Source of the DNA: Xenococcus sp. MO_188.B8
GTDB lineage: Bacteria; Cyanobacteriota; Cyanobacteriia; Cyanobacteriales; Xenococcaceae
Reading direction: 5' to 3'
NCBI GenBank assembly: GCA_030065615.1
Contig: JASJDR010000003.1
Location: 1 to 64,000, forward strand
DNA length: 64,000 nt
In this document: positions 1 through 64,000 of the stretch, piece by piece
Layout of the letters: each line of letters starts with the position of its first letter
Position numbering within the stretch: position 1 is the first letter of the stretch
The notes under the pieces: model-generated
What the model was told of the DNA's origin: nothing
What the model saw: the letters and a program-made list of their open reading frames with translations, nothing else
Database searches by the model: none
Position numbers and translations under genes: made by a program

Positions 1-254
1 GAAAATGATGCTTGAATATTCAGTGAAACTGTTAATTCACTATCTAAGATTTCAAGATGTCCCAGTTCCTTATACTCCAAAACATGCTTCTTGTTAGCGA
101 TCGCTTATTTGACTAATCATACCTTAATTTACCAACGCCTATTTTTGTAATAAATAATAGAATTAAACAGGCATAGGATTTTACAGAAAGCTGATATCGC
201 TCAAGAGAGAAGAAGGTAAAAAGAACACCAAATTATTGAAATACCGGATTTAAG
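1..254. other. Non-coding stretch downstream of the CvkR-like gene
   Basis: No convincing gene was seen. It lies inside the transposon, downstream of the minus-strand regulator, and contains one HIP1 octamer near position 100. It may be the edge of cargo DNA whose genes lie further left. Confidence 0.5.
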
Positions 255-671
255 TCATGTCTTTAACTGCTGATGAATCAAGTCCAACCATAACGGAATC
301 ATTGGCTGACCTTTATCTAAAGATGCGATCGCTTTTTCTCTGTCAAACGCCTCTAAAACAAGCGATCGCGTTTTTTTGTCCCACAACAACATCCATCGCT
401 TCTTAGTTTCAGGATTAGCAAAATCAACATCAGTTTTAATTAACTCCTTTAATCCCCAAGACGCTGTTGCAAAGCTCAATCCAACTGACAATAAGTACTC
501 CATAATTGCCAGTTGAACCAGATCGGATTGCGAATAATAAATACTCCTACCAGTACCAGAACCCTCAATTGTCGGTACAACAACGCCTTTATCACGCCAA
601 TACTGTAATTGGCGCAAAGAACAACCAATAATTTTTGCTGCTTGCTTACTTGTAAAGAATTTTTCTCCCAT
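255..671 (-). CDS. cvkR: MerR-type transcriptional repressor of the V-K CAST (CvkR-like)
   Basis: The product is a 138-residue DNA-binding regulator. The N-terminus carries a winged helix-turn-helix of MerR type (FTSKQAAKIIGCSLRQLQYW, then a wing ending in GRSIYY), followed by a short helical C-terminal part without the cysteines of metal-sensing MerR proteins. CvkR proteins sit next to cas12k in V-K CASTs and are reported to repress cas12k and tracrRNA. The gene is divergent from cas12k with a 64-bp gap holding two palindromes. An ATG at 671 is preferred; an in-frame TTG at 677 would add two residues. The function is inferred from family and position. Confidence 0.88.
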   Translation of the reverse strand: MGEKFFTSKQAAKIIGCSLRQLQYWRDKGVVVPTIEGSGTGRSIYYSQSDLVQLAIMEYLLSVGLSFATASWGLKELIKTDVDFANPETKKRWMLLWDKKTRSLVLEAFDREKAIASLDKGQPMIPLWLDLIHQQLKT

Positions 672-681
672 AGTCAAAATT

Positions 682-712
682 CTACAGAAGTGTAGTAAAA
701 TACATATATGTA
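682..712. promoter_or_regulatory. Two palindromes between cvkR and cas12k: probable CvkR operator
   Basis: The divergent promoter region contains the inverted repeat CTACA-N4-TGTAG (682-695) and the perfect palindrome TACATATATGTA (701-712). The second resembles the ACAT-N-ATGT type operator reported for CvkR, with a two-base rather than one-base centre. MerR proteins bind dyads inside promoters, so binding here could control both genes. No confident -10/-35 pair could be chosen for either direction. Confidence 0.55.
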
Positions 713-735
713 CCTATTGGACGCTTGTGTTTGTC

Positions 736-2609
736 ATGAGCCAAATCACTATCCAATGTCGCTTAGTAGCATCAGAATCTACCCGCCGTCATTTATGGAA
801 ATTAATGGCAGAAAAAACACGCCATTAATTAACGAACTACTGACGCAAATAAACAATCATCCAGAATTTGAAGAATGGCAGTCTCAGGGGAAATTGCCTG
901 CAACTATAGTTAGTGAACTCTGCAAATCTCTCAAAACCGAGCCTCTTTTTGAAGGTCAGCCTTCTCGTTTCTACCTTTCAGTAATCAAATCAGTAAACTA
1001 CATCTACAAATCCTGGCTCAAACTACAGCAACGCAGACAACGCCAACTTGAAGGACAACAACGTTGGCTATCAATGCTTAAAAGCGATACAGAACTTTTA
1101 AAAGAATGTGAATGTAGTCTCGATATTCTGCGAAAAAAAGCCAAGGAAATCCTTACCGATATAGAAACTAACTTAGAAAAATTCCAGAAAAAACCAAAAA
1201 GCGATCGCATTCCGAAAAAATCTTCACTTCTGTTCGATCTATTTGACCAAACTGAAGAGACTTTGACTCGTTCTGCTATTTGCTATTTACTCAAAAACGG
1301 CTGCAAAATACCAAAACCCGACAAACCAGAAAACAGCAAGAAATTTGCTCAACGTCGCCGTAAAGTAGCAATCAAAATAGAAAGACTTCAACACCAAATT
1401 GAAGGTAGTCGTCCTCAGGTCAGAGATTTAACAGGGGAACAATGGCTAGAAACCCTAATGACAGCTGCAACTACTGCCCCCAAGGACAATAAAGAAGCTA
1501 GTTCTTGGCAAGATGTACTACTGACTAAACCAAAGTCTCTTCCTTTTCCCATCACCTTTGAAACTAACGAAGATTTGAAATGGCACAAAAATGAGAAAGG
1601 TCGGCTTTGTGTTCGGTTTAATGGCTTGAGTAAACATACCTTTCAAGTTTACTGCGATCGCAGACAGCTACATTGGTTTCAACGTTTTTTAGAAGATCAA
1701 CAAATTAAAAAAGAAGGCAAAGATAACCATTCCAGCGGATTATTTACCCTTCGTTCAGCAAAACTTACTTGGCAACAAGACAAAGCTAAAGGTAAGCCTT
1801 GGAACGCTAATAGGTTGATTCTGCACTGTACTGTGGACACTAGATTTTGGTCAGCAGAAGGAACTCAACAAGCTCGTCAAGAAAAAGAGGCTAAACTGCT
1901 AAAAACTATTGATAGTATGAAAGACAAAGGCGAGTTAAGTCCTAATCAACAAGCTTTTGTTCAAAAAAAACACTCTACATTAGCTAAGTTACATAATTCC
2001 TTTCCCCGTCCTTCTCGTCAACTTTATCAAGGAAAACCCAATATCATTCTTGGCGTAGCAATGGGTTTGGACAAACCAGCTACAGTCGCTATTGTTGATG
2101 GAGTTGAAGCAAACGCGATCGCATTTCGCAACGTCAAACAACTTTTGGGAAAAAACTATCGATTACTCAATCGCCAAAGACAACAAAAACGCAATTTATC
2201 TCATCAACGTCATAAAGCTCAAAAACAAGAGGGTAATTACCAACTAGGCGAATCCAATTTAGGTCAATATATCGATCGTCTTCTTGCTCAAGCGATTATC
2301 GAATTAGCACAAAAATATCAAGCTAGCGTGATCGTAGTTCCTAAAATTGAAGACATGAGAGAAATAGTCCAAAGCGAAGTTAAAGCCAAAGCAGAAGCGA
2401 AAATTCCAGGCTATGAAGAGGGACAAAAGAAATATGCTAAGAAATATCGCATTAACATCCATAATTGGAGCTATGCTAGATTAATTGAAAGCATTACAAA
2501 TCAAGCTAACAAATTAGGGATTGTCATCAAAGAAGCTAAACAGCCCGTTCGTGGTAGTCCCACCGAAAAAGCCCAAAAAATCGCGATCAGCGGAGCTGGC
2601 ACTGCGTGA
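736..2609 (+). CDS. cas12k: Cas12k, RNA-guided target-binding effector of the CAST; frame broken at an A6 run
   Basis: Cas12k binds crRNA/tracrRNA and marks the target for TnsB/TnsC/TniQ without cutting it. The sequence is clearly related to ShCas12k, e.g. NTPLINELL, GQPSRFY, KSRSAI/TRSAI-type YLLKNGCK, LPFPITFETNEDLKW, RQLHWFQRFLEDQQ, LNRQRQQ and QPVRGSP. The RuvC-I region reads GVAMGLDKPATVAIVDG, as in catalytically inactive Cas12k. The family N-terminus (MSQITIQCRLVASESTR) starts at ATG 736 in one frame, which stops soon after an A-run at 812-817. Everything downstream is in the -1 frame, which is also open from an upstream ATG at 708 that gives an unrelated leader. Joined by a -1 shift the protein is about 624 residues, the family size. 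The last ~12 residues also differ from ShCas12k. It could be a programmed frameshift, a sequencing error or a pseudogene. Confidence 0.93.
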
Positions 2610-2613
2610 TCGC

Positions 2614-2645
2614 TTGGTACAATAAACATAATCAAGCTCTATAAT
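2614..2645 (+). promoter_or_regulatory. Candidate promoter of the first tracrRNA
   Basis: TTGGTA (2614-2619) and TATAAT (2640-2645) are separated by 20 bases, the long spacing typical of MerR-controlled promoters. Transcription would begin near 2652, just before the tracrRNA core. CvkR control is an inference from the neighbouring regulator. Confidence 0.4.
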
Positions 2646-2651
2646 TTCACC

Positions 2652-2910
2652 TATCTGAACCTCGAAAATTAAATAATTTTTCAATCAACAGTGCCGCAGT
2701 TCATGTTTAATAACCTCTGTGCTGTGAAAAATCTGGGTTAGTTTGTTTATTGTTAAAAATAATCTTGCTTTCTGACCCTAGTAGCTGCTCACCCTGATGC
2801 TGCCGTGAATAGGCGGGAATAAGGCGCACTCCCAGCAAAAAGGGCGCGGGTCTACTGCTGTAGTGGCTACTGAATCATCCCCGATCAAGGGGAAATCCTT
2901 TCTCACTCTT
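2652..2910 (+). ncRNA. tracrRNA, copy A (serves the CRISPR array)
   Basis: The V-K tracrRNA forms the scaffold that Cas12k binds and pairs with the crRNA repeat. Conserved blocks shared with ShCAST tracrRNA include CTTGCTTTCTGACCCT (2764-2779), GCTGCTCACCCTGATGCTG (2784-2802), CTCCCAGCA (2829-2837) and TAGTGGCTACTGAATCA (2861-2877). A hairpin CCCC-GATCAA-GGGG (2879-2892) is followed by an anti-repeat: AATCC...CTCAC (2894-2905) pairs with GTGAG/ATGAG...GGATT of the array repeat. It lies between cas12k and the array, as expected. The 5' end is set by the candidate promoter; the 3' end is approximate. Confidence 0.9.
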
Positions 2911-3103
2911 GGTTTGAGGCTTTCAAAATTGGCTTTTTTGTAAAGTTGTACCGCGCAAGTCTCGAAACCGTTGATAGATAAAGATTGCGGCTATTTTTTG
3001 ACTAAAGTTTTTTTGAAGACTGTCGCTGAAATGAACTTTTTGCTTTTGTTCCGCGCAAGTGATTACCAAAATTACTACTGGACAAAGCTTCTGGCTTTCC
3101 GCT
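2911..3103 (+). promoter_or_regulatory. CRISPR leader region
   Basis: This is the stretch between the tracrRNA and the first repeat. It contains the decamer CCGCGCAAGT twice (2951-2960 and 3051-3060), exactly 100 bases apart. There is no convincing protein gene. It probably holds the array promoter and the tracrRNA end. Confidence 0.45.
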
Positions 3104-3292
3104 GTCACAATCTATTTCGGTGAATGAGATGGATTGAAAGAGGCATGTAGCTACGCAATGCTTAGATATTTATCGCTACAAGTCACAATCTATTTCGGTG
3201 AATGAGATGGATTGAAAGATTATATAGAAAGATGCACCAAAAAAATTAACTAGTAGAGTCACAATCTATTTCGGTGAATGAGATGGATTGAA
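3104..3292 (+). CRISPR. Short type V-K CRISPR array, three repeats and two spacers
   Basis: The repeats are 37 bp, beginning GTCACAATCTATTTCGG and ending GATGGATTGAAAG. Copies lie at 3104-3140, 3182-3218 and 3258-3292; the last is degenerate at its 3' end (ATTGAATC instead of ATTGAAAG). Spacer 1 (3141-3181) is 41 nt and spacer 2 (3219-3257) is 39 nt. The repeat ends in GAAAG as in other V-K systems and pairs with the anti-repeat of tracrRNA copy A. No match of the spacers inside this window was noticed. Confidence 0.97.
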
Positions 3293-3334
3293 TCAATAGA
3301 AGTCAGAAAAGAAGTAAAATTTAAAGCTTAATTA

Positions 3335-3590
3335 TCGCGCCGTAGTTTATGTTCTAGTAAACCTCTGTGCTACGAAAAATGTGGGTTAGTTTGGTTATTG
3401 TAAAAATAATCTTGCTTTCTGACCCTAGTAACTGCTCGCCCTGATGCTGCTACTAATTTAATTAGTAGGAATAAGGTGCGCTCCCAGCAATAAGGGTATG
3501 GGTCTACTATCGTAGTGGTTACTGAATCACCTTCGAGCAAGAAGGATTTTCTTGAAAACAGAACATGAAAGCAAATCCAGTATCGCCCAA
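3335..3590 (+). ncRNA. Second tracrRNA (copy B) fused to a truncated repeat and an 18-nt tRNA-Val guide: natural single guide RNA
   Basis: Copy B repeats the tracrRNA blocks CTTGCTTTCTGACCCTAGTA, CTGATGCTGCT, CTCCCAGCAATAAGGG and TACTGAATCAC, but with many changes. After the hairpin CTTC-GAGCAA-GAAG (3531-3544) the RNA folds back on itself: ATTTTCT (3546-3552), a 7-nt loop, then AGAACAT (3560-3566), pairing at 6 of 7 positions. GAAAG (3567-3571) follows, identical to the repeat end, and then the guide CAAATCCAGTATCGCCCA (3572-3589). This is the design of an engineered V-K sgRNA. The guide equals the sense 3' end of tRNA-Val at 3817-3800, next to a GTT PAM. The role in homing is inferred from V-K delocalised crRNAs. 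Confidence 0.9.
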
Positions 3591-3673
3591 AATTATTATG
3601 TACTTGATTAGCGATAAAGGAGTTAAGATCAATCTAGGTTTTTGTCATCTAACAAAATGAAAGTAAGTCTTGG

Positions 3674-3755
3674 GACATATAATTTGTTAAGCGTCATCTT
3701 ATTTGTTAAAGCGACATTAATTTGTTACCGATGACAAACAATTAGTTACTGTACA
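3674..3755 (+). repeat. CAST right end: four TnsB-type repeats and terminal TGTACA
   Basis: Four related repeats lie about 20 bp apart at 3674-3689, 3693-3708, 3713-3727 and 3733-3748, of the form GACATnnAATTTGTTA; the last reads TGACAAACAATTAGTTA. The terminus CTGTACA (3749-3755) follows. This closely resembles the ShCAST right end, where spaced GACA...TTTGTCA repeats end in CACTGTACA. TnsB binds such repeats for transposition. Confidence 0.9.
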
Positions 3756-3760
3756 ACTTT
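3756..3760. other. Presumed target-site duplication next to the CAST right end
   Basis: The five bases ACTTT directly outside the terminus would be one copy of the 5-bp Tn7-type target duplication. The second copy would be beyond the left end, outside this window, so it cannot be confirmed here. Confidence 0.45.
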
Positions 3761-3799
3761 AAATCACACAGAGAGAAATATCAAGGATTTCGTTGAAAA

Positions 3800-3871
3800 T
3801 GGGCGATACTGGATTTGAACCAGTGACGTCCTGCTTGTAAGGCAGGCGCTCTACCGCTGAGCTAATCGCCC
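3800..3871 (-). tRNA. tRNA-Val (UAC); CAST attachment target
   Basis: The 72-nt gene reads GGGCGATTAGCTCAGCGG at its 5' end and GGTTCAAATCC in the T arm. The anticodon stem CCTGC/GCAGG encloses the loop CTTACAA, giving anticodon UAC. CCA is not encoded. The sense 3' end (3817-3800) is the exact match of the homing guide at 3572-3589, and the three bases before it (3820-3818) read GTT, a GTN PAM. The gene stays intact because insertion occurred about 45 bp past its 3' end. Confidence 0.97.
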
Positions 3872-3949
3872 TTGCCCTGAATAATATAGCATAACCTAAG
3901 TTAAAAACAAAATAATTAATTATTTAAATTTTGGTCAATAGTACTATTA

Positions 3950-4243
3950 TTAGAGCCAAGTGGAAATAGAACGTAATTCGCTAGGAATTTGAGTAGTTTC
4001 ATCAAACTCCAGAATAGTTTCATGATCGCCTAAGTATCCAGATTCTGTAAAAGCAAGCAACATTCTGGATAAGGCAACCCAGACATCGCGATCATATTCC
4101 CAATCTCGACCTCTAGAACTATAGCAAGCAATAGACTTTAAAGCCCAAAAATAGCTATTTCTTACAATAGAACCACCTTTTTTATATTGAGGGAGGTCTT
4201 CATAGGAAATAGCTAAAATGTCGTCTTTCAGATTTACTTTCAT
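3950..4243 (-). CDS. Hypothetical protein, 97 residues
   Basis: I do not recognise this protein. It is a small soluble acidic protein without signal peptide or membrane segment and begins MKVNLKDDILAISYEDL. The spacing of aromatic residues and the ending (PSELRSISTWL) suggest a folded domain. It stands alone between tRNA-Val and a tiny membrane-protein gene. Confidence 0.6.
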   Translation of the reverse strand: MKVNLKDDILAISYEDLPQYKKGGSIVRNSYFWALKSIACYSSRGRDWEYDRDVWVALSRMLLAFTESGYLGDHETILEFDETTQIPSELRSISTWL

Positions 4244-4347
4244 TATTATTTAGAGATACTTAATGTTTGTTATAAACCAAATCTCTATTAGTAGTCCAGT
4301 AAATCAGTTAATTATTACTTATTACTTATTACTTTCGTCAATTATTA

Positions 4348-4464
4348 CTAGATCCAGTGGAAAGAGGTGGCGATAATTAAACCAATTAGAACTCCTGCCA
4401 TCCCACTTAACATTTTAGGGACAAAAGCAAATTCATTGTTGAACTTTGGCTGATAGTTATTCAT
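4348..4464 (-). CDS. Very small single-helix membrane protein, 38 residues
   Basis: Reading the minus strand gives ATG at 4464 and TAG at 4350, encoding a 38-residue peptide starting MNNYQPKFNNEFAFVPKM followed by one hydrophobic helix (about residues 19-34, LSGMAGVLIGLIIATS) and ending FHWI. A GGAGA ribosome site lies about 8 bases upstream of the ATG. The polar N-terminus and single helix resemble one-helix proteins of thylakoid membranes (HLIP-like or small photosystem subunits), but no chlorophyll-binding motif is evident. Function unknown. Confidence 0.6.
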   Translation of the reverse strand: MNNYQPKFNNEFAFVPKMLSGMAGVLIGLIIATSFHWI

Positions 4465-4662
4465 TATTATTAGTCTCCATGTATTCTACTAACTCAAAGC
4501 TAATGGAGATTAAGATTAAGTAGTGTGATTGAAGTCATACAAGCAACAAAATGTCTTTTTTAATTGCTGCAATCCTCATGATCAACAATTTTTGGTCACA
4601 AATCTAACTAGTAAGGCTCCATATATTTACATTGCGGATTCGGTAGAGCCTAACTTTTGTGG

Positions 4663-5829
4663 TTAAAAGCTAGAAAATTCTTGCCAACATAAGTATAAAG
4701 CTCTAGGTACATGGAAGCAGCCTTTCCACTTGCCGCCTTTAAGATTTAATAAGACTTCACCGCGACGATTTAAATAACCAAACCATTCGCCATATTCGAG
4801 GTCAGGAAAATGTTGCCAAGTATAATCATGAACTTTTTGATACCATTGCCAACATTCTTCTCTTTTAGTCAAACCATAACCCATTGCCAAGGCGACCAAA
4901 GATTCCAAGTGAACCCACCATAATTTTTGACTCCATTCTAGTTGTTGCGGTGGATAACCTTGACGATCTAAAAAGTAATAAATACCTCCATATTCTTGAT
5001 CCCAACCAAATTTAAGAATATTGAGCATAATGTCAACAGCTTGATTGATTAATTTTAAATTTTGACGACGGCGAGCAATATCCATAACAAACCACATTGC
5101 TTCGATACCATGCCCAGGATTAATTAATCGTCCTTCAAAGCAGTTAACAAAAGAACCATTGGGGGAAACATTTTCATACATTAATCCTTGTTCATCATCT
5201 AAGAAATCTGTCATGATTTCCTGTACTGTCTGATCTAAAATATCCTCTAGTTGATCACTATGTAGTAGCCAATCCATTTCTAAGGAAAGATTAGCCAAGA
5301 TCATTGGGACAGCTAAACTTTTGAGATTTCTTGTTCCAGGATAAATTTTGTTGTATTTCCCTTTAGGATTTTCTCGACGACTCAACACATTATTGTAAGC
5401 TTGTACAGCAATTTCTTGAGCTATAGTTTCTCCGGAAGCCATAGCATATTGACTAAAAGCCATAGCTGCAAAACAATCAGAAAATATATTGTAAGGTTGC
5501 ACTAAAGGTTGTCCTGTTTGATCTAGAGAAAAATACCAATTTCCTTCTTGATCTCTTCCTTTACCTGCTAAAAATTTAGCCCCATTACTAGCTATTTCTA
5601 GCCAGTTATTTCTTTTCTCTAATCGATTGTATAGCATAGAGAAAGTCCATATTTGACGATTTTGCAACCAAATAAATTTATCAGTATCATAAACTTTTCC
5701 TTCTCGATCTAAACAAGTGAAGTAGCCTCCATGCTCCCAATCAAGGGAATAGTTTTCCCAAAAAGGAATTACATTATTTAAGAGAGTATTTTTGTAAAGT
5801 GTGGCGAGATCGGAAAAATTGTAATTCAT
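4663..5829 (-). CDS. N-acylglucosamine 2-epimerase (AGE/RenBP) family protein
   Basis: The protein has 388 residues, the family length, and the alpha/alpha-barrel pattern of AGE-family sugar epimerases. Visible are [15 protein letters not shown] near residue 24, [15 protein letters not shown] near 55, an [11 protein letters not shown] segment near 235 that carries a catalytic-type histidine, and [10 protein letters not shown] near 307. These enzymes interconvert N-acetylglucosamine and N-acetylmannosamine or, in other branches, epimerise cellobiose-like sugars; the substrate cannot be decided. It is upstream of menE in transcription order reversed, about 100 bp apart, with no clear functional link. 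Confidence 0.88.
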
Positions 5830-5932
5830 ATATAGGGTATTTTAAATTATTAGAGGAGAAAAACCAATTTATAATGAATAATTATTGACTTCAATGTTTC
5901 AAGGTAAGAACGAAAATATCAGATAAAAATTA

Positions 5933-7381
5933 CTAATTTTTTAATTTTTGTAAGGCGAGTTGCGCCATTTTAAGGTAATTAATTTTACCGCGATCACTAC
6001 GTTGTAGAGAATCAACTTGCACCCAATTTTTCGGATGTTTATATTTACTTAATTGACCATGTAATTTTTGCTTGAGTAAATTGAGATTAAAATTTTCAGC
6101 AGGTACAAATAATGAGGTTATTACTTGCCCCCATTGCTCATCGTTTAAACCAATTACACAGACATCTTTAACTAATCCTGTAGCTAAGATAGCAGTCTCT
6201 ACTTCGGTAGGAAAAACATTTTTTCCCCCTGTAATAATTTTCTGACTTTTTCTGCCAAGGATATATAAGAAGCCTTGATCATCAAAATATCCGAGATCAT
6301 CAGTAATCAAAGATTTTGTTGTTCTCAATTTAGGATAATAACCGCAAAACAAAGAATCAGCCTGAATTTTAATCGTGCCAATTTCCCCACAATGCTGTAA
6401 TTTTCCTTGATTGTCAATAATTTTGACTGTGGCATGGGGTAAAACTTTGCCACTACTATTATTCTGATTTAAAAAGTCATGCGATCGCAAATAAACTACC
6501 CCAGAAGCAGTTTCCGTCATGCCATAGGTAGGACATAATTTTATATTGTCATCCCTGGCTTGGTCTAAAAGCGATCGCCAAGCTGGCGCACCACCTAATA
6601 ATACTGAATGAAATTTTGCTAACCAATGGGGATTAGAGTCTAGTAAAAATTTTAATTGGGTAGGGACAAGAGAAATAAAAAAGTTTTCTGGCGTAATCTC
6701 GGGTATTTTTCCTTTTTTAAGAGATTTATACGGAAAAATTGCTAATTTACCTTGAGTAATAAAACAACGCCATAATTGCATCAAACCACTAACATGATAT
6801 AGAGGCAAGGTGCAACAAGAATTAATTTGTGGGGTTGCAAAATATCGCGCAAAACCTGATACAGAAGCTGTCAAACTAGATAAAGTATGAACCGCAAACC
6901 GAATTTTTCCTGAAGATCCCCCCGTCGGAATTCCAATAATAGACTGCTCTGTCCCATCTCCCAATTCTCCCCATCTCCCCATCTCCCCATCTCCCAATTC
7001 TCCCCATCTCACCATCTCCCTATCTCCCAATTCTCCCCCTGCTCTATTTCCCAAGACCAGATCAGGTTTTACTAACTTAAAAACTTGATCCCATTCTTGA
7101 GTTTGCCAATCAGGATCACAGATCAATAAATCGACACCAGATATAATACCGGCAAAAAAATAGACAATAAATTTTATCGGATCTGGTTCTACTAGAATTA
7201 CTGAAGGAATATTTTTAGTCTGAGATTGTAATTCTTGTAACTGTATCGAGAAGTCTTGAAGCGATCGAGATACATTGTAATCAGTAAATCCGACTAACCC
7301 TCGGGAATCTTCCCATTCCTGGAAACAATTAAATAATGCTTCTTTACTGAATTGTGTTTGACAAATTTTCTCATTCCTCAT
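5933..7381 (-). CDS. menE: o-Succinylbenzoate-CoA ligase
   Basis: MenE activates o-succinylbenzoate with CoA in the menaquinone/phylloquinone route; in cyanobacteria this supplies phylloquinone of photosystem I. The 482-residue sequence is an ANL adenylating enzyme: nucleotide loop PTGGSSGK near residues 152-159, CPTYGMTETASG near 280, the hinge region GYFDDQGFLYILGRKSQK and a C-terminal catalytic lysine in DRGKINY. Residues about 115-143 are a repetitive insert (GELGDGEMGRW-type) encoded by a CT-rich tandem repeat just before the P-loop. menB lies 1.4 kb away on the same strand, which supports the role. It is divergent from the DciA-like gene, 18 bp apart. Confidence 0.9.
   Translation of the reverse strand: MRNEKICQTQFSKEALFNCFQEWEDSRGLVGFTDYNVSRSLQDFSIQLQELQSQTKNIPSVILVEPDPIKFIVYFFAGIISGVDLLICDPDWQTQEWDQVFKLVKPDLVLGNRAGGELGDREMVRWGELGDGEMGRWGELGDGTEQSIIGIPTGGSSGKIRFAVHTLSSLTASVSGFARYFATPQINSCCTLPLYHVSGLMQLWRCFITQGKLAIFPYKSLKKGKIPEITPENFFISLVPTQLKFLLDSNPHWLAKFHSVLLGGAPAWRSLLDQARDDNIKLCPTYGMTETASGVVYLRSHDFLNQNNSSGKVLPHATVKIIDNQGKLQHCGEIGTIKIQADSLFCGYYPKLRTTKSLITDDLGYFDDQGFLYILGRKSQKIITGGKNVFPTEVETAILATGLVKDVCVIGLNDEQWGQVITSLFVPAENFNLNLLKQKLHGQLSKYKHPKNWVQVDSLQRSDRGKINYLKMAQLALQKLKN
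6953..7039. repeat. CT-rich tandem repeat inside menE
   Basis: Units of the type CCCATCTCC and CCCAATTCT alternate for about 90 bp. The block keeps the menE frame open and encodes a Gly/Glu/Trp-rich loop. Similar CT-rich runs occur in intergenic DNA of this window (20150-20215, 41890-41960), so this looks like a dispersed short tandem repeat that landed in or grew within a gene. Confidence 0.8.
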
Positions 7382-7399
7382 TCGTGATCCTTTATTTCT

Positions 7400-7999
7400 A
7401 TGTTTTCCTTAGACAAAATATTAAGTAAGATTACTGAAAAACCAGAATGGCAAGAATATCAGCAATATCAACAATTATTAAAATTTTGGCCCCAAGTTAT
7501 TAATCGTAAAATAGCTCAAAATACACGTATGCTCTATTTTTCTAGAGGAATTTTGGGGATAGCAACTTCTAGTGCAGTTTGGGCACAAGAACTTACTTTG
7601 CAGAGATATTCGCTGCTAAAACGACTTAATAAGCATTTAAAATTTGATGTTAAAGATATACGCTTTACTCCCGCTAGATGGGATAATACCATCAATCAGC
7701 ATAATCAACCAAATTCATCCAAAAAGTCTAATAATAAAGAAAATATAGCTTTTTTCTTGGATAAACTACCAGAACCTGAAACCAATATTTCTACGCCTAA
7801 AACACCTAATGAGAGCTTACAAACTTGGTTAGAAAAAGTAAAAATGCGATCACAGACTTGGTCTCTTTGCCCTCAATGTAACTCTCCAACACCGCAAAAA
7901 GAACTAGAACGCTGGCATTTATGTTGCCATTGTATGGCACAGCAAAAACACTTAGAGTACCGCCCTACAACATTTTTTAATACTAATAACCAAAAGTAA
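7400..7999 (+). CDS. DUF721/DciA-like protein with C-terminal zinc ribbon
   Basis: The protein has 199 residues. The N-terminal part (about 5-95) has the DUF721/DciA pattern: WPQVINRKIAQNT, then LYFSRGILGIATSSAVWAQEL, and a final IRFTPARW strand. DciA-type proteins help load the replicative helicase in bacteria without DnaC/DnaI. A linker is followed by CPQCNSPTPQKELERWHLCCHC (22 residues between 153 and 175), which looks like a zinc ribbon with CxxC pairs. It is divergent from menE. The helicase-loading role is inferred from family only. Confidence 0.75.
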   Translation: MFSLDKILSKITEKPEWQEYQQYQQLLKFWPQVINRKIAQNTRMLYFSRGILGIATSSAVWAQELTLQRYSLLKRLNKHLKFDVKDIRFTPARWDNTINQHNQPNSSKKSNNKENIAFFLDKLPEPETNISTPKTPNESLQTWLEKVKMRSQTWSLCPQCNSPTPQKELERWHLCCHCMAQQKHLEYRPTTFFNTNNQK

Positions 8000-8308
8000 T
8001 AATCTCGTCTTTAACCCTAGGTAGCATCTTTTGAAGTGATCCCCTATGCTTTTACCAAGATTTTCCAAATAATATTAGCGTTCAATAATCTGTAATTCAT
8101 GATACAATTACCGATTATTTTTAGCTTCTTGTATACATTTATTAACCAATAATAAAGAGAATCTTAAATTAAAAATATATCGGGGATCGCGATAACCCAG
8201 ATGTCATCAATACTTGTCTTATTTTTCTGCGGGGATCACTAAGAAGCACAATTGATAACAACACACACTTAGATGGATTAATTAAGCTTTTTTGCAATTA
8301 CGATCCCA
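8000..8308. other. Intergenic stretch without recognised gene
   Basis: The 309-base gap is AT-rich and holds no convincing reading frame or RNA. CGGGGATC occurs twice (about 8180 and 8231), but no larger structure was seen. Confidence 0.4.
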
Positions 8309-8590
8309 ATGAAGAGAGTTGATTTTTTGAATTCTTCCTGTCGTCACTGTCGTTTTTATCGGCCAGAAGGGCGGAGGGGGGGAGTTTGCCAAAAGTTAAG
8401 CGTGCCAGTTGATAGCAATTGGAAAGCCTGTACTTTAGCTTGTTCTCCTTTTACAAACAGTTTAAAAAAACTAGAAGATATTGTCCATTTAGAAACTGCT
8501 TTTTCACTCAGGTACGCCAATCAGCCTTCTTTAAAGGTTAATCCTAAGACCCAGGAAATTGTTGGTACAACCAATAATAAAACTTTATAA
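8309..8590 (+). CDS. Conserved cysteine-rich cyanobacterial protein, 93 residues
   Basis: The N-terminal 45 residues contain CRHCRFYRPEGRRGGVCQ and WKACTLACSPF, a likely metal-binding set of four to five cysteines. The C-terminal half is polar without clear motifs. I do not recognise a named family, but the cysteine pattern looks conserved and the start codon and frame are clear. No operon partner; menB is convergent downstream. Confidence 0.7.
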   Translation: MKRVDFLNSSCRHCRFYRPEGRRGGVCQKLSVPVDSNWKACTLACSPFTNSLKKLEDIVHLETAFSLRYANQPSLKVNPKTQEIVGTTNNKTL

Positions 8591-8765
8591 AAAATTTGAG
8601 TTTGTCTAGATACTCCGATGAGTTTTGCTTATTTGCTATAGTTGTGACTTTAACAAGGCTACTTTTAATATCAATTAGCGTCAAGTTTTTTTATCTCCAT
8701 AATCGAAAGTCGCACCATAACAGGATATAGGTACGACTTTTTCTTGAATTTTGCTTAGGCAAAAT

Positions 8766-9599
8766 TTATGGTAACCAAGGATATTGACGGAAATCTGGCG
8801 GACGTTTTTCTAAAAAAGCTTGTTTTCCTTCCGATCCTTCCTCAGTCATGTAATAAAGCAAGGTGGCATTTCCTGCCAACTCTTGTAAACCGGCTTGACC
8901 ATCACAATCAGCATTAAAAGCAGCTTTCAAACAGCGAATAGCAATCGGACTTTTTTGTAAAATTTCTTGTGCCCATTTTATTCCTTCTGTTTCTAATTCA
9001 TCTACGGTCACAACATGATTAACTAAACCCATAGTCAAAGCCTCTTGAGCTTGATATTGACGGCAAAGAAACCAAATCTCTCTGGCTTTTTTCTGCCCTA
9101 CAATTCTTGCTAAGTAGCTAGCGCCAAAACCTCCGTCAAAACTTCCTACTTTGGGGCCAGTTTGACCAAAAATAGCGTTATCTGCTGCAATAGTCAGATC
9201 ACAAATCAGATGTAAAACATGACCACCACCAATTGCATAACCAGCTACCAAAGCAATAGTCACCTTTGGTAAGGAACGAATCAATCTTTGTAAGTCCAAC
9301 ACATTTAGACGAGGTACACCATCATCATCTACGTAACCAGCTTTTCCCCGAACAGTTTGATCTCCACCAGAGCAAAAAGCATACTTGCCATCGGTATGAG
9401 GTCCCGCACCAGTCAAGAGTACGACGCCAATTTTACTATCTTCTTTAACATCCCAAAAAGCATCGTACATTTCAAAAACAGTTTTAGGGCGAAAGGCATT
9501 ACGTTTATGAGGTCGATTAATTGTAATTTTGGCAATACCATCCCATTTTTGATATAGGATATCTTCATAGTTTTTGCTCATTTGCCAAGGAATATTCAT
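8766..9599 (-). CDS. menB: 1,4-Dihydroxy-2-naphthoyl-CoA synthase
   Basis: MenB closes the naphthoquinone ring by converting succinylbenzoyl-CoA to DHNA-CoA. The 277-residue protein is a crotonase-fold enzyme with [14 protein letters not shown] near residue 26, the oxyanion-type segment [14 protein letters not shown] near 72, [20 protein letters not shown] near 120, [14 protein letters not shown] near 146 and the usual C-terminus ending in RQYPWLP. Length and motifs agree with cyanobacterial MenB. menE lies upstream in the window on the same strand but separated by two plus-strand genes. Confidence 0.95.
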
Positions 9600-9996
9600 A
9601 GGTTATGGGTATTAATAAAGTTTTGCTTTGCGACTTTAGGCATATTAGCGCAAGCGAGTAGATTTTCTCCCTAGCTTGATTGTCAGCGATCGCGTAAGTA
9701 TTAACTATAAATACTTGACAAAACTTTATTAACTAATTATGAATTTTGACGTATTAATAGTGGGGATCAAAGCTAAAATACTTTCAACAGTTTAAGCTGT
9801 GATTATATTCTAACTAGAAGATCACATAAATTGTTTAATTTAATCAAGCGTTAATTAGTGAGAAATTAAACAAAACTTAACAAAGAAAAAATACAATTAT
9901 TTAACCCTTGTGTCCCTCGTACTGGCGCGTTTCTTAGGAGATTTTAATCCTTAGGATCGCTTGTTAAACAAATAACTGTAAATCAAGGTAAGTAAA
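9600..9996. other. Intergenic region upstream of the zinc-ribbon gene
   Basis: The 397 bases are AT-rich with one near-HIP1 site near 9688. They presumably contain the menB promoter (reading left) and the promoter of the gene at 9997. No RNA structure or small gene was recognised. Confidence 0.4.
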
Positions 9997-10215
9997 ATGT
10001 CTGTCACCCAAATTATTCGTTGTCCCAACTGTGGGAATTTTGCAGAAAGATATAATAATTTAGAAAGTCATATTATGCGTACTGCTTGCAATAGCTGTGA
10101 CTATTTGCTGGTACAATGCGCCAAAACTTGTAGAGTTATTGAATCTTACGCTCCTGGAATTAATTATGCTGTGCCTCAAGTGACGAGACCCTTAGTTGCC
10201 CACAAGCAGCGTTAG
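9997..10215 (+). CDS. Small zinc-ribbon protein, 72 residues
   Basis: The protein has two CxxC-type pairs, CPNCG near residue 9 and CNSC near 31, followed by CAKTC near 41, so a small zinc ribbon is likely. The N-terminal half ([14 protein letters not shown]) is typical of short cyanobacterial proteins of unknown role. Its last 56 bases overlap the 3' end of rlmN on the other strand. Confidence 0.75.
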
Positions 10216-11209
10216 CTTCGAGACCCCGAGAATAACGAACACTAACAGCTATTTTATGTTGTTGTAAAATTCCTTTGAATTGATTAATGCGTTGCTTACT
10301 AGGACGCTGATAATCGACTTCGGAAATCGGATTATAGGGAATAAGATTAACATGAGTTTGAAAACCCCTTAGATGTTGAACTAATTCCTCAGCATGTTCT
10401 GGCAAATCATTCACTCCAGAAAGCAAAATATACTCAAAAGTTACTCTTCTTCCCGTAATCTGAACATATTCTCGGCATTCAGCGAGTAAAGATTTTAGAG
10501 GATAATGCTCGGCGCTGGGAATTAAAGTTTCTCTTAAGCGTTGATTGGAAGCATGGAGACTCACCGCAAAAGTAACCTGTAGTTTGTGCTGAGCTAATTC
10601 GCGGATTTTACCTTTTAGACCTACTGTAGATATTGTAAGCGATCGCTGAGCGATCCCCACATCACTATTAAGAGATTTTACAGCCGAAACTACCTCATCA
10701 ATATTAATTAAGGGTTCTCCCATGCCCATAAAAACTACATTACTAACTCTTTGGCCAAAATCTTCCTGGACTGTTAACACTTGATCGACAATTTCATAAG
10801 CTTCGAGGTTGCGCTCAAAACCGCCCTTTCCTGTAGCGCAAAAATCGCAAGCCATTGGACAACCGACTTGGGAAGAAACACAAACGGTTAAACGTTTCTC
10901 GGTAGGAATTCCCACAGCCTCCACAATTAACCCATCATGTAGTTTGAGTAGATACTTACGAGTCTGATCGGGAGCAATACTGCAATAATGAATTTGAGAA
11001 CGACCTATTGGTTGTTCAGCAACGGATTCGCGGAATTTCTTGGGAAAAACCGTAATTTCATTCAGCGATCGCACTCCTTTATGGTATAACCATTGATATA
11101 ATTGCTTTCCTCTGTAAGCAGGTTGTCCTTGTTCTTCGATCCAGCTGGTTAATTCTTCTACCGACTTTCCTAAAAGAACTTCTGGTTTTGTTGATAATTG
11201 ATGATTCAT
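10160..11209 (-). CDS. rlmN: Dual-specificity 23S rRNA/tRNA adenine C2-methyltransferase
   Basis: RlmN is a radical-SAM enzyme that methylates A2503 of 23S rRNA and A37 of some tRNAs. The 349-residue protein has the radical-SAM cluster C117-x3-C121-x2-C124 ([20 protein letters not shown]), the GMGEPL motif near residue 163, the RSLTISTVG segment and a conserved C-terminal cysteine in EANAACGQL. The gene starts just downstream of the GlcF-like gene on the same strand (25 bp), suggesting co-transcription. Confidence 0.96.
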
Positions 11210-11234
11210 TCTTAGCTCTTAAAATGTTCAATGT

Positions 11235-12548
11235 TTAATGCTTAATGACTTTAATTCCTCGGATAGAATAATCCAATAACTCGACCGGATGTAAAACAAG
11301 AGGTTGTCTATGTTTAGCTTGTAAATGTTTCTTAATTTGTAGAGAACAACCAGGATTAGGAGAAGCGATGATCTCCGCACCAGTATTCAATAAATTATTA
11401 ACCTTTTGTTGTCCCAACTCATTAGCAACTTCTGGCTGCAACATATTATAAACTCCCGCACTACCACAACAGATCGCAGCATCGATAGGTTCTCGTAATT
11501 TTACTCCTGGTATTTTCTTAAGAAGTTGACGAGGTTCTAAACTAATCTTTTGTCCATGTAACAAATGACAGGCATCTTGGTAGACAATAGTTAAATCTTC
11601 ATCAGCTAAAGGTGATAGTTTAGATGTCAAATCAATAGTTGCTAAAAACTCTTGAATATCTTTAACTTTATCAGAAAAATCTTGAGCTACTTCTCGATAT
11701 TCTTCATCATTAGCCAAGATAGAACCATATTCTTTTAAGGTATGTCCACAACCGGCTGCATTAATAATAATTGCATCGACATTAGTATCCCTAAAACTAT
11801 CGATCATTTGTTTAGCCAAACTTTGCGCCTGGGTTTCTCTTCCTTGATGAGCAGGTAAAGCAGCACAACAACCCTGACTTTTCGGAATAACAACTTCACA
11901 ACCATTAGCAGTTAAAACTCGAACCGTTGCTTCATTAACAGGGGAGAAAAATAATCTTTGCACACAACCTAAAATCACGCCAACTCGGTAGCGTTTTTCC
12001 CCTTGAGCGGGAATAATCTCTGGAAAATTATCTTGAAAAGAATTAACTGATACTTGAGGTAAGATTGACTCCATTGCCGCCAACCGAGACCATAGCTTAT
12101 CTAATATTTTGGTATCACGAATTATTTTCTGCAATCCAGATTTTTGATACAACCAAAGTGCAGGCAGCAAACTACGTAAACGATTGGGGTAAGGAAAGAG
12201 ATTAAATATTATAGTTCTGATTAATCTATCCGAGAAACTTCGCTCTTGATGTCTTTCCAATTGAGGACGAGTTTGGGCAATCAAGTGATCGTATTCTACT
12301 CCAGCAGGGCAAATGGTCGTGCAAGCCAAACAACCCAAACAACTGTCAAAATGTTGCACCGTAGTCTTTTCTATTGTAGCTTCTCCTTTCGCGATCGCGT
12401 CCATTAAATAAATTCTGCCCCTCGGAGAATCCATTTCTTTGCCAATGATGCGGTAACTAGGACAAGTCGCAAGACAAAAGCCGCAGTGAACACAACTATC
12501 AATTAATTCTTGTTGAGGTGGATTTAGATTATCAAAATTAGTAGTCAT
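11235..12548 (-). CDS. glcF: Glycolate oxidase iron-sulfur subunit-like (GlcF)
   Basis: The 437-residue protein has two [4Fe-4S] ferredoxin motifs, C19-VHCGFCLATC-P near the N-terminus and CLGCLACTTICP near 70, then two CCG-type cysteine domains (GCVQRLFFSPVNEA, GCCAALPAHQG, CCGSAGVYNMLQP). GlcF passes electrons from glycolate oxidation. In many cyanobacteria glycolate dehydrogenase is GlcD plus GlcF; glcD is not in the window, so a related lactate/glycolate Fe-S protein is possible. Confidence 0.87.
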   Translation of the reverse strand: MTTNFDNLNPPQQELIDSCVHCGFCLATCPSYRIIGKEMDSPRGRIYLMDAIAKGEATIEKTTVQHFDSCLGCLACTTICPAGVEYDHLIAQTRPQLERHQERSFSDRLIRTIIFNLFPYPNRLRSLLPALWLYQKSGLQKIIRDTKILDKLWSRLAAMESILPQVSVNSFQDNFPEIIPAQGEKRYRVGVILGCVQRLFFSPVNEATVRVLTANGCEVVIPKSQGCCAALPAHQGRETQAQSLAKQMIDSFRDTNVDAIIINAAGCGHTLKEYGSILANDEEYREVAQDFSDKVKDIQEFLATIDLTSKLSPLADEDLTIVYQDACHLLHGQKISLEPRQLLKKIPGVKLREPIDAAICCGSAGVYNMLQPEVANELGQQKVNNLLNTGAEIIASPNPGCSLQIKKHLQAKHRQPLVLHPVELLDYSIRGIKVIKH

Positions 12549-13017
12549 TTATAGATGAGATCTTATAAACAGTTGCACATCTCCATAGTTTACTAATTTT
12601 AATGGTCTCATCTTTTACGTAACCGGACTTAATTAAATTTGGGATATGCTGAATTGCGGTATGATTTTTAAAATAGCAAACAGAAAAAAAATACCTGAAC
12701 AAGATTAATTATCTATTCTGAATTTTGTTCCCTATTCCCCTATTCGTCCCATCTACGTCGGATCTTATCCCATTTGTTAACTCGCGCGTCCCCCCCATTC
12801 TAGGATAAATAAAACTCATAGGGGTAGTTTATACCCAAATGCAATGGGTGCAACCATCACATAGTTTGATACACCGCAGGGTCGAGACACTTCGGGTAGA
12901 GCTTTGCAAGCGCAAGCAAGCGTCAATTTAATTTTGTCTACACACTTAGCTTGTAATAATTGTTGAGAAACGTAATTTCGTTAAAATAATGGCATCTAAT
13001 TACCTCTAGAGGATAGT
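12549..13017. other. Intergenic region with GC-rich repeat fragments
   Basis: The 469 bases separate divergent genes. Around 12870-12930 lies a mosaic of short dyads (GACACTTCGGGTAGAGC, GCAAGCGCAAGCAAGCG) like the dispersed palindromic repeats elsewhere in the window. No gene was seen. Confidence 0.4.
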
Positions 13018-13479
13018 GTGAACAATTCCGTAATCCAAACTGACTTAGCAGAAAATCAATCGCTTTACGAACAAGATTATTATCTTTGGCTCGACAAAAC
13101 TGTTGATAATCTTAACAATCAAAATTATCAAGAAATAGACTGGAAAAATTTAATTGAAGAGGTCAAATGCTTGGGGAAAAGTGAACAGAGAGCATTAAGA
13201 TTTTATCTAACTAGATTATTAGAATATTTATTCAAAAGATGTTACGTCGATCTTCCTCAATGCTATAAAGGTTGGGAAACAGAAATTAGAAACTTTAGAA
13301 ATGAAATTGAAGAAATATTAATTGATTCTCCTAGCCTAAAAAATTATTTGTTTAAAGTTCACTCTTTTTGTTATCAAAAAGCTTGGAAAAATATCAAAGA
13401 AGATTATCCTGATATTAATTGTCCAACTACTTTTCCTTTTGATATCGATAACTTATTAACTCAAAAATATTGGCATTAA
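13018..13479 (+). CDS. DUF29 family protein
   Basis: The 153-residue protein has the DUF29 pattern: YEQDYYLWLDKTVDNL, then IDWKNLIEEVKCLGKSEQRA, RLLEYLFKRCY and an all-helical C-terminus. DUF29 is widespread in cyanobacteria and of unknown role. GTG at 13018 is chosen as start because an AGAGGA ribosome site lies 5-10 bases upstream. It stands alone. Confidence 0.87.
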   Translation: MNNSVIQTDLAENQSLYEQDYYLWLDKTVDNLNNQNYQEIDWKNLIEEVKCLGKSEQRALRFYLTRLLEYLFKRCYVDLPQCYKGWETEIRNFRNEIEEILIDSPSLKNYLFKVHSFCYQKAWKNIKEDYPDINCPTTFPFDIDNLLTQKYWH

Positions 13480-13893
13480 TTTTATCATACTTCTCGGTGT
13501 ATGCTTACCCTTATTATCTTTATTCGAGAATCTTGACTTGTTTGCTATCTTTTTCTCTATAGTAATCGCAAAATTTATTTATTTAAACTTTTGGTAGCTA
13601 AATTGTCAAAATTTTTCTCTAGCTGATGTAGAGTTTGAGAAAGAGTGGACAGAAGAAACCCTAAAATCTTGAGTGACCATAATAATAAAAAATTTCTGAT
13701 GCTCCAGACAATTCACCAGGTAACGCTCCTAGTTTTGATTTAACTGTTAATGTAATGCTTAACCAATGACTGAATCATTTTCAGAAGATTACAACTTCTT
13801 TTAGCTCAAAATTATTTTCTTATCGACAAGAACCGTTATTCCCTAAAATTAATTATTCAGTATTGTCAGAGCAGATTGTTGGTATGATTCCTA
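13480..13893. other. Intergenic region with a possible gene fragment
   Basis: No complete gene was found. A short open stretch near 13699-13770 (reading DAPDNSPGNAPSFDLTV, then a stop) looks like a decayed coding fragment of unknown origin. The rest is AT-rich. Confidence 0.3.
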
Positions 13894-13914
13894 ATGACAG
13901 AAGAAGAAAAAATT

Positions 13915-14421
13915 ATGAGAAGTAAATTATTTAGATTAATATTAATCCTAGTGATATTTGTAGTTACTAGCGTCTGGACTCCATGGGGTACTAGACCAGT
14001 TATTGCCCAAGAAAATACTGTTAATTACACTTATAGCGAACTGAGAAACCAAGATTTATCTCATCGGGATCTATCTAGTGGCGTGTTTGCGGCTGCGGAT
14101 GTCAGAGGGAGTAATTTTGAAGGTTCCAATTTAAGTAATTCAATTTTGACTAAGGCAATTTTTACTGATACTAATTTGGCAGGAGTTGATTTAACTGGCT
14201 CTTTTATGGATAGAGTCGATTTAAGTCATGCTAATCTGACTAATGCCATTTTACAAGATGCGATCGCGACTAGCACTAATTTTAGTGATACTGATATTAC
14301 AGGAGCCGATTTTTCTGGAGCAATATTAGATCGCTATCAAGCCTATCTTCTTTGTCAAAGGGCAAAAGGAGTAAACCCCACCACTGGAGTGTCCACGAGA
14401 TCTAGTTTAAGCTGTAAATAA
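13915..14421 (+). CDS. Secreted pentapeptide-repeat protein
   Basis: The protein starts with a signal peptide (MRSKLFRLILILVIFVVTSV, cleavage near PVIAQE), followed by about 90 residues of A(D/N)LxX pentapeptide repeats such as ADVRGSNFEGSNLSNS and GVDLTGSFMDRVDLSHANL. It should form a right-handed quadrilateral beta-helix in the periplasm or thylakoid lumen. An upstream in-frame ATG at 13894 exists, but the ATG at 13915 directly precedes the basic n-region of the signal peptide. Exact role unknown. Confidence 0.85.
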   Translation: MRSKLFRLILILVIFVVTSVWTPWGTRPVIAQENTVNYTYSELRNQDLSHRDLSSGVFAAADVRGSNFEGSNLSNSILTKAIFTDTNLAGVDLTGSFMDRVDLSHANLTNAILQDAIATSTNFSDTDITGADFSGAILDRYQAYLLCQRAKGVNPTTGVSTRSSLSCK

Positions 14422-14437
14422 ATCTATAGACTTTAGA

Positions 14438-14467
14438 AAAACAAAAGGGGGAACGCTGGTTCACCCC
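14438..14467 (-). terminator. Rho-independent-type terminator of ndk
   Basis: On the minus strand GGGGTGAA pairs with TTCCCCC around a short loop, followed by TTTTGTTTTT. It lies 40-70 bp past the ndk stop and between two convergent genes. Confidence 0.7.
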
Positions 14468-14510
14468 GATCGAGCAAAAGATTATTTTCTAATCAATAAC
14501 CAAATTAGAT

Positions 14511-14960
14511 TTATTCGTATAACCAGGGTGTAATCGCAGGACTCCAGCTAACTAATTCCTCTTCTTTAAACCAAAGAGCAATTTCTGATTGAGCTGTTTC
14601 AATCGCATCAGAACCATGAATAATATTACGACCAATACTAACGCCGAAATCCCCTCGGATAGTTCCTGGTTCAGCAGTTAGAGGGTTGGTAGCACCAATA
14701 AGTTTTCTGGCACTAGCAACAACACCATCACCTTCCCATACCATTGCTACTACAGGAGCAGAAATAATAAAGTCAACCAAACTGCCAAAGAATGGTCTTT
14801 CTTTATGTACGCCGTAATGTTGTTCTGCTAGTTCGCGAGATACTTGCATGAGTTTCATGCCTACAAGAGTAAAACCTTTAGTCTCAAAACGACTAACAAT
14901 TTCCCCTACTAGGTTGCGTTGTACCCCGTCGGGTTTGATCATAATAAAAGTGCGTTCCAA
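14511..14960 (-). CDS. ndk: Nucleoside diphosphate kinase
   Basis: Ndk balances nucleoside triphosphates using ATP through a phosphohistidine. The 149-residue sequence is full length: [18 protein letters not shown] at the N-terminus, [11 protein letters not shown] near 55, and the active-site histidine H115 in [12 protein letters not shown]. It is followed by its own terminator. Confidence 0.97.
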
Positions 14961-15024
14961 GATTTCCCTCCCAGAGTATCAAAATTTGTCACAAACTACA
15001 GATTAACACTGACAGGTAAATCAA

Positions 15025-15260
15025 AAGTCACCGTTACACCGCTTGCGTCTTTCGCCGCCCTAACCCTAAAGGGTACCCCTTCGGATAAGGATACCGCTTC
15101 GCACGCCCCGAAGGTAGCGCTAAAGCATACCGCTCCGCATATCCTTTAGGATAACGCGGGTTCTGCCCGCTGCGGTGACCAGTGTTCCCCGGTCAAAATA
15201 AGGGGGAAAGCTTATTTTGAGTTCTCCGCGGGTTAAAACAACGCGGATTCTATAAGGTTG
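15025..15260. repeat. Palindromic repeat cluster and 3' hairpins of a TnpB element
   Basis: The region 15040-15180 is packed with short dyads (CCTAAAGGGTACCCCTTCGG, CCTTTAGGATAACGCGGG) of the type seen near 24400 and 63750. At 15194-15219 CAAAATAAG and CTTATTTTG form a perfect 9-bp stem with an 8-nt loop. On the minus strand this lies directly after the tnpB remnant, the usual place of the omega RNA and right end of IS200/IS605 elements. Confidence 0.6.
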
Positions 15261-15935
15261 TTACAAAGCAGTCTGAAGACACGCTTCTTCACATCTTATC
15301 CGATACAATTTACTCAAGTCGTTGAAGATGTCATATCGGTGTGGACGACTCAAAACGCCCCTAGTGACCTTGGCTAAAGATACATCCTTTAGCTGTGTCA
15401 TTACTTGCTTGCGGATAATATTTGCTGCTCCAATGCAATCTGAATTTGCCCAAATTCCGTCATCCGTTAAATAACCGCCACGACCAAGATTATTTAGCCT
15501 CTGTTTTATTTTCTTACCTCTTTTTCCTGTAAATCTATGCTTCCTTTCAGATTTTTCACCGAAGGTCGGAAGCTCATCATTAGCTAAAAAATTTGACTTG
15601 CTAGTATAGCTTTCTTCAGTCTCATAAAAGACAATTCCATGCTGAATTGCTAGCTGCTCAATTCTATTTTTAATAGCTGCATTGGGTATGGTTACAAATT
15701 CTTGGTTGACTTTTTTGGACATCTTAGACTCATTTTTGATACCTTGATTCCAGCCGTGAACAATCACCCCTACATCATTAGTCAAGCACCAGTTAATAAT
15801 GAAACGGGCAACCTTATTTCTGATATCCCGAAATTGTCTATTTCTTTTTTCAGACAAAGCAGCAAGTTTGTCATCCCAATAAGCTTGAGGCTTTCCTTTC
15901 TTAAGAGTAGCTACTTTTTTGTTGTAGAACTGAAA
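15261..15935 (-). pseudogene. TnpB (IS200/IS605-type RNA-guided nuclease) remnant, N-terminus missing
   Basis: The frame stays open from 15935 (after a TAA) to the stop at 15261, about 224 codons, beginning FQFYNKKVATLKKGKPQAYW. It matches the C-terminal half of TnpB: NQEFVTIPNAAIKNRIEQLA, then EESYTSKSNFL with the RuvC-II glutamate, and SDCIGAANIIRKQV with the RuvC-III aspartate. The N-terminal region with the first RuvC aspartate is gone; TnpB is usually near 400 residues. The first ATG (15857) would give 198 residues. It is most likely a dead element. Confidence 0.85.
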
Positions 15936-16157
15936 TTAATTGCTGTTGGCATCCGTACATTGTGTGATTTATTTGTATATTTAGTATGTTAATCATACAA
16001 TATATATAAACAAAAATATTAAAAAGTTATATGAAAAAAACGCCAGATGAGTATCGGCGGAATCCTCATTCAGTGACGCGGAAACGGCTGATTGCGCAAC
16101 TATCTTCTATTTAGTTATAAATTTATCAATAAATTTACTTTTGACAGGAAAAAGAGG

Positions 16158-16532
16158 ATGACAAAGTTACTTAAAAAAGGTCATCAGTGGCGCGTAGGAT
16201 GGGATTCTCATGCCCAAAAATATCAAGGTTTAGTCGGAAGCGATGATTGGGCGATTGAGCTAACTCCCGCAGAATTAAAAGATTTTAATCGTCTTTTGCA
16301 TCAATTAGTCACTACGATGGTACGAATGAAAACTGAATTGATGGCTGAAGAAAGAATTGCTTGTGAAGCAGAAAGTGAATTATTATGGCTGGAAGCAGAA
16401 GGATATCCTGACAATTATACTCTACGTTTAATTATTAATAGCGATCGCCGTTGTGAAGGGAATTGGGCTGAAGGGGTAGCCATTGAATTAGCAGCAGCTA
16501 CCCAGCGTTTAGTAGAAGAAAACATACCTTAG
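16158..16532 (+). CDS. DUF1818 family protein
   Basis: This 124-residue cyanobacterial protein has the DUF1818 features: HQWRVGWDSHAQKYQGLVG at the N-terminus, WAIELTPAELKDFNRLL, a central helix EERIACEAESELLWLEAEG, and SDRRCEGNWAEG near the C-terminus. ATG 16158 has the site AAAGAGG directly upstream; an upstream in-frame ATG at 16092 would add 22 unlikely residues. Role unknown. Confidence 0.85.
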   Translation: MTKLLKKGHQWRVGWDSHAQKYQGLVGSDDWAIELTPAELKDFNRLLHQLVTTMVRMKTELMAEERIACEAESELLWLEAEGYPDNYTLRLIINSDRRCEGNWAEGVAIELAAATQRLVEENIP

Positions 16533-16568
16533 TTTGCTTAAGTCTTTTTCGTCTCTCAATGACAGATC

Positions 16569-16820
16569 CTATTGGAGACAAAATTGACCACTAGTTAGAG
16601 TAGTTTCTCCATACTCAGGAATCCAAACAGCCCAGGTTTCAGGAGTATCTTCACAAAGAAGTAAGGCTTCATCCTGAGTATAGGGATTAGGTAATTTTAG
16701 TAGTTTTACCCAAGTATTGGGTTGAGGTGAAGGGTAATTCTGTGAGTAGGATTGGTATTTTAGTGGAACAGAACACCATTGCACTCTCGACTCTGAAGGG
16801 GCAAATTCCAGTTTATTCAT
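16569..16820 (-). CDS. Conserved hypothetical protein, 83 residues
   Basis: I do not recognise a family name. The protein is soluble and rich in Pro, Trp and Tyr (QWCSVPLKYQS, NTWVKLLKLPNPYTQDEAL, ETWAVWIPEYGE), with a pattern like a short beta-rich domain. It is convergent with the DUF1818 gene, 36 bp apart. Confidence 0.7.
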   Translation of the reverse strand: MNKLEFAPSESRVQWCSVPLKYQSYSQNYPSPQPNTWVKLLKLPNPYTQDEALLLCEDTPETWAVWIPEYGETTLTSGQFCLQ

Positions 16821-16923
16821 TTTTATGACCCCAAAAAATTACAATCGTTTTTTATTCTGTATACAAAGTTACAAAATAATAGATATCTAGGTCAAGAAAA
16901 CGTTTCATAACTTAAAAATAGAT

Positions 16924-17928
16924 TTAATTTAACCCCACTTCGTCTACTTCTGCGACAGAACATCTTGATGAAGCCCTTGGGGCATCTTTGAATAAATCAC
17001 TAATTTGAGTATCAGGTTCAATGTTTCCTTCTAGATTGAACCACAACTCCGTAATCATGGTTCTTCTCCTGGGGCGTTCATCTGTTTTACATTTAATTTT
17101 AACTTTTTTATCGACTCCATCTCCAAAAGCTTCAACCAACTTGTTCCCAATCTGAGTAGCAGTAATTTCCTCGCCAATGTTCTCCGCAAATAGATCTTGC
17201 ACTGCTGAATTATTAACTTGATCTAGTAGCACAAGAGACTCTCTAAAATATTCTTCTGGGGTCGTATTGTAGCAAGTTCCATGCTTATACCATTCGTGTC
17301 GGTGCAAATATGAGGCAATTCCTGGCATTTTGACTGCTAATTCTGCAAAAAGCTCCTCAGATAAATCTATAGGTGGTAAGTCTGACCATTTTTTATCCTT
17401 GTCTAGTTGTTTATTTCTCTGGCTGACGCCACAATAGTCATTACCTCTGGGCTGAGGCCATAAACCATGTAGAGTAAATTTGTCTGCATCAAAACGAGTT
17501 ACAGTTTGAGTTTCGCATTCTTCCTTATTGGGACGAGTTTCACAGAATGCTGATTGCCAACTGATAGCTAGTAAGTATTCAGGATTGTCTGGAACAGAAT
17601 TTCCTCCCCCGTTATCACCGATAGCGCCTAAGAGTTCCCCACAATTAACAGCAACCCAGCGTAACGAAGGATCGGCACCTTCAATTTTTAAACGATAATA
17701 AGTAGCATCTGGCTTATTTTTTTCTGTAGCTTGATAAGTTGTCCCAGGAACGATATTGATATTACCTGGATTAGTTCCTCTTCTGATAGATTGCAAGGCG
17801 TCACAAGTTCTAGTTGCTTGGAATTCGTTGTTAATCTTGATGCTTGCTTGGGCTGAATTTGTCCAGATAGTCAAGCTGAAACACAAGATTATTGTCAGGA
17901 AAAAAAGTCTCTTTAGAATAAGCATCAT
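16924..17928 (-). CDS. Secreted ribonuclease T2 family protein
   Basis: RNase T2 enzymes cleave single-stranded RNA via 2',3'-cyclic phosphates, usually outside the cytoplasm. A signal peptide (about 1-29, ending AQA) is followed by an SH3-like stretch with four cysteines (about 30-105) and the RNase domain (120-325). Both catalytic motifs are intact: CAS I FTLHGLWPQ with H154 and CAS II HEWYKHGTC with H211, E212 and H216. The start chosen is the ATG at 17928; the next in-frame ATG one codon on is equivalent. Confidence 0.93.
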   Translation of the reverse strand: MMLILKRLFFLTIILCFSLTIWTNSAQASIKINNEFQATRTCDALQSIRRGTNPGNINIVPGTTYQATEKNKPDATYYRLKIEGADPSLRWVAVNCGELLGAIGDNGGGNSVPDNPEYLLAISWQSAFCETRPNKEECETQTVTRFDADKFTLHGLWPQPRGNDYCGVSQRNKQLDKDKKWSDLPPIDLSEELFAELAVKMPGIASYLHRHEWYKHGTCYNTTPEEYFRESLVLLDQVNNSAVQDLFAENIGEEITATQIGNKLVEAFGDGVDKKVKIKCKTDERPRRRTMITELWFNLEGNIEPDTQISDLFKDAPRASSRCSVAEVDEVGLN

Positions 17929-18260
17929 AAGAAATAAGGTTTAAAGTTTTACCTGAAACTAAGCATGATTAGCTTTAAGCTATGAGCTATAAGCTTTTTT
18001 CTAGCAAAGTAACTTTTTTTAAATACCATAGTTTCCTACTCTGATTATTAAGTAATGATTATACTCAGAATAATTGAGACCAAATCTTAACAAAACTCTA
18101 ATTATGTTTAAATTATCAACAGATTCAGAAAATGCTTTAATTAAAATGTTTGAGCTGAGAGATAACTAAAAGCATAGAGCTAATTGACAATTTGCCATCA
18201 AGTAATGGGTCTTAAAAGAGATAAACTAACCATGAACCATTAATCATGAATCACTAATCA
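17929..18260. other. Intergenic region with AGCTTA-type degenerate repeats
   Basis: The 332 bases between divergent genes contain a run TTTAAGCTATGAGCTATAAG (17976-17995) of overlapping AGCT dyads. Similar degenerate runs occur at 21597-21625, 36815-36850 and 40515-40560. No gene was seen. Confidence 0.4.
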
Positions 18261-19562
18261 ATGAACAATTCTCTAGAAAAAGTAATCGATCTGGCGAAGA
18301 AAAAAAATATAGAAGCAGAAGCATACTATCTTACAAGTCAAGATACTCCCATTGAATTTGCTAATAATCGCTTGAAATCTTTGCAAACTAAAGCGGTAGA
18401 GGGAATTGCTTTAAGAGTTATTGTCGATGGGAAATTAGGATTTGCTAGTGCTAGCGATCTAAATCGCTTAGATGAGCTAGTAGATGCTGCGATCGCAACT
18501 GCGGCGATTGGTGATCCGGTAGAATTCGATTTTGCCAGCAATGTTCAGTTAATTGCTCCCGATAGTGATTATCAACTTCCTAGTACCGATAAATTAGTAA
18601 ATATTGGGGAACAACTGATTGCCAGAGTTCATGAATATAATTCTGAGATCTTAGTCGATACCAGCTTCAATCTTGGCGCCACTGAGGTACAACTAGCAAC
18701 CACGACCAATACCTATGCGCAACAAAGCGATAAGGGAATCAGTGCTAGTATCTCAGGTAATTTAGTACGAGGAGAAGATTTTTTACAAGCTTATTCCTAT
18801 GAAATCACTAGAGATGAAGAACCTGATTATGATCGATTGGTAGAAGATCTGATCGGTAAATACCAAAAGGCAGAACGTAATGCTACCATCTCCAGCGGAA
18901 CTTATCCTGTTTTGTTTACTCCCCTAGGAGCAGCTATGGCTATTGGGCGTTTATTCAAAACTATTTTATCGGGTCAAGCTGTGGTTCAGAAAGCTTCTCC
19001 TTTGATCGAAAAACTAGGGGAAAAGGTGTTTGATTCTCGTTTAACTCTCGCCGAAGATCCCACCTTTGGGGTCTCTGCCTGTCAGTTCGATGATGAAGGA
19101 ACTCCGACCCAGAAAAAACTTTTAGTGGAAAATGGCATTGTCAAACAATTTTATTGGGATCGCCGTTGGGCTTCTCGCGGGGGCACAACTTCTACCGGCA
19201 ATGGTTTTCGTAGGGGATTATCTCGTCCTAGTCCCAGTTTAGTCAATCTTTGCATGAGCCCTGGTAAAACTAGTTTGGCAGATTTAATTGCAGGAATCGA
19301 AGAAGGAATTATTGTCGATCAAGTATTAGGTGCCGGACAATCTAATCAATTAGCAGGAGAGTTTTCCGTCAATTTAGATTTAGGCTACAAAGTAGAGCAA
19401 GGCAAAATTGTCGGTCGAGTTAAAAATACGATGGTAGCGGGGAATATTTTTGAAGCTTTTAATAATTTAGTTGATTTAGGCGATCGCGCTCAATGGGTAG
19501 GGGGCAGTTCCTATTTACCCCATATTCTCTTTGCTAGTTTAGGAGTAGCTTCTAGAAATTAA
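18261..19562 (+). CDS. TldD/PmbA family metalloprotease-like protein (TldE)
   Basis: TldD/TldE proteins form a complex that trims peptides and modified proteins. The 433-residue protein has the family features AEAYYLTSQDTPIEFANNRL at the N-terminus, GIALRVIVDGKLGFASAS, and the C-terminal GEFSVNLDLGYKVEQGKI. The zinc-binding HExxxH of TldD is absent, so it is of the PmbA/TldE type. Its stop overlaps the ruvC stop by 4 bp on the other strand. Confidence 0.88.
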   Translation: MNNSLEKVIDLAKKKNIEAEAYYLTSQDTPIEFANNRLKSLQTKAVEGIALRVIVDGKLGFASASDLNRLDELVDAAIATAAIGDPVEFDFASNVQLIAPDSDYQLPSTDKLVNIGEQLIARVHEYNSEILVDTSFNLGATEVQLATTTNTYAQQSDKGISASISGNLVRGEDFLQAYSYEITRDEEPDYDRLVEDLIGKYQKAERNATISSGTYPVLFTPLGAAMAIGRLFKTILSGQAVVQKASPLIEKLGEKVFDSRLTLAEDPTFGVSACQFDDEGTPTQKKLLVENGIVKQFYWDRRWASRGGTTSTGNGFRRGLSRPSPSLVNLCMSPGKTSLADLIAGIEEGIIVDQVLGAGQSNQLAGEFSVNLDLGYKVEQGKIVGRVKNTMVAGNIFEAFNNLVDLGDRAQWVGGSSYLPHILFASLGVASRN

Positions 19563-20047
19563 ACAATATTATTTCTGAGACCACATAACCCTGCGTAACC
19601 GATGCCGATCGCATCTACACTATCATCAATCGGTAACGACTCTAAACCAAATAAAACTTGAATCATATCTGCTACCTCCTGTTTCTTGGCTTTCCCGTTA
19701 CCGAGGTGGCATTTCCAACTGGACTGATGAAGATATACGGGTAAAACCCCTGTGTCTCGATAACAGACTAAATTAATAACTCCAAAAGCTTGGAGTACTC
19801 CGCCAGCAGCTTTGATACTGCGGCCAAAAAAAGGCATTTCAATAGCTATATTTTGCGGTTGAAATTCCCTAACCAATTCGCCAACATCCTTTTCGATTTC
19901 CAATAATCTTTGAGGAGTCGCTAACTCTTTGGGGGTTTCAATCGTTCCATAATCAATTATTAATGGTTCTCCTGGTTTAGCTTCTTCTAAAATTGCCCAG
20001 CCAATAATAGCTAAACCAGGATCGATACCCAACCAAAATGGATTCAT
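19559..20047 (-). CDS. ruvC: Crossover junction endodeoxyribonuclease RuvC
   Basis: RuvC resolves Holliday junctions after RuvAB branch migration. The 162-residue protein carries the RNase-H fold carboxylates: D9 in LGIDPGLAIIGWA, E70 in IAIEMPFFG and the DDSVDAIGIG pair around 141-145. IKAAGGVLQAFGV is the usual DNA-binding helix region. The size matches the family. Confidence 0.9.
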   Translation of the reverse strand: MNPFWLGIDPGLAIIGWAILEEAKPGEPLIIDYGTIETPKELATPQRLLEIEKDVGELVREFQPQNIAIEMPFFGRSIKAAGGVLQAFGVINLVCYRDTGVLPVYLHQSSWKCHLGNGKAKKQEVADMIQVLFGLESLPIDDSVDAIGIGYAGLCGLRNNIV

Positions 20048-20215
20048 ATAGTTAAAGGATGAAAGATGAAGGATGAGGAAGTTTTTATCAAGGATAAACG
20101 ATCAAGGATGAAAGATGAGGAATGCTCTTCTTTTGGTTATTTTCCGATCTCCCAGTCTCGTAGCCTCCTCGTCTCTTGGGTTCCCAGTCCCCCAGCCTTC
20201 TTCTGGTTTTCCTTA
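20044..20215. repeat. Heptamer-like tandem repeat (GGATGAAAGATGA) and CT-rich run
   Basis: Between ruvC and ftrV lie repeated units of GATGAA/GGATGAG (20055-20125), followed by a CT-rich stretch with TCTCCCAGTC and CCCAGTCCCCCAGCC. These match the short tandem repeats common in cyanobacterial intergenic DNA. No function is evident. Confidence 0.6.
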
Positions 20216-20221
20216 ACTTTC

Positions 20222-20464
20222 CTAACTTTCTGGTACAGATTCGGAGATGACTTCTAACTCCTCATGACGAAAATGAGATCTAAACTTTTTCTCAAATTTA
20301 ACTAATACAGGCAAATTAGGACTGATCGGTCTTCCTTGCCAGTCTGTTAGGATATCGATTATATCTCCTTCCATTCCTTTAACGTCAAAGGGTTCTTTTT
20401 TGCTTTGGGGATAGTTATAGACAATTACAGATTCTTTAACACGGACGCGATCGCCAACCTTCAT
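20222..20464 (-). CDS. ftrV: Ferredoxin-thioredoxin reductase variable chain
   Basis: FtrV is the structural subunit of ferredoxin-thioredoxin reductase, which links photosynthetic electrons to thioredoxin. The 80-residue protein is a small SH3-like beta barrel with MKVGDRVRVKESVIVYNYP, FDVKGMEGDI and a hydrophobic NLPVLVKFEKKFRSHF strand, typical of FtrV. The catalytic FtrC is not in the window. Confidence 0.92.
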   Translation of the reverse strand: MKVGDRVRVKESVIVYNYPQSKKEPFDVKGMEGDIIDILTDWQGRPISPNLPVLVKFEKKFRSHFRHEELEVISESVPES

Positions 20465-20652
20465 ATTTTTTTGCTCTCTTAGACGTTCTCTTCTAGAAAA
20501 AATTAGATTATGATTCTTAGCAACTTTACCATTCTTAGAGTCAAAAAGACTAATATTTCTCTGATTCAGTTTTTTTCTAGGATTATGATGGAATCAGAAG
20601 ACGGAAATACTTATTACGAAAATTAAAGCATTGTAATGTAGCTGTAACTTAT

Positions 20653-21090
20653 ATGAGTTTAACTATTCTTTGGCTCGTGGTGGGAATTGCTTTATGTCTA
20701 TTAGAATTCTTCTTTCCCACTGCTTTTGTGGTTCTAATGATGGGATTTGCGGCTCTAGTAGTAGCGGGAGTATCTTTATTAATCCCTCATGCCGTATTTT
20801 TAGTAGGCTTATGGCTAATTCTCTCCACATCGTTTACCATTCTGTCCCGCAAACTATTGACGCCTCGGGCTAAAAGCCGGTATTTAGGAGATGACAAAGA
20901 AGGTACTATTATTTCCGCAATAGAGCCAGGGAGAACAGGAAGGGTTTTATATGAAGGGAATTCTTGGCGCGCTAAAGCAGCCGATCCGAGCATTGCGATC
21001 GCCGATGAGGAAATTGTTCATATTATAGAAATTAAAGGAAACACGGTAATTGTGTTACCAAAAGATTATTACTACCTTACAGACAGTTAA
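20653..21090 (+). CDS. NfeD-like membrane protein with OB-fold domain
   Basis: The 145-residue protein has two to three N-terminal membrane helices (about 5-25, 28-65) and a C-terminal OB-type beta domain (about 85-140) with GRTGRVLYEGNSWRAKA. NfeD-like proteins often work with SPFH/stomatin proteins or membrane proteases; no stomatin gene lies next to it here. Partner unknown. Confidence 0.85.
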   Translation: MSLTILWLVVGIALCLLEFFFPTAFVVLMMGFAALVVAGVSLLIPHAVFLVGLWLILSTSFTILSRKLLTPRAKSRYLGDDKEGTIISAIEPGRTGRVLYEGNSWRAKAADPSIAIADEEIVHIIEIKGNTVIVLPKDYYYLTDS

Positions 21091-21208
21091 CAAATTAAAA
21101 AATTCGATAATGGCCACTACCAGAGTTATCAAAGGAAAAGAACAGAGATCCCAAGCAATTTAGCTTACTTTTAACCGATCTGCTGTTCACTGATAACTGT
21201 TAACTGAA

Positions 21209-21478
21209 CTATCTTCTGATACCTAAGCGAGCAATCAGTTTTTGATAGCGTTGATAGTCTTTTTTCTGAATATATGCTAAAAGACGCTTACGACGACCAA
21301 TCATTTTTAATAAACCACGACGAGAAGAATGATCTTGTTTATTATTTCTCAGATGTTCGGTAAGCTGATTAATTCTTGTTGTCAGCATTGCCACTTGTAG
21401 ATCTGCAGAGCCCGTATCGGTTTCGTGGACTTGATATTCTCCTATGATTTCTTGTTTGCGTTGTTGAGTTAAGGCCAT
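21209..21478 (-). CDS. rpsO: 30S ribosomal protein S15
   Basis: S15 binds 16S rRNA early in small subunit assembly. The 89-residue protein starting [21 protein letters not shown] has the family pattern [40 protein letters not shown] and a C-terminal [16 protein letters not shown] 21478 fits the family start; an upstream in-frame ATG at 21535 would add 19 residues without homology. Confidence 0.97.
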
Positions 21479-21661
21479 AATTGTTTTATTTGAAAATAAG
21501 TTTAAACTCCAAACCAACATAATATCATTAATCAAACTTTCTCTTAGTGGCAGTCGTCGATTATATTCTGTAATAATTATGCATGCTTTGGCAAAAAGCT
21601 TGAAGCTTAGGGCTTAGAGCTATTGATCGCGAAGCTAGTTGTAACATTTTAGGCTGCAATA

Positions 21662-23920
21662 GTGAAATTTCCTCTCCGTTTTGGTTTCAACCCTAATTCC
21701 AGTAAGGACGAGACTATTCAACAGTCTGGTTTAGGAACGTTTGGAGGTGTCTATACTCCTTCAGTTTTGACAATTTTAGGCGTGATCATGTATCTGCGTT
21801 TTGGCTGGGTAGTCGGTAACGCGGGTTTGATTAATACTCTAATTATTGTCACAGTTTCGACGACGATTACTTTCTTAACAGCCTTGTCAGTATGTGCGAT
21901 CGCTACTGATCGAGTAGTAAGAGGTGGTGGGGCATATTACATGATCAGCCGTTCTCTGGGAATTGAGCCTGGGGGCGCAGTGGGAATTTCCCTATATTTC
22001 GCCCAGGCGATCTCGGTGGCTTTGTATACCATCGGTTTTGCCGAAAGTATGGTGCGAACAGATTTATTTATTGGGATTACTAATGTGGGTTTTAATCTGC
22101 AAGATCTCAATCAAACTTATGTAGCTTTAATTATTACGATCTTAGTGGGAATTTTGGCAATCACTTCTGCCAGCATTGCGATCAAAGCTCAGTATTTCAT
22201 TATGGTAGCGATCGTCTTATCCCTAATTTCTTTTGTCTTTGGCCATGCTGTACCTAATGTGGAAGTCCAGATGTTCTCGGCTCCTCCAGAAGATGCCGCC
22301 CCTTTTTGGACCGTATTTGCGGTCTTTTTCCCAGCGGTAACGGGAATTATGGCCGGGGTCAATATGTCAGGAGATTTAAAAGACCCAGTCAAATCAATTC
22401 CTAGCGGCACCCTCGCTGCAGTGATTACTGGATATGTAATTTACATGATTTTGCCACTTTTCTTGGCGTTTCGAGTCGATACCGCTAATTTAATCGACAA
22501 CCCCTTTATTATGCAGCAAATCTCCTTTTGGGGACCAGCTATCTTATTGGGGGTTTGGGGCGCGACTTTAAGTAGTGCCATTGGCAGTATTTTGGGCGCA
22601 CCTAGGGTTTTACAAGCCCTAGCCAGAGATGGGGTATTACCGCGCTGTCTAAGTTTTTTGGGGGAGGGACATGGTAAAGATGACGAACCCCGTAATGGCA
22701 CTTTAGTTACTCTGGGATTTGCGATCGCTGCTGTTTGTATCGGAGATCTTAATTTAATTGCTCCCATACTGAGTATGTTTTTCCTGACAACCTACTTAGT
22801 ACTCAATGTTGCCGCAGGAGTAGAAGGTTTTCTTCAAAGTCCCTCATTTCGCCCCACATTTCGGGTTCATTGGTCATTATCGTTGCTCGGTGCAGTGGGT
22901 TGTCTCTGGGTAATGTTTTTAATCGATGCGGGCTCAACTGTAATTGCCGCCGTAATTGTCTCAGGGGTATTTTTCTGGCTGCAACAGCGAGAATTGCGCA
23001 CTACTTGGGGAGATGTGCGGCGCGGGATGTGGATGGCATTAATTAGCATGGGAATCTTCCAGATGACGGAAGAGGATGATACCAAAAATTGGCGACCTCA
23101 TATTTTGGTACTTTCTGGCGCGCCGCAAAAACGTTGGTCTTTAATCGAATTAGCCGATGGTTTTAGCCATAATCGCAGTTTGATGACAGTTTCTAGTGTT
23201 TTACCGAGTGGTTCAAGGGATCTGGGACAACAACTCAAATTGGAAAGAACCATTCGTGATTATCTGCAAAAAAGAGGAGTCCAAGCCTTAGTGAGGGTGA
23301 CAACCGCCAGCGATCCTTTTGATGGTGCCATGAGGCTGGTAGAAACCTATGGTTTAGGCCCCCTAGTTCCCAATACGATTGTTATGGGAGATAGTGAAGA
23401 GCCTTCGCGAAGAGCGCAATTTTGCCACGCGATCGCGCAAATTCATGCTAGTAAACGTAATGTGGTGATTTTTCGCGAAAATCAGCAACATAATTTCGGC
23501 GGTCGTCGTCGGATTGATATTTGGTGGGGAGGGCTCCAGGGAAATGGGAGTCTCATGTTGCTGTTAGCCTATTTATTGAGTACTGATATTAATTGGCGCA
23601 ATACCCGTATTTTTCTGAAACTAGTGGCTCCTGATGAAGCAGGCGCAGCCTCAGCCAGGGAAAATCTCAAAAGTTATGTCAAGAAGTTACGCATTGATGT
23701 ACAAACTCAAGTTTATACTTCTCAGGGGCGTCCGTTTGCTGAGATTCTCGGTCAATTTTCTAAAAATGCTGATTTAGTATTTTTGGGCATGGCAACTCCT
23801 GGAGAAAACTATATGGAATACTACGAAAGTCTCCAGGCTAAGGTAGTGGGTTTACCTTCTACGGTGTTTGTCCTTGCTGCACCAGAATTTGCTTTCGGAG
23901 ACGTTTTAACAGAAAGTTAA
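21662..23920 (+). CDS. Cation-chloride cotransporter family protein (SLC12-like)
   Basis: The 752-residue protein has about 12 membrane helices of the APC fold in residues 25-460 and a C-terminal cytoplasmic domain (480-750). The start GLGTFGGVYTPSVLTILGVI and GVNMSGDLKDPVKSIPSGTL are hallmarks of the Na-K-Cl/K-Cl cotransporter family. It probably moves potassium or sodium with chloride across the plasma membrane. GTG at 21662 is the start. Confidence 0.9.
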   Translation: MKFPLRFGFNPNSSKDETIQQSGLGTFGGVYTPSVLTILGVIMYLRFGWVVGNAGLINTLIIVTVSTTITFLTALSVCAIATDRVVRGGGAYYMISRSLGIEPGGAVGISLYFAQAISVALYTIGFAESMVRTDLFIGITNVGFNLQDLNQTYVALIITILVGILAITSASIAIKAQYFIMVAIVLSLISFVFGHAVPNVEVQMFSAPPEDAAPFWTVFAVFFPAVTGIMAGVNMSGDLKDPVKSIPSGTLAAVITGYVIYMILPLFLAFRVDTANLIDNPFIMQQISFWGPAILLGVWGATLSSAIGSILGAPRVLQALARDGVLPRCLSFLGEGHGKDDEPRNGTLVTLGFAIAAVCIGDLNLIAPILSMFFLTTYLVLNVAAGVEGFLQSPSFRPTFRVHWSLSLLGAVGCLWVMFLIDAGSTVIAAVIVSGVFFWLQQRELRTTWGDVRRGMWMALISMGIFQMTEEDDTKNWRPHILVLSGAPQKRWSLIELADGFSHNRSLMTVSSVLPSGSRDLGQQLKLERTIRDYLQKRGVQALVRVTTASDPFDGAMRLVETYGLGPLVPNTIVMGDSEEPSRRAQFCHAIAQIHASKRNVVIFRENQQHNFGGRRRIDIWWGGLQGNGSLMLLLAYLLSTDINWRNTRIFLKLVAPDEAGAASARENLKSYVKKLRIDVQTQVYTSQGRPFAEILGQFSKNADLVFLGMATPGENYMEYYESLQAKVVGLPSTVFVLAAPEFAFGDVLTES

Positions 23921-23955
23921 GAAGAAGTAATGAGTAATAAGTTTGTGATTAAAAA

Positions 23956-24336
23956 ATGAAAACTCGCAAAGAAAAATGGCGCTGTGTAGAAAATTGTGGT
24001 GCTTGTTGTCATCTCGATCCTCAAGATAGACCAGATTTAGCAGAATATTTATCTACTGAGGAATTGGAACTTTATCTTAGTCTAGTAGGAGAAGATGGCT
24101 GGTGCGTTAATTTTGATCATCAAACCAGAAAATGTAATATCTACGAACAAAGACCTCGTTTTTGTCGAGTACAGCCCGATATCTTTCAAGATATGTATGA
24201 AATAGCAATAACTGAATTTAATAATTTTGCGATCGCTTGTTGTCGGCAACAAATTACTGGAGTTTATGGTGAAGATAGTCCCGAAATAGATCGCTATAAT
24301 CAGGCAATTATTGAGCGATCGAGTCTAAAAACTTAA
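23956..24336 (+). CDS. YkgJ-type cysteine cluster protein
   Basis: The 126-residue protein has the UPF0153/YkgJ pattern CVENCGACCHLDPQDRP at 10-26, WCVNFDHQTRKCNIYEQRPRF near 50-70 and a further CC near the C-terminus. The eight cysteines probably bind zinc or a Fe-S cluster. It starts 36 bp after the transporter stop and may be co-transcribed. Role unknown. Confidence 0.88.
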   Translation: MKTRKEKWRCVENCGACCHLDPQDRPDLAEYLSTEELELYLSLVGEDGWCVNFDHQTRKCNIYEQRPRFCRVQPDIFQDMYEIAITEFNNFAIACCRQQITGVYGEDSPEIDRYNQAIIERSSLKT

Positions 24337-24454
24337 AATTTCTAATATTTTTGACGGCGTACTGATACTTTTTTATTGTGTCTTTGCTTTTTGACGAGCG
24401 ACCCTGCTGCCCTAAAGGATACACCTTCGGATAAGGTTTCCTCAGCAAGCGGTC

Positions 24455-24561
24455 ATACCGAATCCGCATCTCAAAACCCCTTTTTCTTTGTTCCTGATAA
24501 AATCCTTCTGTCCTCTGTCTTGTCTAATTTTTAAGTGGGGTATCTAAATCGGATTCGGTAT
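24455..24561. repeat. MITE-like element with imperfect 25-bp terminal inverted repeats
   Basis: ATACCGAATCCG (24455-24466) and its exact complement CGGATTCGGTAT (24550-24561) bracket 107 bp. The inverted repeat continues imperfectly inward to CCCC (24477-24480) and GGGG (24537-24540). There is no reading frame inside, as expected for a miniature element. A tract of palindromic repeats (CCTAAAGGATACACC) adjoins it at 24410-24450. Confidence 0.6.
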
Positions 24562-24608
24562 TAGTTTAAAACCTCCTAAAAGATATTAATTTAAAAATTT
24601 TAAATAAC

Positions 24609-25235
24609 CTACTGTTTTGCCGAATTAACTATTTTGAACTCTACCCGTCGATTCTGTTTCCAAGCTTTCGAGTTTGAACCTTGCATAGCTGGGCTCTTTT
24701 CTCCATAGCTTGTTGTCGAGAGCATTTGAGGATTTACTCCTTGAGCTACTAAAAACTCTTTGACCGCTTGAGCGCGCATTTGACCTAAGTTGAAATTGTA
24801 TTCCTCGGTTCCTCTTTCGTCAGTGTAACCTGATATTTGGATAGACAATTTCCCATTATTCTTCATCGACTTAGCCATTTGAAGTAGCTGTTCTTGAGCC
24901 TTAGCTGTGAGACCATAACTATCAAATTTGAAATAAACTTTCTCTAAATTAGCTCTTAAGTCAGATTCTTCTCTAGCCGCTACCAGGGTCGACTCCTCTG
25001 TTGGTTTGGTTCCGTTGATAGTTTCTGTTGGCAGTGACTTAGTTGAAGTTGCGCTCTGTGTTGATTTAACTTGAGTCTGTTGAGGAGCTGTTGCACTCTG
25101 TGTTGATGACGCAATCGGAGTTGACCCTGGATTTTGTGATTGTTTCTTTTCTGTCATGCATCCAGCAACTAAAACCGCTAATACTGGAATCAATAACGAA
25201 TGTTGAACAGCTGATTTAATGGAAATCCTTTTCAT
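24609..25235 (-). CDS. OmpA/Pal-family outer-membrane lipoprotein
   Basis: The protein has 208 residues from ATG 25235 (an in-frame ATG at 25280 would disturb the signal peptide). A lipoprotein signal ends in VLAVLVAGC, followed by a Gln/Thr/Ser-rich linker and an OmpA-like peptidoglycan-binding domain (about 95-205) with VYFKFDSYGLTAKAQEQL, ISGYTDERGTEEYNFNLGQM and QNRRVEF. It resembles Pal, which ties the outer membrane to peptidoglycan; other tol genes are not nearby. Confidence 0.9.
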   Translation of the reverse strand: MKRISIKSAVQHSLLIPVLAVLVAGCMTEKKQSQNPGSTPIASSTQSATAPQQTQVKSTQSATSTKSLPTETINGTKPTEESTLVAAREESDLRANLEKVYFKFDSYGLTAKAQEQLLQMAKSMKNNGKLSIQISGYTDERGTEEYNFNLGQMRAQAVKEFLVAQGVNPQMLSTTSYGEKSPAMQGSNSKAWKQNRRVEFKIVNSAKQ

Positions 25236-25355
25236 ATCAAAATTAGTAACTAAAATAAAAACTATATTTATTGTTCCCATTTGAAATATATAGCTAACAC
25301 ATTTTATGATTTTTAGATCTAAATATCAGAATCGATTAAACAAAGCTTTTATAAA

Positions 25356-25610
25356 CTAATTTAACTTCCTTGGTAGTAATCTCATTGGCTCCACTACTTT
25401 TACTGATGCATTTCTATGTGCAACTTGATGGAGATGTTTAGATAGTGATCGCCCACCAGGTCGAGTGTTATGTAAGGCTTTTTCTTCTGGAGTACGATTT
25501 TTCGCAAAGGTTAATTTTTCTGCTATTTTTAAGACGAGATCGCGCAGTGCCTCGCTTTGCGAAACCTCAAAGAGATCCGCTTTGCGGTGCTTATTCTTCC
25601 TATGTTTCAA
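25356..25610 (-). CDS. Hypothetical protein, 84 residues, uncertain
   Basis: An open frame for a very basic peptide (MKHRKNKHRKADLFEVSQSE) with no recognised domain. Its 5' third overlaps a palindromic repeat (GCTTTGCGAAACC... GGATCCGCTTTGCGG, about 25550-25590), so part of the coding appearance may come from repeat DNA. It could also be the tail of a decayed gene. Confidence 0.3.
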   Translation of the reverse strand: MKHRKNKHRKADLFEVSQSEALRDLVLKIAEKLTFAKNRTPEEKALHNTRPGGRSLSKHLHQVAHRNASVKVVEPMRLLPRKLN

Positions 25611-25874
25611 TTACCTGGGGAATATATTGGCTTAATAGATTGGAATAGGAAGTGGCATCAAAAGTAATGGTCATTTTTCCACTTAAAATTTGTCAAAAAA
25701 TAAATGACCCTTTGTACTCTTTTATTTTGAGAGTAAAATTACAAATCGCAAATTGTGCTTTGGATCTTTTCAACTATGAGGCGATTAAATTCTGTAATAG
25801 AAATTAATTTATCTCTAGGCATAACTGAATGATAGTTAAGATCGAAGAATATGATTGCTTTTTCTAATTATCTA

Positions 25875-25979
25875 TGGTTGAACCAATTACTTTAATTGCT
25901 ACTTGGGGTCTGACAAGCACAGCTAAATTTCTTTATAAGTCAGTCTTAAATGAGTTAAACAAAGATACAACCAAAGCTG
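25875..25979 (+). pseudogene. Broken gene start, truncated after 34 codons
   Basis: ATG 25875 opens MVEPITLIATWGLTSTAKFL and continues to KDTTKAG, then meets TGA. The hydrophobic N-terminus looks like the beginning of a longer protein, and transposase-derived sequence begins soon after. I infer a gene cut short by an old IS insertion; its original product is unknown. Confidence 0.35.
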
Positions 25980-26069
25980 GCTGACGGACAGAAGTGCTTG
26001 AAAGCGAGATAGAGCAACAACATTAATAGAAAAAGGGAGACTGTTCATGGGAAGCTGAAAATGCATTTT

Positions 26070-26430
26070 TTTAGACTCTAAATCTGGTGCTTTTAAATTA
26101 GAGGAATCTCGAATTCGTTCTGCCAAAGCACTAGAACGTTTATATTTAGTGGTAGCATTAGCTCTTCTGTTTGCTACTACTCAAGGAATGGCTGTGCAAA
26201 TTCAAGGTCTCAGAACTCAAGTAGACGCACATTGGAAGCGTGGTCTAAGCTATCTTAAAATCGGTTTACGATGGCTCAAAGGAGTTCTCAATAAAGGTCG
26301 CACTTTGTTCTCTCCTATTCCTTTGCTTACTCAAGACCCTCAACCTTGTTTTGCCTCCAAGAAAGCTAAAAAACAATACTATGAGGCTATTTGGTTCTCT
26401 CGAATTCAAGATTTGAAATGTCGCGCCTGA
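26070..26430 (+). pseudogene. IS4-type transposase remnant, C-terminal part
   Basis: An open stretch reads LDSKSGAFKLEESRIRSAKA, then LALLFATTQGMAVQIQGLRT, DAHWKRGLSYLKIGLRWL and a C-terminal PQPCFASKKAKKQYYEA before TGA at 26430. This is the end of a DDE transposase of IS4 type found in many cyanobacteria. About 120 codons remain of the usual 350-400; the catalytic core is missing. The first ATG inside is 26149. Confidence 0.72.
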
Positions 26431-26719
26431 TTAGGCTTTACTGAAATATGTCAGGCAGTCAGCTAAAAACCTTACCTTAATGTATTTATCTGTATTGTAT
26501 GCGATCGCGATAAATATATTCATAGAAAATAATTTTATTGCACTACATCTATTACTAGCAAAATTATCTGTGTTTATCTGTGGACAATATTAAAATCTTA
26601 AAAATTAAAATAATCAAAGAATATTGACAATTTTCTGTATTTAATTATTGTTGGGTTTTTCTATGTGCAACCCAACCTACTTATTACTACTTATGACTAT
26701 AGTGTTATCGGTCAGAGAG

Positions 26720-28249
26720 TTATAAAATTTGATAGTTTTGAGATTCTTGTAAAAAATTTTCTAGCCAATATTTTAAATAATAAGTCGCATAACAATCATC
26801 TTCGTTGTAACTAAGAATAGCATCTAATAAAGAACTATCTTGTGTTCTGAGCCAATTATCATACCAACAAACACATTGATCGCCACCAGCTTTTGCTTCA
26901 CGCCACTCGAAACCAAGCCAATTTGCCAAAGATTTTAAAGAATAACTTTCTACGGGAAGAATAACCGAACGAGTGACCCAATGATGAATATCTACACAAC
27001 GATTTAATAGGGCTTTTGTTTCTCTGTATGGTGTATTATATAAACCTGCAAGTCTTTTAATCGTATCTATTTCATAATCAGAAAAGTGAAAAATTGGCAC
27101 ATTAGGATGAGCCATCACAAACTCTAAAAATTCTTGCCAAATCTTTTCTTCTTGCTCAACATTCTCTGCTAAAAAAGGATAAAATTCTTCAGTATTATTA
27201 ACCCTATCTATGGCAAGAATTCCCAATAAATAGTCAAGATTGCGATCAGGTTCAGCTTCAATATCAAAATAGAATTCGATCGCGTGACGGGGAAGATTGT
27301 GATTGTCCTGTATATTATAGTTAGTTTTAATTAAGGGTGTTTCTAATAATAAAGAACGAGCCTGTTGTTGCAGTTGGCTCGCAATCTCTTTACCAATTTT
27401 TTCCGCCATTTGGCTTTGGTTAGCCGCCGCGATAGATTCTAAACTATCTAATCCCAGCTCTAACAAAGATTCGTAACGTTTGGGAGTAATTCCTGGAACT
27501 AAAGATAGATGTTGCTGTGATTTAGCATGATTGTGACAGTAACCATGCCAATGACATAAACTACAGCGCTGACGAGAAATAAAGACTTCTGGGGTTTGTT
27601 TGGTGACTAACATCTCGATACAATCATTCACGATGTTGTACATCCTGGGCAGCCAATATTCTAAATTAATTTGATAATCATTTTGTTGGCGGAGAATTAA
27701 TGTCGATTGAGGCGGTAACTCTCCAGTAATTGCCGCTACTATTTGAGCATGATAGGCAGCTATTAATTTATACTCTGGTTTAGGACGACGACCTAATTTA
27801 ATATTTACAGGAATATAGGTCCAGTCACCAAAAATAGATTTGCCTGGTTGTTTAATTAATAATGTTGGGTCGGCAATTAAGGTAATATCTTCTGAAGTGA
27901 AGGTAGGATCAATTCCATCGGGAAGTTCAATTTCCGAATTAACTAAACTAGCTTGCCAATCTGATAGATCGATATGTAGTTTGCCATTATAAATACATTC
28001 AACCCCTTGGCTCATTAAATCAAAAGTTTGCCGCGATCGCAATAACCAATCTTTTTTCTTCGCTTCTGGTTGGTGATAAACTAAAGATCGCTCTTCAAGC
28101 ACTGTATCTATATGAAGTTTATTTTCTCGTTTTAGTTTGAGCAGAAATTCTTTAGTCGGCTCTCTATATTGATAAGATCCATATACTTCGAGGAAGGTAC
28201 GACGGCGACAACGCTTGTAGTTTAGTAATAGTTCGTCAGTTAACAGCAT
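26720..28249 (-). CDS. TM0106-type RecB-like nuclease with RNase H-fold C-terminus
   Basis: The 509-residue protein has a RecB-family nuclease N-terminal half (LLTDELLLNYKRCRRRTFLE at 2-21; GDWTYIPVNIKLGRRPKPEY near 145), four clustered cysteines (CSLCHWHGYC near 235) that may hold a Fe-S cluster, a helix-hairpin-helix segment (TPKRYESLLELGLDSLESIA) and a C-terminal 3'-5' exonuclease-like domain with FYFDIEAEPD near 328 and YNEDDCYATYYL near 485. It probably processes nucleic acids; target unknown. It stands alone. Confidence 0.85.
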   Translation of the reverse strand: MLLTDELLLNYKRCRRRTFLEVYGSYQYREPTKEFLLKLKRENKLHIDTVLEERSLVYHQPEAKKKDWLLRSRQTFDLMSQGVECIYNGKLHIDLSDWQASLVNSEIELPDGIDPTFTSEDITLIADPTLLIKQPGKSIFGDWTYIPVNIKLGRRPKPEYKLIAAYHAQIVAAITGELPPQSTLILRQQNDYQINLEYWLPRMYNIVNDCIEMLVTKQTPEVFISRQRCSLCHWHGYCHNHAKSQQHLSLVPGITPKRYESLLELGLDSLESIAAANQSQMAEKIGKEIASQLQQQARSLLLETPLIKTNYNIQDNHNLPRHAIEFYFDIEAEPDRNLDYLLGILAIDRVNNTEEFYPFLAENVEQEEKIWQEFLEFVMAHPNVPIFHFSDYEIDTIKRLAGLYNTPYRETKALLNRCVDIHHWVTRSVILPVESYSLKSLANWLGFEWREAKAGGDQCVCWYDNWLRTQDSSLLDAILSYNEDDCYATYYLKYWLENFLQESQNYQIL

Positions 28250-28254
28250 TACAT

Positions 28255-28312
28255 AGGGATTGGGGTTTAGGTTTTAGGAGTTAGGTGTTTAGGTATTAGT
28301 AGGTATGAGAGA
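28255..28312. repeat. TTAGG-like degenerate tandem repeat
   Basis: The run GGTTTAGGTTTTAGGAGTTA and following AGGTGTTTAGGTATTAG repeats a TTAGG core six times upstream of two divergent genes. It resembles the short tandem repeats of cyanobacteria. Confidence 0.5.
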
Positions 28313-28366
28313 GTCTAGATGATTTTTAACACATAATTAATGATTACTGTTTACTATTAACTGAAT

Positions 28367-29560
28367 ATGAGCGATCGCTTAAGAATCACGATAGAAGAAC
28401 AACGCCAGCAATTTCCAGGTTTGCTCAATAAAACCTATTTTAACTTTGGTGGGCAAGGAACGATGTCAGATGGAGTCTTGAATACAATCATCGAGGCTCA
28501 TAAATTTATGCAACAAGCTGGTCCCTTTTCGATAGAAGTTAATGATTGGATACAGAAACAAGTTGCTTTAACCAGAAAGGCGATCGCAAATGAATTAGGA
28601 ACTACTGCTAATAGGATTACTCTGACAGAAAATGTTACTGTTGGTTGCAACATTCCTCTTTGGGGTATGGATTGGCAACCAGGAGATAGTATTTTAATGA
28701 CCGACTGCGAACATCATGGTATTATTGCTACTGTTGAAGAAATTGCCCGTCGTTTTCAGTTAGAAGTCGAAATTTGCCCTATTGCGCAAACTCTTAACCA
28801 AGGAGATCCCACAGAATTAATTAAAGAATATTTAACGCCTCAAACTCGTTTAGTCGTTATCTCCCATTTACTTTGGAATACAGGACAATTGTTACCCCTC
28901 AAAGAAATAGTTACCGCTTGTCACAATTACAACCAGAGTAGACAACAAATTCAAGTTTTAGTTGATGCAGCGCAATCTGTCGGCTCATTACCGCTAAATT
29001 TACCTGAGTCAGAAGTGGATTACTATGCTTTTACTGGTCATAAATGGTTATGCGGCCCTGCAGGTGTGGGAGGATTATATATTAGCGAACCTGCCTTCAC
29101 GACACTCAATCCTACTTTTATTGGTTGGCGAAGCATTGAAACCGATATCAAAGGACAACCTCAAGCCTGGAAAACTAACGGTAAAAAATTTGAAATTGCC
29201 ACTTCGGCTTATCCAGAGTATATAGGATTAAGAGAAGCTATCGCAGTTCAGCACCAATGGGACGATACCACAGCGAGATATCAAAGAATCTGTCAATTAA
29301 GTCAGTATTTATGGTCAAAATTACAGGAAATAGATGGTCTTATTTGTTTAAAAAACTCTCCGCCAGAAGCAGGTTTAGTTTCGTTCTATCTAGAAAATCA
29401 AGATAGCAATAGCGTAGTCGAAAATCTCGAACAACAGGGCTTTCTGCTGAGAACTCTGGCAAATCCTTATTGTATTCGAGCTTGTGTTCATTATCTGACT
29501 TTAGAAACAGAAATTGACAATTTAGTTACTGCCTTAAAACTAATGATTGCTAAGGGATAA
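28367..29560 (+). CDS. PLP-dependent cysteine/cystine lyase (C-DES-like)
   Basis: The 397-residue protein is an aminotransferase class V-fold PLP enzyme. The start QQFPGLLNKTYFNFGGQGTM resembles Synechocystis C-DES, which releases sulfur from cystine for Fe-S assembly. The PLP lysine lies in YAFTGHKWLCGPAG near residue 225, and DAAQSVGSLPLNL supplies the PLP-binding aspartate near 205. A cysteine desulfurase of another branch is the alternative. Confidence 0.87.
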   Translation: MSDRLRITIEEQRQQFPGLLNKTYFNFGGQGTMSDGVLNTIIEAHKFMQQAGPFSIEVNDWIQKQVALTRKAIANELGTTANRITLTENVTVGCNIPLWGMDWQPGDSILMTDCEHHGIIATVEEIARRFQLEVEICPIAQTLNQGDPTELIKEYLTPQTRLVVISHLLWNTGQLLPLKEIVTACHNYNQSRQQIQVLVDAAQSVGSLPLNLPESEVDYYAFTGHKWLCGPAGVGGLYISEPAFTTLNPTFIGWRSIETDIKGQPQAWKTNGKKFEIATSAYPEYIGLREAIAVQHQWDDTTARYQRICQLSQYLWSKLQEIDGLICLKNSPPEAGLVSFYLENQDSNSVVENLEQQGFLLRTLANPYCIRACVHYLTLETEIDNLVTALKLMIAKG

Positions 29561-29645
29561 GAATTAAAGCACAGATTTTTTTTTATCTTGAAACAAGAAT
29601 TTTGACTTAATTAAAAAAGCGATCATGCGATCGCTCTTCAAGATA

Positions 29646-29727
29646 TGGGCCGAGTTGGATTTGAACCAACGTAGGCGTAGCCAGCGGATTTACAGTCCGC
29701 CCCCATTAACCACTCGGGCATCGACCC
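29646..29727 (-). tRNA. tRNA-Tyr (GUA)
   Basis: An 82-nt class II tRNA with acceptor GGGTCGA/TCGGCCC, anticodon arm GCGGACTGTAAATCCGC giving GUA, a long variable arm (GGCTACGCC) and T arm GTTGGTTCAAATCCAAC. CCA is not encoded. Confidence 0.96.
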
Positions 29728-29861
29728 CTTTGTTTCCACGATTACTAATCGTATCACAGATTTTCTTGATTGCAACAAAATAGAGAATTTTCTTGCTGTG
29801 GAATATTATCCACGGATAAGCATGAGCTTTAAATAAATAAGAGAATTAAATTATGCTGAGA

Positions 29862-29984
29862 GCTTAGGTGTTTTTTTGAAATAGGTATACCAGGCTTTGA
29901 GCGGATTTATCAGTCCCTTTAGGGGCGCATCGTGATGCTCCCCCAAGCCAGTGGTATGTTCTCGATCAGAAATCACCTTAAGGC
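29862..29984. ncRNA. Nested hairpin element, possible structured RNA
   Basis: Three nested inverted repeats are visible: GCTTAGGTG (29862-29870) with CACCTTAAGGC (29974-29984); ATACCAGGCTT (29887-29897) with AAGCC..TGGTAT (29945-29957); and GGGGCGCATC with GATGCTCCCC (29922-29943). It lies directly past the stop of the 45-codon minus-strand gene. A small RNA or 3' UTR structure on the minus strand, or a miniature repeat element, are the options. No known family was recognised. Confidence 0.4.
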
Positions 29985-29994
29985 TTCAAGCTGG

Positions 29995-30132
29995 TCACAT
30001 AGTATAGGCAGATTGTAAAGCCCAAATAATAAGTACTGTGATACTACCAAAGACCAAAACGGCAGAGATAGCAATCAGCTTGGGGCTATCTGCCCCTTTA
30101 AATTTCATGATTCCGCGGTTTAAATCTGACAT
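29995..30132 (-). CDS. Small single-helix membrane protein, 45 residues
   Basis: The minus strand reads ATG at 30132 to TGA at 29997. The peptide starts MSDLNRGIMKFKGADSPKL and has one membrane helix (about 19-40: IAISAVLVFGSITVLIIWAL). It looks like a conserved small thylakoid protein, soluble N-terminus and a single helix, but I cannot name it. A nested hairpin follows it immediately. Confidence 0.65.
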   Translation of the reverse strand: MSDLNRGIMKFKGADSPKLIAISAVLVFGSITVLIIWALQSAYTM

Positions 30133-30343
30133 ACCAAATTCTCTCTCTAGATTAAATTACCTTGCTGTAAGAGTTAATGGACAAAAGGCGATCGTAAATC
30201 ATACGCTAATGGTTGATTTACGATGTCATTATACTTGGAATACTCTTTGATGTCAGTGAGCAAAAAATTTATTTCAAGATCAAAATGAACATTAAACATT
30301 AAATATTTATTATTAAAAATACTATCATTTAAATATCTAATTT

Positions 30344-30646
30344 CTAATTTTTAATTTGCGCTAGCCATTGCTCATATCTAGCTAACAACGATCGCGTGAC
30401 AGATTGTAATTGAGTTCTTTCTAATTCGTGAAGTCCCTGAGGATCGAAACGATAGCGATAATGGAGTTGGACAATGACTTGTAAATCAGTGATTAGATCA
30501 GAGGGAGTTTGCTGATCTTCTTGTAATCTTGCTAGCCAAGCGTACCAAGTTTCACTAGGGTTACGGATGATCTGGGATTTTTTTAAAGCTGTTTCTATTA
30601 AATAAATTTCTGAATCTATTCCTAAACGCCGATCTTCATTACTCAT
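30344..30646 (-). CDS. Hypothetical protein, 100 residues, end of signalling operon
   Basis: A soluble, helical protein (SNEDRRLGIDSEIYLIETAL; ETWYAWLARLQEDQQTPSDL). Its first base overlaps the stop of the REC-PAS-GGDEF-EAL gene, so they are translationally close. Family unknown; an accessory of the signalling genes is possible. Confidence 0.6.
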   Translation of the reverse strand: MSNEDRRLGIDSEIYLIETALKKSQIIRNPSETWYAWLARLQEDQQTPSDLITDLQVIVQLHYRYRFDPQGLHELERTQLQSVTRSLLARYEQWLAQIKN

Positions 30647-32775
30647 TACTTTAGAAAATTCATATTATTTACTAATAATTTTGTTGCTTCTTCTGCCGGT
30701 AAAGGTTTACTAAATAAATAGCCTTGAATATATTCACAACCTAGATTTTTCAACAGATCTTTTAATTCTTCTGTCTCTACTCCTTCAGCTACAATATTAA
30801 GATTTAGTCCCTGTCCTAGGGTAATAACCGCATCGATAATTGCGATATCTTGAGAAGAATGATTTAAATCTTGAATAAAAGAACGATCTATTTTTAAGGT
30901 ACAGAAAGGAAACTGTTTGAGATATCCTAACGAAGAATAACCAGTACCAAAATCGTCCATAGATAGAGAAATTCCCAGCTCATAAAGTTCTTTAAGAATA
31001 GCTTTAGCCGATTCTGTATCCTGCATAGTAATACTCTCAGTAATCTCTAACTCTAAAAAATCTGGTGCCAATTTAGTTTGCCGCAAAACATTAGTAATCA
31101 TAAATACTAAATCTGTATGTTGAAACTGGCGCACTGATAAATTAACTGACATCTTAATCGGAGATAATCCCATTTCTTGCCAAGCTTTATTTTGAGCGCA
31201 TGCCGTTTTCAATACCCATTCACCAATGGGAATAATTTCGCCATTTTTTTCTGCTAAAGGAATAAATATATTGGGAGAAACCATTCCCTCTTGTGGATTA
31301 TTCCAACGTAAAAGTGCTTCCATTTTAGCAATTTTACCCGTAAAAATATTAACTATTGGTTGATAATAAAGTACAAATTCATGGTTTTTTAAAGCAGAAT
31401 GTAATGAATTTTCTAAGATCAATAATTTTTGAGCTTGAGAATTAAGAGTCGAATCGTAATATTGATAAGTATTGCTACCAATTTGTTTAGCTTGAGATAA
31501 AGCTGCATCCGCATTTTTTAATAAAGTTTCCGCATCTTGACCATGTTCGGGATAAGTGGCGATACCAACACTGCCAGTAATGTGAATTTGTTTATTGTCA
31601 ATTTGAAAAGGATATTTTAATACTTCTAAAATTCTTTTGGCGATCACGCTGGCAACTTCTAGATCCTTAATTTGAGGCAATAACAGAGTAAATTCATCAT
31701 TTCCCCAACGAGTGATTAAATCTTTTCCTTGAAGGCAATTTTTTAGCCGTTGCACCACTGACTGTAACAAGCGATCGCCGATTTGATGACCTAAAGTATC
31801 ATTGATAATTTTAAAGCGATCTAAATCGACAAACATTACCGCTAGCAAATGGGAATTAAATTCAGCTTTAGTGATAGCCTCAGATAGTTGGCATTTTAAA
31901 ATAGTGCGTTTGGGTAATTGGGTCAGAGTATCGTGGAGCGCTTTCTGGCGAGCGATCGCTTTAGCCTGTTCTTTTTCGGTTACATCTCGAAATCCCCAAA
32001 CTCGACCCACTACTTCCCCTTCTAACTTTTGAGTTTGAAAATAGGATTCTAATATTTTGCCATTATTTAATTTTAAAAGCTGATATTTTTGAGCATTAGA
32101 TTGGAAGTTTTCTGCTTTTAAATTGCACACAAAAGGTTCAGCAAGCTTGTTATAAATTAAAGCTAAAATTTGGTTACTGTCTCCGGCAATAGAATCTGGG
32201 TGAATTTGCCAAAGGGAGAGAAATTGTTGATTAAAAATAACTACAGTACCTTGATTATCTAAAACCAAAATGCCATCATCAGCAGCTTCAAAAGTTGCTC
32301 GCAAAAGATCGAGAGATTTTGATAATTTCTCATTAGTTTGCTTCAATAAAATATTTTGCTCAACTAATTGTGTTTCCTGTCGGTAACGCCGTAAAGCTTC
32401 TTTGACAGTTAAAATTAAATCGGTTTCGTCCCAAGGTTTAGTGATATAGCGATAAAGAGCCGCCTCATTAACTATATTGCCAATAGAATTCGCTCTAGCT
32501 TGACCTGTTAAAAGTATCTTGAGAGTTTTAGGATAGGAAACATGAAGTTGAATTAAAAATTCATCTCCCGACATTCCTGGCATCATTTGGTCAGAAATAA
32601 CTAAAGCAATACTTATTCCTTCTGCTTCTAATTCTGCACAAAGAGCCAGTGCTTCGTAACCGTTAGAAGCTAATTCAATGTCATAATCATTACCAAGACT
32701 TCGTTTTAGTTGTTCTCCTAAACTACAGAGAATAATGTCTTCGTCATCGACACAAATAATTGCAAATCTACTCAT
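30646..32775 (-). CDS. Response regulator with PAS, GGDEF and EAL domains
   Basis: The 709-residue protein has REC at 1-125 (acceptor aspartate in LVISDQMMPG near 60), PAS at about 155-275, GGDEF at about 280-445 and EAL at 455-705. The GGDEF signature reads WGNDEF, with the second glycine replaced, so cyclase activity is doubtful. The EAL motif is intact (KMEALLRW) together with DDFGTGYSSL, so c-di-GMP hydrolysis is likely. It follows a stand-alone response regulator and a histidine kinase on the same strand. Confidence 0.9.
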   Translation of the reverse strand: MSRFAIICVDDEDIILCSLGEQLKRSLGNDYDIELASNGYEALALCAELEAEGISIALVISDQMMPGMSGDEFLIQLHVSYPKTLKILLTGQARANSIGNIVNEAALYRYITKPWDETDLILTVKEALRRYRQETQLVEQNILLKQTNEKLSKSLDLLRATFEAADDGILVLDNQGTVVIFNQQFLSLWQIHPDSIAGDSNQILALIYNKLAEPFVCNLKAENFQSNAQKYQLLKLNNGKILESYFQTQKLEGEVVGRVWGFRDVTEKEQAKAIARQKALHDTLTQLPKRTILKCQLSEAITKAEFNSHLLAVMFVDLDRFKIINDTLGHQIGDRLLQSVVQRLKNCLQGKDLITRWGNDEFTLLLPQIKDLEVASVIAKRILEVLKYPFQIDNKQIHITGSVGIATYPEHGQDAETLLKNADAALSQAKQIGSNTYQYYDSTLNSQAQKLLILENSLHSALKNHEFVLYYQPIVNIFTGKIAKMEALLRWNNPQEGMVSPNIFIPLAEKNGEIIPIGEWVLKTACAQNKAWQEMGLSPIKMSVNLSVRQFQHTDLVFMITNVLRQTKLAPDFLELEITESITMQDTESAKAILKELYELGISLSMDDFGTGYSSLGYLKQFPFCTLKIDRSFIQDLNHSSQDIAIIDAVITLGQGLNLNIVAEGVETEELKDLLKNLGCEYIQGYLFSKPLPAEEATKLLVNNMNFLK

Positions 32776-32886
32776 TTTTTTATTTTCTTATATATTTAAG
32801 TTATTGATTAAAAAATTTACTGTCTGTAAGGTAAACAATCCCTAGTCTGAACTCAATTAATTTATAAAAAGTTAATTTTGTGCACC

Positions 32887-33291
32887 TTACTTAAATAGTG
32901 TTAATTGATTGGCAGTAATAATAATTTGTGATAATTCTTCTTCTGTCCAGGGTTTAGATAAGCAAGCATGAAGATTTGCTTCTTTTTTAGCTCGCTCAAT
33001 AGCAGTTTCATCAGCTTGCCCTGTGAGCATAACTGTAATCAGTTCGGGAAAGCGTTGGTGAATTTGAATTAAAAATTCATCTCCTTTTGTTCCAGGCATT
33101 AGCCAATCAGAGACAATAACAATAATCTTGATTTCGTCCGATTCTAATTCTTCAATGACTTCCCAAGCTTCTGCAGCACTTTCAGCCATTTCATAAATAA
33201 AGCGATCGCCAAATTTACGTTTTAGTTGTTCTTTTAAGCTATCTAAAATAACAACTTCATCATCAACACAAATAATTGCAGATTCCGACAT
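32887..33291 (-). CDS. Single-domain response regulator
   Basis: The 134-residue REC domain has CVDDE near residue 9, the phosphoacceptor in VSDWLMPGTKGDEF and the switch residues VMLTGQ and LSKPW. No output domain is present. It sits between the histidine kinase and the GGDEF-EAL regulator, suggesting a phosphorelay. Confidence 0.9.
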   Translation of the reverse strand: MSESAIICVDDEVVILDSLKEQLKRKFGDRFIYEMAESAAEAWEVIEELESDEIKIIVIVSDWLMPGTKGDEFLIQIHQRFPELITVMLTGQADETAIERAKKEANLHACLSKPWTEEELSQIIITANQLTLFK

Positions 33292-33332
33292 AATTATATT
33301 TTGCTTAGTTATTTACTAATTATTTAATTTAT

Positions 33333-35012
33333 TTATTGATTGATAGCAGGAAGACAAACAGCAAATTTAGTTTGTCCTGGTTTACTATCAAAGGTAATAG
33401 TTCCTTGATGTTTATCAATAATTTGTTGACTGATATGTAATCCTAAACCACTACCTTCCCCGATGGCTTTAGTAGTAAAAAATGGTTCAAATATTTTGTC
33501 TTGGATATCTGGGGGGATGCCAGATCCTGAATCGCATATTTCTACTTTGACTCTATTATTTTTTAACTTAGTACTAATAGTTAATTGACCTTGTTCTTGC
33601 ATAGCTTGAATAGCATTATGAATCAGATTAGTCCAGACTTGAATCAACTCATCGGGATAACACCAAATTTTCGGAATATCTTGGTAATCACGGATGACTT
33701 TAATATTCCGTTTCAGTTGATTATGATAAATTTCTAGTACAGTTTCTAAGCCATCTTTAATTTGTACTAATTGCTTGTTGCCACTGGTATCGAAATGGGC
33801 ATAGTTTTTCAGGGCAAAGACAACTTTAGAAGCTTTTTCTACTGAAGTGATAATGGTTTGATTATTGCCGAACAAACGAGTTAGATTATATGCTAAACTC
33901 AAAATCCAATCTACCTGGGCATGTTTAAGTAAAGACAGACAAGATTCTATTTCATCCGTAATTCCGATATCAATCAGTAAGTCGGCAATATTTCTCGCAT
34001 TATCAATATTTTCTTCTTTGAGCTGTTGTGTTATCCGACGTTTTAAAGGACGTTTTTCACTTGAAGAAAAAAATGGTTTACTCATGATGACGCGATCGAG
34101 TAAGCAGAAAAAAATATCCGTTTCTTCTTCATTGAGATATTGGGATAATTTGGGTAATTCAGCGATTACTTCGATCAAAGCTTTGGCATTATTACCAGCT
34201 GAAGCTTGAATCGCTCCTAAAGGAGTATTGATTTCATGGGCAACACCAGCTACTAATTGACCTAATGCAGCAAGTTTTTCCTGCTGAATTAAATGCTGTT
34301 GAGCCAGCTTAAGTTCTTTGACAGTTATTTCTAGATTTCTGGTCTGATGTTTAAGCTGATCGATATATTCTGCTTGTTGCAAAGCTAGTGCCAATTGATC
34401 GGAAATCTGCACCATTAAGTTGATTTCCGATTGTTTCCAGACTCGGATATCATCATTTTGATATGCGCCAAGTAAGCCCCAAAGTTTTGCTTCTTGAAAA
34501 ATCGGTACGATGAGGTAGGCTTTGGCTTGATATTTTTCTAAGGATTGGATGTAACAATCGGGAAAACCTTTCGTGTAGATGTCATTGACAGCAGTGAATT
34601 TTTTCTCGCTAGAGTATCTTCCTCCCTGAGTTTCCTGGAAAAAGTTATCGTATTTGACAATATCTCCTTGTTCTCCTAGAGACCAATCTCTGAGAAGACA
34701 CCGATTTTGCTGAATATGATCGTTACTGAGAACTCCATTGTTATTTTGCTCAACTAACAAAGAAACCCAGCCACTAGCTACTGATTCAGCGACTACTTGA
34801 CCTGTCCAGTCGAGATTAAATTGATAAATTATCAGGCGATCACAATTTAGTGCCTGACGCATCTCTTGAGTCGTGACTTTAAAGATCGTCTTGATATCTT
34901 GAGAGCGACGGATTTTATTAATGATAGTTGCCGTAGCTTTAGTTCGTTCAGCAACTACTACTTCTAATTGAATTTGTTGTGGGTCTTCTGTCTGAGATTG
35001 ATAATTGCTCAT
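33333..35012 (-). CDS. GAF-domain sensor histidine kinase
   Basis: The 559-residue protein has an N-terminal GAF domain (about 35-215; [20 protein letters not shown]), a coiled linker, the phospho-histidine box [19 protein letters not shown], a long insertion of about 120 residues with [20 protein letters not shown], and an HATPase domain with [18 protein letters not shown] and GSGLGLHIS. The GAF lacks a clear bilin-binding cysteine-histidine pair. It heads the signalling gene set. Confidence 0.9.
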
Positions 35013-35143
35013 TGATAACAGTTAGCCAAATACTATCTCTAGTTTGTCCTGGCTTAATGTCAACGGCAATACGTGAATCTAAGGAACAAGAAACGGGAGC
35101 AGAGGGAGCAGGGGCAGCAGAGGGGGCAAGGGAAGTCACCCAT

Positions 35144-35231
35144 GGGCACCTCGATTAATTGCCTTATTGCGAAAATCACTAACGTTATACCAAGCTATTC
35201 TCAATAAGTGCCTGTATTTTTCGAGGTGCCC
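35144..35231. repeat. MITE-like element with 11-bp inverted repeats
   Basis: GGGCACCTCGA (35144-35154) and TCGAGGTGCCC (35221-35231) are perfect inverted ends of an 88-bp element lying between the histidine kinase and radA, with CATG just outside each end. The interior has no reading frame. GAGGTGCC ends suggest IS5-like parentage. Confidence 0.6.
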
Positions 35232-35245
35232 CCATGACTTATTAC

Positions 35246-36766
35246 TTACCCTTCTTCCTTCCGATCCGAGGGAATGGCGGCAATAATGGCATCAATTACT
35301 TTAGAGATATAAATAACTTCTAAACCAATATCATCAGGGAAGGCTTGACCTTTAGGCACGATCGCCCTTTTAAACCCTAGCTTAGCTGCTTCTTTAAGAC
35401 GCAATTCCATTTGCGATACTAATCTGACTTGTCCGCCTAAACCAACTTCCCCAATTAAAACTGTGCGAGGATCGACAGTGCGATCGCGGAAACTGGCAAC
35501 AATTGCGATCGCGACTCCCAAATCAGCAGCGGGTTCACTAACTCCTAACCCGCCCGCAGAAGCGACATAGGCATCAAGTTTTGATAAGGGAATTCCGACT
35601 CTTTTTTCTAAAACAGCAAGAATTTGCTGCAGGCGACTGTAATCTACGCCAGTAGTCGAGCGCCGGGGAGAAGCATAACTAGTGGGACTAACTAAGGCTT
35701 GCAGTTCCACCACAATGGGTCTTGTGCCTTCGCAAGCAACAATAGTTGATGTTCCTGGCGAAAATTCATCCCGGTTTCCCAAGAATAATTCGGAAGGATT
35801 ATCCACTTCTACTAACCCCTTGTCCGCCATTTCAAAGATGCCAATTTCATGGGTTGCCCCAAAACGATTTTTTACCGAGCGTAATAAACGATGGGAAGCA
35901 TAGCGATCGCCTTCAAAATAGAGTACCGTATCTACCAAATGTTCCAAGACCCGAGGGCCTGCGATCGCGCCTTCTTTGGTAACATGGCCGACAATCAGTA
36001 AGGTAATATTTTCCCTTTTGCCTACTTGCATCAAAGCAGAAGTACATTCTTTAACCTGGGCTACCGAACCAGGAGAAGAAGTCAAAGCTGCAAAATGAAT
36101 AGTTTGTATACTATCAATAACTGCTACTTGAGGCTTTAAAGATTCTAATTCCCGTAAAATCTCTTCTAAATCAGTTTCTGGCAAAACATAGAGATTTTTC
36201 TCTAAAGTATCCTCAGTTTCTTGCTTACTTACTTTAGTATGTTTGCCATGATTACCATTACTATTTACGTTAACAGCATGAGTTTCTTGAGGTTCTTCGG
36301 TTCCGCGCACGCCCAAGCGGGAAGCTCTTAACTTAATCTGCTGTCCTGACTCTTCCCCAGAAATATAAAGAATGCGAGGCAATCTGATAGATAATTGATT
36401 AGCAACCTGTAACAGTAAAGTCGATTTTCCAATACCAGGATCGCCCCCGATTAGTACCAAAGAACCAGGAACAATGCCTCCACCCAAAACTCGATCCAAC
36501 TCTCCATAACCGGAAGGAAAGCGAGCTTGGACATCATTATTAATCTCCGAAAACTTCATTGACACCCGCGGCTTAGCGCTACCAGTGTCATGCTTATGGT
36601 TACGAATACTAGACTGCCATCCCCCCCGACTATGTCCAGTAGCATCAATTTCTATCGGTTCTTCAGAAATTGTTCCAAATTCTTGGCATTGTTTACATAA
36701 GCCAAACCACTGATTGTACTCGGCTCCACAATTACTACATTCATATATTTGTTTTGCTTTCGCCAT
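35246..36766 (-). CDS. radA: DNA repair protein RadA
   Basis: RadA is a RecA-like ATPase that drives branch migration. The 506-residue protein from ATG 36766 has a C4 zinc finger (CSNCGAEYNQWFGLCKQC), Walker A GGDPGIGKST, the RadA signature KNRFGATHEIG and a Lon-like C-terminal domain. About 45 extra residues rich in Asn/His/Lys sit after the Walker A domain. Upstream in-frame ATG at 36853 would add a non-homologous leader. The gene is divergent from rpaB. Confidence 0.95.
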   Translation of the reverse strand: MAKAKQIYECSNCGAEYNQWFGLCKQCQEFGTISEEPIEIDATGHSRGGWQSSIRNHKHDTGSAKPRVSMKFSEINNDVQARFPSGYGELDRVLGGGIVPGSLVLIGGDPGIGKSTLLLQVANQLSIRLPRILYISGEESGQQIKLRASRLGVRGTEEPQETHAVNVNSNGNHGKHTKVSKQETEDTLEKNLYVLPETDLEEILRELESLKPQVAVIDSIQTIHFAALTSSPGSVAQVKECTSALMQVGKRENITLLIVGHVTKEGAIAGPRVLEHLVDTVLYFEGDRYASHRLLRSVKNRFGATHEIGIFEMADKGLVEVDNPSELFLGNRDEFSPGTSTIVACEGTRPIVVELQALVSPTSYASPRRSTTGVDYSRLQQILAVLEKRVGIPLSKLDAYVASAGGLGVSEPAADLGVAIAIVASFRDRTVDPRTVLIGEVGLGGQVRLVSQMELRLKEAAKLGFKRAIVPKGQAFPDDIGLEVIYISKVIDAIIAAIPSDRKEEG

Positions 36767-37097
36767 ATTATTGTTTGTAACGAGGTTGAAATCCCCTAGT
36801 ATGCTAGTAAAAAAGCTTATACCTAACAGCTTATAGCTTATAGCTAATCGCAAAGCGATGGTAAATGTTAAGAAATTTAAAAAAAATACTCAATTATACT
36901 CAATTACTGGATACAACTCTTAAAGAATCCCAAAATACCTCAAAAATAAAGTAAATCTGAAAAATGCCCAAATTTGGCAAAAATCAGTGGAGACTCAAGC
37001 TAAATAGATAGCGTGAAAGAGATATTCTAGATACAAAGGTAAGGAAAAATTAACGTAAAGTTCAGTAAATTAACTTAGATTAAGGAGCGTAGCTTAA
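36767..37097. promoter_or_regulatory. radA/rpaB intergenic region with a possible HLR1-like site
   Basis: The gap contains a degenerate AGCTTATA repeat run (36815-36850). Just before rpaB, the minus strand reads TTTACTGAACTTTACGTT (37053-37070), two TTTAC copies ten bases apart, which partly matches the HLR1 direct repeat bound by RpaB. Feedback control would be inference. Confidence 0.3.
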
Positions 37098-37826
37098 TTG
37101 GAAACCCATAAAGAAAAAATATTAGTAGTTGACGACGAAGCTAGTATCCGTCGTATTTTAGAGACTCGCCTTTCCATGATTGGTTACGATGTGGTTACAG
37201 CAGCCGATGGGGAAGAGGCTTTAGAGACTTTTCGTGGTACCGAACCGGATCTCGTAGTATTAGACGTAATGATGCCTAAACTTGATGGTTATGGTGTTTG
37301 TCAGGAATTACGCAAAGAATCCGACATTCCCATTATTATGTTGACGGCTTTAGGGGATGTTGCCGATCGTATTACGGGTTTGGAGTTGGGTGCCGATGAT
37401 TATGTAGTAAAACCTTTCTCTCCCAAAGAATTAGAAGCCAGAATCCGCTCTGTGTTGCGTCGAGTTGATAAGAATGGGGCTCCAGGCATTCCTAGTTCGG
37501 GAGTTATTCATGTTGGTTCGATTAAAATTGATACTAACAAACGGCAGGTTTATAAAGGGGATGAGCGTATTCGTCTGACCGGCATGGAATTTAGTTTACT
37601 GGAATTGCTAGTCAGTCGTTCAGGAGAACCTTTTTCTCGTTCAGAAATTTTACAAGAAGTTTGGGGTTACACTCCAGAACGTCATGTAGATACCCGAGTA
37701 GTTGATGTTCATATTTCTCGCCTTCGTGCCAAATTAGAGGATGATCCGAGTAATCCCGAATTAATCTTGACTGCCAGAGGAACAGGCTATTTGTTTCAAC
37801 GTATTCTAGAAATAGGAGAGGAATAA
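37098..37826 (+). CDS. rpaB: OmpR-type response regulator RpaB
   Basis: RpaB controls high-light and photosystem genes in cyanobacteria. The 242-residue protein has REC at 6-120 (KILVVDDEASIRRILETR; acceptor aspartate in VVLDVMMPKLDGYG) and a winged-helix C-terminal domain with RLTGMEFSLLELL and VDTRVVDVHISRLRAKL. TTG at 37098 is used as start, with an AAGGAG ribosome site ten bases upstream. The CCB-type gene follows after 52 bp. Confidence 0.95.
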   Translation: METHKEKILVVDDEASIRRILETRLSMIGYDVVTAADGEEALETFRGTEPDLVVLDVMMPKLDGYGVCQELRKESDIPIIMLTALGDVADRITGLELGADDYVVKPFSPKELEARIRSVLRRVDKNGAPGIPSSGVIHVGSIKIDTNKRQVYKGDERIRLTGMEFSLLELLVSRSGEPFSRSEILQEVWGYTPERHVDTRVVDVHISRLRAKLEDDPSNPELILTARGTGYLFQRILEIGEE

Positions 37827-37878
37827 TTCTATAAAATAATATGCTTATTTACGCCTATGTCTCTATAGACGAATTTGA

Positions 37879-38517
37879 ATGAGTAAGTCAGATCCTAATA
37901 GAATAATCCGTTTATTGCCGATCGCCGTGGGAGGATTGGCAGGTACCTTGCTGCTGATAAATCGTTTGCTAACTGAACAGTTGACTAGTTCCCAATCTCG
38001 TTCTGATGCTTTAGGTATTATTGAGGGTGCAACCTTACTCTTAGTAGGTGTTTTATGGCAGCAGATTCAAGCCCGTTCTCCTGAAACAGTAACTTTAGTA
38101 GGCGAGTCGGGTTTTGAGTTAGCCCCAGAGTTACCCGATAATATAAAGACAGAATTGGCCTGGGCTTCCCATTTATTATTAACCAATACCGTAACGCGAT
38201 CGCTTGTTGTTTACTATGACGGCAAAACTCTCCTCCGCCGTGGCATTTTAGGAAACAATTCCGCAGTAAATCCCGGCGCCATTGTCAATAAGGTTTTAGA
38301 AAAACAAAAGCCTATTTATCTAGTAAGTCTCAAGCTTTATCCTGGAAAAGTAGAATTTGATTATTTACCAGAAAATATCCAAGGAATCATTTGTCAGCCT
38401 ATCGGAGAAAAAGGGGTTTTGATTCTCGGTGCTGATGCACCTCGTAGTTATACCAAACAAGATGAGAACTGGATTGAAGGGATTGCTGATAAGTTAGCCG
38501 AAAGTTTAAGGAATTAG
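37879..38517 (+). CDS. CCB-type cofactor assembly factor of complex C, subunit B
   Basis: The 212-residue protein has two N-terminal membrane helices (about 10-30 and 42-62) and a soluble GAF-like domain with LVVYYDGKTLLRRGILG. It matches the CCB2/CCB4 family that attaches heme ci to cytochrome b6 of the b6f complex. Probably co-transcribed with rpaB, a common neighbour. Confidence 0.82.
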   Translation: MSKSDPNRIIRLLPIAVGGLAGTLLLINRLLTEQLTSSQSRSDALGIIEGATLLLVGVLWQQIQARSPETVTLVGESGFELAPELPDNIKTELAWASHLLLTNTVTRSLVVYYDGKTLLRRGILGNNSAVNPGAIVNKVLEKQKPIYLVSLKLYPGKVEFDYLPENIQGIICQPIGEKGVLILGADAPRSYTKQDENWIEGIADKLAESLRN

Positions 38518-38744
38518 GTATTTCGGGAGCATAACTACGGATTAAAATGCTTATTAATAATAGAGTTATTCAAATAAAAAACTATTACGATAAGGTTATA
38601 GTCTAATGATAGTCAGTACTTCAGAAACAGCTAAAATATTAAATATCTCTTCTGCTCATCTAAGAGTTCTTCTTCTTTTTTGAGATATAAGAATTAAGCG
38701 ATCGCCAATTAAAGTGCGATCGCAATAATGAGCAATTAATGTAA

Positions 38745-39548
38745 TTATGTTTCTGAGGGAGTCGATCTGGCAAAAGTAGGAGTTAAATATGCTACCAATG
38801 CGCCCAAGGTAAATCCGAGAACATTACGGAACAAAGGCAACCAATCAGCAGTACGACTAACCACAGGACCAATGCCAAAGGCCAGGAATAAAATTCCCCA
38901 CAAAGGGGACATAATCAAAGCCCATTGCCAAGCAAAAACTTGATTCTCCTTACGAGGCACACCAGCGAAACCAAAAATTACCCCACCGACTAAAGAACTA
39001 ATCAAAGTTAAGATCCACTGTTCTCTGGGTAAACCTGGTACGACATTACATCCATTGTCTGCTAATAAACAACCTTTAACTACATCTAAAGCTTTAATGA
39101 TCGCGATGTTTTCTCCATGATCCTGCACATAGAACATATTGCCAAAGCGAGTTTGTAATTCGATCCAAAAGGTACGAGGCATTAGTTCATAAACTTCATC
39201 ACCGATACTAAAAGCTAGGATATTCCCACCTTTGCCATCTGCTACTAAAAGAATCGTTTTATCGTCTAATCCCCAATACTTGATAACTGCCCTCCCAGGA
39301 GTTTGATCATATTGAGTTAAAACTCGCATTTTCCAGCCAGTTTCTGCCTCAAATTCTTCTAATTCTTGAACTAGAGATTCTTCTTGCAGACTGGGTAAAT
39401 AATTTGCCAGATCTACTACAGGGGTTACATAATCAGGTAATAATTCTGGATTATTAACTGCCCAAGCTGGGGAAGCAAACCAAGTAGTAACAATAATTAG
39501 ACAAGCTCCAAAACTAACTAGTAATTTTTTAAAAAAACCTTTTTGCAT
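38745..39548 (-). CDS. TPM-domain protein, Psb32-like
   Basis: The 267-residue protein has a signal peptide (cleavage near SPAWA), a TPM domain (about 40-165) with VVDLANYLPSLQEESLVQEL and KTILLVADGKGGNILAFSIG, and three C-terminal membrane helices (about 185-260). Psb32 and the plant homologue TLP18.3 protect and repair photosystem II, acting in the lumen. Confidence 0.88.
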   Translation of the reverse strand: MQKGFFKKLLVSFGACLIIVTTWFASPAWAVNNPELLPDYVTPVVDLANYLPSLQEESLVQELEEFEAETGWKMRVLTQYDQTPGRAVIKYWGLDDKTILLVADGKGGNILAFSIGDEVYELMPRTFWIELQTRFGNMFYVQDHGENIAIIKALDVVKGCLLADNGCNVVPGLPREQWILTLISSLVGGVIFGFAGVPRKENQVFAWQWALIMSPLWGILFLAFGIGPVVSRTADWLPLFRNVLGFTLGALVAYLTPTFARSTPSET

Positions 39549-39679
39549 AAGTCCTAGATTTAAAAACTCCTTAATAAATAAGTATTTTTTGGTATTTTTT
39601 ATTATTCTTTACACTTCTTTACTTATTTTAAAGCGATCCGCTAGGTTTAGCTTAATAAAATTAAATATGCTTAAGGTCA

Positions 39680-40069
39680 TTATTGATCAGAGCCGGTTGT
39701 TCTCCAAGTTTTCCAAGCTGCTTTAAAGCCAACAAATATGCTACGAGTACCTGTTTGGGCTTGTTGTACCTGCTCTTTGGTAGTGGTGATGGTGTTATCT
39801 ATTTGTTTAACTATTCCAGTTGCACTTTCAATTCCTTGGTCTATGTCTTCGGTAAGCTGATTGAGTTCGGTTCCTGTTAGACGAACTGCTTTTAGGGTAG
39901 GAGGAATTTCTTTATTCAGAGTATCAAGTAGTTTTTCTGCACTACGAGCAGTATTAGCCAGTTGTTGTAAAGTGGGAATAGCAGCGATCAGTACGGCTAT
40001 TAAGCTGATGACGACTAGACACAGAGATATTTCTAACCAAAATAAAGGATCGAGCATGAATTGTGACAA
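39680..40069 (-). CDS. DUF948 family membrane protein
   Basis: A 129-residue protein with one N-terminal helix (about 9-31) and a helical, probably coiled-coil tail (LANTARSAEKLLDTLNKEIP). The following minus-strand partner is a YtxH protein 35 bp upstream in the message, the usual pairing of DUF948 and YtxH. Role unknown. Confidence 0.8.
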   Translation of the reverse strand: MSQFMLDPLFWLEISLCLVVISLIAVLIAAIPTLQQLANTARSAEKLLDTLNKEIPPTLKAVRLTGTELNQLTEDIDQGIESATGIVKQIDNTITTTKEQVQQAQTGTRSIFVGFKAAWKTWRTTGSDQ

Positions 40070-40104
40070 GTTAAAAGTTAGTTAGGATCTCGAACAAATT
40101 TGCT

Positions 40105-40479
40105 TTAGGATGTCGGAAATCTATCTTCTTCGGTACGATTGTTTTGTTTAGAAGTCGTATCAATAGTTTGAATCACTTGATTGTTACTCTTAGCTTTTTC
40201 TAAGTTACTAGCTTCTATGCCTGCTGCGATCGCTTTTCGCAGTCTTGTTAAGGTATCATCCCAATTTTCTAATGCTTCTTCAGAAAGACGATGGGCTTGT
40301 AATTGGATAGAAGTTGATAAATCTTCAGCTAATTCTGGTAGAGCATCTGCTGATTTTTTAATTACTTTTCGTGTTTCTTGCCCAGTACGAGGTGCAATTA
40401 AGAGACCGATTATAGTCCCTAGCGCACTACCAATGGTTAAACCAGCAATGAATGTACCCGTCTTATTGTCCCTTGACAT
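40105..40479 (-). CDS. YtxH domain protein
   Basis: The 124-residue protein begins with the YtxH motif TFIAGLTIGSALGTIIGLLI and APRTGQETR, a glycine-rich membrane helix followed by helical segments (ADALPELAEDLSTSIQLQAH). YtxH proteins are common, stress-linked and of unknown mechanism. Pairs with the DUF948 gene. Confidence 0.88.
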   Translation of the reverse strand: MSRDNKTGTFIAGLTIGSALGTIIGLLIAPRTGQETRKVIKKSADALPELAEDLSTSIQLQAHRLSEEALENWDDTLTRLRKAIAAGIEASNLEKAKSNNQVIQTIDTTSKQNNRTEEDRFPTS

Positions 40480-40723
40480 TCTCTTATTCCAATCTACGTC
40501 TAACTTTATTAAAGCTTATCACTAATTGCTAATGGTTAATAGCTAATCGCTAATAGTTGATAGACTTTCTCTTGTTTTTCTGAGCTTTCCCCTCTCGCTC
40601 TTTCCTAATTTCCCATATTATTTATTAAGTACTAAAGCACAATTTTTGAGAAATTTTCTTCCCCAAGACTACACGCCCCTAATAGCTCATACTTATCAAT
40701 CTTGGATAATTAATTTTGTACGA

Positions 40724-41854
40724 CTACTTATTAATTGAATGTAATAACCATCCACCTATTCCTAATCCTAAAAAGTTAGGAGTCCAGGCCGACAAGAAAG
40801 GTGATATAAAGCCGACAATACCTAAAGCATTTGTGGTAAAACCTAATATATAATAACTAAAAACAATTACGACACAAATCCCAAATCCTTGACCTCTACT
40901 AATAGTATAATGGGCAGAACCTAGAGTTGCGCCTACTAAGGAAAAGACGAAACAAATACTAGGAAAAGCCATTTTTTGTTGAATTCTTACTTGAAATAAA
41001 CGAATATTTTTAAGGTCACCACTATTAGCAATTAAGTTTAAGTAGGTTTGTGCTTGACGTAAATTCATCTCTTCGGGACTTCTCTCGGATGTAACTACTT
41101 TAAAAAAAGTTTCAGGCAATGGGATTTCTTGATTATTAAACTGTTCTATTTCTGTGGAGCTTAGGCTGTCTGACAATATTTCTTGTTGTCCTTCGATTAA
41201 TTCCCAGACTTCTTTTTGCTGATCCCATTGGGCATATTTAGCTGTAATAATCTGATTTGATTCATTCTGTGACCAAGTAATGATAGTAACATTTATTAAT
41301 TGTTTACCATCAAATTTTTCAGCATAATATAATCTTTTAAGTTGTCTTTTATTTAGTGCTGAATATTGATATTCTGGATAAAAAATATCTTTTCTTTGTA
41401 AGTTAAATTCCGTTTCTCCAATAAAAGGATTTTGTAATATAGTAGCTTGATAATTAGCTGCGGGGACAACTAATTCATTGAAAAAGAAAGTCATTCCTGT
41501 GATTAAAATACTAAAAGCGATCGCTGGTGTAATGATACGATATAAGCTCATACCCACACTACGAAAAGCAATTAATTCGCGATCGCTATTCAACCGACCA
41601 TAAACTAGTAGAGTTGTCAGTAAAGTTCCGATAGGAAGAGCATAAGCCGCATATTCGGGTATTTTTAGGAAAAATACCAAAATTGCAATAGCTAGAGGTA
41701 AATTATGTTCGTTGATTTTATAAGTTAAATCAGAAACTGTACCAATAGTTACCCCGACTGAAGTAAATAAACTAACACTAAATATAAAAAAAACTGTTAT
41801 TTTATCAAAAATATAACGATCTAGGATTGATAATTGGAATGGGGTTAATTTCAA
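40724..41854 (-). CDS. LptF/LptG-type permease (YjgP/YjgQ)
   Basis: The 376-residue protein has the family layout: three N-terminal helices (about 18-40, 56-78, 105-125) with DRYIFDKITVFFIFS and SDRELIAFRSVGMS, a large periplasmic beta domain (about 135-270) and three C-terminal helices. LptFG pull lipopolysaccharide from the inner membrane. The ABC ATPase gene upstream on the same strand does not look like LptB. Confidence 0.9.
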   Translation of the reverse strand: MKLTPFQLSILDRYIFDKITVFFIFSVSLFTSVGVTIGTVSDLTYKINEHNLPLAIAILVFFLKIPEYAAYALPIGTLLTTLLVYGRLNSDRELIAFRSVGMSLYRIITPAIAFSILITGMTFFFNELVVPAANYQATILQNPFIGETEFNLQRKDIFYPEYQYSALNKRQLKRLYYAEKFDGKQLINVTIITWSQNESNQIITAKYAQWDQQKEVWELIEGQQEILSDSLSSTEIEQFNNQEIPLPETFFKVVTSERSPEEMNLRQAQTYLNLIANSGDLKNIRLFQVRIQQKMAFPSICFVFSLVGATLGSAHYTISRGQGFGICVVIVFSYYILGFTTNALGIVGFISPFLSAWTPNFLGLGIGGWLLHSINK

Positions 41855-41963
41855 TATATGTGTAATTAATTTTAATTTGTGATGGTTGATTGAACTTATC
41901 TTGTGATCCCCGTCTCCCTGGTCTTCCTGATCTCTTTCATCTCACCTATTTTCTTGGTCTCTA

Positions 41964-42713
41964 TTAATTCCATTCTTCTTGATTCTTTACTTCTGTTTGC
42001 AGGAGTTTTTCTCTAAATTTTTGCCATTGACTAGAACGAGCAACTGTGTCTTCTATCAAAAATCCTTTCTCTAAATATAAAATGCGATTCGCAAATTTGG
42101 CACTTAGTTCTAGTTGATGATTGACCATCATAATAGTCATTTCCTGATTTTTCGCTAAGGAATTCAACAAAGATAAAAGACGATCACTGGTTCCCACATC
42201 CAAAGCAGATGTGGGCTCATCTAACAGTAAAATTGTCGGTTGCATTACTAGAGCACGAGCGATCGCAACTAACTGTCTTTGCCCCAAGGATAGCCTGCTC
42301 TCGTAGCGTTCTAGCCATATTTGTGGTATTTGTAAGGCTTCGCTCCAAGTTGCTACTCTTTGCTTAATTTCTGATGAAGATAATTGTTGTAACTTCAAAG
42401 GGTAAACTAAGGCTTCTTGGACTGTCATCCCTAATAATTTCGGCTCTTGGGGGACTAAAACTATTTGTTGGCGCAGTTTAGTGATCGATGTTTGAGCAAT
42501 ATCAGTTGCCGAAAAAATAATCTTACCCTCAGTCGGGCTATGGAGAAGATTACATAATCTGACGAGGGAAGTTTTCCCTGCTCCCGAAGCTCCTGCGATC
42601 GCGATTTTGTTCCCTGGATAGACAGCAAAAGAAATATTCTGCAATAAATAATGACCACCCACGGAAGCGGTTAAACTGACATTTTGCAATTCAAACAGGG
42701 GATCACTATTCAC
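41964..42713 (-). CDS. ABC transporter ATP-binding protein
   Basis: The 249-residue ATPase has Walker A GASGAGKTS near residue 40, a Q-loop PQEPKLLG, signature LSLGQRQLV, and Walker B TILLLDEPTSALD. The short form resembles YbbL/FetA-type exporters of metal or amino compounds. No permease of that type is adjacent, so the substrate is unknown. Confidence 0.85.
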   Translation of the reverse strand: MNSDPLFELQNVSLTASVGGHYLLQNISFAVYPGNKIAIAGASGAGKTSLVRLCNLLHSPTEGKIIFSATDIAQTSITKLRQQIVLVPQEPKLLGMTVQEALVYPLKLQQLSSSEIKQRVATWSEALQIPQIWLERYESRLSLGQRQLVAIARALVMQPTILLLDEPTSALDVGTSDRLLSLLNSLAKNQEMTIMMVNHQLELSAKFANRILYLEKGFLIEDTVARSSQWQKFREKLLQTEVKNQEEWN

Positions 42714-42790
42714 ACCGATTACTTAAATAATCACTGATAACTTTTAAGTTTAAGAGTTTCTGGGGCGGGATCACACCGCAGAGCTGTTCG

Positions 42791-43711
42791 TTAATGTTGA
42801 ATTTTAGCTGATTGATTTCTCGATGTCTTAACCTCAGCACCAGAAGAATGATTTTTACGATTGATTGCTTGAGCTAGATATTGATGAGCTAGAGCATAGT
42901 CACTATCTATCGTGATCGCATTTTGATAGCAGGCAATTGCTTCTTGCCATTGCTGATTTTTATGGTACAACTTACCGAGGTTAGTTTGCACAACTGCTGA
43001 ATCAGGATATAATTGAGCCTGATAACGATAACGATTAATCGCTAATTCCAACCTGTTTGATGGGGGAATATTTTGAGAGCGCACAGTAGCTAGGGTTGGC
43101 GATTGTAAGACCTCAGTTTTCTGGTGCAACATTCTGTTCCAAAGCTGATCGGCTTCTACTGAATTTGGATTCATTGTTAATGCTTGCTTACAGTATTCAA
43201 ACGCTTGAGACCATTTTTCACGCTCGCAAAAAGATAAAGCTTGCTCTAGATACATTTGAGCAGTTTTTTCTTGTTTCTGCAATAAGTCAGCATCCAGAAT
43301 ATCAGAATCATCACAGCCTTCCCTGTTGTGATCCCCAGAAACAGAAGATGTTGAACTCTGAAAATTTTGAGTCTGACTAAACTCCCAAGAAATCCAACTT
43401 TCTTCTGGCTCACAAGCTAGAGTAACTGTTCTGTATTTATTCAACTCTAATAAATCGAGAGACTGAAGAGAGGCTCGCTCCTTCTTCAAAAAATTTTTCA
43501 TAGCACTATTCTCACTATGATGGAGTGTTGCTTCGGATAAATCTTGTTGGTTTCGTAACTCGATCTCCTCTAGACTGTGATTATTTTTAGATTGAGGAGC
43601 GGGTTGAACTCCTTCTGGAAAAATCGGGATCAGCTTTTGCTGGTACTTAGTGAGCGTCAAATCCTTTGATCTAGAATATTTACGAAAAAGTTTATTAAAA
43701 TATTTCAACAT
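42791..43711 (-). CDS. TPR-repeat protein
   Basis: The 306-residue protein starts with a charged region and carries TPR units in the C-terminal half (SFCEREKWSQAFEYCKQALT near 160; VQTNLGKLYHKNQQWQEAIA near 245; SDYALAHQYLAQAI). It probably binds other proteins. Family and partner unknown. Confidence 0.75.
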   Translation of the reverse strand: MLKYFNKLFRKYSRSKDLTLTKYQQKLIPIFPEGVQPAPQSKNNHSLEEIELRNQQDLSEATLHHSENSAMKNFLKKERASLQSLDLLELNKYRTVTLACEPEESWISWEFSQTQNFQSSTSSVSGDHNREGCDDSDILDADLLQKQEKTAQMYLEQALSFCEREKWSQAFEYCKQALTMNPNSVEADQLWNRMLHQKTEVLQSPTLATVRSQNIPPSNRLELAINRYRYQAQLYPDSAVVQTNLGKLYHKNQQWQEAIACYQNAITIDSDYALAHQYLAQAINRKNHSSGAEVKTSRNQSAKIQH

Positions 43712-44186
43712 GGCTTAATATTTAGCCTAAAATCTTAATATTCCTTTGGTTGTATCAAATCAAAATCGATATCATCAATGAGTGAAATATCGTAAAATAG
43801 TAAGCCAAATGTACTAAAAATAATTTTCTTGAACGATTTAGAGAGATTTAAAGAGCTATAAAGCCTTTATTCAATCAAAAAATCTTAAAAAACTAAGTAT
43901 ATTTGCCAATTACATCATGCAGTACAGGAGCAAAATGAAGGGGCAACATAGTCCTATCGCAAAGTTAACATAATTTTTATTATCTAGTTGGAGACTCAGC
44001 GATCCCCAACACACTTTGCTACAAAAATTCAAGTAAGTTTACATTTGAACATATCTATTTGAAAAACTATTGATCAATAGTTCTAAATAGTTTGGTTTAT
44101 TAGGCAATCAAGTTCAACAAAAAAATTAATCTGAGATAGAATTGAATCAATTTGACTAAATACTTTGGATCTGAAGGAGCAAAAGC
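43712..44186. other. Intergenic region without recognised gene
   Basis: The 475 bases between divergent genes are AT-rich. No clear small gene or RNA was seen, so they are presumably promoter DNA for both sides. Confidence 0.4.
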
Positions 44187-44945
44187 TTGAGTTGGCGATT
44201 AACAATATCTAACTGGTTATCGAGAGGTGCTTTGTACAGGTATCAGCGACAAGCAGAATCAGCTAAAGCCACCTTAAAACAACATGAATCAACCATAGAA
44301 CAGTTAAACGCCCAACTAAAAAAAAATCGTGTTGAAATTGAGCAACTAATCGCACAATTGCAGATCAGTCGGGGATTTCAAGTTGAATTAGGAGAAACCC
44401 AACTGAAACTGCGCCAAGCGATTGCAGAATCAGAAGATTGTCGCCAACAATTACCAGCAACGAAAAAAAAATTAGCCCAACTCAAAAAGCAGTTTCAACA
44501 AGCTCAACAACAATTATCCAAATCTCACAATTGGTTAGAGCAGCTCAAAAATCCTATTAGGATAGTCGACATTCAAAAACGGTTACCAAAACAGGAATTT
44601 GATAGTTTATGGGGGTTTGGGGTCAACAGTCCAGATGTCAATACAACAACAGTTGCTGGTTCTCTCCTTATTAAGGGATGGGCGTTAGGGAGAAAATCGC
44701 CTGTGACCCATATCAGAATTTGCTATCAACAAAAAACTATCGTAGAAACTCCTGCCAATCTTTCTCGACCAGAAATTACGAATCGATATCCTGAGATTCC
44801 TAGAGCTGATAAAAGCGGATTTGAAGTCGCAATTTCTGTAGTAGCAATTCCTTCCGAAGCAGAGTTAGAACTTCAGGCTATCTTGAAAGATGAAACTGTA
44901 CTTCCTATCTGTGCCATCTTTTTAAATAGAGAGACAGTTTTATAA
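44187..44945 (+). CDS. Coiled-coil protein with C-terminal beta domain, upstream of sqdX
   Basis: The 252-residue protein has a long coiled coil (about 18-125; QHESTIEQLNAQLKKNRVEI) and a C-terminal beta domain (about 145-245; GSLLIKGWALGRKSPVTHIR), similar to domains attached to some cyanobacterial glycosyltransferases. TTG at 44187 is used as start, with AAGGAG 9 bases before it. It is 143 bp before sqdX, but a functional link is uncertain. Confidence 0.65.
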   Translation: MSWRLTISNWLSRGALYRYQRQAESAKATLKQHESTIEQLNAQLKKNRVEIEQLIAQLQISRGFQVELGETQLKLRQAIAESEDCRQQLPATKKKLAQLKKQFQQAQQQLSKSHNWLEQLKNPIRIVDIQKRLPKQEFDSLWGFGVNSPDVNTTTVAGSLLIKGWALGRKSPVTHIRICYQQKTIVETPANLSRPEITNRYPEIPRADKSGFEVAISVVAIPSEAELELQAILKDETVLPICAIFLNRETVL

Positions 44946-45088
44946 GGATTCTTAACGTCCGATTTGGTAAAAATGTGACATTGACACAATTAAAGTTATA
45001 AAAATTAACAATACATGTCATTTTCTGGCACAATTTGATAATAGCTTTAAGTTATTTTAAGTAATCGAGCACTAATATTTAACTTCTT

Positions 45089-46222
45089 ATGCGTATTGCC
45101 CTTTTTACAGAAACATTTCTCCCCAAAGTTGACGGTATTGTTACTCGCTTGCGTCATACCATAGAACATTTAGAGCGCAATGGTGATCGCGTACTGGTTG
45201 TAGCTCCCGATGGGGGTTTAACAGAATATAGAGGGGCAAAAATACATGGTGTTCCTGGATTACCTCTTCCTTTGTACCCTGAATTGAAGCTAGCTTTACC
45301 TTCTATGGGAACTAAAGAGGTAATTGAAAAATTCCAACCCGATTTAATTCATGTGGTAAATCCAGCCGTATTAGGGGTTACTGGTATTTATTACGCTAAA
45401 AATTTAAATATTCCCCTAATAGCATCCTATCACACTCATTTACCCCAATATCTGCAGCATTATGGCTTAGGCGCTTTAGAAGGAGTACTTTGGGAGTTAC
45501 TAAAAGCTGCCCATAATCAAGCTAAACTAAACCTTTGCACTTCCACAGCGATGGTTGATGAATTGAGGAATCATGGCATTGAAAGAGTAGATTTGTGGCA
45601 ACGAGGAGTCGATACAGAAATGTTTCAGCCTCACCTCAAATCAGCCCAGATGAGAGCAAGACTTTCTCAAGGTAATCCTGAGGCTCCCCTGTTACTATAT
45701 GTAGGTCGTGTCTCGGCAGAAAAACAAATAGACCAAATCAAACCTATTTTAGAAGCGATTCCCGAAGCTCGCTTAGCCATAGTAGGAGATGGTCCTAATC
45801 GAGAGGCGTTAGAAGCCTATTTTGCAGGAACAAACACCAATTTTGTGGGATATTTACAAGGTTTAGAGTTGGCTTCTGCTTACGCTTCTGCGGATGCTTT
45901 TGTGTTTCCTTCTCGTACAGAAACTTTAGGGTTAGTTTTATTAGAAGCTATGGCTGCTGGTTGTCCAGTGGTAGCTGCAAATTCTGGGGGTATTCCTGAC
46001 ATTGTCACCAATGGAGAAAATGGTTATATGTTTGATATTGATGATCCCGATGGTGCAATTACAGCAACCAAGCGTTTGTTAGAAGCAAAAACAGAAAGAG
46101 AGCAAATGCGCGCTAATGCGAGAAAAGAAGCAGAAAGATGGGGCTGGGCGTCTGCAACTAGACAATTGCAGAGTTATTACCGTAATGTAGTGAATTCTGA
46201 ATTACTACCCTCTGCTGCTTAA
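45089..46222 (+). CDS. sqdX: Sulfoquinovosyltransferase (SQDG synthase)
   Basis: SqdX transfers sulfoquinovose from UDP-sulfoquinovose to diacylglycerol, making the thylakoid sulfolipid SQDG. The 377-residue GT4-family protein starts MRIALFTETFLPKVDGIVTR, with a HTHLPQYLQHYG loop near 120, and carries VGRVSAEKQIDQI near 208 and the sugar-nucleotide motif FPSRTETLGLVLLEAMAAG near 270. sqdB is not in the window. Confidence 0.93.
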   Translation: MRIALFTETFLPKVDGIVTRLRHTIEHLERNGDRVLVVAPDGGLTEYRGAKIHGVPGLPLPLYPELKLALPSMGTKEVIEKFQPDLIHVVNPAVLGVTGIYYAKNLNIPLIASYHTHLPQYLQHYGLGALEGVLWELLKAAHNQAKLNLCTSTAMVDELRNHGIERVDLWQRGVDTEMFQPHLKSAQMRARLSQGNPEAPLLLYVGRVSAEKQIDQIKPILEAIPEARLAIVGDGPNREALEAYFAGTNTNFVGYLQGLELASAYASADAFVFPSRTETLGLVLLEAMAAGCPVVAANSGGIPDIVTNGENGYMFDIDDPDGAITATKRLLEAKTEREQMRANARKEAERWGWASATRQLQSYYRNVVNSELLPSAA

Positions 46223-46310
46223 TGAATAAAAGCTTTTCGCTTCTATTTTTGAAATAGGTTAAGGTGTGCAATGTATATCCTACCGTAGTTTTAATCTAAA
46301 ATTTCTGTAA

Positions 46311-46341
46311 ACAAAAAAATACGCGTCACACAAATGACGCG
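46311..46341 (-). terminator. Rho-independent-type terminator reading left
   Basis: On the minus strand CGCGTCA and TGACGCG form a stem around a 6-nt loop, followed by ATTTTTTTG. It probably ends transcription of the membrane-protein gene at 46569-46955 and also separates it from convergent sqdX. Confidence 0.65.
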
Positions 46342-46568
46342 CCCCAGATTAAGATCCGGGTTGGAAAGACGCAAAATAATCTAGTCGCTATTCCATAGTT
46401 ACATCCAATGCTGGCTATCGGATGAACTTCATCCAATCTATATCAAATCGCTGCGTTGCGTGTAGTTATGACAAAGATAAATAAAAACTGTTATTTTGCC
46501 GCAACCAGTTATTAGAAGGTAACAGCTAATCCTAACTATTTCATATTGAATCAAGTCTAGTTACTTAA

Positions 46569-46955
46569 CTATACAATAGTGAAACTCATGAATGTCAGGA
46601 TAACAGCAATAGCGGCAACTACTCCTCCTCCAACTGTAAGGTAACGTTTCAAGAACGTATCAGACCAATTAAGAATAAATGCAGACCATTTAGGAAACAG
46701 AAGATAAAGAGTGCATTTAATAGTCACTAACCATCCAGCTAGAGTCACAATTATGCGCCAATCAGGAACCCAAAGGTTATGCCCTAAAATAACTATCAAT
46801 CCAAAAGGCAAAAATTGTATCGACCAACGGATAAGCGAATTGGGATTTTTGAGAAGTTCTTTGCTCAAGTCTATCCATAATCGGGCTTGAATAATGCAGG
46901 ACAATCCAGCGATTAAATAGAATAAAGCTACGGCTCGTTCGATAATTAATTCCAT
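46569..46955 (-). CDS. Small multi-helix membrane protein
   Basis: From ATG 46955 the 128-residue protein has four predicted helices (about 8-22, 42-62, 68-90 and 105-127) and short loops. GGAGGT lies directly upstream of this ATG, which favours it over the ATG at 46985. It has no recognised motif and unknown role. Confidence 0.7.
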   Translation of the reverse strand: MELIIERAVALFYLIAGLSCIIQARLWIDLSKELLKNPNSLIRWSIQFLPFGLIVILGHNLWVPDWRIIVTLAGWLVTIKCTLYLLFPKWSAFILNWSDTFLKRYLTVGGGVVAAIAVILTFMSFTIV

Positions 46956-47575
46956 GACTACCTCCTTCTCTGGGAGATGCCACACTAGATAATAAGTAGT
47001 AAGTAATCAGTAATAGTAAGCAATCCCAGATTTTTATTTTCAGTTTATTTATGTCTAGCTTTATGTGCTTGCTTATATCTATATTGTAGCTTGAGGCAAA
47101 TTCCCCAAGAGAGATCCTTCTGATAGAGAAGTTTGGCGACGGAAGGATCTCAATAATGGGGCTCGGTGTCTTAGCACAATTCTTGACCCATTAACATTTT
47201 CCTCTTATCTGTTATTTAACTTACAATAAGCTCTGTCAACTAATATCTCTTTCTCTTTTCTAACCAAGAGTTTGATCTAGAGTAGATTATTCAGAAATTT
47301 TTGTATGATTACGATTACCTAAAAAAATTATTTCTATTATGTCAATAAATTGAAAAATTATTGACAAATTTTAGATATAAAAAATATAAAAATTTCTGAG
47401 CTTTATACTTTTTGTATAGAAAACTATTCACTGTTCATTGTTTAACTTTTGTAACAAAAATTGAACTAATGCATAAATTTTGTACATGAAGACAAAGAAA
47501 TCTCAAGATCTGTCTTAGCATTTTATCAATATTTAGTAAATCTCAGCATAAAACTCTGTGAGTGAGGAGTGACCC
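46956..47575. other. Intergenic region with a strong hairpin, upstream of the porin gene
   Basis: The 620 bases precede the porin gene and are very AT-rich at 47270-47500. At 47111-47151 GAGATCCTTC and GAAGGATCTC form a perfect 10-bp stem with a 21-nt loop, and CCCC/GGGG pairs extend it outward. This may be a regulatory RNA, an attenuator or part of a mobile repeat. No gene was seen. Confidence 0.45.
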
Positions 47576-49543
47576 GTGAATATACCAAAAATTTTAATGA
47601 CTGGATTGCTTTTACTATGGTTTAACAGAGCCGAAGTCCAAGCAGAGCCTTTAATAGAACCCCCAAGACTGGATGAAACAGAACTAAGGAACTATCGTAC
47701 TTCTGCCAGCTTTTTAGACAAATCAGAAGAAGACTCTTTAGCCCAAGTAACCAACGTGTCACAATTACGGGATGTTTCTCCTGGAGACTGGGCTTATGAA
47801 GCATTGCGTAGTTTAGTAGATCGTTATGGTTGCATCGTTGGATATCCCGATCAAACCTATCAAGGAACTAAATCCATAAGCCGTTATGAATTTGCTGCGG
47901 GTTTAAATTCCTGTTTGAATCAAATAGAGCGTTTAATCGCCTCTTCTGAAGCTGTCTTACAAGAAGACTTACAAAATATCGCTCGACTAACTAAAGAATT
48001 TGAGGCAGAGTTAGTCGAAGTCGCTGGAAGGGTTGATAATCTAGAAGGCCGTATCGCCTTTCTCGAAGACAATCAATTTTCGACGACTGTAAGTTTAAAT
48101 GGCGAAGTCATCTTTGCCCTAGCCGATGCTTTTGGGGGCGGTCCTCCAGGGGGATGTGAGAATGTGGACCTCACTTTGGCAAATGGTGAAACCGAAGACC
48201 TTGTTAACTGCGGTATCCGAGTAGGTGATAACGCCATTTCTACAGCTAGCGATCCTGAGACTGAGACAGTTTTTGCCTATACAGCACGTTTGGGATTGCA
48301 AGCCTCTTTTTCTGGACAAGATCGGCTGCGAATGTTTCTAACCACAGGTAATTTTGATAATGGCGGATTTACTAATGCTAAGTCTCTCAATACCTACGGT
48401 CCTCGTCTAGGTTATCAAGCTGGACTGGAAAACCAAGTTGTTTTAGATATTCTGGAATATCGCTTTCCTGCTTTTAATGATCGGGTAGCATTTTACGCTT
48501 CTAGTTTTGGTTTTGCATTGAGCAACGTGCTAACTTCTAACTCTCCCTATTTTGATGTTGGTAGAGGTGCAGTTTCTCGCTTTGGACAACTCAATCCTAT
48601 CTTTCGGATTGGCGGCGCAATGGAGGCAGGAGCTGGATTCGATTGGTTAATTGCCGATCCAGTACGCTTGCAATTCGCCTACGGTACTAGAGATAGTGGG
48701 GATCCCGAAGCAGGTTTCTTTGGTGCAGACCACAGTGCTTTAGGAGTACAATTCTTGCTCCAGCCTACAGATGATATCGTTGCAGGAATCACCTATGTCA
48801 ATGCTTATTCTAGCGATGGTACTTTAGGAACTTTTACTGGTAGTGTCAATGCAGAAACCAATGGATTGTGGTCTGGGGGAAGGCTGCCTAATATACAGGG
48901 GGCTTATGCTGGTGTGGGAACAGATTTAGGGGATTTTCCCGCTCAGATTAATGCTGTAGGTGGAACTTTTCAATGGAACTTGACACCACAACTTAACTTT
49001 GCCACTTCGGCCGCCTATGCTGCTGCTAATTTTCTCCAAGAGATTCCTGAGTTTGGTTTGCAAGATAATTTTCCTGGATTAGTGGGGAAAAAACCCTTCG
49101 GCAATACTTTCACCTATCAGGTGTCTCTTGGTTATTCCGATCCTTTTGGTCGAGAAGGTGATTTATTCGGGTTTATTTTTGGCATGCCACCTAAATTAGT
49201 TGATGCAGGTCCTGTTACTCCAGGTCAAACCGTACCCTTCTCCGAACAAGTTATTAATAATGAAGAGCCAGTGACAATTACCGACAATGATCCCAGACAA
49301 TTCTTGACAAGAAGTCCAGTCCTTGGCGATCCAGATAATGATTTTTTGCTCCAAGAAGGAACTGTAGATCAATTTGGACGAGAGGATGAAGCGACTTCTT
49401 TACACTTTGAATTCTTTTATCGTTTTAAAGTTAACGATAATATCTGGATTACTCCTGGTTTCTTTTTTGTCACTAATCCCGGTCACATTGCAAATAACGA
49501 TACTCTCTATGTAGGAACTATTCGGACAACTTTCCGATTTTAA
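47576..49543 (+). CDS. SLH-domain carbohydrate/iron-type porin (OprB/SomA family)
   Basis: The 655-residue protein has a signal peptide, an SLH domain (about 63-115; DVSPGDWAYEALRSLVDRYG, YPDQTYQGTKSISRYEFAAG), a coiled linker and an OprB-type 16-stranded beta barrel. Such porins form the main pores of the cyanobacterial outer membrane; the SLH part binds peptidoglycan-linked sugars. It ends in FRTTFRF with a terminal Phe, as usual for barrels. GTG start at 47576. Confidence 0.9.
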   Translation: MNIPKILMTGLLLLWFNRAEVQAEPLIEPPRLDETELRNYRTSASFLDKSEEDSLAQVTNVSQLRDVSPGDWAYEALRSLVDRYGCIVGYPDQTYQGTKSISRYEFAAGLNSCLNQIERLIASSEAVLQEDLQNIARLTKEFEAELVEVAGRVDNLEGRIAFLEDNQFSTTVSLNGEVIFALADAFGGGPPGGCENVDLTLANGETEDLVNCGIRVGDNAISTASDPETETVFAYTARLGLQASFSGQDRLRMFLTTGNFDNGGFTNAKSLNTYGPRLGYQAGLENQVVLDILEYRFPAFNDRVAFYASSFGFALSNVLTSNSPYFDVGRGAVSRFGQLNPIFRIGGAMEAGAGFDWLIADPVRLQFAYGTRDSGDPEAGFFGADHSALGVQFLLQPTDDIVAGITYVNAYSSDGTLGTFTGSVNAETNGLWSGGRLPNIQGAYAGVGTDLGDFPAQINAVGGTFQWNLTPQLNFATSAAYAAANFLQEIPEFGLQDNFPGLVGKKPFGNTFTYQVSLGYSDPFGREGDLFGFIFGMPPKLVDAGPVTPGQTVPFSEQVINNEEPVTITDNDPRQFLTRSPVLGDPDNDFLLQEGTVDQFGREDEATSLHFEFFYRFKVNDNIWITPGFFFVTNPGHIANNDTLYVGTIRTTFRF

Positions 49544-49556
49544 ATTTTGGTTCCTC

Positions 49557-49594
49557 AAAGGGGTCGGCAAAGCAGGTTCTGCCGACCCCTTTTA
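49557..49594 (+). terminator. Strong Rho-independent-type terminator of the porin gene
   Basis: AAAGGGGTCGGCA pairs with TGCCGACCCCTTTT (a 10-bp GC-rich stem, 10-nt loop) directly after the porin stop, followed by T-rich DNA. Confidence 0.9.
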
Positions 49595-49884
49595 TTCGCA
49601 ATTTAGGATTACACAAGCAATAATAAGATTAATATCTGTTTAAAATTTAAAACTTACGATCATACTTTGATCTGTTGTGGAGAGTCCAAAAAAAACAATC
49701 AGCTACCCATACTAAAGTGTCAAATCTGCAAAGTAGCACATCAGCAATCATAATGCTGATATCTAGATATACTATTTTGAAATTTAATCAACTTAGAAAA
49801 ACTTCCCCGCTTTAGCTAATGGTTGATTCCTGAGTAAGTTTTCGGATGCTCAACTAAGGACTGAATTCAATTTGTAATCGATGA

Positions 49885-50457
49885 CTACAATCCAGGTGGA
49901 ATCAATACTTCATTGATCGGAATAATGACACCATTGTTGCCAGTCAGAGGCTCACTAGCGATGGACTGATTAATTTTGACCCCTACTTTATTGCCTGCTA
50001 AAGGAATACCAGTAATTTGCACGGAACTTTTATCCAGTAAGGTAGCTACTGCCTTACGTTTAATATCTTGTTCCCCAATAATGCCTGCAACCACATGATA
50101 TTGCAATATTTTGGTGAGATTTTCTGGTTGGGACAGTTTTTCCTTAACGCTAGGAGATAAAGCCGCAAATGCTTCATTGGTAGGAGCTAAAATTGTTAGA
50201 GAATCTTGTGGTAAGTTCTCCAAGATTCCCGAATTTTCTAGCTGAGTATAGAAACTTTTATGCTGTGGCATAGTTGATAGCATTTCTACCACACTAGGTT
50301 CATCTTCACTTTGGTAAAATGCCGCAGCGGGACTAAAAAAACTAGCCGAGGGAAAGAAAAAAGACGATTGAGCTAGAGATACGCGAGAAAATATGATCGC
50401 GCTACTGACTATTCCCACTCCAATTAACAACTTTTTAAACTTTTGCTGAGATTTCAT
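49885..50457 (-). CDS. Secreted fasciclin-domain protein
   Basis: The 190-residue protein has a signal peptide (ending near SLAQS) and one fasciclin domain (about 55-190) with DSLTILAPTNEAFAALSPSV and LQYHVVAGI. Such domains mediate cell-surface adhesion. Five ATGTCAT repeats lie about 80 bp upstream of the start. Confidence 0.88.
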   Translation of the reverse strand: MKSQQKFKKLLIGVGIVSSAIIFSRVSLAQSSFFFPSASFFSPAAAFYQSEDEPSVVEMLSTMPQHKSFYTQLENSGILENLPQDSLTILAPTNEAFAALSPSVKEKLSQPENLTKILQYHVVAGIIGEQDIKRKAVATLLDKSSVQITGIPLAGNKVGVKINQSIASEPLTGNNGVIIPINEVLIPPGL

Positions 50458-50539
50458 AATTTTTATCTTCCGAGAACGAATTTGAAAATATTAAGTGAAT
50501 ACACTTCTATTATATATCTAGGTTATATTAGGGAATCTT

Positions 50540-50591
50540 ATGTCATAAAATATGTCATAAATATGTCATTAATATGTCATTAATATGTCAT
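50540..50591. promoter_or_regulatory. Five phased ATGTCAT repeats
   Basis: The heptamer ATGTCAT recurs at 50540, 50552, 50563, 50574 and 50585, spaced 12, 11, 11 and 11 bases, about one helical turn. It lies between the divergent fasciclin and pseudokinase genes. The phasing suggests a set of protein-binding sites on one DNA face. Confidence 0.5.
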
Positions 50592-50768
50592 TAATATAGG
50601 ATAATCTTGAAAAAAGATTCTACATCAGGAAACACTGTTAAGATATTGTTTATAAGATATCCAGCTGGCAGCAGTTAAACTGAGTACAGGAAAAAATATC
50701 TTAGAATGAATTATAATCATAGTATAACCAAGATCGATAAAGCAACTGACTTTTAGAGGATAGATAGA

Positions 50769-53147
50769 ATGTCCCAGATAGAAGATAGTCAAAATAATTG
50801 GGAAAATTTCGTTAGAACAACTCATGAACCTATCGAATCCAAGATAAAAATTATTGGTCAACGCTATCAAATTATTGAGGAGTTAGATAGTGAGGGAACT
50901 TATAAGCTATATTTAGCAGAAGATAAAGATATTATAAGTCATCCTCTTTGTCTAATTAAGCAAATTCCTTACAATGAATCAGTACAACTAGGCGCAGAAA
51001 ACAAGCAAATAAATTGGCAGGCAATAGTGGCGATTCAAAATCAATTGGCTCTTCATCCTCGAATCCCCCAAGTTCTCAATTCTTTGGCTGAAGAATCTTA
51101 TTCTTACTTGGTTTTAGAATACCTTGAAGGGGAAAAGCTATCACAACAATTACAAAGACAATGGTTAAATGAACACCAAGTAATTCTCCTATTACAAGAT
51201 ATTTTAGAAGTTTTACATTTTATCCATAGTAGTCATGTTGTTCACGGCAATGTTCAACCATCAAATATAATAAAAACTGCTACTGATCAAAGATTTACGC
51301 TTCAAGATTTTAGTAGTGTTATCGTAATTAATGAAGGGGATGTTGCAACCCAAACTTTTAAGTCCCAGAACCTATCTTATAACCAAGAAAGATTCTTTTC
51401 CCCAGAGTATATAGCCCACGAGCCAGTTTTCGGTAGCGATATTTATAGTTTAGGAAAAACTGCGATTTATTGTTTAACTGGTAATCTGACAATCAAGGCG
51501 GAAAAGCTTACTGTAGATATAGAGGGTCGGAAAATTAATCCTCAACTGAAAAAAATCATAGCTCGCATGAGCGAACCGATTGCCGCAAACAGATATAATT
51601 CCGCTCTAGAAGTTATTACAGATCTTAATCAAATATCTATAAGTAATAGTAGTCTTAATAAGAGTTACGGAGAAATTTCCCAAATTGGACAGAGGGTAAA
51701 TAAAAAGCTACAAAATACTTTTCTTCCCAATTCAGAGACGTTCAGTAATGTACGCTCTACTATACTTAAGGCAATACTGGGTACCATTGCTTTAATGGTC
51801 TTAATAGAATTTTTATCCCCATTTCTGAACAGAGAATTTTTATCCCCATTTCTGAGACCGGCCTATTTTGTACTTCAAGGAAAGCGGTTGTTAGCAGAAG
51901 ATCCAGAAACTGCTTTAAAAAATTTCCAATCGGCGATCGATCTTCGTTCTAAATACTCTGTTGCTTGGAAAGGAAGAGGCGATGCACTTTATAGCTTAGA
52001 ACGCTATCTCGCTGCTTTAATCGCTTATGATCGCTCAATCCAAATTAATCCCCAAAATAGTCAAGCTTGGAAAGGGAGAGGCGACACTCTTTATCGTTTA
52101 GAACGGTTTGAAGCCGCATTAACTTCCTATAATAAATCCTTACAAATACAAGCCAATAACGCAGATAGTTTAAATCGTAAAGGACGGGCTTTATATAAGC
52201 TAGAACGTTATCAAGAAGCTTTAGCGGCTCAGGAGGCAGCTTTAAAGATTAGACCTAATTATGCGAGGGCTTTAAGCGATCGCGGAATTGTCTTAATTGG
52301 TTTAGGTAAATACCAAGAAGCAGTAGAAAGTTTCGATCGAGCTCAAGGAATAGAACCTCTAAACCCAGAATTTTGGCAAAATAAGGCTCTAGCTTGGCAA
52401 TATTTGGGACGCAACCAAGAAGCTTTTCGCCTCTACCAAGAAGCCTTACAAGCTTATAATACTCTGCTACAGGAAAATCCTAGTAATGTGACAGCTCTTA
52501 TTGACAAGGGAAATGTTCTAAGTAAACTACAACAACCTGAAAAAGCCTTAATAGCCTACGAACTAGCCTTAGCGAATAATCCCGATTCCCATTTAGCTTG
52601 GTTGAATAAAGGCAATGTTTTATTTGCTCTCAGACAATATAAAAGAGCTTTAGAAGCTTTTGATCGCGCCCTTAAAATAACCCCTGAATCTTATATCACT
52701 TGGCATAATCGGGGTTCTCTGTTGCGGGATGGTTTGAAAAATTATCCTGAGGCGATCGCATCCTATGAAAAAGCTACCGACTTAAATCCTATTTTCTATC
52801 ATGCTTGGCGCGATCGGGGATTTGCTTTAAGTCAAAGTGGACAACAATATCTTGCCTTAGAATCCTTTAAAACTGCTTTGGAAATTAAACCCAATGATTA
52901 CCAATCTTGGATTGGTAGGGGAATTGCCTTATCTAATCTCAATAAAATGAATGAAGCGATCGCAGCTTTTGATAAGGCTGAGTCAATTCAACCTAAAGAT
53001 CCCTTCGTCTTGATTAATAAGGCTTCTGCCCTAGAAAAAGCGGGTCAAATTCAAAAAGCCTGTGATACCTATCAAAAATTAACTGCCATTAATCCCAGTT
53101 TTACTCCTGCGATCGCCGCACTAGAAAGACTGAAATGCAAGAATTAA
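50769..53147 (+). CDS. Pseudokinase domain fused to TPR repeats
   Basis: The 792-residue protein has a protein-kinase fold (about 35-285) joined by a membrane helix (about 333-352) to at least 11 TPR units (370-790). The kinase motifs are degenerate: the HRD loop reads HGNVQPSN, and DFG reads DFSS, although the APE-like SPEYIA and DIYSLGKT are kept. It is therefore probably a scaffold rather than a working kinase. Confidence 0.87.
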   Translation: MSQIEDSQNNWENFVRTTHEPIESKIKIIGQRYQIIEELDSEGTYKLYLAEDKDIISHPLCLIKQIPYNESVQLGAENKQINWQAIVAIQNQLALHPRIPQVLNSLAEESYSYLVLEYLEGEKLSQQLQRQWLNEHQVILLLQDILEVLHFIHSSHVVHGNVQPSNIIKTATDQRFTLQDFSSVIVINEGDVATQTFKSQNLSYNQERFFSPEYIAHEPVFGSDIYSLGKTAIYCLTGNLTIKAEKLTVDIEGRKINPQLKKIIARMSEPIAANRYNSALEVITDLNQISISNSSLNKSYGEISQIGQRVNKKLQNTFLPNSETFSNVRSTILKAILGTIALMVLIEFLSPFLNREFLSPFLRPAYFVLQGKRLLAEDPETALKNFQSAIDLRSKYSVAWKGRGDALYSLERYLAALIAYDRSIQINPQNSQAWKGRGDTLYRLERFEAALTSYNKSLQIQANNADSLNRKGRALYKLERYQEALAAQEAALKIRPNYARALSDRGIVLIGLGKYQEAVESFDRAQGIEPLNPEFWQNKALAWQYLGRNQEAFRLYQEALQAYNTLLQENPSNVTALIDKGNVLSKLQQPEKALIAYELALANNPDSHLAWLNKGNVLFALRQYKRALEAFDRALKITPESYITWHNRGSLLRDGLKNYPEAIASYEKATDLNPIFYHAWRDRGFALSQSGQQYLALESFKTALEIKPNDYQSWIGRGIALSNLNKMNEAIAAFDKAESIQPKDPFVLINKASALEKAGQIQKACDTYQKLTAINPSFTPAIAALERLKCKN

Positions 53148-53560
53148 GACCGGCTCGCTTTTAACAACTCAATAATTTGATAATTGGCTTCAGGAAAATT
53201 GTATTGCTCTAGTTCAGCAATAGTTACCCAGCGTATTTCTTGACATTCGATCGCTTGAGGTTCTCCTGCTACATATTGGCAATCATGAACAAACAAAGTA
53301 ACTTTAAACTTGGCATAATCATGTTCAATAGTTGTAATGCGATTGCCTACGGAAACTGCGATCGCTAATTCTTCCTGAATCTCTCTTCTAATACATTCTT
53401 CTATGGTTTCGGTCGGTTCGATTTTCCCTCCGGGAAACTCCCAGAAATCAGCCATTTCTCCCTTAGAGAGTCGCCGATCTATTAGTATTTCCCCCGAATT
53501 ATTACGAATCACACCGACACCAATTAATTTATGGGGAATAGAAGACGACTTACTGGACAT
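53144..53560 (-). CDS. NUDIX hydrolase (MutT-like)
   Basis: The 138-residue protein has the NUDIX box GGKIEPTETIEECIRREIQE followed by EL and begins GVGVIRNNSGEILIDRRLSK. MutT-type enzymes remove 8-oxo-dGTP; a different nucleotide substrate is possible. It overlaps the pseudokinase stop by 4 bp, tail to tail. Confidence 0.9.
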   Translation of the reverse strand: MSSKSSSIPHKLIGVGVIRNNSGEILIDRRLSKGEMADFWEFPGGKIEPTETIEECIRREIQEELAIAVSVGNRITTIEHDYAKFKVTLFVHDCQYVAGEPQAIECQEIRWVTIAELEQYNFPEANYQIIELLKASRS

Positions 53561-53685
53561 GAAGCACTTTTACCACAAAAAATCAACACAGCAATCTTAA
53601 ATCCTACTTGAGTCGTGATAATCTTCCAAGTGTCAAGGTAATAGGGTAAGAAAGATCACCTTCTTAACCTATTATCTATTACTAT

Positions 53686-54024
53686 TTATTCCTCGTCTGA
53701 CAAACCACCATTTAAAGCTTGCAAGGACTTATCAAAAGCCATTCTTTGTTCGGCATTTCTAATAAAATAACCACTCATCATAGCAGAAGCTAACAATCGT
53801 CCTAAATGTTCTCGATTGGTATTAATAGAAATTTCAAATTGTTCTGAGGGAAGGCTACCTAACAAACCTATAATATTTTGTTCCATCACCTGAAATACTT
53901 CCTTCGATTCTGGCTGCGAAAGTTGAGCTATGGTGTCAGAGTTTAGAGACTGAACATATTGCCAGAGTTGGTTGATTTCACCTTCACTACTAAATACATT
54001 TTGGGTACGATTTTCTCGATTCAC
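53686..54024 (-). CDS. DUF760 family protein
   Basis: The 112-residue protein has the DUF760 pattern shared by cyanobacteria and chloroplasts: LWQYVQSLNSDTIAQLSQPE, EVFQVMEQNI, LGSLPSEQFEISINTNREHL and LASAMMSGYFIRNAEQR. Role unknown. Confidence 0.88.
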   Translation of the reverse strand: MNRENRTQNVFSSEGEINQLWQYVQSLNSDTIAQLSQPESKEVFQVMEQNIIGLLGSLPSEQFEISINTNREHLGRLLASAMMSGYFIRNAEQRMAFDKSLQALNGGLSDEE

Positions 54025-54183
54025 CTGTTACCTCCTGAACTTTGTTAACGGAGTATGGTCAGTTAACTTAAAAAGTGATGCTAGCTTATACTGACTAATG
54101 TAACAATTGTATAATTTCTTCGCATCAGTTAAAACCGAACCATTACTAGTAGAGTTTTTACTGCATTGTTTAGAAATACTTAC

Positions 54184-55140
54184 TTAACTAGCTAAATATT
54201 CTCTAATAACAGTCTTCCTTTGACGCAGTTTGGTCAAAGCTTCTCGTTCAATTTGCCTTACTCTTTCCCTGCTAATACTCAAGAAGGTTCCTATTTTGGC
54301 TAAAGTTAGGGGCTTACCGTCTTTTAAGCCAAATCTTAGGGATATTACCTCTTGTTGTTGGGGAGTTAATTCTGACATCAAGCGGTAGAGATCCTTTTTC
54401 AGGGAGGAAGAAGTAGCATAGTCTTCAGGGGATTGTCCCATGTCGACCAGCATATCGCCCAATTCAGTGTCATTATTATCTCCTACTTTGACATCGAGGG
54501 AGATTGGTTGACGAGATTTTTCGAGATAGTCTCTAACTTGCTTGGGCGTTAAATCAAGTTCCTCGGCTAACTCCGTAATAGTTGCCATTCTTCCCTTTTG
54601 CTGTGCTAATTTTCTTTGAGCTTTCTTGATTTTATTGAGCTTTTCCGTAATGTGAATTGGGAGCCGGATTGTCCGCCCTTTTTCAGCGATCGCTCTAGTG
54701 ATGGCTTGACGGATCCACCAGTAGGCATAGGTAGAGAAACGATATCCTTTAGTGGGATCGAATTTTTCGACACCTCGTTGCATCCCAATCGTTCCTTCTT
54801 GAATTAAGTCCAATAAGTCTAGATTGCGCTTAAGATACTTTTTGGCTACCGAAACTACTAGACGCAGATTTGCTTCAACCATTTTCCGTTTAGCAGCTTC
54901 TCCTGCCTCAAGAGCTGCTTTTAACTCTGGCACTGAAAGCTCAGCTTCTTTTGCCCATTGAGAATAGGTTGGTTCTTGACCTAGGTTTTCTTGGAGAGAT
55001 TCTTTGATTTTGACTAAGGCGATTTCCTTTTGTACTCGTTTTGCATAGTGAATTTCTTCCTCATGGGTTAGAAGATCTACTCGCCCAATTTCTTTTAAAT
55101 AGCTTCTAACAAGATCGTTGGATTTACTGGTTGGTTTCAT
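54184..55140 (-). CDS. Group 2 RNA polymerase sigma factor
   Basis: The 318-residue sigma70 factor has region 1.2 ([20 protein letters not shown]), regions 2.1-2.4 ([57 protein letters not shown]), region 3 and region 4 ([18 protein letters not shown]). It lacks the long N-terminal extension of SigA. It looks like a SigD/SigB-type group 2 factor for stress or light conditions; which one cannot be decided. Confidence 0.9.
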
Positions 55141-55623
55141 AATTTATTCCGTATTGTTTTCGTTAGTGCTTTAATAATAGGGTTTTATAAAACAAGTAAA
55201 TAAGGCTGTGTGGATGATATTTAGAAAAATTTAGAGATTTAATATAAATGTGTATCAGACTTGTCCCCGCTAACTAGGACAGTTTGACTAATTTAAGCTA
55301 ACTATTGGCAAAGTTAGTTTGTTATTTGTTAACTATTGTAACGTAAATGAAAATGAAACACAATTCTTATCATAATTTCACTGAACTTAAACATATGTTT
55401 TGGTGGGCACTGTTTCTATGGAAGTAAAGAGTCATGTTACTTGGACATTGATTTTTTTAGAGTTTTTTTTACTTAAATTTAAGAAGAGGACTGCAAATTC
55501 CCTAATTTTGCGGTTGCGCCTTAAGAGTTTATGGAGTAAGAATACACCATCGTAACACTAGGATACCTGCATTTAAAAACGAGAAATGCATCCTAGACAA
55601 CAAATTTAACTATTAACGGGATA
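55141..55623. other. Intergenic region without recognised gene
   Basis: The 483 bases separate the sigma factor from the histidine kinase (same strand). They are AT-rich, with no convincing gene or RNA. They should contain the sigma factor promoter. Confidence 0.4.
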
Positions 55624-57315
55624 TTATTGGATAGTTTTGATTACAGGAAGATTAACTAAGGGAATGGTGAAGGTTACCGTAGAGCCCAAACCTTCCCCCA
55701 TGCTGTAGAAAGAAATTGTCCCTCCCATAGCTTCTACTAGCTTTTGAGAAATTGCTAAGCCTAGACCAGTACCGCCGTAGGATTTAGTCCGAGAGCCATC
55801 CACCTGATAGAAATTTTCAAATAATTTATTCTGCTTTTCGAGGGAAACCCCAATTCCCGTATCGGCAACACTAATTTTGACTGTTCCGGGAAATTGCTGA
55901 GAGCCCCAGTTAATTTTCTTGTTACTAATTTCCGCACTTACAGAAACCCCCCCTTCATGGGTGAATTTAATCGCGTTGCCTACTAGATTAAGCATTACCT
56001 GTAATAAACGTTGATAATTACCATATAGCATTACAGGCGTTAGAGTCGCAGGAGTTTTGAGCTGAAAACTGAGATTATTTTGTTCTGCTTGAGTACGAAT
56101 CAGATTATCAACATCTTGAAAGAGCTCATCCAGTTCGATATCGGTGAATTCTAAATCAATTTTGCCTGCTTCAATTTTGGCGATATCTAAGATGTCATTA
56201 ATTAAATTGAGGAGGTGGAGGGAAGATTTATAAGCTTCTTGTAAAAATTCTCGTTGTTCTTCAGGATTATCCGCCATTCCTTCTAAAAGTAACTTGAGAA
56301 AGCCGATAATGCCATTGAGGGGAGTGCGTAATTCGTGGGAAGTATTAGCTAAAAAATCACTCTTGAGGCGATTAGCTTCTTCTGCTTGTAGACTTGCTAG
56401 TTCTAAATCTTGATATAGTTTAGCATGAGCGATCGCTGTCCCCACATGTTCGGTTAGTTCACGAAATAATTCAATTTCTGCTGTTTTCCAATTGCGATAG
56501 CGATCGCATTGTTGTAACAAGACTAAAGCATTACTTTCATTATTATAGGAAGCAGAGGCTACTAAGACCGATTTACAATTCTGGTGGTCAAAACCCAGAG
56601 TATCTGCGGCAATAGGAATCGGTGAATTGAGAGCTTGTTTTAGATAGGATTCTTGCTCAATTTTCATGGTAGAACCCAGTACAGAAGGAATATTTTGTTG
56701 GCAATATTCTGCTACTACTGCAAGTTCAGTTTGCAAATAATTATGAGCTAAAATCAGACATCTACTGACGGAAAATACTTCTCCTAAGTTATCTACTGTT
56801 TGTTGCCAAATTGTTTCTAAGTTCAGACTACGACGAATCCGACCAGCAATCTGAGTTAAAAGTTTTTGATAACTAGAAATGGGGACAGGAGCACCAGAAT
56901 TATTTAGAGGAAAAATTTCTGATTCGGCTAGTAAATGTCCCATAGCCAAAACTGTTGTTGGTTCGCCTTGACTAGGTAATATGGGACTAAGAATTAATTC
57001 TAAAGGAAAAGATTGTTCTTGGTATTGAAACCAGCAGTAAAACTGTTCTGGAAGTCGGCGATCAATAACCCGATTGATTTTACTCAGATATTGTTGGCGA
57101 TCTCGAGGGGTAAAAATATCCTCGTAAGAAGAACCGATGATTGCTTGATTGTCTAAACCATACTCTTGTGCCTTGATCCACCAAAATGAAAGATAGATCC
57201 CAGAACGATCCTGAGTAAAAATCATTTCTGCACCAAAATTCCCCCAGTCAAGAGAATTGACAGAGCTGGTATCACTACTATCTGGAACTAAATCTGAATT
57301 AAATTCAGCGAACAT
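55624..57315 (-). CDS. PAS-GAF sensor histidine kinase
   Basis: The 563-residue protein has an N-terminal PAS-like domain (about 20-145), a GAF domain (about 155-290), a HisKA box (SDFLANTSHELRTPLNGIIG near 320) and an HATPase domain (435-555) with NAIKFTHEGGV, VADTGIGVSLEKQNKLFENF and GTGLGLAIS. The GAF lacks an obvious bilin-binding cysteine. No response regulator is adjacent. Confidence 0.9.
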   Translation of the reverse strand: MFAEFNSDLVPDSSDTSSVNSLDWGNFGAEMIFTQDRSGIYLSFWWIKAQEYGLDNQAIIGSSYEDIFTPRDRQQYLSKINRVIDRRLPEQFYCWFQYQEQSFPLELILSPILPSQGEPTTVLAMGHLLAESEIFPLNNSGAPVPISSYQKLLTQIAGRIRRSLNLETIWQQTVDNLGEVFSVSRCLILAHNYLQTELAVVAEYCQQNIPSVLGSTMKIEQESYLKQALNSPIPIAADTLGFDHQNCKSVLVASASYNNESNALVLLQQCDRYRNWKTAEIELFRELTEHVGTAIAHAKLYQDLELASLQAEEANRLKSDFLANTSHELRTPLNGIIGFLKLLLEGMADNPEEQREFLQEAYKSSLHLLNLINDILDIAKIEAGKIDLEFTDIELDELFQDVDNLIRTQAEQNNLSFQLKTPATLTPVMLYGNYQRLLQVMLNLVGNAIKFTHEGGVSVSAEISNKKINWGSQQFPGTVKISVADTGIGVSLEKQNKLFENFYQVDGSRTKSYGGTGLGLAISQKLVEAMGGTISFYSMGEGLGSTVTFTIPLVNLPVIKTIQ

Positions 57316-57522
57316 CAGTAAATATCCCTGGTTAGGCTAGGCAAAAAGGCAATCGCAACCTCTTCCCTGAAACTATAACCTATAGATATCTAAGATCGCG
57401 ATACCTAATCTAGGAAAATTAAGATTAGTAACTCGACTTACAAATATGGGATAGTTAGGACTGGTTACTAGTTACTAGTTACTAAAAAGAGTCCACTGTT
57501 AAGGTATCAAGGTAGGAACATG

Positions 57523-57753
57523 TTAGTCATTCCATTCTCCTCGTGGGGGTAAAGGGGGATTTCGACGGAAGGTACGAGTTAAATCACCATCTACTGCTCT
57601 TTCCCCTTTGAGCCACTGCTTAAGGGCGACTTCGATGGTTTTACTCGGATTGTTAGTGAGATGTTTTAGTTCTTCTAAGACTTCAGCATCAAGATAAACG
57701 GATATTTCTACTTTTTCGGTGGAACGTTCCTTCTCCACAAGATTGTCATTCAT
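57523..57753 (-). CDS. Small ribbon-helix-helix-like protein, 76 residues
   Basis: The pattern VEISVYLDAEVLEELKHLTN followed by a helix resembles ribbon-helix-helix DNA-binding proteins or antitoxins. The tail is rich in Arg and Pro. No toxin gene is adjacent, so antitoxin identity is doubtful. Confidence 0.55.
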   Translation of the reverse strand: MNDNLVEKERSTEKVEISVYLDAEVLEELKHLTNNPSKTIEVALKQWLKGERAVDGDLTRTFRRNPPLPPRGEWND

Positions 57754-57926
57754 GCAATTGTCACAATAGTCTTCACTAGCTATTGTAACGGTTAGAACTT
57801 GCCAGAAATAAATTTGTTAACATCCTCGAGACAAGAATTTAAGATTGTTTAACTAGTAAACTCAGAAAATTGTTGTATTTTTAGAGAAACTATTGATAAA
57901 TTCGCATAAAATTCTGATAAATTAGG

Positions 57927-58388
57927 GTGACTCAACAAAGTACAACCAAAGCAACTACCAATATTCCTAATGGCAGCCGTGTTACCGATACCTACTATAG
58001 TATTTTGGGACTACATCCTGCCGCTTCTGAGATTGAGATTCGTCGTACTTATCGCCAACTAAGCAAAAAATACCATCCAGATACTACGAATCTTCCCTTA
58101 TCCGTTGCTCAAGCTAAATTTCAACGCATTAATGAAGCTTATGGCATTCTTAGTAATCCCGAAAGGCGATCGCTTTATGACCTCAAAATTGGTTATTCTC
58201 GAATTAATGTGATTCAAGCACCTCAAGGTTGGGAATTTGATTCTGACGACCACCAATCCACCTCAGCTTATCTAGATCCGTTTGATCGCCCTCTTTCATC
58301 GGGGGAGATTTTTGTGTTATTTCTCTTAGGATTGACTTTTATAGGCTGTATTCTTCTCGTTTTAACGGTGGCTTATTTACGAGGGTAA
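57927..58388 (+). CDS. DnaJ-domain membrane protein
   Basis: The 153-residue protein has a J domain (about 22-88) with the HPD tripeptide (KKYHPDTTN), which stimulates DnaK, and a C-terminal membrane helix (about 125-150). GTG at 57927 is the start; no ATG fits. It is upstream of psbZ, but its link with photosystem II is unknown. Confidence 0.88.
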   Translation: MTQQSTTKATTNIPNGSRVTDTYYSILGLHPAASEIEIRRTYRQLSKKYHPDTTNLPLSVAQAKFQRINEAYGILSNPERRSLYDLKIGYSRINVIQAPQGWEFDSDDHQSTSAYLDPFDRPLSSGEIFVLFLLGLTFIGCILLVLTVAYLRG

Positions 58389-58565
58389 ACTCAGCATTCT
58401 ATAATTTACAAAATTTTAAGAATTATTACTTAACATTACCGAGCTGATTTCTTCTCAGAGGTAGTCAATTTTTGGTAGCGTAATACTCAGGGAAAAATTA
58501 ACTAAATAATAATTCTATTTAGCTGTCCGTTGCTCAAGCCTAATTAAATAAGGAGAAATCTCAAA

Positions 58566-58754
58566 ATGACTATTCTTTTTCAACTATTATTGACCGTTCT
58601 AGTTTTATTTTCATTCGTAATGGTTATTGGTGTACCTGTAGCCTATGCTTCTCCCCAAAATTGGGGTCAGTCCAAAAACTTACTGTATTTAGGTTCTGGT
58701 ATTTGGGTGCTGTTGGTGATTCTAGTAGGTGTTTTGAACTTTTTCGTAATCTAA
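58566..58754 (+). CDS. psbZ: Photosystem II protein Z
   Basis: PsbZ (Ycf9) is a two-helix subunit at the edge of photosystem II. The 62-residue protein has helices at about 3-24 and 40-60, with [15 protein letters not shown] between them, as in cyanobacterial PsbZ. GGAGA lies 6 bases before the ATG. ribH follows, a known cyanobacterial arrangement. Confidence 0.96.
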
Positions 58755-58886
58755 AAGCCCCTAGATACTATAACCAGTGCGCGATTGTCTGAATAATAGC
58801 GATCGCGCCAGACCTCAGCAACCAAAGGAACATAATTAAACCTGACCCCTAAAACCGAAAACCTAGAACCTAGAACTTAATTCAAT

Positions 58887-59381
58887 ATGGCTGTATTTGA
58901 AGGCAACTTTGCGGTTGATACATCTGCGTGGCGTTTTGCGATTATTGTTGGTCGTTTCAACGATCTAGTAACGGGGAAATTGCTCTCTGGTTGTCAGGAT
59001 TGTCTGAAACGTCATGGCATAGATGTAAATCCCCAGGGGACTCAAGTAGATTATGTGTGGGTACCTGGTAGTTTTGAAATTCCGATGATGGCTCGTCAAC
59101 TAGCAATCAGCGATCGCTATAATGCAATAATTTGTCTGGGAGCCGTGATTCGGGGACAAACACCTCACTTTGATTATGTTTCATCCGAAGCAGCTAAAGG
59201 AGTCGCTGCAGCCAGTTTCCAAACGGGAGTACCAGTAATTTTTGGAATTTTAACCACAGATACCATGCAGCAAGCTTTAGAAAGAGCAGGCATTAAAAGC
59301 AATTTAGGTTGGAATTATGCTCTCGATGCCTTGGAAATGGCAAGTTTAATGCAACAGCTTAAGAATTCAGTAAACATTTGA
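58887..59381 (+). CDS. ribH: 6,7-Dimethyl-8-ribityllumazine synthase
   Basis: RibH makes the lumazine precursor of riboflavin. The 164-residue protein has [19 protein letters not shown] near 16, [17 protein letters not shown] near 52, [17 protein letters not shown] near 84 and [17 protein letters not shown], the standard active-site features with the histidine in HFDYV. Confidence 0.96.
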
Positions 59382-59471
59382 CAATTGATGTCGGTTCGCT
59401 CCTCTTTCTCACCAAGGATAGAATAGCTTGAATATTTAACGAATATTTGATCGCAAACAAGACTAATCGAG

Positions 59472-59948
59472 ATGGGAGCGCAACTAAAGAATACGGACTG
59501 TTTCACCGGCAAGTTACTAGTGATCGGTTGGCGAGAAATTGTTGCCTTACCAAATTTAGGCATTAGCCAGATTAAGGCAAAAATCGATACAGGAGCGAAA
59601 TCTTCGGCTTTACACGCTCTGCATCTAGAAACATTCCAGCGTGATGGTCAAAAAATGATTCGCTTTTTGATTCATCCCGAGCAGCGGGATAGTAAACTTA
59701 CGGTAACGGCAGAAGCCGCATTATTAGAATATCGAGAAGTCCGCAATTCTGGTGGCAAAGTTCAACTACGTCCAGTGATCCTGACTAATGTAGAATTAGA
59801 TGGTGTGCAGTGGCAGATCGAACTTACTCTTACTAATCGTGATGTCATGGGATTTCGGATGTTACTCGGTAGACAAGCAATACGCGATCGCTTTCTTGTC
59901 GATCCAGGAAAATCATTTCTCCAAAGCAACCAACATCAAGAACAATAG
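59472..59948 (+). CDS. RimK-linked retropepsin-like protein (RimB-type, DUF785)
   Basis: The 158-residue protein has the aspartic-protease-like motif [14 protein letters not shown] near 38-51 and ends [21 protein letters not shown], characteristic of the ATP-dependent zinc protease/RimB family. In this family partners RimK in adding or trimming glutamate on ribosomal protein S6. rimK follows after 26 bp, supporting the role. Confidence 0.88.
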
Positions 59949-59974
59949 TACAAGTAAAGAATAATGCAAACAAG

Positions 59975-60880
59975 ATGAAAATTGCCATTTTGTCGCAAGA
60001 TCCTGCTCTCTACTCTACTAGAAGGCTTAGAGAGGCAGGAGAAGCTCAGGGACATGATATGCGAGTGATTAACTATCTGCGCTGCTATATGAATATTACT
60101 TCCCGCCGACCTGCCATAGTTTATAATGGTAAACCTCTAGAGAATTTTGATGCTATTATTCCCCGCATTGGCGCATCCAGAACCTTTTATGGCACAGCTG
60201 TAGTCCGTCAGTTCGAGGTTATGGGAGTTTTTCCAGCTAATCAATCTCAGGCAATTTCTCGTTCTCGCGATAAGCTGCGCTGTTTGCAAATTCTGGCTAA
60301 AGAAGGAATTGGCTTACCCGTAACAGGGTTTGCCCATGCTATCCAAGATATTGATGGTTTAATCGAGACTGTAGGGGGTGCACCTTTGGTAATTAAGTTG
60401 CTCGAAGGCACCCAGGGAATAGGAGTTGTCTTAGCAGAAACTTATCAAGCAGCCAAGTCTGTCATTGAGGCCTTTCGCGGTTTAGATGCTAATATTTTAG
60501 TACAAGAGTATATTAAAGAAGCTCAGGGAGCTGATTTACGTTGTTTTGTACTTGGTGGCAAGGTCATAGCAGCGGTGAAACGTCAGGGAGCAAAAGGAGA
60601 ATTTCGGTCTAATCTTCATCGAGGTGGTAAAGCTACCAAAATTAAATTAACCCCCGAAGAAAGAAGTACGGCGATTCGCGCTGTCAAAGCTATGGGTTTG
60701 CAGATAGCTGGCGTAGACTTATTGCGTTCTCACCATGGTCCAGTAGTGATGGAAGTCAATTCATCTCCTGGTTTAGAAGGGATCGAAAAAGCCACAGCGA
60801 TTAATGTAGCTGACAAAATAATTGAATATATAGCCAAGAATGCTACTTCTGGGGAAACTCGCGATCGCGTTCAGTATTGA
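59975..60880 (+). CDS. rimK: RimK-type ATP-grasp ligase
   Basis: The 301-residue ATP-grasp ligase resembles RimK, which adds glutamate to the S6 C-terminus. Visible are [20 protein letters not shown], the RPAIVYNG segment, [16 protein letters not shown] near 96, [11 protein letters not shown] near 150 and the Mg-binding [14 protein letters not shown] near 262. It is paired with the RimB-type gene. Confidence 0.92.
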
Positions 60881-60947
60881 GTATTTAATTGACGTTCTGG
60901 TAAAATCAATTACCTACATCTGTGAATATTGTTTAATTCGGTATTAA

Positions 60948-61955
60948 ATGCCCAACTTTCTATCTTCAACTCTCGCGACTAAATTAGCGACTCCTCTTAA
61001 TATTGGCTCGGTGTTGCTAGAAAGTAGAGTTTTACAGTCTCCGTTATCTGGGGTAACTGATTTGGTTTTTCGCAGATTAGTTAGGCGCTACGCACCCAAA
61101 TCGATGATCTATACCGAAATGGTGAGTGCCAAGGAAATACATCATCTCCAAACCTTACCTCAAATTATGGAAATTGCGACCGATGAGCAACCCATCAGCA
61201 TTCAGTTATTTGATTGTCGTCCCGATTTTATGGCGGAAGTGGCGCAAAAAGCAGTAGGGGAGGGAGCCAAGACGGTCGATATTAATATGGGTTGTCCTGT
61301 AAATAAGATTACGAAAAAAGGCGGCGGTTCTTCTTTATTACGTCAACCAGAAGTTGCAGAAGCGATTGTCAAAACTGTAGTTGAAGCAGTGAAGGTTCCT
61401 GTGACGGTAAAAACCCGTTTAGGTTGGGACGATCAGCAAATAAAGATTCTTGATTTTGCCCGCAGAATGGAGGCTTCAGGAGCTAGTATGCTAACTTTAC
61501 ATGCTCGTACCCGTGCTCAAGGTTATAAGGGCACTGCGCGATGGGAATGGATTGCTAAAGTCAAGGAAGTTTTGTCAATTCCTGTTATTGCCAATGGTGA
61601 TATCTTTTCTGTCCCAGCCGCGATCGACTGTTTGTCCCAAACTGGAGCTGATGGAGTGATGTGTTCTCGGGGAACTTTAGGTTATCCCTTTTTGGTTGGG
61701 GAAATTGATCATTTTCTGCGAACAGGTCAAATTTTACCGGCTCCCACTATTAAAGCCAGATTACAGTGTGCCCAAGAACATCTTCAAGGTTTATGGGAAT
61801 ATAAGGGACAACGGGGAATTATTCAGTCTCGCAAGCATATGGCTTGGTATTGTAAGGGTTTTTCGGGTGCTGCTGAATTACGTGATCAGCTATCCCGTAT
61901 CGAAAGTTTAGAACAAGGCTACGAACTGCTAGATCGCGCAATTCTTGAAGCTTAG
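60948..61955 (+). CDS. dus: tRNA-dihydrouridine synthase
   Basis: Dus reduces uridines in tRNA with FMN and NADPH. The 335-residue TIM-barrel protein has the FMN-binding start SPLSGVTDLVFRRLVRRYAP, YTEMVSAKEI, DINMGCPVNKITKKGGGSSL with the catalytic cysteine, VTVKTRLGWDD, LHARTRAQGYKGTARWEWI and ANGDIFSVPAAIDCL. The subtype (A, B or C) is not decided. Confidence 0.93.
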   Translation: MPNFLSSTLATKLATPLNIGSVLLESRVLQSPLSGVTDLVFRRLVRRYAPKSMIYTEMVSAKEIHHLQTLPQIMEIATDEQPISIQLFDCRPDFMAEVAQKAVGEGAKTVDINMGCPVNKITKKGGGSSLLRQPEVAEAIVKTVVEAVKVPVTVKTRLGWDDQQIKILDFARRMEASGASMLTLHARTRAQGYKGTARWEWIAKVKEVLSIPVIANGDIFSVPAAIDCLSQTGADGVMCSRGTLGYPFLVGEIDHFLRTGQILPAPTIKARLQCAQEHLQGLWEYKGQRGIIQSRKHMAWYCKGFSGAAELRDQLSRIESLEQGYELLDRAILEA

Positions 61956-62074
61956 AATAATAAAAGTTGCTCTAAGGATATAGTTTTTTGATGAGGGACG
62001 TAAATTGCCAAATTGTTGAGTTAATCCTAAAGATACAATGAGGGATTGTACGCAAAAAAAGTAAGAGGTGTTCT

Positions 62075-63529
62075 GTGACTACTGTTAGAGTGAGAATTGC
62101 TCCTTCCCCAACGGGAAATTTACATATTGGGACGGCGCGAACTGCTGTTTTTAATTGGCTCTATGCTAGGCATAAGAACGGTAAGTTTATTTTACGCATT
62201 GAAGATACCGATCAAGCGCGATCGCGTCAGGAATATACGGAAAATATCAAATCAGGATTAGAATGGCTCGGTTTAAACTGGGATGAAGGGCCATTCTTTC
62301 AAACCCAACGTTTAGATAAGTATCAAGCAGCAATTCAAATTCTTTTAGATCGAGGTTTAGCCTATCCTTGTTATTGTACTCCTGAAGAATTAGACCAAAT
62401 GCGGGAAGCTCAAAAAGCTAATGGTTTAGCACCGCGTTATGATAATCGTCATCGTAATTTAACTGGGCAAGAAAAGGCAGATTTTGTTGCAGCAGGACGC
62501 AAACCCGTCATTAGATTTAAAATTGATGACGATCGCGAAATTATCTGGCAAGATGCAGTAAGAGGTCGTGTCGTCTGGAAGGGTAGCGACTTAGGGGGTG
62601 ATATGGTGATTGCTCGCGCTGGCGAAACAGATGACATTGGACAACCTCTGTATAATTTAGCTGTTGTGGTTGATGATATGGACATGGACATCAACTATGT
62701 GATTCGCGGAGAAGATCATATTGCTAATACAGCAAAACAGATTTTACTTTACGAAGCATTAGGCGCAGAAGTCCCCGTATTTGCCCATACTCCCTTGATT
62801 CTCAATGAATCAGGTCGAAAACTTTCTAAAAGAGATGGTGTCACTTCCATCGATGACTTCCGCAAGATGGGTTTCTTGCCAGGCGCTTTAGCTAATTACA
62901 TGGCTCTGTTGGGCTGGACTCCTCCCGATTCTACTGAAGAAATTTTTACTCTGGCTCAAGCAGCAAAACAGTTTGAGTTAGAACGAGTTAACAAAGCAGG
63001 AGCTAAATTTGACTGGGCAAAACTCGATTGGATTAACAGTCAGTATCTTCATAAGCTACCGGTAGAGGAATTAGTAGAGTTATTAATTCCCTATTGGCAA
63101 GATGCTGGTTATCCAGTAGATTTAGATAGCGATCGCTCTTGGTTAGAAAGTCTCACCGCCATGATCGCTCCTAGCTTAAACCGTCTCAGCGATGGGGTGG
63201 CAGAAGCCAAGTTCTTTTTTAGTGAATCAGTAACACATACAGCAGAAGCGATCGATTTTCTCAAACAAGATGGTGTAAACGATATTCTGACAGGAGTTAT
63301 CACTGCTCTGAATGAGGCAGAAACTTTTGAAGTTACTGATGCTAAAGCAATTATCAAGCAAGTTACCAAAAGCCTCAAAGTGAAAAAAGGTTTAGTCATG
63401 AGATCTTTGCGTGCTGGTTTAACCGGAGAAATGCATGGCCCAGATTTGATTCAATCTTGGTTACTCTTGCATCAAAAAGGATGGGATAAACTTCGTTTAG
63501 AAAAAGCTTTAACTCTAATTAATGGATAA
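62075..63529 (+). CDS. gltX: Glutamyl-tRNA synthetase
   Basis: GltX charges tRNA-Glu; in cyanobacteria Glu-tRNA also feeds tetrapyrrole synthesis. The 484-residue enzyme has the class I motifs HIGH ([20 protein letters not shown]) and KLSKR ([18 protein letters not shown]), plus the C-terminal anticodon-binding helices. GTG at 62075 is the start, with AGAGGT upstream. Confidence 0.97.
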
Positions 63530-64000
63530 TTGATAATTCCCTATTATTTCTGATATGGAGTAAAAATACCTCTTGTTTGATTAGAGTTTTGAGATTCATT
63601 TAAAAATTTTTCAGGGAATTACATCATTTCCGTAGGGGCTAACCGCCCTTCGGGTTCGACAACTTTTGACGAAGTCAGAGGAAGCCAAGGGGCTGATTCC
63701 GTCGTCGCACGGCGGAACTTGTACGCCCCGCCCGTCGTTTTATATGCGAAGCGGTATCCTTTAGGACGGCGGGGTCTCTCTGACAAAAGTTGCTCAGGAG
63801 AGAAATCCCAGCATTTCCTCTGGCAAAGAGCGCACTGTCTTACCCACGAAAGTGTCTCCACGTTTGCCCCTACAGGATTTTATTTTGCCCAGCTACTTAT
63901 AATCTTTACCCTAAAATATTTCTATTCCCCTTAGCTTCAGCTAAACTTTTGATTAGGGCTGATTGATGAATTATTCCAATTCTGACAAACCTTATTGACA
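63530..64000. other. Region after gltX without recognised gene
   Basis: Apart from the palindromic element at 63632-63877 the 470 bases are AT-rich. No further gene was supported before the end of the window. Confidence 0.45.
63632..63877. repeat. Large imperfect palindrome closed by GTAGGGGC/GCCCCTAC
   Basis: GTAGGGGC (63632-63639) and GCCCCTAC (63865-63873) close a roughly 240-bp element. Inside, AACTTTTG...GTCAGAGG (63660-63682) mirrors CTCTCTGACAAAAGTT (63776-63791), and GC-rich dyads with CCTTTAGGACGGCGGGG lie at the centre. It is a dispersed structured repeat of the type seen at 15040 and 24410, probably transposable or a multi-hairpin repeat. Open frames within it are not believed to be genes. 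Confidence 0.5.

Follow-up and report, generated by a model that had tools for sequence, protein, structure and literature searches.

Type V-K CRISPR-associated transposons (CASTs) carry delocalized homing crRNAs, each made of a truncated repeat and a spacer (Saito 2021; Hsieh and Peters 2021), as described in PMC9938897, PMC11656645 and PMC11406308. The published homing spacers lie beside a GTN PAM, with the transposon end 46-82 bp away (PMC9938897). A V-K_V2 subgroup of CASTs is outlined as having an alternative tracrRNA and distinct regulatory features (Ziemann 2025; PMC13383573), and CAST variants with a delocalized crRNA and without an array are mentioned in a review, in which a fused RNA is not mentioned (PMC11656645). 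Among type II-A CRISPR systems, tracr-L represents a natural single guide RNA for Cas9 (PMC11417352). The window analysed here, a stretch of 64,000 nucleotides from Xenococcus sp. MO_188.B8, contains within its first 3.8 kb one end of a type V-K CAST of the Cas12k type, where a second tracrRNA (copy B) runs into a guide for the neighbouring tRNA gene. Judged from the sequence, copy B and its guide very probably constitute a natural single guide RNA that serves homing to tRNA genes only and is independent of the CRISPR array. A literature search, with the founding homing papers and the 2025 tracrRNA survey outside its coverage, returned no natural single guide RNA and no second tracrRNA for V-K CASTs; an earlier mention of a fused Cas12k RNA in the literature is considered rather unlikely. 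The homing RNA of V-K CASTs is already known, and its fused, privatised form appears to be new.

Anatomy of the element end in the window

The element end starts with a MerR-type regulator gene (255..677, minus strand; Pfam MerR_1, 7e-15), which adjoins cas12k in a CvkR-like position, a gene order matching that of published V-K CASTs (PMC9938897). The cas12k gene (736..2609, plus strand; NCBIfam NF038191 Cas12k, 892.7 bits) has a broken reading frame, with a frameshift near the N-terminus at an A-run (811-816) that is A6 here and A7 in the closest relative, L092; the shortening may represent a real mutation, a draft-assembly error or a slippage site, and the window's own element may be inactive or damaged, its cas12k being frameshifted. 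The tns side of the element (tnsB, tnsC, tniQ) is not visible because the contig starts at window base 1, and TnsB-type domain matches were detected on other contigs of the same 8.26-Mb genome. Further partial cas12k genes in this genome (G000:C169 and G000:C316), 44-47% identical, indicate that other V-K elements were once present, and an ORF at 15261-15857 of the window (minus strand) resembles, as judged by eye, the C-terminal part of a TnpB-like protein.

Both the tracrRNA and the CRISPR array lie downstream of cas12k, as in type V-K CASTs, and the following features are all on the plus strand up to the transposon end. The tracrRNA copy A (about 2690..2899), found by profile matches, has the anti-repeat AATCC...TCTC as its 3' end, which pairs with the array repeat, and the array itself (3104..3292) contains three repeats, at 3104-3140, 3182-3218 and 3258-3292. 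The terminal repeat is altered and ends in GAATC, not GAAAG, so that the array unit nearest to copy B may fail to yield a working crRNA. Copy B, the scaffold of the fused RNA (3337..3545), has the last stem CCTTC-GAGCAA-GAAGG and is followed by a 21-nt junction linker in place of the anti-repeat and repeat (3546..3566), by GAAAG, the leftover 3' end of the CRISPR repeat (3567..3571), which is complementary to CTTTC within copy B, and by the 18-nt homing guide CAAATCCAGTATCGCCCA (3572..3589), which repeats the 3' end of the tRNA-Val gene without a mismatch. The transposon end (3640..3755, inner limit approximate) exhibits TTTGTTA-type repeats resembling TnsB sites and the terminal TGTACA at 3750-3755, and the homing site, tRNA-Val(TAC), occupies 3800..3871 on the minus strand, with the protospacer at 3817-3800 and the PAM GTT at 3820-3818. 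No match for copy A or copy B was found in Rfam.

The two tracrRNA copies are homologous (82.8% identity over 192 aligned positions, E 1e-45), and their divergence begins at the expected anti-repeat. Past this point copy A runs on as AATCCTTTCTC. Against the array repeat, copy A forms a duplex of -12.2 kcal/mol through this segment, and copy B, which lacks AATCC...TCTC, a poor one of -3.5 kcal/mol. The change from CCCC-GGGG in the last stem of copy A to CTTC-GAAG in copy B is itself compensatory. The original prediction that copy B has no free anti-repeat is borne out by the alignment to copy A, which breaks off where AATCC...TCTC should start, and the positions that it assigned to ATTTTCT (3546-3552), TGAAAAC (3553-3559), AGAACAT (3560-3566), GAAAG and the guide are correct. 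The mini-repeat of the window, CAGAACATGAAAG, has no GGNTT half and differs from the classical homing crRNA, which is recognised by a remnant of roughly 12 nt able to pair with the array's tracrRNA. Scaffold and guide are contiguous on one strand, without a trans anti-repeat, which is the layout of a natural single guide RNA.

The fused layout among related elements

Cas12k was searched in 391 genomes of the order and matched in 102, the DNA downstream of cas12k was gathered, and the tracrRNAs were found with an iterated profile. Guides were searched as 17-mers after GAAAG that match a nearby site with a GT PAM; at up to three mismatches none was returned for L036, L049 and about 30 other loci, the guide of L036 being later read by eye. 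Many loci are short contigs and the locus set is phylogenetically clustered, and a plasmid search gave two distant Cas12k records only. The classical layout, in which an isolated mini-repeat precedes the guide and the single tracrRNA usually lies hundreds of bases away, was observed at 80 distinct loci. The fused layout, in which the guide directly follows the tracrRNA, was observed at 23 loci in 18 genomes and three Cas12k clades, and nearly all of its guides match the adjacent tRNA. These loci are the window, L032 (the same as L092, from Prochloraceae MO_167.B51), L033, L034, L036, L037, L230, L231, L232, L233, L234, L235 and L246 in clade I; L088, L090, L238, L239, L240, L254, L255, L256 and L257 in clade II; and L040 in clade III. 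Five of them (L230, L232, L234, L235 and L246) were placed in clade I by their tracrRNA, since the stretch fetched contained no cas12k. Absence of the arrangement from all relatives, together with decay of copy B, would have spoken against the original prediction; the opposite was found, with fusion in every clade I locus that has a readable tracrRNA region and in two more clades, and the tracr-like sequence that it proposed to look for upstream of the delocalised spacer in other V-K CASTs is present in at least 22 other copies.

Some loci deviate in their composition. At L231 (G218:C211) a clade I tracrRNA of the fused type is split from a tRNA-Pro guide, which lies at 1998, by about 1 kb of inserted DNA. 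At L256 and L257 the fused guide RNA lies next to a tRNA and the 7-kb stretch fetched contains no cas12k; these two are possibly non-autonomous copies. No tracrRNA was detectable at L035 and L091. L044 has one tracrRNA and a mini-repeat 41 nt downstream, with the AATCC...GGATT pair in cis, and was kept apart as a near-fused form with a single tracrRNA; L067 was dropped as a fused locus, its linker being long (mini-repeat 81 nt away) and its folding no better than that of shuffles. Both are possible intermediates towards fusion.

A tree of Cas12k divides the fused loci among three groups, each with a support of 100; two of these groups are perhaps neighbours, though the node that joins them is weakly supported (44). 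In the tree of the tracrRNAs, the copies B of clade I cluster together (96), those of clade II form a separate cluster (99) that is sister to the clade II copies A (95), and the copy B of L040 groups with its own copy A and with L044, which looks like a step earlier than L040. On the number of origins the tracrRNA tree is moderate evidence because its alignment is short, and the two trees together suggest that the fusion likely arose two to three times.

Elements with only the fused RNA were also observed. L259 (genome G013) extends over 7420-17818, has TGTACA motifs at 7420 and 17813, and contains a Mu-type transposase (TnsB), TniB/TnsC, TniQ, a MerR regulator and an intact Cas12k of 642 aa; no matching target duplication was seen at its two ends. 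The sole tracrRNA of this element (L090/L259) runs into a guide that targets the tRNA-Leu next to it, and a CRISPR array and a second tracrRNA were looked for in it and neither was found. Similarly, L034 and L239 have only the fused copy after cas12k.

The sequences that serve pairing in trans are differentially retained in the two layouts. The repeat half GGNTTGAAAG (GGNTT), the partner of the anti-repeat, is kept in 1 of 18 fused mini-repeats versus 74 of 80 classical ones, and the anti-repeat motif after the last tracrRNA stem is present in 1 of 18 fused versus 96 of 108 non-fused copies. The exception is L040, where the canonical repeat:anti-repeat helix is closed in cis and which is plausibly an early form of the fusion. 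These counts bear on the reading in which the guide is an ordinary delocalized crRNA, cleaved off and using copy A, with copy B being incidental. The published V-K homing crRNAs do consist of a truncated repeat and 17 nt (PMC9938897), and GAAAG with a guide is found here too, but the mini-repeat half that would pair with copy A is lost in 17 of the 18 fused loci, and the adjacency of tracrRNA and guide occurs in three clades and in elements without copy A (L090/L259), which makes this reading very unlikely.

The scaffold of copy B is preserved as well. The 11 aligned clade I copies B share one tracrRNA fold, with 98.2% of cells paired. Both partners have changed in 12 pairs, whereas shuffled alignments gave 4.3 such pairs, none of the 500 reaching 12, and sliding the partners gave 1-2. 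Published Cas12k structures reportedly show the pairing of GAAAG with CTTTC in a guide RNA that has two repeat:anti-repeat helices, and CTTTC, the expected partner of GAAAG in the scaffold, is kept in all full-length copies except L037 (CTTTT). The cis hairpin that the original prediction placed at the junction holds at the family level and is weak in the window. Over 16 distinct junctions the summed stem length is 106, whereas 2000 shuffles gave a mean of 62.5 and a maximum of 84, and the stems differ in sequence yet stay paired, such as AATTCTC/GAGAATT, AGTTTT/AAAACT and AATCCATC/GATGGATT. In the window copy a T:C mismatch interrupts the 7-bp stem, which then scores +1.8 kcal/mol, the minimum-energy fold of the segment is unpaired (0.0), and shuffled sequences do as well as the stem (p = 0.34); individual weakness is also seen at other junctions such as L232 and L034. 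The junction hairpin is real at the family level and the window carries one of its weakest versions. In the window cas12k is frameshifted and the hairpin is weak; the case for the mechanism rests on the family and not on the window copy alone.

The same two defects, together with L233 and L231, which look broken, would fit copy B being a functionless, decaying duplicate of the tracrRNA left by recombination. Such decay is, however, highly improbable, as the scaffold exhibits compensatory changes, the junction stems are kept despite their changed sequences, the copy B clade is well supported while the flanks are unalignable, and the guides fit the local tRNA.

Guides, tRNA targets and promoters

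The guide of the window matches tRNA-Val over 18 contiguous bases, and the TGTACA end lies 62 bp from the PAM, so that both the distance and the PAM fall within what is published for V-K homing; an 18-of-18 match with an adjacent PAM at the right spacing is not attributable to chance. Guide matches were counted as 17-mers with a required GT PAM at 18 fused loci, L044 and L067 being set apart. At 15 of the 18 the guide matches the adjacent tRNA with two mismatches or fewer (0 or 1 at 14 loci and 2 at L034), L239 has 4 mismatches and L036 has 5 with the 12 PAM-proximal bases perfect, and at L240 no matching target was found within 1.5 kb. Four more fused loci, L254-L257, have 0-1 mismatch each. 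The tRNAs targeted by different fused elements are Val, Ser, Asn, Arg, Tyr, Thr, Leu or Asp, and the distance from PAM to transposon end is 42-64 bp in the fused loci with a clear terminus. The guide of L036 (G274:C61) fits a tRNA-Ser, but the element lies beside a tRNA-Asn, to which the match is confined to the 12 PAM-proximal bases; the insertion, 42 bp from the PAM, is apparently a seed-only one. A start with C(A/G)A(A/G)TC after GTT, the universal tRNA T-arm, was observed in 15 of 18 fused guides versus 12 of 80 classical homing guides, a comparison uncontrolled for phylogeny; T-arm targeting may ease switching between tRNA genes.

Differential promoter signals were observed for the clades. 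A -10-like box stands at a fixed distance before the RNA start in clade II, being TATAAT in L088, L238, L240, L254, L255 and L257 and TATAGT in L256, and L090 and L239 have TAGAAT/TACAAT near the RNA start, so that a dedicated promoter for the clade II fused RNA is likely. Upstream of the clade I copies B no conserved promoter box was found, and the motif preceding copy A is also absent there. The CvkR study treats tracrRNA-CRISPR array transcripts together (PMC9938897), on which ground the clade I fused RNA would likely come from read-through off the promoter of copy A.

The least likely of the readings takes copy B as a regulatory RNA like the tracr-L of Cas9, parking a nuclease-dead Cas12k on the tRNA gene for target immunity or tRNA regulation without guiding insertion; it is highly improbable, since the targeted tRNA is the element's own neighbour at the published PAM-to-end distance and differs from element to element, and the fused-only elements have nothing else to guide Cas12k.

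Proposed mechanism and comparison with known systems

In the proposed homing mechanism, copy B would provide a complete V-K tracrRNA with a short hairpin in cis taking the place of the anti-repeat:repeat duplex; of the repeat only GAAAG is left, which can pair with CTTTC of the scaffold and precedes the guide of 17-18 nt. Cas12k loaded with this single fused RNA would recognise a conserved part of a tRNA gene beside a GTN PAM, and the transposon would be inserted about 60 bp away. Copy A, with its anti-repeat intact, would serve the array crRNAs only, and homing and array-guided mobility would thereby be separated at the RNA level, as the original prediction supposed and as the recurrence, the compensatory changes, the tRNA-matched guides and the fused-only elements suggest. 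The DNA itself shows the anatomy of the fused loci, their conservation and covariation, the lost trans-pairing sequences, the match of guide to target, the PAM and the distance to the insertion, and these point to this arrangement. We infer from them that the fused RNA would be transcribed, remain a single unprocessed molecule, be loaded on Cas12k and direct transposition.

More broadly, it is probable that V-K CASTs, likely on more than one occasion, merged the two parts of their guide into a natural single guide RNA used for homing only, with no pairing sequences shared with the array crRNAs, and that some of them shed the array and the separate tracrRNA to become one-RNA, one-site transposons resembling TnpB with its omega RNA. 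If true, this would explain the array-independent chromosomal homing of some V-K CASTs, which would possess two non-interchangeable guide RNAs and not two kinds of crRNA on one tracrRNA. The fused RNAs would then represent evolution-tested Cas12k single guide RNAs of about 240-300 nt with the guide, closed by natural hairpins down to 16-17 nt, and are candidate CAST tools; the array-less element makes the sufficiency of one natural RNA directly testable.

The fused RNA resembles the delocalized homing crRNA in its position near the transposon end, the short guide of 17 nt, the GTN PAM, the tRNA target, the insertion distance and the GAAAG end of the repeat. The delocalized crRNA has a repeat remnant of roughly 12-13 nt and no scaffold of its own and would use the tracrRNA of the array, whereas the guide in the present elements has a second tracrRNA joined to it on its upstream side and the sequences for pairing in trans have been lost. 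V-K_V2 elements are reportedly from Nostocales and carry Arc_2 regulators. By the outline given of that subgroup, both cases concern V-K CASTs with an unusual tracrRNA, and the present elements are set apart by MerR regulators and an ordinary V-K tracrRNA sequence. Like the engineered Cas12k single guide RNA of the ShCAST type, the fused RNA would combine in a single molecule a tracrRNA, a closing loop, the 3' end of the repeat and a guide, but it is natural, its native hairpins vary in sequence, and a separate array tracrRNA stands alongside. Like tracr-L, it is derived from a tracrRNA and carries its own guide; tracr-L arises as an alternative transcript from the one tracrRNA locus and acts to repress cas genes, whereas a separate homing copy is present here, with a different effector and architecture. 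Cas12 proteins descend from the TnpB/omega-RNA arrangement, and in the TnpB omega RNA the single scaffold-guide RNA is ancestral. The fused RNA would likewise unite scaffold and guide in one RNA (PMC10097598), but, unlike the omega RNA, it is derived from a two-RNA CRISPR system.
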